A DNA stretch of 36,710 bases from a virus, in IMG/VR virus record IMGVR_UViG_3300025598_000090, positions 1 to 36,710 of that record; one strand, written 5' to 3'. A model generated the notes under the pieces. That model was given only the letters and a program-made list of their open reading frames with translations, was not told the origin of the DNA and searched no databases. A program made the position numbers and the translations under genes. This document shows, in pieces, positions 1 through 36,710 of the stretch (its first letter is position 1; each line of letters begins with the position of its first letter).

Positions 1-123
1 CTCGGTAAACACTTTCTTAGTGTTTGGGTCAAATATCTTTAAAAATCCGTCAACATTCACTGCGCCGGTTTCATTTGGCTTTTTTTCAGAGTTGACAGGT
101 ACTTCAGGTTTAGTATTTTCCAT
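1..123 (-). CDS. Partial phage protein, N-terminal 41 residues only
   Basis: An open frame starts at ATG (complement of 121-123) and runs off the left edge without a stop. The visible protein begins MENTKPEVPVNSEKK and continues to GFLKIFDPNTKKVF. A 'G-x-x-KIFDP-x-x-x-x-VF' stretch resembles the start of a small conserved protein found near baseplate genes in other T4-like phages, but I do not know its role. It lies 42 bases after the giant gene and has its own AATAAATA late-promoter-like element 12 bases before the ATG, so it is probably expressed late as a virion or assembly protein. No clear Shine-Dalgarno sequence is seen. The frame is convincing because of promoter, position and codon use; the function is open. 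Confidence 0.7.
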   Translation of the reverse strand, partial: MENTKPEVPVNSEKKPNETGAVNVDGFLKIFDPNTKKVFTE

Positions 124-135
124 AATCTTATAGTT

Positions 136-143
136 TATTTATT
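136..143 (-). promoter_or_regulatory. Late promoter-like element AATAAATA
   Basis: Read on the minus strand this is AATAAATA, one base from the T4 late promoter TATAAATA. It lies in the 42-base gap between the giant gene and the gene leaving the window, 12 bases before its ATG. Three near-identical elements precede other minus-strand transcription units here, which supports a real gp55-dependent promoter. Confidence 0.55.
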
Positions 144-165
144 CAGTTTTTGAGCGCCGAAAGAC

Positions 166-3100
166 TTATTCACCTTTAAAAAACCTAGCTGATGCTGACT
201 CATCTAGCTGTAAATATGTGTTTTCCGCAGGTGTATACCATGATATTCCGCGATTTACAAGTACTAATATCTCAGATCCTGCTTTAGGTGCCGTGTTAAA
301 TTGAATAACCACAGGATCTTCGTTGACCACAGAGTAGTTTCCAAACTGTAGAATTCCTCCTACAAAAACCTGTACAGCAACATCAAGTGGCTGCCAATAT
401 GCTATATTGTTTAACAAAATATGTTGCGGAGTTGATTTTTTTGCTCGATAATTTTTATTTGCCGATTTAACTATTGTTCCAGCGGAGTAAGAATTTGTCT
501 GTGTCCATACTACAGTATCAGCTGTTCCTAATCTAATATCTACGGCAGTAAATTGTGTTTCGATTCCGTCACCTAACGCATGGTTACTTACCGCGTAATT
601 TTGTAAATTAGAAGGTAACAAATTAACCTCGCCCATATTATATACCAAAGAATTTACATCATGGTTAGTGACCGCAGTTCCTGCTGTGCCGCGCAATAAT
701 CCGCTGACACTGTTATTATCATAATCTATATCTCTGTACATTATTCTTTCGCTGTCAATGGTTACAATACCCCAAAGATTATTTGCAAAGTCTGGTTTTG
801 ACAATGCCGTTACATCGGTTAGATACATTACATCATCTATTTCAGATAATAAAGAAGTAAGCATGGTAGTTGATGCTTTTGACATACGGTAAGTTGCTTG
901 TACTCCGCGCATGTCTTGGAATAAACGGAATTCCAAGGGCTCTGGAACTACAATATCTGTCATTTGCGTTATAACTACGGTATCAGTTGGACTAAGTAAT
1001 CCAGAAGTTAATGTTAATAATGATCCGTCAACTGTATAATCTATATAAGAATTTAATAACTTTCCATTTAATGACACATATAATCTATCAATATTTTGTA
1101 CTGTTCTTTTCAAGTCTAAATCATTTATTGTTGCTACTATCTTAGTAGCAAAGTCAAATGTTCCGGCAGCATTTGTAATTACTCCGGTATCAAAAGGAAC
1201 ACTAGCAAATCCTTCTGGTAGTGGAGTATTGTCAATGGTATAACTAAAAGAACCTAATTCCTGCGTGTAATCTCCGGTGTCAAAAGGTGTTGAGTCAAAC
1301 CCTTGGGTTATTAAGTCTCCCTCTGTTACAGGACCAACGAATACTTGCGTCAACAATTGTTGCTCATTAATGTCATTGAATGATGTTATTGTAATTAACG
1401 CATCATCTGTAGGTAACAACCCACCATTAGGATTAATGTCTAAAATCTTAGATTCTGGATCAATGATAAACTGAGCATCACGTGTAACCGCAATGTAAAT
1501 AACCTTATCTAATGCTGGTGCTGTTATAAAAGTTAACGATGTTCCGGTAATTATGGGATTAATAATATAAGATGAAGAATCTTGTTTTATGCTGTTAACA
1601 TAAACAACAACATCATCATTGGTTATAGTACGCTGGTTGAATCCTAATCGTTGTGGAAGCATGAATTCTTGGCTAACACCGTCGCCTGTATAAACAGCAC
1701 CTGCTGGTGGTCGAGCTCTTTTTCCGGCTATAGTAACGATGGCATTTACTGGGTTAGTATAAATCATACTGCTTTCAATAAGATAACTTAAATCAACTGA
1801 GTTAGCAGTAATAACTTCTGTTACAGGAATACTCCAAGAATGATATGTTTCTTTGCTTTGGATTATTGCTGGTGCTATGGCAACTACTGTAATATAGTCA
1901 GCTTTTGTATAATGATTTTTAAATCTAATAATTGTAGATTGATATTCACCTTGTACTGGGCTGTAATTCCAAAGATTATAATCAAATGATCCTGAATCAT
2001 CTGTAGTGTCACCTGAATCAAATCCTTGTGTATCAAAATTTTCAGATCCGTATGTCATACGTGGTAAGTAAACACCATTGACAAAAATAACAAATTCTTG
2101 AATTGTATCAAGATACAAAGGAACTGTAATTTGATTGTTTGCGTCTGTCCCAATGTAGGCATTTTTGAATACTTGATTGCCACCACCTATTTCATATACA
2201 TAAATTGCCAATAAATCTTTGTCGACAACTTTTATTCTAGCAGGAGTTAACATAGTAATAACTTTGTTAACCCAATCAACAGTATAATCAACTCCCTCAG
2301 CTAATAAAATATTTTTTGTTTCGTTAACAATATTCAAAGTAGTAGGATACCACAAGTTACTAGCAAAACTAATTGTCAGTGAAGTTGCGTCGTACACTAC
2401 TCTTTGTAAATTCTGGGGGAAACCATGTCCTTGATTCAACCAGCCTGCTCCTGGATTGGTGTACACACGCATATCCAAGGTATCAAATTCTATGCCCGGT
2501 ACCAATTCTTCCGGCGCGTGACTGGAATATTCATCAATGTACGCACCGCCTGACACATTTATGTCAGTAGCTCGTGTGCCTAAATATACATCACGGTAAG
2601 CACTTTTAAATATAGTGTCTAATATTCCAAGATCATAAGTTGGCTGTCCGTTATCATCGATTGAAATATTATCATAGGGGTTGATGTCATAGTTGCCACG
2701 GTCAAATCCAGTATTTTGATTAAATCTAGGAGCTTGTACATGTACTCCAGGGTAGTCAATGCCATTGATTAGTAATGGCAAGGATAAGCCTGGTGTAGAT
2801 GAGCCTGGGGCATAGTGAAATAATGTACGATCGATGCCGCTTAATTCGCTTGCAGCAACACTAGTCCAGTTAGTAGTATCAAATGTTGCGCTAGATCCCG
2901 TGACAGTAGCTTTCCATACCGCTCCATTATAACTTACTTTGTCTCCTAAGACATAATGAGTACCAGCTTTCCATTCAGATATGCCTGATCGATATTCATA
3001 GCGGTCATATTTAATGGTGGTTTTAAATTCTCTAACTGGAGAATTTCCTAAACGAGCAACAATAGTTGCTCTAGTGCCTTTATAAGTTAAAGACACAGTG

Positions 3101-6100
3101 CCATTACTAACGCTATTGGTGTCTAACGGTTCTATCAATCCCAACATGCCATCATTGAGTACCAAGTAAATGTTATTGGTGCGTGTGATGATATAATTTC
3201 CTGCGCTGACTGTTAAATTAGACTCCCAAGTAATACAATTATCTGGCAAACCGCCACTAGATATTGTAACTATAGGAGTTGTTGTATATCCATTGCCTGG
3301 ATTAACAATGGTAACAGCGGATAATTCACCTGTGCTATTCACAACCACTGTTATCTCGCAATTTCCACTAGTAGTAATAGTTGGAGTAAATGTATAACCA
3401 GCACCAGAGTTAATAATTTCAACATTAACTACACTATAAGAGTAATTATTATACCACTGGCTATATAAACTCGGTGTTGCCCACACAGGTGATCCAGCAA
3501 TAGTATCACTGGCAATAGAATAATGAGGAGTTACTGCTGTATCATACGGTGTTAAAATTGGGCTAGTAAATTGTGGTACAGTTAACGAAGTATTCCAGTA
3601 GGCTGGTATATCATAATCAGTCATGTCACCCGAAAATACATCAATACCATCGTATATCAAATTAATTTGTCGTGTTTGAACGTGATATGGTTTTACTTCT
3701 TGAAAATACTCTGTCACAAAATCTTGATTGTCTTCGACATACGTAGGATAAGGCAACAAAGAACGAATGTTATGGTCGATATTGACATAGCTGGTTTTTA
3801 CTAACCAATCTGGGTTAGTGAATTCACTATACACATAGTTAAACATTAAAATTAAACTGCTATTACGTTCGCTCAGTAAATCGTCGATATAAATTTCTTC
3901 ATTTAATGCTTGAATTATATAACGAGTTTCGGTTTGCGGAGATTTATCAAAATACTGCGAGTCAAATACTTCTCCATCGAAGCCAAACTTACCTAATGAA
4001 TAATTCCACAGTTCTTCGGAAAATTGTATGGTTCCGTCTTCTAAACCAACACGGGTCCAATCTTTAACAGGATCGGTTCCGGTTCGAAGATAAATTTCCC
4101 ATAATCCTATTCCGTTATTAATAACACGTACACTGGCACCGACTGGTACTATATTGTAACTCAAGGTTACCAGCTGGCCGTAATTTTGTACTGCTGCCAA
4201 CGGAGCAATACTGCTGTTATAGCCAGTTTGATACCAGTTTGCTTTATACCAATATAATTTAGTGTCATAACTTTGTATTCGAATCAGTGACAACGTTTTA
4301 TCTAATTGCACTTGATAAATTGTCCAAGAGCCATTTTGACTACTGTCATTAAGAACTAAAAATTTGTATCCTACCGGAACAACACTAAGATTTTGATAAC
4401 TTAAGATTTCTAAATTGGCGACTTCTACATCCCAAGCTCTGGTTCCAACTGATGGTATAGTTTCAACAGAATTAAGCAGATTAAAACTACGTGTTTCTGC
4501 GATTGGATACTGTAGCAAAATAGCATTTGCTCTTTCTAAATAATTTTGCAATGCTATAAATCTGTCAGCAAACATACTTTGTCTAGGTCTGACTTGAACG
4601 CCATATCGCATGCCTGGACTTAGCAAAGGATCAGGCACTAGGTTACCTGCTGTATCAACTCCGCAAAGACTATCTTGAAATTTTCGATATAGTTGATCAT
4701 TTAAAAACGAATCTGTTATGCCATCACTGATAAGCTGATACTCTTGATGAACCGCACCATCAGTTAGTTGACGATCAAATCCTATACTTAAAATAGTATC
4801 AGTTGAGTTTAATATATTTTGTGCGTTGTAGATAGCAATAGTAGAAGCGTTGAGTCCGGCAATGTAAGGTAATCCACTACTACGAGGATCAATAATATAA
4901 TTTGAAATAGCACTAGCACTCAGTGTTTTGCCAGAATCCGTTGATATTGTCGTTATTCCCTTTACCCAGAAATAATACAATGTTTGAAAAATATTATTTT
5001 GTCCTAGTTGAGAATTTATGCTGTAACTAATTGTACTCAACGGTGTACCTGGCCCGGTATACCCAGCAGGTGTTGTTAAACTTTCTACCCATTGATATAC
5101 ATCTATACTGCTTCCAGGAAAAGTCGTTCCCCATCTGCGACTTGAGTATACAATATCATCTTGATTCGGATCAATAAAACGAACCGTATTTGTATCCCAC
5201 CACATTTCGCCAACGTGATCTTTGCCCCATACATTACCATTGTTATGTACAGATCCATTGTTGTATTGAGCAGGATCAACGGCTCCTGTATAGTCAATAT
5301 TGCTGTTAACAATCCCTAATATCTTACCTTGTAGTGGATCGAAAAAATCGAAATACGTTTGTTTTCCTGCGTTGGCAGTAGTGTTAACCCCGCTAGCTTG
5401 TCCACCATCGTAAGCAAACACACTGTCAATTTTAGATATATCAACCACAGGTTGTTGTGATCGTATAACTTGCCATGCTGGTGTGTTACTAGGATTATCT
5501 AGTACTGTGATTGATGGGATTCCATCAACATTAGTCACTGATCCGCCAGTTGCTGTTACCAATGCCACCCCGTTTATATAACTAACCGCTGTACCAAATT
5601 CATATCCTAGTTGAAGATTCTTGTTATAAAGTTGTTGACCGAATACAAATTTTCCTGGGTTGTTGATATTGGTTGTGCTACTAGGAAAATAATCATAACT
5701 ATAAACTACACCACTATTATTAATAGGGTTAAAAATACCAGTGCTGTGTTCGTCGAAATAAGTTTTGCTACCATCAAAAGTAGTAGTTTCATAAACATTA
5801 CCATTTTTAGCACCTACTATTAAATTAACAGAGTTGGTATTAATTGCTATAGAACTACCAAACTGAGCATACACTGCCGGAGCCGGGCTTACTATTTGTT
5901 GTGCTAAAGTAAACGTTTCGAAGCCTAACTGTGAGAATACAGAATTGCTCAATCCAGGCAATACAGTAAGCATGTTATTAGCAGTAGCAGACTTGGTATT
6001 TTTAACCGTTATGATTAGTTTACCAGAGATTACCTTTATTGTATTTCCTACCGGAAGTATGTCTAAAAGATATAGTTGTTGTGTAATAGGATCATACGTG

Positions 6101-9100
6101 TAATCAATTCCTGCTAGTGCTTGTTGTTCATTAATATAAACTACTGTGTTATACGAGCTGGCATTTGAATACAACGATCCGACATAATAAACTTTTGATA
6201 CACCGTCTGTGGCAAACGTTAAATCAGCAGAAGTAGTTGCTGTTACGTTAGGTATATTGACAGCATTAATAGCATCAGCTAGTCCTAAAACATTATTCAT
6301 AGGCATAGCCGGCACAGTGACAATATAATTATTAACCCGAATCGTACCCGACGGTGTTAACACAGGATTGGCAATCAATGATGTTGTGATCCCATATACT
6401 CTAGATTGATTAATCAAATAATCTACTGATCCAGCTTGTGGTACGTAAGTACTGTCAAACGGTGCTCCTACGTATATACCATTGTTTAATGCATTAGTAG
6501 CCAATGATTTACCATAAGCCGCTTCATAACTTGGTGTTGCTGAAATAATCTGCTGTATTTGCTGTATTTGATTAGTTTCAATTTCAATTATATCACCATA
6601 ATTAAATGCTATATTAGAAAACACAATGTTATTTCCAACTAAAGTAAATTGACCAGTTGGAGTTAAAGCAGTATTAGTTAATGCTACAGAGTTTACCAGT
6701 ACACCCGGAATTTGTAATATATTTCCTGGTACCGTGTACGTCATTTGTGCTGTATTTGATACTGAAAAACGTACTACTGCTCTGTCAAATATATAAGTTG
6801 TTCCTGCGTTAACTATATTATTCACAGTGGCATTAGGTGCTCCTATTATTATCTGACGACCATCTGTAGTGGTAGATACAGTAGCTCCGAAATCATCGCC
6901 TGGAATTGAATTAGCAGATGTAATGGTACTGACGTATTGCCAATAACTTGCTGCCGACACCGTTATATTAGATCCTGCGGACGGCAGAGATGCGTTGTTG
7001 AACAATATAGTTTGAGTAACCGTGTCAAAAGTATAGTCTAAGTAAGGACGTTGTATTTGTTGATTTACAGTTATAGTAAAACTATAAATGCTAGTAACAG
7101 TATATAACAAGTTACCTATATTATACGATCCTGTGGTATTTTGTATAGCTGTGCCAGTCACAGTGAATGATGTAATTGCTCCAAAATTAACAGCAGTAAC
7201 AACAATGGTTATATCATTAGCGGGAGAAGCCGCACCAAGTCGAGTTCCTGCGATTGTAATAACATCGTCAACTGCATAAAAATATCCTGGCTCACTAAGA
7301 GTAACAGCATAAATTCCATGAGTATTTTTTACATCAAATACAGCACTATATCCATTGCCTGAAGTAGTATGTTGCGTTACATTTGCATAATCATTATAAT
7401 CTAATTGTAGTGCTCGTCGGTTTTTAATAATCAACGTTTGATCAACCAGCGCAACATTTAAAAATACATAATCTTTATCAATAGTATAATCTCTATTATA
7501 AACTAAGTATATGCCATCTAATATAACAATCAGTTGACCGGGTAAATGATAATTAATTTGTACGGCATTAGAATACTGATATTGATTAGTTGAGCTAGAT
7601 ACTGTGTACGTTATCGACTGAGCAATATGTATAACCCTTTGATAAGCAAAGACAGAATTAATGCCTGGCGCTCCTAAATACATCCAATTTTCGTCAGAGC
7701 TGATTATGCCAGATTCAGCAAATCTAGCTGGTAAAATATTATTAGGGTCTTGACTATCTGGTACCAACAATTGAAGTTGAGAGTACGCCCCAACTGAGTT
7801 ATGATATATGGTTACAGCGTATCCTAGGTTTGCCAAACTGGCACTGGCTCCGGCTACTGCCCAATTATTGTTACCAATAGAAATCATATTTCCGTAGCCA
7901 GCGGTTCCTCTTGCTGTTAAAGTCAGTGACGTGATAAAATCATAATCAGTAGTTCTTCCTCTAGAATAAACTAGTATAGAACCTGCTCCTTGCTGTAAGT
8001 TTGGCGCTCCGACTAGTGCTTCTGAATTATCAGTTGCTTGGTCTACAGCAACACCGTAACGGAATGTTGGATTATATCCCGGAACGATTGTTGAATTAAT
8101 GGTAAACGGACTTTGTTTTTGTAAGGTCTTCCAATGCCCAGTCCCGTCGTCATCTGTCCAAACAATTGCTCCGGGTACTAAAGAGTTTACAAATGGTAAT
8201 GTGGCAATGTCGCTTGCTTGACTAACGCGAGCATTTTGTAAATGAAATACTAATCCAGTACCTGTTACTGACGTTGAATTTGTGTTTGTAAACGTAAACG
8301 ATATGGTGATTGAATTTATACTAGGGGCATTCAATACTCTATATACGCCATTAACCCCTTGATTAAAATACTTAATGACGACTAAATCACCCGTTGATAA
8401 ATTATGAGCTTGGTTGAATAACGCCAAGCTGGTTCCATTGAGATTGTCAGACAACTGAATCAAGTTGCCGTCAAGCTCGGCTACACGGTAAACCCCCCAA
8501 TCATAACTACTGGCTTTAGCAACCCAAACATAAGTACCAATTCCTATGTTATCAATGTCGGCATCAATAGTCGTTGGGTCTTTGATATCAAAAACAGTGA
8601 CATCTACATCATCTAAACATACATAACCTGCCGTCGGCAATGACGCAACTTTATTAGAGTTTTCATAAGTGACTGGCAATATGTCTGTTGTTGTTATGTT
8701 ATAGCTTTCTTTCCATAAATTAGACAAATATACTGATTGATTAGCTTGACTAATTTCACCTGGTAAAACTACTTGGACCGTCGAAGGATTGTAATTTAAT
8801 AAAGATTCATTAAGTTGTATCTCAACGTAGCTTTTGCTAGATTGAGCACCGTAAGTTCCCGATAAAACTCCCCAATTTTCATAGATATAATATTTTCCTG
8901 ATTCTTTACCTAAGTCAGCATTGTTAAATATTTGAGCGGCAGTTTTAGTACCTTTGGCAGCAATATACTGTTGATATAATTGTACTTGAGTTATATCATT
9001 TAGGTTCATGTCAGTCATAAACTGACGTGGTCGAAAACCTATTAATCCAAACGCAAATAAATCAACGTCGCTGGTTAAATTAGCTTGGTGAATATCATAA

Positions 9101-12100
9101 GCACTAACTAATTGATCAGCTTTATTAGCTAAATTAGGCAACATGCCTTTATCAATCAGCTGATATTCTGTTTTAATCCAGTCAGCATAATTGAATACCG
9201 CTTGTGATTCACTGATTGTAGTGGCTTGCCAATAGTTATTTTTATAAAGAACAATCGAACCTTTTGTATACTTTATATTAGGTTTCCACTCAACTACATT
9301 ATTTAAATTAAGTATAAATCCTTGTGCGTTTAATTGCCCGTCCCATTCAGTAGTAGTCGAAGCAAGTAAACTTAGCCTAGATTGCCGAGATGCTGTTACT
9401 GAATCATAAATTAAATCATTAAATTGACTAATATTATTGAATACTATTATATTTTCATAATTAGTAAATTTTAATGTCAAGTAATTAATAGTTTGACCGC
9501 TAGTAGATGTTACTGAAAATTCATTACCATTCCTTGTCACAATCATTGTACTTACGTCAATTACTTTGTGTGTTTGATCTAATAACATATTTTCAGGAGT
9601 CAAACTAGATATTGTATCAACAATACTAATCGGTTGTCCTGCGGTTATCGTAGTAGCACACGGATTTAAATTAATCATTGTGCCGGTTTTCCATCCTTGG
9701 GCGGCAAAATTTAAAAATTCTTGAGACATCTGTAGCCAATTTAATGTATAACCATTGGCGACATTGTTAAATATTAACCCTTGACTTTCCAGCCATACTC
9801 CATACCCTAGTAAAAAATCACATACACTGGCTGTGCTGGTAAAAGTATATCCATACGGTATTTCATTTGTATTACTAGTATACTGACTAGGTATCTGAAC
9901 TGAGATATTTCCCGCGGTAATTGTCTGATAAGTTCCTCCGGGAATACTCACTGCAGTTTTAAAGTAAGGATGTAAATTACTGTATCCATATACCGTATAT
10001 CCTGTTAAATTATTTGGTAACAAAGACATTGTTATGATTACGGCACTATATATGATTTGATTAAAAGGTTGGTTTTTGTAAAAAATCAAATCATAGCTAG
10101 TCGGTGGTATTAGTAAACTTTGATTGCTTGAACTTGGCCCCGCACGTTCTGAATAAATTTCTAAGTAAGCTTGATCAGTAAATGAAGCTAATCGATAACA
10201 TAAACGAACATCTAAATTCGCTAGATCAGCTACCAACACTGATGTAGAATTAACTCCAAATTGATTGTTGTAATCAACAATCCAATTAATATAACTTGCC
10301 TTACTTGCTCCGCTACCGTAGATTTCTAATCCACTAGCATTTAATCGATAACGACGATTGTATAGATATTGACCTAATGTGGTATCATAACGATATAAAT
10401 CTCGATCAGCAAATAAAGAAAAGAACTGAGCTGGTTTGGTAAGAGCCAACAACCGCATGATGGCAAATGGATACGACGATGACTTCCACCATGATGCTTC
10501 TGCTTGACCCCCGTCTCCTGTAGTCCAAGACTTTGAAAAAGTTGAAGCGTCCGTAGTGCCCCAAACTAAACATTTATCTGGTGACAATAAATGTCCTTCT
10601 GAATCAACCGGTATTATTTTACTCAATCCGCTACGTTTGTATTCAGGTAGTATATACGGACCAGTGATGTCGCCAACAATACCTGCTTCCAAGTCATCCC
10701 ACAACACGGTGTTGCCTGAAGTATACGGAGCTGGACCATATCTGCTGGTCCACCAGGTTGGTTCTTGTGAAAATCCCACCATTTCCCAAGGTGTGAGATG
10801 TGGTGTTTCAGTGTCGTAGAAATATCGATAAATTCCTCTCCAGTTGCCTTGTAGGAATTTTTTGTTGTCAAGTCGATTGGATGTTTGACTGTAGTTGTAG
10901 GTAAACGGATTAGACGTTTTATATGCGGCATGAGTAGTGTAATTTACTTTGTTTTGTCCTACCCACGATAAAAAATCTTCATTTAATATTTGTGTTACTT
11001 CGTCATAATTGTAAGAAGTTTGACGGAAAAATCCTGGCAACAAAGCAGTGGTCTGTGCTGGGTAAAAATTAGGATTAACTTCTTCTGTGGTTAATGGGAT
11101 CGGATTATCATCGACTTTAATGTTGTTAAAAATTCGTTTTTCAAACTCTAACAGTACATCGTCACGTATATCTCCGAATGTAATAGTAATGCTTCCGTCA
11201 TGACCACGAATAACGTCCACTGACCCAGTAGCATAAGTAGTGTCTGTATAGCGTTCTGGTGTATAAACCGGATACAATCCCATTTTGCTAGGAGTATTTG
11301 GGCACCAATTGCCTATGGTATTTGAATATTCATTTATTGTAACTACATCTCCGATATTCAAAGTAACTAATATAGTCAACTTAGGACTGTAAGACGATAC
11401 TGTATATTCTACATTGCGTATTAATAAACGATTATTGACATAAACCAATAATCCTAAATAATTACTAGCTGTAAAATCATAAGTTTGCTTGGTATTAAAA
11501 ATATTTGCGGTAATTGGATTTACTATTGTCGTGTTAGTTATATAGTTAACTCCTGAAGGTAGCATGTCGCTCCAGTAAAAACTATTAGACCCGGTTAGAG
11601 TTTTTGTTATTGTTTGTATTGCGGCATCGAGTATACTACTGACCGTTTGTGTACTGTTTATATCTAGTTGTGTTACCGCAGTTAATAATTTATGTTTATA
11701 CTTGATGTATTCACGACTATTGTAGCTTAAAGCAGAAAATATATTGTAATTTGTCGAACGTAAAAAATATCCTGCTAGTGTCAATGGCGACGATTGTTGT
11801 AATATTTGCTGTCCGTAAGGAACAATATTTCCTAAATCTCGTGTATTATTAGGCCCGTTTATTACTCCGTTGAACGAAACTAAGTTTTCACATATGGTAG
11901 TATAATGTTCTCTCACCGTTCCTAATGTAAATTGAGCGCTATTGGTATTAAAAGGATTATTTTCAAGATTAATAGGTACTTGATAAAACGCTTGATTGCT
12001 TACTTGATCACTATATACCAATACCTCAATAATGTCACCTGTAACATATCCTGCTCCAGTTAATGTAATTACTGTGGTTTGAGTCTTTGGGTTAATTGAC

Positions 12101-15100
12101 AATTGATAAGTTGAAGATAACTGGTAAGTATTATTAATAAAGATTTGAACTGCCGGTACTGGCAGTGTTGTTGATGCTATTACATCGAGTTGTATTGGAT
12201 TTCCGTCATAATTAAATTGGAACTGTTGCCTAGGTAAGCTAGGTGCGATGGCTTTTTGCCATCCTGTTTCAATAGTAAAATCAAATTCTGATGTATATTG
12301 ATGTACATAACCTGTACTAATACTAACTGTTGTACCAGTTCCAGAGGGAGTGTATACAAAGGTATCAGAATACAAATTGTTATTGAATACAATACCTCCT
12401 ATGTTGTTAATATTATAAAAATCTAAAGGTATACCTAATACAGAATCAACCGGACTAGATGATTTTTCAGCATAGCTTAGTAGTTTAGATCCGCTAAAAT
12501 TTGAACTAGGATAGTATACAACATCTCCGAAACTATTTCCGTTAACATCATATACATCAAACAACGGAGCTTGGTTTACTGAAGTTTTTTGCTGGCTACT
12601 TACCCAGTTTTCTCCGTTAAACCAAAAACTTTTTCCAGAATAGTTAATTCCATTTAAACAAACTGTGCCTTGATTTGTTAACGCAGGGCTGTAATTTGTT
12701 GGTATCAAATCAATTATTGGAGTAGTTGAACCATTAGAGTCAGGTTCGATAAAATTAACTTGATATACTTGTTTTCGTACATTAATATTAGCGTCGGCAG
12801 CAAATATAACTAAACTTCCTTGAACAAAATTATAACCATCAGAGCCATAACCTATAGCACCGTTGACATTTAATAAAGCATTGGTCTGTTTAAAGTCAAT
12901 AACGTTAACAGGAGGCAATCCTTTAACCGGAAAATTAAATAATTTTATACCTGATTTAAATTCTAAAATAGGACGGTTGGCACGTTGCGATTTAACATAG
13001 GTTAATGATGTATTGTTATATCTAGCAGTAGCCGAGATTACATCTACGTGGAACCATCTATTACTTCGTGACCACGGATTAAGATCAATACTAGACTGAC
13101 TAATTGTCATATAATCAGGATACAGTGGTTGTTTACCAGCGGCATTAATTACCCCGCCACTGATATATGTTCCGACGGCAGTGCTGTTAAAAATTACTTC
13201 AGATGTAGTACAAGATTTTACAATGAACGTACCATTAAAATTTCCGTCATAAGATATTAAATTACTTACAACAATTATTTCACCGAATAAAAATGGTGCT
13301 GAATCTAAGGGAGTGTAAGATAATACCACTTGAGATCCATTTCCAACTGCGTGTGTTACGTTCACTAAGCCTACTTCAGTAGCATAAGATTCAGGGACAA
13401 CAAAATCAGTTATTGGTAATAACACAATAGCAGTACCGACACCTTGAACATAATACGTGTTATCTTGGTATGTAGCAGGATATACACTGCCTTGAAAGGT
13501 GATTTTTAGTCCGTTGGTAAATGTAACCCCATTAGGACTTGTATAAGTGGTTTTTCCTAATATCTCAGTTTCAACGTCAATATAAACGCTCGAACTAATT
13601 GAATTAATAACCCCGCCATTTATGTAATTTGCTGTTTCTGTACACACATACGTTACCGAAGAAGTGCTAGAAGACACTACATTGAATGTACCATTGTACG
13701 AGGCTGGAGTTATTCCAGAAACTGTAATTGTGCTACCTGCTAGAAAAGGTTCTGTAATTTGTGTATCAAAAGTCAAAGTAGCTGTAGTGCCACTACCTGT
13801 AGCATTGGTTACAATAACGGGATTGTTCGTAGAAGTTTCATTGACTAAATTAATAATTCCATAGATAGCAGGATTTTCGCTATCTTGATAATATAAATTC
13901 GAGGCTGATGCTGTTAGTAAAGGAACTTGTGCGAAATAACCTGATGTATCTCTAAACCATTGCGTGTTAACATATTGCGTTCCATAAGCTACGGTATAGC
14001 TAGTGTTAATCGTTTCTTTGCCATTACTATCGACCTTAGGAATTGCTACTGATTTAACTGGAGATAATTTAATTCTCTGTATGTTATCTGCTCCGGTAAT
14101 ATAAGTAGCTTTCCAAATACCGAACTGAATATTAGTATCAACAATAGGAGTAGTTGTATTGTTTAAATGGTGATCATACCAGCCGCCAGCGGCCACATCA
14201 CTAGTGGTAGTTGTAAAAATTAAACTGCGATTATCAATATTGGTAATACCGTCAATACCTTTTGGATAGTATCGTAAAAATTGCTGTGGTGTTACTCCAT
14301 TAATTTTATTGAATTTGTACGTAGAATCTACTACCAAATCAACTATATCGTTTTCGGCTATGGTATAATACAGTTCTTGACTAGAGCTTGATGGCACGTC
14401 GAAATTTAGTGTTCCGTTATTAATACCATTATCACTAACTCCTAGCACAGTTCGGCTGGAAATATTATTACTCCACGACAATGTGCCATTTACGCCTGGT
14501 TGGCTTTGTATCCAAAATTTAGGCCCATTATCCGCTGTCGCGTCAATAATGTTTAGAGTGCCTCTTAAATTATACTCGCTATCATTACAATAGTACAGGG
14601 TGTCAGGAGCATCATAAGGTACAGTAAAGGTTACGAGACCTTGTGTTATCCCGTTGTTGGTAACTCCTTCGCTCCAGACGTCTGTAAGTCCAATGGACTC
14701 TGCTGTTTTAATGTAAAAGGCCAGAGATGCGTCTTGCACTAAATTCCAAATGTAAGTATTGCCTCTGACTAAAGTCATTGTAGGATTATTAGCTTGATTA
14801 TCAATAGACCAGTAAGTTGTTCCTTTGTTAATGACTCTATATTGAATAGTTTCTTTACTATTTTGCGCTATATTAAATTTATAATGTCCATTGCGAACCA
14901 AGTTAATAGTAGGATTTAGTCCTGTGTATCCACTGATAGAATAAGCGTTGTTAGTTCGAGTTACTGTAAATGTTTGAGTCGGAGGTATAGAAGTAGCAGA
15001 TACATTTACTGCGTCAGGTCCAGCAGGTAACCAATAATATTGAGAATAATTACTGAACTTATCAAAATCTACAAACGGATCCCACGTATAGTATTCACTT

Positions 15101-15438
15101 TCGAACAGTCTGTCGGTTTTATCAACTATACCACCTTCGGTACGTATGGCGTCAATAATACCTGGATATGTAATAACATCATCAACTTCTCCAGTAGATG
15201 GATTTAACGATACTACCCCAGGCTCAAGTTGATAATTTGTACGGTCTGCCGTAGATTCAAGTACATAATTGTCAGCAGGATTAACGCCTGGACCAACTTT
15301 TTGACCTATGAATCCTTGTGTTTTTTTATACTGTGGCTCTTGAATCAACTGATCAAGTGTAGCAGACAAAAATTGACTATTAACCGGAGTTTGGAATATT
15401 TCCGGGAGAAAATTTACTGATCGAATGTTAGTAGCCAT
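166..15438 (-). CDS. Giant multidomain virion protein (5090 aa), probable baseplate/adhesin, in the gp7 position
   Basis: A single uninterrupted frame; its ATG overlaps the gp6 stop as TAATG, so it is translationally coupled to gp6. The N-terminus (NFLPEIFQTP...FLSATLDQL...GFIGQKVGPG) matches a type I know from large marine phage structural proteins. Visible modules: cupredoxin-like segments (about 160-370, with LYYC); a duplicated Ig-like unit (about 538-612 and 688-767); a Trp/Pro-rich core near 1545-1720 (PWEMVGF, YTSGNTVLWDDLEAG); CBM5/12-like modules starting at W2051, W4156 and W4978; seven FG-GAP-like repeats (2460-3330); GxGYTxxP repeats near 4010-4060; three GFDS...DTG repeats (4471, 4712, 4742); and many fibre-like 'VNG...YTV...GD.I.V' beta units. 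T4 gp7 (1032 aa) follows gp6 in the same order, but I see no sequence proof of homology. Likely a baseplate-linked host-binding or structural protein. Function is inferred; the frame is certain. Confidence 0.85.
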   Translation of the reverse strand: MATNIRSVNFLPEIFQTPVNSQFLSATLDQLIQEPQYKKTQGFIGQKVGPGVNPADNYVLESTADRTNYQLEPGVVSLNPSTGEVDDVITYPGIIDAIRTEGGIVDKTDRLFESEYYTWDPFVDFDKFSNYSQYYWLPAGPDAVNVSATSIPPTQTFTVTRTNNAYSISGYTGLNPTINLVRNGHYKFNIAQNSKETIQYRVINKGTTYWSIDNQANNPTMTLVRGNTYIWNLVQDASLAFYIKTAESIGLTDVWSEGVTNNGITQGLVTFTVPYDAPDTLYYCNDSEYNLRGTLNIIDATADNGPKFWIQSQPGVNGTLSWSNNISSRTVLGVSDNGINNGTLNFDVPSSSSQELYYTIAENDIVDLVVDSTYKFNKINGVTPQQFLRYYPKGIDGITNIDNRSLIFTTTTSDVAAGGWYDHHLNNTTTPIVDTNIQFGIWKATYITGADNIQRIKLSPVKSVAIPKVDSNGKETINTSYTVAYGTQYVNTQWFRDTSGYFAQVPLLTASASNLYYQDSENPAIYGIINLVNETSTNNPVIVTNATGSGTTATLTFDTQITEPFLAGSTITVSGITPASYNGTFNVVSSSTSSVTYVCTETANYINGGVINSISSSVYIDVETEILGKTTYTSPNGVTFTNGLKITFQGSVYPATYQDNTYYVQGVGTAIVLLPITDFVVPESYATEVGLVNVTHAVGNGSQVVLSYTPLDSAPFLFGEIIVVSNLISYDGNFNGTFIVKSCTTSEVIFNSTAVGTYISGGVINAAGKQPLYPDYMTISQSSIDLNPWSRSNRWFHVDVISATARYNNTSLTYVKSQRANRPILEFKSGIKLFNFPVKGLPPVNVIDFKQTNALLNVNGAIGYGSDGYNFVQGSLVIFAADANINVRKQVYQVNFIEPDSNGSTTPIIDLIPTNYSPALTNQGTVCLNGINYSGKSFWFNGENWVSSQQKTSVNQAPLFDVYDVNGNSFGDVVYYPSSNFSGSKLLSYAEKSSSPVDSVLGIPLDFYNINNIGGIVFNNNLYSDTFVYTPSGTGTTVSISTGYVHQYTSEFDFTIETGWQKAIAPSLPRQQFQFNYDGNPIQLDVIASTTLPVPAVQIFINNTYQLSSTYQLSINPKTQTTVITLTGAGYVTGDIIEVLVYSDQVSNQAFYQVPINLENNPFNTNSAQFTLGTVREHYTTICENLVSFNGVINGPNNTRDLGNIVPYGQQILQQSSPLTLAGYFLRSTNYNIFSALSYNSREYIKYKHKLLTAVTQLDINSTQTVSSILDAAIQTITKTLTGSNSFYWSDMLPSGVNYITNTTIVNPITANIFNTKQTYDFTASNYLGLLVYVNNRLLIRNVEYTVSSYSPKLTILVTLNIGDVVTINEYSNTIGNWCPNTPSKMGLYPVYTPERYTDTTYATGSVDVIRGHDGSITITFGDIRDDVLLEFEKRIFNNIKVDDNPIPLTTEEVNPNFYPAQTTALLPGFFRQTSYNYDEVTQILNEDFLSWVGQNKVNYTTHAAYKTSNPFTYNYSQTSNRLDNKKFLQGNWRGIYRYFYDTETPHLTPWEMVGFSQEPTWWTSRYGPAPYTSGNTVLWDDLEAGIVGDITGPYILPEYKRSGLSKIIPVDSEGHLLSPDKCLVWGTTDASTFSKSWTTGDGGQAEASWWKSSSYPFAIMRLLALTKPAQFFSLFADRDLYRYDTTLGQYLYNRRYRLNASGLEIYGSGASKASYINWIVDYNNQFGVNSTSVLVADLANLDVRLCYRLASFTDQAYLEIYSERAGPSSSNQSLLIPPTSYDLIFYKNQPFNQIIYSAVIITMSLLPNNLTGYTVYGYSNLHPYFKTAVSIPGGTYQTITAGNISVQIPSQYTSNTNEIPYGYTFTSTASVCDFLLGYGVWLESQGLIFNNVANGYTLNWLQMSQEFLNFAAQGWKTGTMINLNPCATTITAGQPISIVDTISSLTPENMLLDQTHKVIDVSTMIVTRNGNEFSVTSTSGQTINYLTLKFTNYENIIVFNNISQFNDLIYDSVTASRQSRLSLLASTTTEWDGQLNAQGFILNLNNVVEWKPNIKYTKGSIVLYKNNYWQATTISESQAVFNYADWIKTEYQLIDKGMLPNLANKADQLVSAYDIHQANLTSDVDLFAFGLIGFRPRQFMTDMNLNDITQVQLYQQYIAAKGTKTAAQIFNNADLGKESGKYYIYENWGVLSGTYGAQSSKSYVEIQLNESLLNYNPSTVQVVLPGEISQANQSVYLSNLWKESYNITTTDILPVTYENSNKVASLPTAGYVCLDDVDVTVFDIKDPTTIDADIDNIGIGTYVWVAKASSYDWGVYRVAELDGNLIQLSDNLNGTSLALFNQAHNLSTGDLVVIKYFNQGVNGVYRVLNAPSINSITISFTFTNTNSTSVTGTGLVFHLQNARVSQASDIATLPFVNSLVPGAIVWTDDDGTGHWKTLQKQSPFTINSTIVPGYNPTFRYGVAVDQATDNSEALVGAPNLQQGAGSILVYSRGRTTDYDFITSLTLTARGTAGYGNMISIGNNNWAVAGASASLANLGYAVTIYHNSVGAYSQLQLLVPDSQDPNNILPARFAESGIISSDENWMYLGAPGINSVFAYQRVIHIAQSITYTVSSSTNQYQYSNAVQINYHLPGQLIVILDGIYLVYNRDYTIDKDYVFLNVALVDQTLIIKNRRALQLDYNDYANVTQHTTSGNGYSAVFDVKNTHGIYAVTLSEPGYFYAVDDVITIAGTRLGAASPANDITIVVTAVNFGAITSFTVTGTAIQNTTGSYNIGNLLYTVTSIYSFTITVNQQIQRPYLDYTFDTVTQTILFNNASLPSAGSNITVSAASYWQYVSTITSANSIPGDDFGATVSTTTDGRQIIIGAPNATVNNIVNAGTTYIFDRAVVRFSVSNTAQMTYTVPGNILQIPGVLVNSVALTNTALTPTGQFTLVGNNIVFSNIAFNYGDIIEIETNQIQQIQQIISATPSYEAAYGKSLATNALNNGIYVGAPFDSTYVPQAGSVDYLINQSRVYGITTSLIANPVLTPSGTIRVNNYIVTVPAMPMNNVLGLADAINAVNIPNVTATTSADLTFATDGVSKVYYVGSLYSNASSYNTVVYINEQQALAGIDYTYDPITQQLYLLDILPVGNTIKVISGKLIITVKNTKSATANNMLTVLPGLSNSVFSQLGFETFTLAQQIVSPAPAVYAQFGSSIAINTNSVNLIVGAKNGNVYETTTFDGSKTYFDEHSTGIFNPINNSGVVYSYDYFPSSTTNINNPGKFVFGQQLYNKNLQLGYEFGTAVSYINGVALVTATGGSVTNVDGIPSITVLDNPSNTPAWQVIRSQQPVVDISKIDSVFAYDGGQASGVNTTANAGKQTYFDFFDPLQGKILGIVNSNIDYTGAVDPAQYNNGSVHNNGNVWGKDHVGEMWWDTNTVRFIDPNQDDIVYSSRRWGTTFPGSSIDVYQWVESLTTPAGYTGPGTPLSTISYSINSQLGQNNIFQTLYYFWVKGITTISTDSGKTLSASAISNYIIDPRSSGLPYIAGLNASTIAIYNAQNILNSTDTILSIGFDRQLTDGAVHQEYQLISDGITDSFLNDQLYRKFQDSLCGVDTAGNLVPDPLLSPGMRYGVQVRPRQSMFADRFIALQNYLERANAILLQYPIAETRSFNLLNSVETIPSVGTRAWDVEVANLEILSYQNLSVVPVGYKFLVLNDSSQNGSWTIYQVQLDKTLSLIRIQSYDTKLYWYKANWYQTGYNSSIAPLAAVQNYGQLVTLSYNIVPVGASVRVINNGIGLWEIYLRTGTDPVKDWTRVGLEDGTIQFSEELWNYSLGKFGFDGEVFDSQYFDKSPQTETRYIIQALNEEIYIDDLLSERNSSLILMFNYVYSEFTNPDWLVKTSYVNIDHNIRSLLPYPTYVEDNQDFVTEYFQEVKPYHVQTRQINLIYDGIDVFSGDMTDYDIPAYWNTSLTVPQFTSPILTPYDTAVTPHYSIASDTIAGSPVWATPSLYSQWYNNYSYSVVNVEIINSGAGYTFTPTITTSGNCEITVVVNSTGELSAVTIVNPGNGYTTTPIVTISSGGLPDNCITWESNLTVSAGNYIITRTNNIYLVLNDGMLGLIEPLDTNSVSNGTVSLTYKGTRATIVARLGNSPVREFKTTIKYDRYEYRSGISEWKAGTHYVLGDKVSYNGAVWKATVTGSSATFDTTNWTSVAASELSGIDRTLFHYAPGSSTPGLSLPLLINGIDYPGVHVQAPRFNQNTGFDRGNYDINPYDNISIDDNGQPTYDLGILDTIFKSAYRDVYLGTRATDINVSGGAYIDEYSSHAPEELVPGIEFDTLDMRVYTNPGAGWLNQGHGFPQNLQRVVYDATSLTISFASNLWYPTTLNIVNETKNILLAEGVDYTVDWVNKVITMLTPARIKVVDKDLLAIYVYEIGGGNQVFKNAYIGTDANNQITVPLYLDTIQEFVIFVNGVYLPRMTYGSENFDTQGFDSGDTTDDSGSFDYNLWNYSPVQGEYQSTIIRFKNHYTKADYITVVAIAPAIIQSKETYHSWSIPVTEVITANSVDLSYLIESSMIYTNPVNAIVTIAGKRARPPAGAVYTGDGVSQEFMLPQRLGFNQRTITNDDVVVYVNSIKQDSSSYIINPIITGTSLTFITAPALDKVIYIAVTRDAQFIIDPESKILDINPNGGLLPTDDALITITSFNDINEQQLLTQVFVGPVTEGDLITQGFDSTPFDTGDYTQELGSFSYTIDNTPLPEGFASVPFDTGVITNAAGTFDFATKIVATINDLDLKRTVQNIDRLYVSLNGKLLNSYIDYTVDGSLLTLTSGLLSPTDTVVITQMTDIVVPEPLEFRLFQDMRGVQATYRMSKASTTMLTSLLSEIDDVMYLTDVTALSKPDFANNLWGIVTIDSERIMYRDIDYDNNSVSGLLRGTAGTAVTNHDVNSLVYNMGEVNLLPSNLQNYAVSNHALGDGIETQFTAVDIRLGTADTVVWTQTNSYSAGTIVKSANKNYRAKKSTPQHILLNNIAYWQPLDVAVQVFVGGILQFGNYSVVNEDPVVIQFNTAPKAGSEILVLVNRGISWYTPAENTYLQLDESASARFFKGE
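5452..8061 (-). repeat. Seven FG-GAP-like beta-propeller repeats inside the giant protein
   Basis: Residues about 2460-3330 of the giant protein contain seven copies of a 'YG/FG-x-x-x-S ... (I/V)VGAP ... aG.v.v(Y/F)' pattern. Examples are RYGVAVDQ...LVGAP, DDFGATVS...IIGAP, AAYGKSLA...YVGAP, QFGSSIAI...IVGAK and YEFGTAVS...LVTAT. This is the FG-GAP signature of integrin-type propellers, and seven is the usual blade number. Blades 1-3 and 6-7 are close together; blades 3-4 and 5-6 are separated by inserted fibre-type beta modules. The calcium-binding DxDxDG loop of classical FG-GAP repeats is not obvious. Confidence 0.6.
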
Positions 15439-18400
15439 TATTGGGCCCCGGAGGTTTGTAGTGTAGTGTTGGATAATGAATTAATAATTTCAATATTATT
15501 AATAGTCGCTCCATTTACAAATATTTGATTTGGCGCGCACTTAATTTCATATAAATTTCCAAAAGTTTGATCAGTACTCAATGGTACCAACACCACCGAG
15601 GCTACATAATTTCCAATTTGTGCATGTATATAGGCTGCTAGTTCAGAGAAGTAAAAAGTGTTACCGAAATCCCAATTAGAAATATCAAAATAAGCATTCA
15701 TTGTTGCTAATATCATATTTTGTATTTGATTATTGCTGGCATTGTTATTGGCTGCTGGTACTACTTTAATCATAGCTTGCAGTGCCGTAGGAGCTTTGCT
15801 ACCGAATAATGGCACAAATTCCACGCTATTCAATATCATATTGTCACTTATCATTTTATAGTTTAAAAGTCCAGAATATGCTGTAGTTAATTCATTGATG
15901 GTTGGAGCCGCTGGTTTGGTAACTGTATTGGTTGTATCTTGGATCCATTGTTGGTATGCTGTATAATATTCTGAAGTAACTACATACAAATCAATAATAT
16001 TAGTACTACCCGGATCAATTAAATTAGACAATCCACTGTTATGCCTATATTGAAAATACAAATCTTGTCTTCCTACATTTGCTATCCAGCCTGAGGTCAA
16101 TGTTAATATTCTTATATTTTGCGTTGTCAGTGTTAATTGATAAAAATTATTTTCTTCGTAAGCATAAAACATTTGACCTGTAACATATTCTTCTTTGTGT
16201 AATTCAATAACAGATAATAATGGATATAAACTAATAACGCTATTCGATGGTTGTAACAAATAACGAGTTAAATTATCAAAATCAGAAGTTAACTGGAAAA
16301 ATACATACGGAACTGCCGTTGATGAGTAAGTTGGCGAGATTCCTACCAACTTACTATAAAAATCTGGATCATCCGGAATACCATCATTATTATAATCTTG
16401 ATAACCGACTGATATTTGATAATCGTCAATTAATCCATCACTAAGCACTGGTTGTCCAATGATTTTAAGTCCTATATCATCTAATAAAGGTTGATTAGAA
16501 TCTGGTTGACTATTTGTTTTTAATACTTTAATGTAATCGCTAATAACTGTACCAGTTCGACTGTCATATATTGACTGACTATTATCAAAGAAAAAACGTA
16601 CTTCCATTACGCTGCCAAAATAATAATTTAAACTGCGAGATTTTGTTGTATATTGTAAGCCATCGTACGTACATTGAATGATCCAACTGGCGTCTAAATT
16701 CACTCCATCGCTGTTGCCAGCATAGCCTTGTCCCCAGCTGGCAGTGCTTTGATTAAGATTAGGCGCAGTAATTATGTACCAAGAATAAGGAGTGCCAGTA
16801 ATGGCTCCGGTATTGTCATATCCTAATCCAAAATTAGCATTTACTAAAATTTGATTAATAATGCTGGTTTGTGTGGCAGTACTAAATGTATTAACAAATA
16901 AAGGAATAACACTGGCTACAATAGCTCCAGTAGGCACATACGTATTAAGAACCACTGGGCCTGATCCGTCAGATAAATTACCTAACCCATTGTTAGTTCC
17001 TGTACCAACGATGGATCTCGGACTTGCCCAGATTATTAAATGGTCATGATTTGTTGTTGGTACACCAAGTTGTAATTCATTGTTGACATCAAAGTAATAA
17101 CCAGTTGGAGGTATAAATTTAATCAATGAACCTTCTATAATAAATCGAGCATTGTTGATTGCAGTTGTGCCTACTACCGCTGGGACTCCGTTGCTATTTT
17201 GGAAGTATCCTGTGGTTTCATTTACAATGGTTGTGCTTTCATTCCAACTATAATTTAATGCTGATAAATCTGGTCTAGGAAAGTTAGCATGATAAAACTG
17301 CTTCATCGTAACATTGCTTAATATTGGTGCTAGTTTGTTTAAAATAAAATTGTTAATATCAGTGGTAGTTTGCCAAGCAAAAGTAAAAGCAGAAGCGGTA
17401 TTGGTATACCATAAAGCTCCATCGTCACCGAAGACATTGGTAGAAGAATATTTGCCGGTAGGATCAACTAGGTCTAGATAACGACTAGTACCTATGCTAC
17501 TTCTATTAAGAGCAGAACTTTTAATAATAGAATTGTAAGTTGTAAAAGGAAAATTTGTATAGTCTTCGCCATTTACCATTCTATTTTGTGTATAGTATCG
17601 CGCAGGAGCACGTTCTTTAATTTGTGTTATGGTTTCACGAGGAGAAGCATTGGTTACAGTTGTTGTTATTCCGCAAGTAAAAGTAACTGTTTCGATAGTT
17701 CCTGTACGGCTAACATAAGAAATAGGTATTTGAACAGATTGCATGCTTTCTGGATTAATGGTATATTTTAAACCATTTGAAGCACGGACATAGGATCTAA
17801 ATTGACCTACTGGGATTGCCGAAAAAACATTATCACCGAATACCAAAGTAATTTGATCGTTGAGTCTGCTGGTAACTGAAAACGCACTGCGCAGAGTCGT
17901 TGATATTTGGTCAACAACTGACGCATATACTGATTCTACCTTGTCCCATTCCAACTGTACATTGCCTAAAGAGTCTAACTGATATAACCAAACATCGGTA
18001 TTGTTTACGCCGTCGATACCGATATCAACAGTACGGTTAGAAATGCTATCAGGTAAATTAAAATCTTGATTTTGTAGCGAACCTTGCTTGAAGTAAAAGA
18101 AAAATCCTGTATTAGCACTAGAATAGCCTAACTGATCATTGCGAAATAAGATGTTGAATTGCCCATTTGGCAATGGAGCTGGTTCATAAATGTAAGATTG
18201 TCCCATTGAAGTTGAACTAACAGCTTCAAATGGCATGCTAATTCCGTCAATGGTAGCAACGTACGGCACCACTGGCAAATAACCTGGTACTAAATTGATG
18301 GTATATTCTTGAGTACCAACTCCTAATATAGTTTGACTGTTGCTAGGTACCCCGATTTTTTGAGTATTAACTAAACTAGCATTTATAATAGTAGTAAATT

Positions 18401-18863
18401 GTTCTTGCCAATCATAATTACTTGGATCTGCCCAGTTGACTGTAATATTAGCTAGGTCAATTCCGTTATAGTCTGTGACATTTTCTGTAGTAGTGATCGA
18501 TAATACTTTTAAATATCCGCTGGCTTGTGTATTACGCTGTGGACTGTAGCTGACTAAATTAGCCAGTTTAATAACGCTGTCTCTGCGTTCGGCTGTATCG
18601 ATGTAATTTTCACGAGCATTTAAATCTGAACGAAATGCCAGTGCTTGACCCATAAAAGCCATAACATCTAGCAACGCAATGAACTCTGATGATTCAATAT
18701 AATCATTAAAAGTTTCTGGGTACTGAAGACGCAGATAATCAATGAAACTTTTGCGCAAAGTTTCAAAGTCATAGCTTTGAAAATCTCCTTGACTATATGT
18801 TTGGTAGATTTTTTTCCAGTCTTCGATACCAAAAAGCGTTGTTTGTCTTGTTGTGGTTGCCAT
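15438..18863 (-). CDS. gp6: Baseplate wedge protein, T4 gp6-like
   Basis: A 1141-residue protein with the N-terminal pattern of gp6-type wedge proteins. Residues about 64-120 hold LDVMAFMGQALAFRSDLNAR followed by ENYIDTAERRDSVIKLA and SYSPQRNTQASGYL. In T4, gp6 dimers form the inner ring that joins the six wedges around the hub and take part in the baseplate conformational switch. T4 gp6 is 660 residues, so this one is much longer, as in several marine T4-like phages. The C-terminal end is rich in beta structure. It sits between gp25 and the giant gene as in the T4-type order, and its stop overlaps the next start. An AATAAATA element lies 17 bases before the ATG; there is no good Shine-Dalgarno sequence. 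Confidence 0.88.
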   Translation of the reverse strand: MATTTRQTTLFGIEDWKKIYQTYSQGDFQSYDFETLRKSFIDYLRLQYPETFNDYIESSEFIALLDVMAFMGQALAFRSDLNARENYIDTAERRDSVIKLANLVSYSPQRNTQASGYLKVLSITTTENVTDYNGIDLANITVNWADPSNYDWQEQFTTIINASLVNTQKIGVPSNSQTILGVGTQEYTINLVPGYLPVVPYVATIDGISMPFEAVSSTSMGQSYIYEPAPLPNGQFNILFRNDQLGYSSANTGFFFYFKQGSLQNQDFNLPDSISNRTVDIGIDGVNNTDVWLYQLDSLGNVQLEWDKVESVYASVVDQISTTLRSAFSVTSRLNDQITLVFGDNVFSAIPVGQFRSYVRASNGLKYTINPESMQSVQIPISYVSRTGTIETVTFTCGITTTVTNASPRETITQIKERAPARYYTQNRMVNGEDYTNFPFTTYNSIIKSSALNRSSIGTSRYLDLVDPTGKYSSTNVFGDDGALWYTNTASAFTFAWQTTTDINNFILNKLAPILSNVTMKQFYHANFPRPDLSALNYSWNESTTIVNETTGYFQNSNGVPAVVGTTAINNARFIIEGSLIKFIPPTGYYFDVNNELQLGVPTTNHDHLIIWASPRSIVGTGTNNGLGNLSDGSGPVVLNTYVPTGAIVASVIPLFVNTFSTATQTSIINQILVNANFGLGYDNTGAITGTPYSWYIITAPNLNQSTASWGQGYAGNSDGVNLDASWIIQCTYDGLQYTTKSRSLNYYFGSVMEVRFFFDNSQSIYDSRTGTVISDYIKVLKTNSQPDSNQPLLDDIGLKIIGQPVLSDGLIDDYQISVGYQDYNNDGIPDDPDFYSKLVGISPTYSSTAVPYVFFQLTSDFDNLTRYLLQPSNSVISLYPLLSVIELHKEEYVTGQMFYAYEENNFYQLTLTTQNIRILTLTSGWIANVGRQDLYFQYRHNSGLSNLIDPGSTNIIDLYVVTSEYYTAYQQWIQDTTNTVTKPAAPTINELTTAYSGLLNYKMISDNMILNSVEFVPLFGSKAPTALQAMIKVVPAANNNASNNQIQNMILATMNAYFDISNWDFGNTFYFSELAAYIHAQIGNYVASVVLVPLSTDQTFGNLYEIKCAPNQIFVNGATINNIEIINSLSNTTLQTSGAQ

Positions 18864-18880
18864 AGTTTTTATTGTTTAAG

Positions 18881-18888
18881 TATTTATT
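18881..18888 (-). promoter_or_regulatory. Late promoter-like element AATAAATA before gp6
   Basis: On the minus strand this reads AATAAATA followed by CTTAAACA, in the 51-base gap between gp25 and gp6, 17 bases from the gp6 ATG. It differs from the T4 late consensus at one position and matches the element before gp25 and before the leftmost gene. It would drive gp6 and the giant gene. Confidence 0.6.
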
Positions 18889-18914
18889 ACAGTATAATCT
18901 GTCCAGATTATATA

Positions 18915-19289
18915 CTAAACATAACTGGCATTTCTTTGTACTTGATCAAAGAATACTGACAAAATTTGAGTATCAGTAGTAGCAACCGTTTGTAGTTCAA
19001 GCTCTATTAATATACCATTTTCTTGTGGATATATGTTAATGTTATTGAGGTACAGTCTAGGATCTCCGGCAACCACCCGCTGAATTTCTTTTTGAATGGC
19101 TGTTTGTGTTTCTGGAGTTTGATTTTCAAACAAATAGCTCCAGATTAAGGTTCCGTACCCTGGGCGTCCAACGACTTCACCTTGTCTAATGTTGAAGGCA
19201 TTTAACAAATCTCTTTTTATTAAATCGTAATCTAAAAGAGTAAATTGTTTATTTTGATTAATGGTGTTGAACCCGACAAATTTGGTCAT
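18915..19289 (-). CDS. gp25: Baseplate wedge protein, gp25/GpW family
   Basis: A 124-residue protein with the gp25 (lysozyme-like fold wedge) signature: R-x-G-E-V-V-G-R-P-G-Y-G-T near residues 35-47, then IWSYLFE and the DPRLYL motif near residue 76. In T4 and other contractile systems gp25 binds gp6 and the tube/sheath base and nucleates sheath assembly; it is a core component of the inner baseplate. Length fits the family (T4 gp25 is 132 residues). It lies between the 613-residue structural gene (23-base gap) and gp6. An AATAAATA element ends only 6 bases before the ATG, so its own transcript might have almost no leader, though read-through from upstream would also supply message. Confidence 0.9.
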   Translation of the reverse strand: MTKFVGFNTINQNKQFTLLDYDLIKRDLLNAFNIRQGEVVGRPGYGTLIWSYLFENQTPETQTAIQKEIQRVVAGDPRLYLNNINIYPQENGILIELELQTVATTDTQILSVFFDQVQRNASYV

Positions 19290-19295
19290 AATGTG

Positions 19296-19303
19296 TATTT
19301 ATT
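19296..19303 (-). promoter_or_regulatory. Late promoter-like element AATAAATA before gp25
   Basis: On the minus strand AATAAATACACATT directly precedes the gp25 ATG, with 6 bases between the octamer and the start codon. If it works like a T4 late promoter, transcription would begin at or very near the start codon. The short distance makes this the least certain of the three AATAAATA copies. Confidence 0.45.
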
Positions 19304-19312
19304 TTGTTAAAT

Positions 19313-21154
19313 TTAGAACTTTCTTGTGTTCATTAACTGTGCTAAAGCACTTTGTGGCTGACCGCTTGTTAGGTTTTTAGCAGAATTTACTAGACCAGAC
19401 ACTTGACCAAGTCCGCCTACAGCGCCTACATTCAACGATCCAAGTCCACCACCGGCAACAGCATTAACTTTAGCCAATAAACTTTGAGCTTGTGATACAT
19501 CAGCTATGCTACCTAAACTAGCTGGGGATGGAGGTTCAAAGGTCGGAGCCGCAATTTTGTTGGTACCTATAATCCTTGTCACTGACGCATCTAACGTAGC
19601 GCGATTAACGGTGTTGCTAAAGGCCGCGGCTGGTTGTACTCCTGCTACTGCGCTACTTAATGAAAAATCGCTGAAATTTATTCCGAATTGAGAAGATTTA
19701 CCAAACATATTAAGATTAGATGATAGTCCTGTTCCAAGATTTGGCATTCCCGGTAGTTTTGGCAACCCAGGAATACCGGGTATTGCTGGTATACCAGGTA
19801 TTGATGGCAACCCAGGAATACCGGGTACACGAAGACCTTGTGTTGGTAAGTTATTTCCTAGTCCTGCTAGTCCTTCTCCTCCGATGGCATTCAACGCAGG
19901 AGCGTTTTGTGACCAGGATGCTGTCACGCTTGAACCGAATTTACTGGCATTGACTACCAAAGCACCTATGTCTCCATTTAACGATGAAGCGATCGATGCC
20001 GTTAGATTTGTACTGCCGGCTAATCCTGTGGCTAACCCTGATAACTGAGGGGAGATTTCTCCGCTGGCCATAGCTCTGTTGTTTAGTGTATTGGTAGAAA
20101 ATCCAACGGCACCGGTAGACAAGCTGTTAAGACCTGAACTATAAGATGCTACCGCATTCACACCTAGTCCTTGTATGCTATCAGGCACTATCCCAACAGG
20201 ATATGGATCTAACCTGGCTGCTTCTAAGTCGATTGGGTTTTTTATTTTTCCGATTACACTGGCTGCTGTACTATAGAGATTGTTGTTTACTAAAGCGTCA
20301 GAGGAATTAGATTTCGGAGCCAATGCCAGTAAAGTCAACGGCGCTGTTTTTGTCAATGTACCGTCAGCGGTGTATACCTGTCCGGTATTTACACTGGTTG
20401 TATCAGTAGATTGAGCTTGTATAAGTCCTGCCGATACCAGTGCGTCATGGCTTTGACTCATAAGAGTTGTTTGAATTTGATTTTGAAGTGCTTCGTTATT
20501 TAATATATCATTTACACTTAATACTCCGTTTAGTCCAGTCCACGGAGTTGGGCTTTTCATAAAGGCAACAAAAATATCTGGATTAGCCTGTGTGCTGACA
20601 TCAAGTGGACAAAATCTCTGTGAGTATCCTGGTTTGATATAACCTACTCGTTCCAGTTGTTGCGCATTAAATCCATACTTTCCTATTCCTGACTCTTGTG
20701 TTATAGATGTAGCATCTTGATTAATCACTGCCGCAGTCTGCGCCATCAGCGCTTGTACTTGTGTTGAAGATAAAGACCCTATAGGAGTAGGAGGCGTAGC
20801 AAAAACTCCTTGACTAGGATTGCTGTTGACTTGAATAAAGTTGGTTTGATTAATGGGGTTTGGAACCGGCACGTGCGCTAGTTCAGGCACTGGTGCCACT
20901 ATTGGTAGTTTTGATATAACAGCCAATAGCGTCTTGTCATCGACACCGGCAGTGCCGCGTTGTAAACGTGATATACCAAAATTATTAAACGAGTGAGTAG
21001 GGTGCGTTAAGGTGTCCCCTGGTTTATATCCTACAAAAGTGCCGGCGGCTGCTTGAGAATAAAATATTTCATCGGCGGCTGCTTGACTAGTGCCTTCCGG
21101 AGCTGTCATTGTAAATACTGCCCCTGACGGTAGAGAATAGGTAAATTTACTCAT
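19313..21154 (-). CDS. Structural protein, unknown role, with xPx triplet repeat
   Basis: A 613-residue protein whose ATG overlaps the stop of the gp5-like gene (ATGA), so the two are probably made together. The N-terminal 80 residues (FTYSLPSGAVFTMTAPEG, then FYSQAAAGTFVGYKPGDTL) resemble a domain I associate with virion proteins of marine myophages. Residues about 155-250 (GKYGFNAQQLERVGYIKPG ... WTGLNGVLSVNDILNNEALQ) resemble a small helical domain found in other phage structural proteins. I cannot assign it an activity; a wall-binding or lysozyme-like role is only a guess. The second half is low-complexity Ala/Gly/Ser/Asn sequence with a Pro-rich run (PGIPGLPSIPGIP...) near residues 442-472. 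Its position after the spike suggests a component bound to the spike or hub. Confidence 0.7.
   Translation of the reverse strand: MSKFTYSLPSGAVFTMTAPEGTSQAAADEIFYSQAAAGTFVGYKPGDTLTHPTHSFNNFGISRLQRGTAGVDDKTLLAVISKLPIVAPVPELAHVPVPNPINQTNFIQVNSNPSQGVFATPPTPIGSLSSTQVQALMAQTAAVINQDATSITQESGIGKYGFNAQQLERVGYIKPGYSQRFCPLDVSTQANPDIFVAFMKSPTPWTGLNGVLSVNDILNNEALQNQIQTTLMSQSHDALVSAGLIQAQSTDTTSVNTGQVYTADGTLTKTAPLTLLALAPKSNSSDALVNNNLYSTAASVIGKIKNPIDLEAARLDPYPVGIVPDSIQGLGVNAVASYSSGLNSLSTGAVGFSTNTLNNRAMASGEISPQLSGLATGLAGSTNLTASIASSLNGDIGALVVNASKFGSSVTASWSQNAPALNAIGGEGLAGLGNNLPTQGLRVPGIPGLPSIPGIPAIPGIPGLPKLPGMPNLGTGLSSNLNMFGKSSQFGINFSDFSLSSAVAGVQPAAAFSNTVNRATLDASVTRIIGTNKIAAPTFEPPSPASLGSIADVSQAQSLLAKVNAVAGGGLGSLNVGAVGGLGQVSGLVNSAKNLTSGQPQSALAQLMNTRKF
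19761..19827 (-). repeat. 22-base direct repeat encoding xPx triplets
   Basis: Two perfect 22-base copies (19761-19782 and 19806-19827, offset 45 bases) lie in a Pro-rich run. The encoded stretch is a chain of I/L-P-G/S/A/K triplets, like a collagen or polyproline rod. It probably grew by slippage or unequal recombination. Confidence 0.75.
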
Positions 21155-22665
21155 GATATTTTGGTTATACTAACCCCGGGTGGCACAGTAGGTGCTCCGG
21201 GTGGCGAGCTATTGCTATCATCTGACAACTTAACATCCACCTGAACCCCTTGATTGTGATAAGGCCAAGGTTCATGGCTAGGTGCCCGAGTGACAATGCT
21301 TTCAATCGCAGTAGGTGACACAGTCCATCCAGTGCTGGTATTGAATTTAGTACCTGGCATAGTGCGCTTGATCAATGCTTTTGGAGCGGTGACAGCAGGT
21401 GCTGATCCTGGATTAAGGTCAATTCCACTGGCTTGAAGCGTGATGTTGTTGCCACCTAACCAAGTTCCGCCAGATGAGTCAATGGTTAAGGCTCCGTTAC
21501 TTTTGACTTTGATGGCTTTTTCACTGAAGGCAGTTAATACGTCTTTACTGTTTATAGTGGTTGTACCTACGCTTTGTAAGGTAGTGTTAACATTGCTTTT
21601 CATATTGATGTTTCTACCCGCATACACGTTAAAATCTCTATCAGCATGTAGATTTATATCGCCTTCAGTACGTAAATTAATAGAATTAGTAGCGTAGACA
21701 TCCAAAGTACCTTCTTGCCCGAACTCTAACCATACTTGACCACTGGCATGCATAATATAAAAACAATTACCATCATCACTCATGGTGATTTGATGACCTT
21801 TTGCTGTTCTAATCCGCACTAAATTGTTTGTGCCGCTTACATCACCATCATCTAACACTAAACTGTGTCCACCTCTACGTCCTACTACGTTAACTGCATC
21901 AGGTGCTACAGATCCAGATGCTACTTGATCTTTAATAGTAGCATCATTTAATCCGCCTTGATATATAGGTCTGCCAGGAGTACTAAGACCAAATGCCGAA
22001 CTTGGACTTTCTCGCTGACTAGAAGAAGTTATGGCTCCTCTGATTGGATCATTAACAACCCCTTGTTGAAATAATACACTGGCTAGATAACTGTGAACTG
22101 GTTTTTGTTGGTTAAAGAACTGTGGGTTTTCGTTTATAGCAGTATTGTTAGACGAGTTGTTGATTTCAGTGGCAGGCAACTGCGGACTATTGGCAAAATA
22201 CGTTGCTTGATTGGTATTTTGAGTGGCGGCATTTTCTGTGGCTCCTATGGCCGGCACCATGTGACTAACACCTTGTGATGGTATACAACCTACAAAATAT
22301 CCTTGATTAGGATCTCCACCAATAAAAAAGCACAGTACACTAACGCCAACATCCGGCGGGCTAAAATTCATTCCATAGCTTTGTTGATTATTAGAATCGC
22401 CATAACTGCCTGTACCGGCACTAGTACTAGTTTTAGGAGATGCTCCTCCAAATGGTGGACAGTAGCTTACAGTACGCCATAATGACTTGTTGGTTTTGTC
22501 AGTGCCGGCGAATTGTTCAATGTAAACTTGTACACGATTACTTCGCGTTGGATCTACATTATTCATTATCTCGCCACTGAAGGGTCCAAAATCTGTAGGC
22601 ATTCCTCCACGATCAAATTTATAATTCGATGCTCTACCGGTGGTACGTTCTGTGTTTAGTGACAT
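21151..22665 (-). CDS. gp5: Baseplate central spike/hub protein, gp5-like, without lysozyme domain
   Basis: A 504-residue protein. Residues about 28-135 form a gp5/VgrG-type OB-fold region: GEIMNNVDPTRSNRVQVYI, SLWRTVSYCPPFGGASP, SYGMNFSPPDVGVSVLCFF and GDPNQGYFVGCIP. Residues about 265-415 are spike-like (GHQITMSDDGN, then INLRTEGDINLHADRDFNV and similar short repeats), as expected for a trimeric beta-helix needle. T4 gp5 (575 aa) carries a lysozyme domain between these parts; here the connecting 130 residues are Asn/Gln/Ser-rich and show no lysozyme motif. The protein should sit at the centre of the baseplate tip and pierce the outer membrane. Its ATG overlaps the upstream stop (TAATG). Confidence 0.85.
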   Translation of the reverse strand: MSLNTERTTGRASNYKFDRGGMPTDFGPFSGEIMNNVDPTRSNRVQVYIEQFAGTDKTNKSLWRTVSYCPPFGGASPKTSTSAGTGSYGDSNNQQSYGMNFSPPDVGVSVLCFFIGGDPNQGYFVGCIPSQGVSHMVPAIGATENAATQNTNQATYFANSPQLPATEINNSSNNTAINENPQFFNQQKPVHSYLASVLFQQGVVNDPIRGAITSSSQRESPSSAFGLSTPGRPIYQGGLNDATIKDQVASGSVAPDAVNVVGRRGGHSLVLDDGDVSGTNNLVRIRTAKGHQITMSDDGNCFYIMHASGQVWLEFGQEGTLDVYATNSINLRTEGDINLHADRDFNVYAGRNINMKSNVNTTLQSVGTTTINSKDVLTAFSEKAIKVKSNGALTIDSSGGTWLGGNNITLQASGIDLNPGSAPAVTAPKALIKRTMPGTKFNTSTGWTVSPTAIESIVTRAPSHEPWPYHNQGVQVDVKLSDDSNSSPPGAPTVPPGVSITKIS

Positions 22666-24377
22666 TATTGATCTTTCGGTGCCATTACTTGTGTGCTTTT
22701 ATTTACACTTGTATTTTGTGACGAATTCTTATTAGGTGCGCTTACGGTTGTATTGTTAGATACTGGTTGTCCGGCAGGCGAAGATGTCTTAGGTGATGGC
22801 AAACTAGTAGACGAATTGGTATTTGACGCTGGCGTGGCACTGCTTGGTGATTGCCAAGAAGAAGTATTTTGATTTTTTGAACTGTTCAAATCCACTCTGC
22901 GTGGATCGGTGGCAGAAAAACCAGCAGAACCTCTACCACCTCCTGTTTGTGGTAAATCTACTCTGCGTGGATCAGTGGCGGCAAATTTAGCAGAACTTCT
23001 TCCGCCACCAGTTGGTGTAGCGGCTGGTTCAGCTGCCGCTTTATCAGATGATTGTTTACCGGCATCAACTACATCGTTCGAATGTAGGTTTGTTAAAATG
23101 GTTCCCGCTAGTTCTTGCTCGAATAGACCTTTCTTAAAAGTGCTTTTAACTGCTAATAGCGTATAAGCTGTACTGGCTTGTGCATCTGCGTTTGATAAAT
23201 TATTGCTTCCACCAGCTTCGGCGTTGATGTCAACCAAACCAGTATCTAAATTATAATCAGCAGGTGCGTTCCAATTTATAGCAAATACAGCTTGCTGTGC
23301 TTCTGTGTTTACAGTTCCGTCTGGATAAAATCCATCGAAACTAAAGTTTTTTGCGTTGGTAGTTGTTATTGTACCTTGTTGTATCCAAGCTGGGTCTCCT
23401 ATTATCTTAATACTAACACCCGATTGATCAGCGAAACTATATAAAAAATCAGCGGCGGTGCTGGCTGGGTTCATTGCTCCTTTACTAGCACCTTGATCAG
23501 TTTCGCTGGTTCTTGTCATTGGTACTCTTTTATTTTGAAACTGAATTTTTTTGGCTAACTCGCTGTCAGTAGACTGTATAGGCGCGGTTCCAGTCATTAC
23601 TTCTATCCATAAATTATTGAAAGATTGCTCAAAGTGTAATACTTGAGTATTCATACCAGTAAACCAGTAGTCATAGACTTTATGTATGCCTTTAAATTTA
23701 GCAGGCGGAAAGTACTGACTTTTCATTTCATTAATACCATAAGTGTTGACTATATAAACCATATGGTACGCATAATCGTTGCGTTTTTTATCTAGCTTAT
23801 CACTTAGTGGGTACGCTTGAACATTGATTTTAAACCAGGATGTATCGCTATTGCTTTTGTCATTGGGTGTGTTCTTACCATCAACTGCGTCTGTTGATGA
23901 TTTTTGTTGATCTGTGATATAACTACTGTTGCGCATTACCGTTTCTATATACTGCACAATTTGTGTACCTTGTAGCACTGATTTATTCATTGCTGTGGTA
24001 TTCATACTGTTTGTATTTGAATCTATCTTAGACTTGGCAGTGCCATCTTGTTGCATTGGCGTTGTGCTTTTTTCAGTTTGTCCGGGAATTTTTACTTTTG
24101 AACTACCTAGTGATTCTGGAACAAACTGGACTTCGTAAGAATTGGCTATTTCAACTGTACCGCTTTTAACTAAATCTTTTTCATACTGATTGAGTGCTTC
24201 GCATAAGCCTAAAAAATTATATTTTGTATTGCCTTTAGGTGCCGCAGATGCTTTAGAAGGAGCCGGTGTTGTATTTTTGTCAGAAGCATCAGTGTTAGTA
24301 GTTCGCATTGATGCTGGAGTTTGAGCTGAATACGTTCCGCCTCTACTATTTGGTGCTACACGATTTAGTCCAGCCAT
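22665..24377 (-). CDS. Probable baseplate hub structural protein with C-terminal GGGR...DPRR repeats
   Basis: A 570-residue protein. The ordered core, residues about 50-440, has motifs I associate with hub-region structural proteins of marine myophages: YEVQFVPESLG, GTQIVQYIETVMRNSSYI, WFKINVQAYPL, YDYWFTGMNTQVLHFEQSF. Both ends are low complexity (Ser/Thr/Asn/Pro). Two copies of an 18-residue unit GGGR(G/S)SA(G/K)F(S/A)ATDPRRVD lie near residues 457-496; the same unit occurs twice at the N-terminus of the neighbouring upstream protein. It is 2 bases from that gene and overlaps the gp5-like start, so all are in one operon. In other phages I recall these two domains in one longer chain, which would make this a split hub protein; that is memory, not shown here. 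A gp27-type hub role is possible. Confidence 0.65.
   Translation of the reverse strand: MAGLNRVAPNSRGGTYSAQTPASMRTTNTDASDKNTTPAPSKASAAPKGNTKYNFLGLCEALNQYEKDLVKSGTVEIANSYEVQFVPESLGSSKVKIPGQTEKSTTPMQQDGTAKSKIDSNTNSMNTTAMNKSVLQGTQIVQYIETVMRNSSYITDQQKSSTDAVDGKNTPNDKSNSDTSWFKINVQAYPLSDKLDKKRNDYAYHMVYIVNTYGINEMKSQYFPPAKFKGIHKVYDYWFTGMNTQVLHFEQSFNNLWIEVMTGTAPIQSTDSELAKKIQFQNKRVPMTRTSETDQGASKGAMNPASTAADFLYSFADQSGVSIKIIGDPAWIQQGTITTTNAKNFSFDGFYPDGTVNTEAQQAVFAINWNAPADYNLDTGLVDINAEAGGSNNLSNADAQASTAYTLLAVKSTFKKGLFEQELAGTILTNLHSNDVVDAGKQSSDKAAAEPAATPTGGGRSSAKFAATDPRRVDLPQTGGGRGSAGFSATDPRRVDLNSSKNQNTSSWQSPSSATPASNTNSSTSLPSPKTSSPAGQPVSNNTTVSAPNKNSSQNTSVNKSTQVMAPKDQ
22890..23009 (-). repeat. Two 54-base units encoding GGGR(G/S)SA...DPRRVD
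   Basis: Two units, 22890-22943 and 22956-23009, are separated by exactly 12 bases and encode 18 residues each near the C-terminus of the 570-residue hub-like protein. Key residues are the GGGR start, SA-x-F, and the TDPRR-V-D end. The same unit and the same 12-base spacing occur in the next gene at 25151-25270. Confidence 0.9.
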
Positions 24378-24379
24378 TG

Positions 24380-25294
24380 TTATTCCTTTGCTCTACCATT
24401 GGTATCAGACGCAGTATCTTTACTGGCTGCTTTGCCATTCAATACGTCATTTACTGTTTCGCCTGATAATTCTACATTATATGGAACACTGGCAAAAGCA
24501 GTACTTTGAGCATAATAAGTACCGCTATAAACACCTTTGATGTGATATACTATGGTTTTGCCATTTACAGTATACGTAAAATCAGTGATCATAAACGGAA
24601 AATATTTTATAACTGCGTAATTAGTGTTGTTGGCTTCGGCACCCGGAGTTCCTGCCGCACCAATGTCGGTTACTAAATTCCCTGCCGCATCATAACCATA
24701 GAATCTTACAATCATAACGTAAATTGTGTTATTCAATGTTGCCAAGGGTTCTTGATTAATATCTTTGGCAGCACTAGCTAGGTTTTTTAATAAGGTTATT
24801 CCGTTAGGTTCAGTAACAATAAACGATATTGACGTTGCTGCCGTTACTTGTTGTGTAAATTGACTTTCAATTTCTAAATCATCTAAATAATAATCAAGCG
24901 TAAAATAAGAATTTCGATTTCCTACTGCCGCTCCGCCACTTTGAACCAACAACGACCATGCGTTGGTATCTATAATGCCGTTGGTTTGCATGTCTTTAAG
25001 CTGGTTAGTGGTTAGTATGTACCAACTTAAATTATAAGTGTAACTGGCATAATTATCTAAAATGTTAGGTCGAGGTGATATACCTTCACTGGCTGAAGCA
25101 TTGCCTGCTTTGTCTTTTGTTTCTTTTGTAGGTTTACCAGAATCTTCGTGGTCTAATCTTCGCGGATCGGTAGCGGCAAATTGAGCAGAACCTCTGCCGC
25201 CGCCAACTGGAGCAACGTCTAGTCTCCTAGGATCAACAGCGGCAAATTGAGCAGAACCTCTGCCGCCGCCTGTGGTATTTGTACTGGTAGCCAT
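24380..25294 (-). CDS. Probable baseplate hub structural protein with N-terminal GGGR...DPRR repeats
   Basis: A 304-residue protein. Residues 9-48 hold two copies of GGGRGSAQFAA(V/T)DPRRLD, followed by a charged linker and then a folded domain from about residue 75. The domain starts NYASYTYNLSWYILTT and includes YLDDLEIESQF, SISFIVTEPNGITLLKNL, IVRFYGYDAAGN and MITDFTYTVNGKTIVYHIKG. This pattern is familiar from hub-region proteins of large myophages, but I cannot name a T4 counterpart with certainty; gp27 or another hub part is a guess. It starts 1 base after the gp53-like stop and ends 2 bases before the 570-residue gene. The shared repeat suggests the two products bind each other or the same partner. 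Confidence 0.65.
   Translation of the reverse strand: MATSTNTTGGGRGSAQFAAVDPRRLDVAPVGGGRGSAQFAATDPRRLDHEDSGKPTKETKDKAGNASASEGISPRPNILDNYASYTYNLSWYILTTNQLKDMQTNGIIDTNAWSLLVQSGGAAVGNRNSYFTLDYYLDDLEIESQFTQQVTAATSISFIVTEPNGITLLKNLASAAKDINQEPLATLNNTIYVMIVRFYGYDAAGNLVTDIGAAGTPGAEANNTNYAVIKYFPFMITDFTYTVNGKTIVYHIKGVYSGTYYAQSTAFASVPYNVELSGETVNDVLNGKAASKDTASDTNGRAKE
25151..25270 (-). repeat. Two 54-base units encoding GGGRGSAQFAA...DPRRLD
   Basis: Units 25151-25204 and 25217-25270, with a 12-base spacer, encode two nearly identical 18-residue peptides at the N-terminus of the 304-residue protein. Base identity between the two is high over the GGGRGSAQFAA part, which suggests recent duplication. Confidence 0.9.
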
Positions 25295-25295
25295 G

Positions 25296-25595
25296 TTAGA
25301 ATCCCAAGGTTGATTTTAGGGTGGTAATTTTTGGAAGATAAATTTCTACACCTGTGGCAAAGTCTAAGGGTGGCGCGGTTAGTGTGTTAGGATTGCGTTG
25401 ATAAAATACCCACCATAAGGCACTATTTTGATACAAATCATGCGCCAATAAATCTGGTCGGTACTGGTAAGCGGCAGTTATCATAAAATATTGGTCGTCA
25501 TACAATTTAGGTACAGGTCTGTTTACCATTACGTCTAAAAAATACTGACTAACACCTGTTAGATAATAAGGACTGGTTTGACTATAAGATGACAT
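25296..25595 (-). CDS. gp53: Baseplate wedge protein, gp53-like
   Basis: A 99-residue protein with the gp53-type core: YDDQYFMITAAYQYRPDLLA, DLYQNSALWWVFYQRNPNTL, then PLDF-x-x-G-x-x-IYLP. T4 gp53 links neighbouring wedges through gp7, gp25 and gp6 and carries a LysM-like fold; this short form corresponds to that core region. A longer frame begins two codons earlier at TTG, but I choose the ATG at 25595. It overlaps the upstream TAA as TAATG and is preceded at 9 bases by a perfect AGGAGG. The gene is followed after one base by the 304-residue hub gene. Confidence 0.8.
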   Translation of the reverse strand: MSSYSQTSPYYLTGVSQYFLDVMVNRPVPKLYDDQYFMITAAYQYRPDLLAHDLYQNSALWWVFYQRNPNTLTAPPLDFATGVEIYLPKITTLKSTLGF

Positions 25596-26962
25596 TACCA
25601 AAAACCTCCTTTAAGCAAACTACCTGAAGCATAGTCTGCCAAACTAAATTGTTGGCTAACTTGTTGACGTGTATTTACTGGTAATAAACTAATGGTAACT
25701 GTCATTTTAGTTGGAACATAAGTTGGTGCGCCTTGTCCTGGATTAGATGACGCTTGCGCAAATTGATTAGAGGGCATAGCTCCGGCAGCAATATCTTGTC
25801 CTGTACTCATTAAACGCATTTTACTGACGTCTGCCCCGCCTATGGGTATTGCGTATTTGTTGCTTTGTTCTGTTCCACCGTGACCTGATTGATTGCTGTA
25901 CTGCGCACGTATGTAGTCTACATCATCTGGCAAGCTGTAGGTAAATTGTGTTATCAAGCAAGAATGATTATTAAATTGATAATCGCCTAAGCCTGATAAA
26001 AATACCAAAGGAGGCGGACTACCTCTTTGCGCATCTTGACCATAAAACATTTTTGTTGCGCTTCTAAAAAAGTGTATTACTGCCAGTAGGTAATTCGCAT
26101 CTGCTGTGTTTTGCGCAGTGAACAACGCAGAAATTGATATGGTATCCATCGAAGAACTTTGATAAAAATAGCCTTTGTAATTTGAATGAGTCAACTCGTA
26201 TGGCGAATACTGTGCTTTATATGCCGTGTCTATTTTTGGAGTGTAAGGAAAAATTACACCGTTGGTGGGTTGTAGTGGCGCTAGTATTCCGGCATTTCCG
26301 GATTTATAAAGATAATCAGCACCTTGTGCTAGGCTTAACTTAACACGCCAATCACTATTAACCGCGTTTAAATTCCATTGCGCTGTTCTATTTTGCTGTC
26401 TTCTCGCATTTTGTACCGCAGATTTAATGCTAGATGTAGCCGGAGATGCTACATTAGTTGGAGTAGACGTAGGTGTAGGTATTGGTTGAGTTTGATATCC
26501 AGTAAAACTTTTAGGAACTAGCGCAGGCGCTGTTTGAATCGCAGAAGTTGCTATGGTATTATCTGGAATTGCCAACTGAGGATCTGTTAAGGAATTAACT
26601 GCTGCCGGTGCGGAAATTCCAGTGAACTGTGATTGTAAATCTGCTAGTCCTTGTTTTTGCAGTGACATATTAGATTGTGCCGCTGTTATCGCAGTGGTGG
26701 CCCCAACAATATATGATTGATTTTCGTCTATGCTAGACTGTGCTTCTTGTATATTGGATTGAATACCTGGTATGGCTTTTGGATCTAGATTAGGATTACT
26801 TAAATTAAGATTGTCAATTTCTATAGTGCTTTGGGCCGCATTAATTTCTTTTTGATATCCACCAATAGCCGCGGTATTTTCATCAATAGTTTTCTGATCA
26901 ATTTGTATATTGTTGTTATAATCAGCAATTACTTGTAGTTGCGCGTCTGTTGGTAATCCCAT
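25595..26962 (-). CDS. Probable baseplate tail-tube cap/initiator (gp48/gp54-type)
   Basis: A 455-residue protein. The C-terminal 260 residues resemble tail-tube cap or initiator proteins of marine T4-like phages: GVIFPYTPKIDTAYKAQYSP, ELTHSNYKGYFYQSS, DANYLLAVIHFFRSATKMFY, SPPPLVFLSGLGDYQFN and SLPDDVDYIRA. Such proteins form the platform on the hub from which the tube polymerises. I cannot decide between gp48 and gp54. Residues about 10-115 are unusual: Ile/Asn/Gln/Ala-rich with a heptad-like pattern (IDQKTIDENTAAIGGYQKEI) suggesting a coiled coil, then a Pro/Thr linker. It is the first gene of the late block; its promoter is the CATAAATA element 18 bases upstream, and a partial AGGG lies near the ATG. 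Confidence 0.7.
   Translation of the reverse strand: MGLPTDAQLQVIADYNNNIQIDQKTIDENTAAIGGYQKEINAAQSTIEIDNLNLSNPNLDPKAIPGIQSNIQEAQSSIDENQSYIVGATTAITAAQSNMSLQKQGLADLQSQFTGISAPAAVNSLTDPQLAIPDNTIATSAIQTAPALVPKSFTGYQTQPIPTPTSTPTNVASPATSSIKSAVQNARRQQNRTAQWNLNAVNSDWRVKLSLAQGADYLYKSGNAGILAPLQPTNGVIFPYTPKIDTAYKAQYSPYELTHSNYKGYFYQSSSMDTISISALFTAQNTADANYLLAVIHFFRSATKMFYGQDAQRGSPPPLVFLSGLGDYQFNNHSCLITQFTYSLPDDVDYIRAQYSNQSGHGGTEQSNKYAIPIGGADVSKMRLMSTGQDIAAGAMPSNQFAQASSNPGQGAPTYVPTKMTVTISLLPVNTRQQVSQQFSLADYASGSLLKGGFW
25605..25610 (-). promoter_or_regulatory. Strong ribosome binding site AGGAGG deciding the gp53 start
   Basis: AGGAGG on the minus strand, inside the end of the tube-cap gene, 9 bases before the ATG at 25595. 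It is the strongest Shine-Dalgarno sequence in the minus-strand block and favours the ATG over the TTG two codons earlier. Confidence 0.8.
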
Positions 26963-26980
26963 TTTTTAATCCCTGTATAA

Positions 26981-26988
26981 TATTTATG
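26981..26988 (-). promoter_or_regulatory. Late promoter-like element CATAAATA for the baseplate operon
   Basis: On the minus strand CATAAATATTATAC precedes the tube-cap ATG, with 18 bases between octamer and start. It matches the T4 late consensus in 7 of 8 positions. With no other gap large enough downstream until gp25, it should drive the seven genes from the tube cap to the 613-residue protein. Confidence 0.65.
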
Positions 26989-27023
26989 TCTTAAATAATA
27001 TACGTTTATAATGGATAAATAGG

Positions 27024-27051
27024 TTGACAACCGTTGTTTTTATGCTATACT
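27024..27051 (+). promoter_or_regulatory. Sigma70-type promoter for gp55
   Basis: TTGACA (27024-27029) and TATACT (27046-27051) with a 16-base spacer give a near-consensus host promoter. The expected start is around 27058, giving a leader of about 15 bases containing AGGAG. This would let host polymerase make the late sigma factor before late genes are on. Confidence 0.8.
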
Positions 27052-27073
27052 ATACACATAGGAGATCACATAC

Positions 27074-28987
27074 GTGGCAAAACAAATTTTCAATACCTCT
27101 ACCCCTAAAGTAGTTTATCTTACAAATAAAGATATTTTAAAACAAATACATCTTAGTAAAAATACATACTGTTCATTCTTAGATCCTGTAAACGATCATC
27201 AATATGACATTATCTTACCATCAGTGGCTAAGATTAATCAAAGAACCGTAGCAGAAGCTCGCAGAAATCGTGCTGATCGCATTAAAAAAGAAACTGGAGT
27301 TGTAGTAGATCCTAAAAAGATTCCTAACACTGATTTAGTTTTTAGGGTTACGTGCTGGGAACATATTCCAATGGCGCCAAAAAAGATACCAAAATCAGCG
27401 CAAACCAAAAAGAAAAAATTGGAAGATATTTTTGATTTTGGCATTGCCGAAGATGCTGTTATTGATTTACCGGAAGAAAATGAACTAAGCATAAAATATG
27501 TCAGGCTTCCATTTCCTCCTTTTTATCATTATCGTATAGACGAAAATAAAATCCCGTTTATTGTAGGAAAAAGCCATTGGCGTGGTGACTTAGAAACCGG
27601 CGAGTTTGATAAAGATCACGGTGAAATGACGCGAACGCTGGCCACTATGTTTATTAAATTATGTGATAGATATGCCACACGAAGCAATTGGCGCGGCTAT
27701 TGTGTAGATGAAGCAACTGAAGCCCTAACTGATAAAGGATGGGTCAGCATTGATGATATCAACGAAAATAACAAAATACTAAGTTACAATGGCAGTAATT
27801 TAGCATGGAGTAGCATACGTAGCATTTACCGCGGCGAATTTAATGGTCTTATGCATAAATTAACCATGCGCGGATATGATTCTTTAATTACACCTAATCA
27901 TAAAATAGTTACCAAAAGAGGATTAGTTCCGGTAGAATTACTCAAAGAAAATGATCAAATGATTTTATCCGCTGATGCCGAAGAAGGTGTTAAAGAATCA
28001 ATATACAGCAATGATTTCGTAGAACTAGCTGGATGGATCGTAACCGAAGGATGTTATGAAATAGAACGCAACGTAGAATCAAAATTAGGTAATATCAAAC
28101 GAATTACTGTTTATCAAAATGCCGGAGCCAAAGCCGATCGCATTAAAAATTGTTTAAATAATTTAGGTTATAAGTTTAGTGAAGGTGTTAGAGGTAAGAA
28201 TCTTTGTTTTTCTATCAGCAGAAATGATTGTAAAAAAATTATTCAAATATTACCAGAAAAAAATCTCAGTATGAAATTTATTTTAAGTCTTACACTAAAA
28301 CAAAGAGAACTTTTAATAGAAACTATGATAGACGGCGATGGATGGAGAAGATCTAATGGCAATCGTAGTTATGTTCAAAAAGACAAGCATCATGTTGATT
28401 TATTTCAAGCATTGTGTGTATTATCCGGAGTACGTTCTAATACTCATTTAGTAGACTCTATATCTTTCGGCAAACCGTCCGCATGTTATGCTGTAAATTT
28501 ATTTTCAAAAAAGAGTAATATAGCAAAAGTATCTTCCGTCAATTTACATGGAGGAAAGAGAAATGGTAGAAAACGCATTGGGGCCGGCAAAATTACTCAC
28601 CCTAACGAACCTACTACATACTATAAAGGTCGTGTATGGTGTCCGGAAACAGAATACGGATGTTTTGTTGCTAGACGTAATGGTACCGTTTATCTTACTG
28701 GAAATACCTACAATGAAGAAATGAGAGGGGCTGCATTGGTACAACTAAGCCAAATTGGTTTAAGGTTTGATGAGTCTAAATCACAAAATCCTTTTGCCTA
28801 CTATACTGCCGCAGTTACTAATTCCTTTACTCACGTTTTAAACAGTGAAAAAAAGAATCAAAATATTCGAGATGACTTGTTAGAAATACACGGGCTAAAT
28901 CCCAGCTGGACACGACAAAATTCTGGCGGCAAAGATCACAACAAAGACAGTGAAGTAATAATTACCTATGGAGATCAACCAGTTTAA
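27074..28987 (+). CDS. gp55: Late-transcription sigma factor gp55-like, interrupted by an intein
   Basis: A 637-residue precursor; GTG start with AGGAG 9 bases upstream. Removing residues 210-544 leaves a 302-residue extein. The joined sequence RSNWRGY+TYNEEMRGAAL, then FDESKSQNPFAYYTAAVTNS and LNSEKKNQNIRDDLL, matches the sigma region 2-like core of gp55 (T4: NFSGYTQ...NFDETKYKNPHAYITQ). gp55 binds host RNA polymerase core and recognises the TATAAATA element of late promoters, with the sliding clamp and gp33 as partners. T4 gp55 has 185 residues; here an N-terminal region of about 190 residues (YLTNKDILKQIHLSKNTYCSF, KSHWRGDLETGEF) precedes the core, as I recall for marine relatives. No T4-type C-terminal clamp-binding tail is evident. 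The stop is 35 bases before gp47. Confidence 0.9.
   Translation: MAKQIFNTSTPKVVYLTNKDILKQIHLSKNTYCSFLDPVNDHQYDIILPSVAKINQRTVAEARRNRADRIKKETGVVVDPKKIPNTDLVFRVTCWEHIPMAPKKIPKSAQTKKKKLEDIFDFGIAEDAVIDLPEENELSIKYVRLPFPPFYHYRIDENKIPFIVGKSHWRGDLETGEFDKDHGEMTRTLATMFIKLCDRYATRSNWRGYCVDEATEALTDKGWVSIDDINENNKILSYNGSNLAWSSIRSIYRGEFNGLMHKLTMRGYDSLITPNHKIVTKRGLVPVELLKENDQMILSADAEEGVKESIYSNDFVELAGWIVTEGCYEIERNVESKLGNIKRITVYQNAGAKADRIKNCLNNLGYKFSEGVRGKNLCFSISRNDCKKIIQILPEKNLSMKFILSLTLKQRELLIETMIDGDGWRRSNGNRSYVQKDKHHVDLFQALCVLSGVRSNTHLVDSISFGKPSACYAVNLFSKKSNIAKVSSVNLHGGKRNGRKRIGAGKITHPNEPTTYYKGRVWCPETEYGCFVARRNGTVYLTGNTYNEEMRGAALVQLSQIGLRFDESKSQNPFAYYTAAVTNSFTHVLNSEKKNQNIRDDLLEIHGLNPSWTRQNSGGKDHNKDSEVIITYGDQPV
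27701..28705 (+). other. Intein with LAGLIDADG homing endonuclease in gp55
   Basis: Residues 210-544 of the precursor (335 aa). The N-terminal splice block begins at Cys210 (CVDEATEALTDKGWVSIDDI). Block B has T273-P-N-H276, the usual TxxH. Two LAGLIDADG-type motifs follow: LAGWIVTEG at 318-326 (acidic residue E325) and IETMIDGDG at 415-423 (acidic residue D422). The C-terminal blocks are CFVARRNGTVYLTGN, ending at Asn544, with Thr545 as the first C-extein residue. The residue before the terminal Asn is Gly rather than His, a variant seen in active inteins. All splice and nuclease positions look intact, so it is likely active in splicing. Boundaries are clear because the flanking extein joins into a continuous gp55 motif. 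Confidence 0.92.
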
Positions 28988-29016
28988 TTGCTATTACTGT
29001 TGTAATCTTATATACT
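28988..29016 (+). promoter_or_regulatory. Possible sigma70-type promoter before gp47
   Basis: TTGCTA (28988-28993), 17 bases, TATACT (29011-29016), starting right after the gp55 stop. The -10 matches 5 of 6 and the -35 4 of 6. It ends 6 bases before the gp47 ATG, so its transcript would have almost no leader. Read-through from the gp55 promoter is an alternative. Confidence 0.45.
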
Positions 29017-29022
29017 AGACTT

Positions 29023-30039
29023 ATGAGTAATCTATTTAAAAAAGCGGCAGTGTTCACCGATATACATTTTGGCCTAAAGTCTAATAGTATAGTACATTTA
29101 AATGATTGTGAAGCGTTTGTTGATTGGTTTATTATCAAAGCCAAAGAAGAAGGGTGTGAGACCGGATTTTTCCTCGGAGACTGGCACCACCACAGAGCTT
29201 CAATCAATATGCAAACACTTCACTATTCAATCAGATGTTTAGAAAAATTAAGTAAAGCATTTGATACTGTATATGTCATTCCAGGCAATCATGATTTGTT
29301 CTTTAGAGAAAAAAGAGATATACATGGTCTTGAGTGGGCACGACATTTACCCAATGTTGTTATCATCAATGATTGGTTTAAAAAAGGCGACGTAGTAATT
29401 GCGCCGTGGTTAGTAGGCGACGATCATAAAAAAATATCTAAAATGTCCGCCAAATACATGTTTGGACACTTTGAACTTCCTAGTTTTTTAATGAACTCGT
29501 TTGTTGCTATGCCTGATACCGGTGAAGTAAAACTTGAAAGTTTCCAAGGTGCTGAAAAAGTCTTCAGCGGGCATTTTCATTTACGTCAACAAAAAAATAA
29601 CATCAACTATATTGGTAATAGTTTCCCTCATAATTTTTCCGATGCCGGCGATAGCAATCGCGGCATGATGGTATTAGCGTGGGGTACTGAACCTGAATAT
29701 CATGCTTGGCCGCAACAACCTTTATACCGCGTTATGAAATTAAGTGAAGCCATTGACAATGCGAGTAATATTTTTGTTCCGAATATGCATGTCAAAGTAG
29801 AGCTAGACATTGATATCAGTTATGAAGAAGCTAATTTTATCAAAGAAAAATTTATAGGGGATTATAATTTGCGTGAAATAGCATTGATAACCAGTAAGAA
29901 AGCTGATGTTGGTATTGATTTGTCTCCGGGCGATATAAAATTTGAAAGTGTAGATCAAATTATCACTGCTCAACTCACTGACATAGAATCAGAATTTTAT
30001 GATCCAAAATTGTTATTGAAAATTTACCAAAGTTTATGA
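29023..30039 (+). CDS. gp47: Recombination endonuclease subunit gp47 (Mre11/SbcD-like)
   Basis: A 338-residue metallophosphoesterase. All five metal-binding motifs are present: D13-I-H15, G-D53-W-H-H, G-N89-H90-D, G-H149-F, and G-H184-F-H186. Mre11-type nucleases bind two Mn ions and process double-strand ends; in T4, gp47 with the ATPase gp46 resects ends for UvsX-dependent recombination and replication, and helps degrade host DNA. T4 gp47 has 339 residues, so length fits exactly. The stop overlaps the gp46 start as ATGA, as expected for two subunits of one complex. No Shine-Dalgarno sequence is visible before the ATG. Confidence 0.95.
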   Translation: MSNLFKKAAVFTDIHFGLKSNSIVHLNDCEAFVDWFIIKAKEEGCETGFFLGDWHHHRASINMQTLHYSIRCLEKLSKAFDTVYVIPGNHDLFFREKRDIHGLEWARHLPNVVIINDWFKKGDVVIAPWLVGDDHKKISKMSAKYMFGHFELPSFLMNSFVAMPDTGEVKLESFQGAEKVFSGHFHLRQQKNNINYIGNSFPHNFSDAGDSNRGMMVLAWGTEPEYHAWPQQPLYRVMKLSEAIDNASNIFVPNMHVKVELDIDISYEEANFIKEKFIGDYNLREIALITSKKADVGIDLSPGDIKFESVDQIITAQLTDIESEFYDPKLLLKIYQSL

Positions 30040-31799
30040 TTAAAATAAAAAATTTAACTATTAAGAATTTTCTAAGTGTAGGGAATGCCACGCAGTCTGT
30101 AAATTTTGATCGCAATGATTTAACCTTGGTGCTGGGTGAAAATTTAGACTTAGGCGGTGATGGTTCTAGAAATGGTGTTGGAAAAACCGCTTTGCTAAAC
30201 TCTATCAGCTATGCGCTATATGGTTCTGCTGTCAGTAATATCAGAAAAGACAATTTGATAAATCAAACTAATGCCAAAAATATGTTGGTATCATTAGACT
30301 TTGACGTTAACAATACCAACTACAGAATTGAACGCGGACGTCGACCCAATGTACTGAGGTTTTTTATTGATAGTAAAGAAACTGAAGCTACAGATAGCGC
30401 CCAAGGTGATAGTCGTGAAACACAAGAAGCCATTGAGGAACTACTAGGCTTAAGTCACGACATGTTCAAGCATATAGTTGCGTTAAACACATACACCGAA
30501 CCTTTTTTAAGTTTAAAAGCAAACGAACAACGAACTATTATTGAACAATTATTAGGCATTACACTACTAAGTGAACGAGCTGATAAAATCAAGGAACTTA
30601 ACAGAAATACCAAAGATGAAATTACTCGCGAAGAATTTAGAATTAGAGCAGTAAATGAAGCTAATAAACGAATAGAAGAACAAATCGAAAGTGTAAAACG
30701 CAAGCAAACAATTTGGGTTACCAAACACAATGAAGATATTGCTAGACTTACGGAAGCATTAGAGCTATTAAAAGAAATTGATATCGAAGATGAAATTCAA
30801 GCTCATCGAGATAAAGCCGCGTGGAATCAAAAACGCAAGCACTTTAATGATTTGTCATCTGCTCTTAGTCGCGTAAAAATGGATTTACAGCGTGAAGAAA
30901 AGATTATTGGCAAATTGCAAAAAGAAATTGAAACGCTAGAAGCGCATACTTGTCATACATGCGGGCAGTCTTTTCACGATGACAAACACACACAGGTACT
31001 AAGTGGTAAACAACGAGAATTAGAAGAAGCTAAAAATAAACGTACCGAGTTCAGTGAAATTCTGGCGGATATACAAGCAGAAATGACAGCGCTAGGTGAG
31101 ATTGGTAAACCTGTCACTACATTCTATACCAGTGAAGAAGACGCTTACCATCATAGGTCTAGTTTAGATAATTTGCAAAAACAAATTTTAGAAAAATCTA
31201 CTGAGCAAAATCCTTTTAGCGAGCAGATTGAAGAAATGTCTACACAGGCTTTACAAATAGTAGACTATGATATTTTAAATAATCTTACCAAACTTCAAGA
31301 ACATCAAGATTTCTTACTTAAATTACTAACCAGTAAAGACAGTTTTATTCGTAAAAAAATCATTGAACAAAATTTAAGCTATTTAAATTCAAGACTCACT
31401 TATTATTTAGATAAAGTAGGATTACCGCATAGTGTATTGTTCCAAAATGATCTATCAGTAAGCATCGAAGAGTTAGGTAGAGAGCTTGACTTCGACAATC
31501 TTAGCCGCGGAGAGCGTAATCGTCTTATACTAAGTATAGCGTGGGCATTTAGAGATGTATTCGAAAGTTTGTACACACCTATTAATTTGCTGTTTGTGGA
31601 CGAAATGATTGATAATGGACTTGACACTCAAGGAGTTGAAGCATCATTATCATTACTTAAACAAATGAGTCGAGATAGGAATAAAAGCATTTGGTTAGTA
31701 AGTCACAGAGACGAACTTACTAGTCGCGTAGAAAATATATTAAAAGTAATTAAAGTACATGGCTTCACAAATTTTAGTCAGGAGGGAGACACAGCATAA
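30036..31799 (+). CDS. gp46: Recombination endonuclease subunit gp46 (Rad50/SbcC-like ATPase)
   Basis: A 587-residue ABC/SMC-type ATPase. Walker A is split by an insert typical of gp46 (GENLDLGGDGSRNGVGKT, K50); the signature is LSRGER (489-494), Walker B LLFVDE (518-523), D-loop GLD, and the H-loop histidine is H557. Two charged coiled-coil arms of moderate length flank a zinc hook C306-H-T-C309. This is the partner of gp47: ATP-driven opening and closing of the Rad50-like head controls nuclease access to DNA ends. T4 gp46 is 560 residues. Its start overlaps the gp47 stop by four bases. Near the end, GGAGGGAG (31781-31788) lies about 19 bases before the next ATG, too far for a normal ribosome site. 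Confidence 0.95.
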   Translation: MIKIKNLTIKNFLSVGNATQSVNFDRNDLTLVLGENLDLGGDGSRNGVGKTALLNSISYALYGSAVSNIRKDNLINQTNAKNMLVSLDFDVNNTNYRIERGRRPNVLRFFIDSKETEATDSAQGDSRETQEAIEELLGLSHDMFKHIVALNTYTEPFLSLKANEQRTIIEQLLGITLLSERADKIKELNRNTKDEITREEFRIRAVNEANKRIEEQIESVKRKQTIWVTKHNEDIARLTEALELLKEIDIEDEIQAHRDKAAWNQKRKHFNDLSSALSRVKMDLQREEKIIGKLQKEIETLEAHTCHTCGQSFHDDKHTQVLSGKQRELEEAKNKRTEFSEILADIQAEMTALGEIGKPVTTFYTSEEDAYHHRSSLDNLQKQILEKSTEQNPFSEQIEEMSTQALQIVDYDILNNLTKLQEHQDFLLKLLTSKDSFIRKKIIEQNLSYLNSRLTYYLDKVGLPHSVLFQNDLSVSIEELGRELDFDNLSRGERNRLILSIAWAFRDVFESLYTPINLLFVDEMIDNGLDTQGVEASLSLLKQMSRDRNKSIWLVSHRDELTSRVENILKVIKVHGFTNFSQEGDTA

Positions 31800-31807
31800 T
31801 TAACATT

Positions 31808-32242
31808 ATGCCATGGCTATACGAAGGATTAGAAATAAATGAACTACCAGAAGATTGTGTAGGGTACGTGTATTGTATAACCAATTTAACTACCGGTAAA
31901 AAATACATCGGTAAAAAATTATCAAAATTTAGTAAAACAACTTATAAAACAGTAAAACAAAAAAACGGCATCAAAAAACGGAAAAAAATACGCTCAAAAA
32001 TCGACAGTGATTGGAGAGTTTACACCGGCAGCAACTTAGAATTAAACAAAGACATCGAAGAATTAGGCATCGAAAATTTTTCTCGCGAAATACTTTACTA
32101 TTGTAAATCAAAAGCAGAATGTTCCTACATAGAAGCCAGAGAACAGTTCAATAGAAAAGTGTTAGAAAGCGACGAATATTACAATGGTATCATCGCAGTC
32201 AAAGTACATAAAAGTCATGTAATCAATAAAATTAATCAATAA
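31808..32242 (+). CDS. GIY-YIG-like nuclease family protein, conserved in T4-like phages
   Basis: A 144-residue protein. The GIY-YIG pair appears as Y20-V-Y22 and Y33-I-G35 in GYVYCITNLTTGKKYIGKK, with correct spacing, followed by a Lys-rich region, DWRVYTGSN (a W...Y-x-G-S/N pattern) and an E-rich helix ECSYIEAREQF. Proteins beginning MPWLYEG...LPE and ending in VRVHKSH-like sequence are, from memory, common short orphan proteins of T4-like and other phages. They are often called putative endonucleases, but no activity is known to me. It starts 8 bases after gp46. It could be a homing-type nuclease, a DNA repair nuclease, or an inactive relative. Confidence 0.75.
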   Translation: MPWLYEGLEINELPEDCVGYVYCITNLTTGKKYIGKKLSKFSKTTYKTVKQKNGIKKRKKIRSKIDSDWRVYTGSNLELNKDIEELGIENFSREILYYCKSKAECSYIEAREQFNRKVLESDEYYNGIIAVKVHKSHVINKINQ

Positions 32243-32256
32243 AAAGGCATCACAAA

Positions 32257-32406
32257 ATGAATAAAAAAGAATGGCGACAAAAATATCGTAAAGAAAAAAA
32301 AGAATGTAGGCTTAGAGCAGCCGAACATCAACTTAAAGAAAAAATAAACGCAACTACTTTTAACAATTTATTTAAACCAGTTAATTTAAACAATAGCAAC
32401 AAATAA
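32257..32406 (+). CDS. Small basic protein, 49 residues, unknown
   Basis: The ATG at 32257 lies 14 bases after the GIY-YIG stop, with a weak AAAAAGG upstream. The protein starts MNKKEWRQKYRKEKKEC and ends in an Asn-rich tail. The first 31 residues are strongly charged (Lys/Arg/Glu) and likely helical; this could bind nucleic acid, but nothing recognisable is seen. It ends just before the structured RNA region. Codon choice (AAA, AAC, TTA) is like its neighbours. Could be a real small phage protein or a chance frame in the gap. Confidence 0.5.
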   Translation: MNKKEWRQKYRKEKKECRLRAAEHQLKEKINATTFNNLFKPVNLNNSNK

Positions 32407-32422
32407 GCAAGCATCATAAAAC

Positions 32423-32935
32423 CCTTGACTCCCATCAAGGTGCCGCCGAAAGAATTTAAACGCTTTCGCACGGTCCGGGTTATTCAGACAAATGGGCTGT
32501 CTGTTGGCATCACCGTAGATAAAAGTTACGTCTACAAATGGTTAGAAAAATGTGTTGACGGATGATTGGTCTGTCCCTATTGAGGAACGGTGAGATACCC
32601 GGTCTGGATCTTAGGAAGGAAAGTGCTAGCACAACACTTTCCAGGTAAATGCTAACTTAAGGCATCAAATGGTTTGGGCTCTGTGAAAAAGAAACAACCC
32701 ATGCTTATAGGACTTTGTTTGTTGTTATAGGGTCACTAGGGTTCCGTTGATATGTGAAGCTAGAGTAGGGGGTACCGGTCAACCGCCTCCGTTACGTCTA
32801 TTATGGGAATAATAGGTAAATCTCTTGATAATTTTAACCGACTGCCGTCTATGGAAACGTCTTTGTCATTCACCGTGTTTACGGTGAATAACGACCCCGT
32901 GTTCTTGGAAAACCTAATCCACCGGAAACAGTTAA
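32423..32935 (+). ncRNA. Large structured non-coding RNA candidate (about 500 nt)
   Basis: No convincing gene lies between 32407 and 33116. Most of this gap is richer in G and C than its surroundings and folds into many nested helices. Hairpins: CCUUGA/UCAAGG (32423-32440), CGAAAG/CUUUCG (32447-32468), CAGACA/UGUCUG (32485-32503), UAGAU/GUCUA (32516-32534), GACGGA/UCUGUC (32557-32575), GGAAAGUG/CACUUUCC (32618-32642), CUAUUA/UAAUAG (32798-32815), and a 9-bp stem with a GUUU loop (32868-32889). Longer-range helices: CCGGGU/ACCCGG (32475-32480 with 32597-32602) encloses UCACCG/CGGUGA (32510-32515 with 32588-32593); GAUCUUA pairs with UAAG..AUC (32607-32613 with 32658-32666). The G-U pairs fit the plus strand. 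Size and setting recall phage-borne giant RNAs such as GOLLD or ROOL, but I cannot confirm a family. Ends are approximate. Confidence 0.65.
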
Positions 32936-32989
32936 ACAAATAGCTATAATGTTACTAAAGTAAATCTAGAAAAATTAAGCCTAATAAAA

Positions 32990-33045
32990 ATAGAAGAAAA
33001 AATAAGACCGAGTGTAAACGAGGTCTTGGATTAGCTTGCTAATCC
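32990..33045 (-). terminator. Probable intrinsic terminator for the gp26 operon
   Basis: Read on the minus strand: hairpin GGATTAG-CAAG-CTAATCC, then hairpin AAGACC/GGTCTT, followed by a T-rich run (ATTTTTTCTTCTATTTTT). It lies about 70 bases after the stop of the small minus-strand gene, so it fits the end of the gp26 transcript. The plus-strand reading of the hairpins is not followed by a T-run. Confidence 0.6.
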
Positions 33046-33116
33046 CTTAAATGAGAAACAAAGTGTAAACACAGTAAAAAAATCATTTAGGATAATGGTA
33101 TACTATGAGTAAAATA

Positions 33117-33329
33117 TCAAAAGAATGGCAAGCCAGAACGTTTTGTCGCTTCCATGTTTTCTTTTACTATGTCACTTATGATTTTTCTTTCAGCATTGCC
33201 TAAATTCATAGCTTCCCCGTAGCCTAGTCCACCGCGCATATACCAAACCATTTTTAACGCCTCTTGCTTAATGCCTTCTACTTCTTTGTCCATGCTATCA
33301 AGTAATTTAGCAATAGCTTCGTTGTTCAT
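33117..33329 (-). CDS. Small baseplate-hub-associated protein (gp51-like annotation in relatives)
   Basis: A 70-residue protein. I use the ATG at 33329, which follows the gp26 TGA after two bases (TGATAATG); a TTG two codons earlier is possible but less likely. The sequence is helical, with KMVWYMRGGLGYGEAMNL, NAERKIISDIVKEN and the C-terminal TKRSGLPFF. This pattern is familiar from short proteins directly after gp26 in marine T4-like phages, which are sometimes annotated as baseplate hub assembly catalyst (gp51). Coupling to gp26 supports a role in hub or tail assembly, perhaps as a chaperone. Real homology to T4 gp51 (249 aa) is not shown. Confidence 0.65.
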   Translation of the reverse strand: MNNEAIAKLLDSMDKEVEGIKQEALKMVWYMRGGLGYGEAMNLGNAERKIISDIVKENMEATKRSGLPFF

Positions 33330-33331
33330 TA

Positions 33332-34171
33332 TCAAGAGGCGCGCCCGAAAAAATTCGACATGTCTAAAGTAATGGCTTGTTGATATTCATGTTGACAATT
33401 AGCGCATTTAATAGTAATGGGTTGCATTTCTGCTAGGTTTTTATTAGTCACTACGTATTCTTGTATTTTGTTAAATGTTGCGCTGTCACAGTTTTTCATA
33501 AACTCGTTGATGTACTCTACTTCATTTACCATGGCAGTAGGAGTTTTGATGGTTAAAATACTTTGGGTTAACGCAGAAACTGTCATTTCCGTAATGCGTT
33601 TTAGTGCTTGACTTACTTCTGTTATTTTTTCCGGAGTAATTGCTTCAGGATCATTTAAACTTTGAAAAATGCGTTGCTCATCAAATTGAATTTTATTATT
33701 ATCTGACATGTTTTTGTATGTCATAGGTTTGAAATAAATTTCAATATCGCCTTGAGCAATGGGCTGTGTGTAATCTGGTGCTCGAATGTTATCTAGTACT
33801 GTTCGCAAGTCAATACCATATTCATCACTGTTGGCACAAGAAGGACAAGTGGTAGCAAATTGCATTTCGTGACCATAACTGGCAATGCGTATAGATACCA
33901 AAATACTATCTACATCAATAGCAGGAATAGCCCACGCATCTTTAATAGCAGGAATACAACTTTGTATAACATTAACAACCGCTTGACCATTGAATAATGC
34001 ATCTGGAGTTCTATAAGTTATTTCGTCAATAGCAGTCATTGGATAAACTGGCAATTCTCCGTTAGCAGGCATGTCTAATGCTGATTTTGGATAAAAAAGA
34101 CCCTTGCTGGGTAGTTTTAAGTAAATTGATGGTTGTCTAAAATATTGGCTTAATGGGTTGTTTGAAATCAT
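33332..34171 (-). CDS. gp26: Baseplate hub assembly protein, gp26-like, with zinc-binding Cys pairs
   Basis: A 279-residue protein that follows the gp26 plan: N-terminal IYLKLPSKGLFYP, VYPMTAIDEITYRTPDALFN, then SCIPAIKDAW and IRIASYGHEMQF. A four-cysteine site is evident from C109-x-x-C112 and C256-x-x-C259, widely spaced in sequence and probably joined in one zinc knuckle. gp26 in T4 is needed for hub assembly. Length is close to the T4-type protein. The ATG has AAGGAAA about 5 bases upstream. It diverges from the tape measure gene with only 25 bases between the two start codons, and is followed by the 70-residue gene after two bases. Confidence 0.82.
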   Translation of the reverse strand: MISNNPLSQYFRQPSIYLKLPSKGLFYPKSALDMPANGELPVYPMTAIDEITYRTPDALFNGQAVVNVIQSCIPAIKDAWAIPAIDVDSILVSIRIASYGHEMQFATTCPSCANSDEYGIDLRTVLDNIRAPDYTQPIAQGDIEIYFKPMTYKNMSDNNKIQFDEQRIFQSLNDPEAITPEKITEVSQALKRITEMTVSALTQSILTIKTPTAMVNEVEYINEFMKNCDSATFNKIQEYVVTNKNLAEMQPITIKCANCQHEYQQAITLDMSNFFGRAS

Positions 34172-34183
34172 TGGGTTTCCTTA

Positions 34184-34191
34184 CATAAGTA
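34184..34191 (+). promoter_or_regulatory. Weak late promoter-like element CATAAGTA before the tape measure gene
   Basis: CATAAGTA lies 5 bases before the tape measure ATG in a 25-base divergent gap. It differs from the CATAAATA element at 26981 by one base and from the T4 consensus by two. No Shine-Dalgarno sequence precedes the ATG, so if used it would give a nearly leaderless message. Confidence 0.3.
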
Positions 34192-34196
34192 TAGTT

Positions 34197-36710
34197 ATGG
34201 CACTTGAAAATCTATCACCTGATGAAATAGCGGCAATACTTAACGAGTACAATGAAGCATTAGCTAAAGGTACTCCTATTTCACAGGAGCTTGCGGACTC
34301 TTTAAAAGATGCTCAAATCGGTGTTAAAAATTACACAGCCACTTTAAAATCTAACGTATCTCAATTAGGCACAAGTTTTGCCAAGGCCGCGGGAGATATC
34401 GCTAAAGGTGCCGAAGGTGCTAGTGTATTTAATGATGGTTTGAAGTCGCTTGCAAATGTTACGTCTACATTGCTAAGCCGTTTTGGTCCATTAGGCATTG
34501 CCGCCGGACTAGCTGTAAAAGGTTTAGAAAAATGGGCCAGTGCGGCAAACGAACAAGCTGACTCACTATTTAAAAGTTATCAAGAGTTAAGTCGTAGCGG
34601 TTTAGCTACAGGAATGCAGGATACCTTTAAAAATCTTCAGGACATGGGTTATACCATGAAGGAGATTGGCAATATGGCTGCGGTTATGAAAGATAACGCG
34701 GACATATTGGCACAGTTTGGTGGTACGGCAGCAACAGGTTCTAAACAATTTGCCATAATGGCAAAAGACATACAGTACAGCGATTTAGGCACGCAGTTTA
34801 AACGCATGGGTATGAGCGTTGATGATATCAATAACGGCATTGCTGGTTATATGAAATTACAACAATCATCAGGTACGCTACAGAAAAAAACCGCTGATGA
34901 AATGGCTGCCAGTGCGGCTGCTTATATTGAAGAACAAGACAGAATAACCAAAATTACCGGGGCTAGTGCCAAAGAACAACAGGCTGCTTTAGAGCAAGCC
35001 ATGTCGGATCAAAGGTTCAATGCTACACAACGCAAGTTAGAACAAGCCGGAGATGCGCAAAGTCTAGCAGTAGCCAAACGTAATCGAGAATTATACAACA
35101 TTTATTTAAAGCAAGGTGGTCCGGAACTGGCCAAAGGCTTTGCTGACGTAGCTTCAGGATTCTCAAACAGCAAAGAAGCACAGAAATTCCAACGTACATT
35201 TGGTAGCAGTACCGACATGATTCGTCAAGGTGTCACTGATACCGGTAAGATTGTTGATGAATCAAAACGCAATGCTAAAAAAGCATTAGATGCGGGCACT
35301 ACACTAGCCCAAGCAGGTAAATTCAACGATAATTTCACAGATTTCTCACAAACTGCTAAATTCAGCAATCAAGCAATAGGTCAGTCTACTGAAGAAGCGT
35401 TAAAGCAAGCAGAGGATCAACAGAAAGCACAGAAAGATGGAGCAGACGATCAAGTAAAAACCATGGTGGACTTGACCACTGCTCAAAGAAACACAGCTCA
35501 AACCTTTGATAATTTAGTTAACAAAGGCATTGGTCCAGCTACCACTGCTTCAAAACTATTTGCCGAAACACTAGACGGGGCAACTGATGTAATAAACAGT
35601 GTCACAGGCAGAGGTGAGAAACAAGGCGGTGAATCAACTTCTTTATGGGGCAAACTAAAAAGTACTTTAAGTGGTACACCATCTACACCGGCGGCTGCCG
35701 GTGGGGCCGCAGGAGCTTACGGTGCCAAAGGTGGGTCAGTTGGCGGTGGGGGTGGTCCTGGCGGTGCTGTTGGCGGTTCTCAAGCACAATTACAAATTAA
35801 AAATGCGCAAGGTCAGTTGGTTGAAACCAGAAAAGGCGGCAACATTAACTGGCGCAATAATAATCCAGGTAATATACGCTACGGTGAATTTGCGATTCAA
35901 ATGGGCGCCATTGGACAAAATGGTGGATTCGCTGTTTTCCCTACAATGGAAATGGGAGAAAAAGCTCAAGACACTCTGTTAAAAGGCAAGAACTACGCTA
36001 ATTTAACTGCTAAACAAGCAATATCTAGATGGGCACCGTCTAGTGAAAACAATCCTGAAGCTTATGCTAGAAGTGTAGGAGCTCAAACTGGTTTAGACTT
36101 GAACAAGCGTTATGTTGATATGACGCCAGATGAGCAGAAAAAGTTCCGACAAGCAATGATGAAGGTAGAAGGAGGGAAAGCCGGCGAAGTAATACCAGCG
36201 GCAGCACCACCTTCGCCGATAACAGAACAAAAGAAACCTAGTGCGGCATTAGGCGGAGTTTTAAGTGGAGCAAAATCTGGGTTTGATGCTACACTTCACG
36301 GTACAGAAGCAGTGGTTCCTTTACCTGATGGCAAGACTATTCCGGTCAATGTAAAAAGTGAAGATCGTAAAGCACCGGCAGCATTTGATCAAAACATTAT
36401 TGTACAACAATTTAGTGAATTGTTTGGTAAATTTGAAAAGATAGCACAGTTCAAACCTCAAAATACTGTTATTGATAAAACTGCCAGCGAAAAACCGTTT
36501 AATATTTTTGCGGACTTTGGTATTAAAATAGCTGAATCTTTTAGAGAAACCAGCGAAAAATCTAATTTACCTAGAACGCAAGCTAATGCTGTTCAACAAA
36601 TTACTGATACTTTTAACAATTTAGTTAAAACTATTGCTCCGCGTTCTGAGGCACCAAAGCCTGCGGCACCTAAAGCAGAAGAGTCAAAGCCTGCTGTAAC
36701 AACCAGTGAA
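34197..36710 (+). CDS. Tail tape measure protein with embedded NNNPGNI-type domain (partial)
   Basis: An open frame of 838 codons begins at ATG 34197 (MALENLSPDEIAAILNEY) and leaves the window without a stop. The first 490 residues are Ala/Gln/Lys-rich and mostly helical, with a hydrophobic stretch near residues 96-106 (FGPLGIAAGLA), as in tape measure proteins. A Gly-rich linker (about 500-530) leads to a compact domain at 547-660: N554-N-N-P-G-N-I-R-Y-G, GAIGQNGGFAVFPTMEMG, KAQDTLL. This resembles domains I know from virion-associated wall-hydrolase-like proteins. SGFDATLHGTEAVVPLPDG near 694-712 is a typical tape measure motif. The protein sets tail length and passes through the envelope with DNA. 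Whether the domain is an active muramidase is unknown. Confidence 0.85.
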   Translation, partial: MALENLSPDEIAAILNEYNEALAKGTPISQELADSLKDAQIGVKNYTATLKSNVSQLGTSFAKAAGDIAKGAEGASVFNDGLKSLANVTSTLLSRFGPLGIAAGLAVKGLEKWASAANEQADSLFKSYQELSRSGLATGMQDTFKNLQDMGYTMKEIGNMAAVMKDNADILAQFGGTAATGSKQFAIMAKDIQYSDLGTQFKRMGMSVDDINNGIAGYMKLQQSSGTLQKKTADEMAASAAAYIEEQDRITKITGASAKEQQAALEQAMSDQRFNATQRKLEQAGDAQSLAVAKRNRELYNIYLKQGGPELAKGFADVASGFSNSKEAQKFQRTFGSSTDMIRQGVTDTGKIVDESKRNAKKALDAGTTLAQAGKFNDNFTDFSQTAKFSNQAIGQSTEEALKQAEDQQKAQKDGADDQVKTMVDLTTAQRNTAQTFDNLVNKGIGPATTASKLFAETLDGATDVINSVTGRGEKQGGESTSLWGKLKSTLSGTPSTPAAAGGAAGAYGAKGGSVGGGGGPGGAVGGSQAQLQIKNAQGQLVETRKGGNINWRNNNPGNIRYGEFAIQMGAIGQNGGFAVFPTMEMGEKAQDTLLKGKNYANLTAKQAISRWAPSSENNPEAYARSVGAQTGLDLNKRYVDMTPDEQKKFRQAMMKVEGGKAGEVIPAAAPPSPITEQKKPSAALGGVLSGAKSGFDATLHGTEAVVPLPDGKTIPVNVKSEDRKAPAAFDQNIIVQQFSELFGKFEKIAQFKPQNTVIDKTASEKPFNIFADFGIKIAESFRETSEKSNLPRTQANAVQQITDTFNNLVKTIAPRSEAPKPAAPKAEESKPAVTTSE

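Follow-up and report, generated by a model that had tools for sequence, protein, structure and literature searches.

Comparative analysis points to a large, SegE-linked structured RNA of very large bacteriophages in which two tags almost always mutate together

The window, by which we mean the whole stretch of DNA analysed here (36,710 nucleotides; IMG/VR virus record IMGVR_UViG_3300025598_000090), comes from a T4-like phage. On its plus strand, late-sigma gp55, gp47, gp46, a SegE-like GIY-YIG endonuclease gene, and a 49-codon open reading frame (ORF) are followed by an RNA that is oriented in the same direction as the gp55–gp47–gp46–SegE series. Convergent genes lie beyond it. The features of the locus are as follows.

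27074–28987, plus strand: late sigma gp55
29023–30039, plus strand: gp47
30036–31799, plus strand: gp46
31808–32242, plus strand: SegE-like GIY-YIG endonuclease gene (Pfam PF19835, 3e-32), starting 8 nt after the end of gp46
32257–32406, plus strand: 49-codon ORF between SegE and the RNA (ORF list)
32423–32942, plus strand: the RNA, about as first delimited (G+C 43.8% versus 28–30%; alignment and profile of relatives)
33004–33045, plus strand: two hairpins (33004–33027 and 33028–33045), probably a terminator region preceding the convergent genes (sequence)
33117–33335, minus strand: gene for a 72-amino-acid protein
33332–34171, minus strand: T4_baseplate hub gene (PF12322, 1e-16), convergent, used as the query for finding relatives

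Several of the neighboring genes have features of their own. Late sigma gp55 contains a probable intein (residues about 213–543), which was recognized by eye from its junctions (NWRGY-CVDEATEALT...VYLTGN-TYNEEMRG in the window versus NWRGYTYNEEMRG in the homologue L006); no intein model matched it. SegE-like homologues are labeled 'NAD synthetase' in many phages; in the window, the Pfam match is to the SegE GIY-YIG family. The 72-amino-acid gene adjoining the baseplate hub is kept in nearly all loci and matches no PHROG, Pfam, or NCBIfam entry.

The RNA region is non-coding. A preliminary description of this DNA had proposed a G+C-rich structured RNA with no convincing reading frame, and both elements of composition were borne out: G+C is 43.8% in 32423–32942 compared to 30.1% in 31800–32400 and 27.7% in 32950–33115, the longest ORF that lies wholly within the region encodes 59 amino acids, and stop-free runs in the RNA of relatives are about those of shuffled sequence. 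The single sequence did not reveal structure beyond chance. Its minimum free energy was not significant (z-scores of -0.80 and -1.20 for the plus and minus strands), mean z-scores in samples of relatives were also weak (-1.5 and -1.2), and folding energy was dropped as support for structure.

A search with the baseplate protein identified 59 loci, 19 of which were matched by blastn with the RNA region; the best pieces in these 19 loci were 71–92% identical and lay on the SegE strand. A motif search then found at least 119 stretches, and a second motif, taken from more distant copies, found at least 120. An iterated nucleotide profile recovered at least 270 loci including the window copy, 129 of which are type A and 141 of which (all others) are designated type B; the split was made by score against the type-A profile, which assigns a few divergent copies (L018, L023, and L056, for example) to B. 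Loci that contain SegE but lack a profile match, with an RNA directly after SegE, constitute subtype D (at least 120 from a motif search and at least 125 in total). The subtype-D RNA resembles the others in its length (~400 nt), its position after SegE, and its arrangement of ACUC-tag, hairpin, and AUCU-tag, but it occurs in more distant large phages and has its own conserved core sequence that is missed by the type A/B profile. Together, the three subtypes account for at least about 390 IMG/VR loci, some of which come from one contig and are not necessarily independent phages. We use the label 'jumbo' because related RNA-bearing contigs span 178–347 kb; the window itself gives no such basis. 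Isolated phages contained no convincing match to the RNA, and none of 20 pattern matches in bacterial genomes was backed by the profile. For types A and D, we found no earlier description in the open-licence literature.

Alignment of the relatives divides the RNA into the following parts.

32423–32581, plus strand: window-specific 5′ extension that did not align with relatives, with predicted hairpins at 32423–32440 and 32442–32474 and CCGGGT at 32475
32582–32604, plus strand: local element GAGGAACGGTGAGATACCCGGTC, kept in many type-A relatives (alignment; covarying columns 66–79 and 67–78)
32618–32642, plus strand: hairpin GGAAAGTG..CACTTTCC, in the window and missing from aligned relatives (alignment)
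32649–32665, plus strand: helix ATGC/GCAT closing the conserved loop TAACTTAAG (helix 1; double changes in 4 of 4 pairs)
32671–32704, plus strand: hairpin with conserved GUGAAAAAGA core (helices 2 and 3; 99–100% paired, double changes in 6 of 7 pairs)
32708–32738, plus strand: hairpin whose loop forms pseudoknot 1 (helix 4; 95.7% paired)
32724–32728, plus strand: 5′ strand of pseudoknot 1, GUUAU (helices 5 and 6; window register assigned by eye)
32746–32750 with 32779–32783, plus strand: pseudoknot 2, GUUGA/UCAAC (helix 7)
32763–32824, plus strand: junction closed by GAG (32763–32765) and CTC (32822–32824) (helices 8 and 9)
32768–32790 and 32798–32815, plus strand: junction hairpins, the first GGGGGTACCGGTCAACCGCCTCC and the second lengthened in the window (helices 8 and 9)
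32828–32832, plus strand: 3′ strand of pseudoknot 1, AUAAU (helices 5 and 6; window register assigned by eye)
32837–32859, plus strand: module 1, with the tag TGGAAA at 32852–32857
32868–32889, plus strand: hairpin ATTCACCG..CGGTGAAT between the modules (helix 11; 95% paired)
32891–32913, plus strand: module 2, with the identical tag TGGAAA at 32906–32911

Delimitation of the RNA in the preliminary description was about right: a family-conserved core (32582–32914) follows the 5′ extension found in the window, and terminator-like hairpins extend to 33045. The motifs highlighted there (CCGGGT at 32475, ACCCGG at 32597, TCACCG at 32510, and CGGTGA at 32588) are present, but the nested long-range helices drawn from them are not conserved. 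CGGUGA..ACCCGG is kept in 46 of 128 type-A relatives, and the upstream CCGGGU partner is kept in none. The helices that covary differ from those named earlier and lie mostly within 32582–32914. The hairpins at 32618–32642 and 32798–32815 are present or lengthened in the window copy only, which marks these positions as sites that tolerate insertions.

A home-made mutual-information scan of 93 type-A and 104 type-B sequences flagged many canonical pairs in both subtypes, the pseudoknots among them. RNAalifold on a mixed alignment of A and B yielded only 6 pairs. Because hairpin registers probably differ between the two subtypes, pairs were formally counted on type A alone with a structure given by hand (34 sequences including the window; alignment A2). 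In this set, 91.4% of cells were paired compared to 38–50% in slid controls, a figure that is favored by the structure having been hand-written from the relative L006. Double changes, which are less exposed to this choice, occurred at 28 pairs and in 117 cells versus 13.2 and 30.1 in shuffles; relatedness inflates the shuffle controls and not the slid ones. Helix 10 failed (14% paired), probably through misregistration by the aligner.

Pseudoknot 1 (helices 5 and 6) was 92% paired with double changes in 7 of 7 pairs, and the same pseudoknot occurs in subtype B. Across A and B it changes on both sides, reading UUAGCGU/ACGCUAA in many copies and ACAGCAG/CUGCUGU in L238. Pseudoknot 2 (helix 7) was 98% paired and mostly invariant in type A; it covaries in subtype B at columns 261–292 and 262–291 (GUUGU/ACAAC, GUCGU/ACGAC, and GUCAU/AUGAC). 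The sequence of the junction at 32763–32824 is highly conserved across subtypes A and B, and hairpins downstream of the RNA covary in type-A relatives (columns 387–411 and 415–427). Covariation among the copies shows a multi-helix fold that is conserved and contains two pseudoknots together with a 3′ domain in which two repeat modules flank a hairpin. The proposal of a large structured phage RNA is upheld by these homologues, which covary and share no conserved reading frame across the region. Judged by comparison of its copies, this region is indeed a non-coding RNA with an elaborate fold, and hundreds of very large bacteriophages carry it.

In comparing the RNA with catalogued families, we noticed a relationship to Polynucleobacter-1 RNA (RF01718), which has been listed for Burkholderiales from fresh water and estuary (Weinberg et al. 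2010, PMC2864571). Freshwater Burkholderiales, Polynucleobacter among them, may be hosts of these phages. RF01718 corresponds to the 5′ half of the subtype-B RNA. Eight copies of type B scored 81.7–121 bits, above the gathering score of 37 bits, with the match directly upstream of the 3′ domain that profile and alignment reveal to be common to type B and the window's type A; the Rfam model ends before this shared domain and the tags. The divergent copies L018, L023, and L056 fell below the cut-off, and no type-A copy scanned, the window's included, matched RF01718. The family was also absent from 394 bacterial genomes of one family, in a weak search run without a positive control.

Cow-rumen-2 RNA (RF02947; gathering score 66 bits) had no match in the window and a weak one (22.9 bits) on the type-B 3′ domain. 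In whole contigs, weak RF02947 matches in G002, G003, and G004 coincide in place and strand with matches of model R1, and a weak R1 match in G009 falls on a cow-rumen-2 copy, all of these cross-matches being individually not significant (E 0.02–0.8). Cow-rumen-2 probably shares the 3′ fold as a distant relative; the link is only probable because the type-B loci are interrelated and the matches are not independent. Many cow-rumen-2 copies carry matched tags around a hairpin, as does the RNA described here, but several lack a matched tag and there are 2–4 copies per contig rather than one. Cow-rumen-2 recurs 3–4 times in virus contigs of 411–424 kb (L321–L397; G009, G010, and G011), often between co-directional genes, and several copies lie just upstream of a gene that by eye resembles the baseplate hub. 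Neither RF01718 nor RF02947 rose above its cut-off in Lak-A1, Atu_ph07, or Phosso.

GOLLD, ROOL, and OLE are also large and elaborately folded, and their function is poorly understood; phages and prophages carry GOLLD and ROOL, often near tRNA islands (PMC12286853). The preliminary description had offered GOLLD or ROOL as possible identities, which the results do not support: an Rfam scan of the window gave no match at the gathering threshold and only unrelated chance matches at an E cut-off of 10, and no tRNA was found either in the window or at 20 loci related to it. Covariance models and ARAGORN likewise found no group I or II intron, RNase P, or tmRNA in the window. The other identity that had been offered, a new class, is correct in part. 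Subtype A (including the window) has no Rfam match and neither does subtype D in three loci scanned, whereas RF01718 is part of subtype B and RF02947 is probably a distant relative.

The 3′ domain holds a pattern that is not yet explained: its two tags almost always mutate together so as to stay identical. The modules, ACUC-tag and AUCU-tag, lie on either side of the hairpin, and their flanks are fixed and differ from each other. When anchored on these flanks only, the 7-nt tags were identical in 230 of 235 unambiguous sequences (80/82 in A, 76/76 in B, and 74/77 in D), the 235 excluding 45 further ambiguous sequences and including two type-A exceptions that are possibly mis-anchored. Identity at toggling positions would be about 0.5 under independence. 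There are 8 tag variants in A, 10 in B, and 10 in D. The window's tag is diverged and shorter than the 7 nt of the family, occurring at 32852 and 32906 with a spacing of 54. The tag pattern matched 261 times versus 3 in a shuffled control (4.4 Mb); a count with rotated flanks is an invalid control because it re-detects the same RNAs. No antitag was found within the RNA. In type A, the last tag position tracks a pair of the terminator hairpin (normalized mutual information 0.81), which we take to reflect shared ancestry.

Our preferred explanation, to which we assign a probability of roughly 45%, is that the locus encodes a stand-alone phage non-coding RNA of ~350–500 nt that self-assembles through contacts between identical tags. 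The RNA would be transcribed together with SegE or just after it and would end at the hairpins that precede the convergent baseplate genes and may act as a terminator; we infer its promoter, ends, and processing from the sequence. Its role would be that of a structural RNA rather than a message. The identical tags would make like-with-like contacts, in a single molecule or among molecules derived from the same copy, and through these the RNA may assemble with itself into a dimer or larger particle. OLE, ROOL, and GOLLD, which self-assemble (PMC12286853) and have a different structure, serve as the model. GOLLD and ROOL form homo-oligomeric cages; identity coupling is not an established rule of RNA–RNA contact, and self-assembly is proposed by analogy. 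It is tempting to speculate that the RNA recognizes itself by sequence identity rather than complementarity, through a homotypic tag contact in cis or between copies, although we regard this particular mechanism as doubtful.

Instead of contacting each other, the tags may be two equal binding sites at which the modules bind two copies of one trans-acting partner, a protein or RNA that reads both. Paired equal sites split by a hairpin are a familiar design, and the modules share a UGAC..tag layout and vary jointly. However, no residue of SegE, the 72-amino-acid protein, the baseplate hub, gp46, or gp47 predicted the first tag position (none above 0.24 normalized mutual information), nor did any other column of the RNA exceed 0.43; tags were assigned only where both agreed, and the test probes predictors of the tag and not its identity. 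The idea that SegE or another tested neighbor reads the tag was rejected. Higher values at the rarer N and W tag positions in several proteins (up to 0.57) we read as shared ancestry. Genome-wide, neither G001 nor G002 showed an enrichment of tag motifs. Cow-rumen-2, no more than a probable relative, provides a further argument within single phages. Among its 15 regions in five contigs, some of them near-identical between contigs, a script detected an in-register 6-nt tag match in 8 and inspection by eye added a ninth; the others lack a match, one being apparently degenerate. Copies in G010 carry the different matched tags ACAGAU and CCAGAA (a third, GGUCCA, was read by eye) and copies in G009 carry ACAGAU and GCAGGU; therefore, no single factor reads one tag in those phages. 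We consider two equal sites for one partner unlikely.

Given its tight linkage to SegE, the RNA could act in the service of the nuclease, either as its partner in a ribonucleoprotein or as a 3′ untranslated element that controls SegE mRNA. TnpB-associated RNA is a nuclease-linked RNA of comparable layout. The RNA starts at or just past the SegE stop codon in most relatives, and a SegE stop on the same strand lies less than 1 kb from the 3′ end of the RNA in 192 of the 229 A/B loci that could be tested, typically at a distance of 317–432 nt. In subtype D, the RNA follows SegE in all seven loci inspected (L026, L027, L031, L034, L036, L043, and L053). On the other hand, about 30 A/B loci have other sequence between SegE and the RNA, and because the RNA ends 1.07–2.2 kb from the SegE stop in 20 type-A loci rather than the usual 0.32–0.43 kb, the two are separable. 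In phages Melnitz, S-SRM01, and phiN3, SegE homologues are not followed by a gap of this kind, and the genes found on either side of cow-rumen-2 copies included no SegE homologue. We judge a role in the service of SegE to be just as unlikely as two equal sites.

A copying mechanism would supply the identity rule in cis: a polymerase or ribosome that has passed tag 1 would re-pair its product at tag 2 and skip the hairpin, as in the bypass of T4 gene 60. The spacing of the tags in A and B (44–56 nt, with the hairpin intervening) is in keeping with this mechanism, as is the usual composition of A, B, and D tags (a codon followed by URA), but the URA pattern is missing from cow-rumen-2 tags and the window tag, and no ORF reaches tag 1, which speaks against translational bypass. 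We consider copying highly improbable. Least credible is a self-splicing intron, another ribozyme, or a DNA-level element in which gene conversion equalizes the repeats; SegE is a homing-type nuclease and the repeats are direct, but the RNA structure covaries, no copy scanned matched an Rfam intron, RNase P, or ribozyme, the 8 nt between gp46 and SegE leave no space for the 5′ half of an intron, and gene conversion is disfavored because the fixed difference between the ACUC and AUCU flanks would be lost under it.

The SegE-linked RNA is a widespread addition to the few very large structured RNAs known from phages, and hundreds of its sequences are now on hand for structural work. It extends one catalogued family of unknown function, in that the orphan Rfam family Polynucleobacter-1 is a fragment of it; a second, cow-rumen-2, is probably linked to it as a distant relative. 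Two tags that stay identical while both vary represent a testable oddity. If a homotypic tag contact proved true, the tags would constitute a private address that sorts the related RNAs of one phage, like with like.
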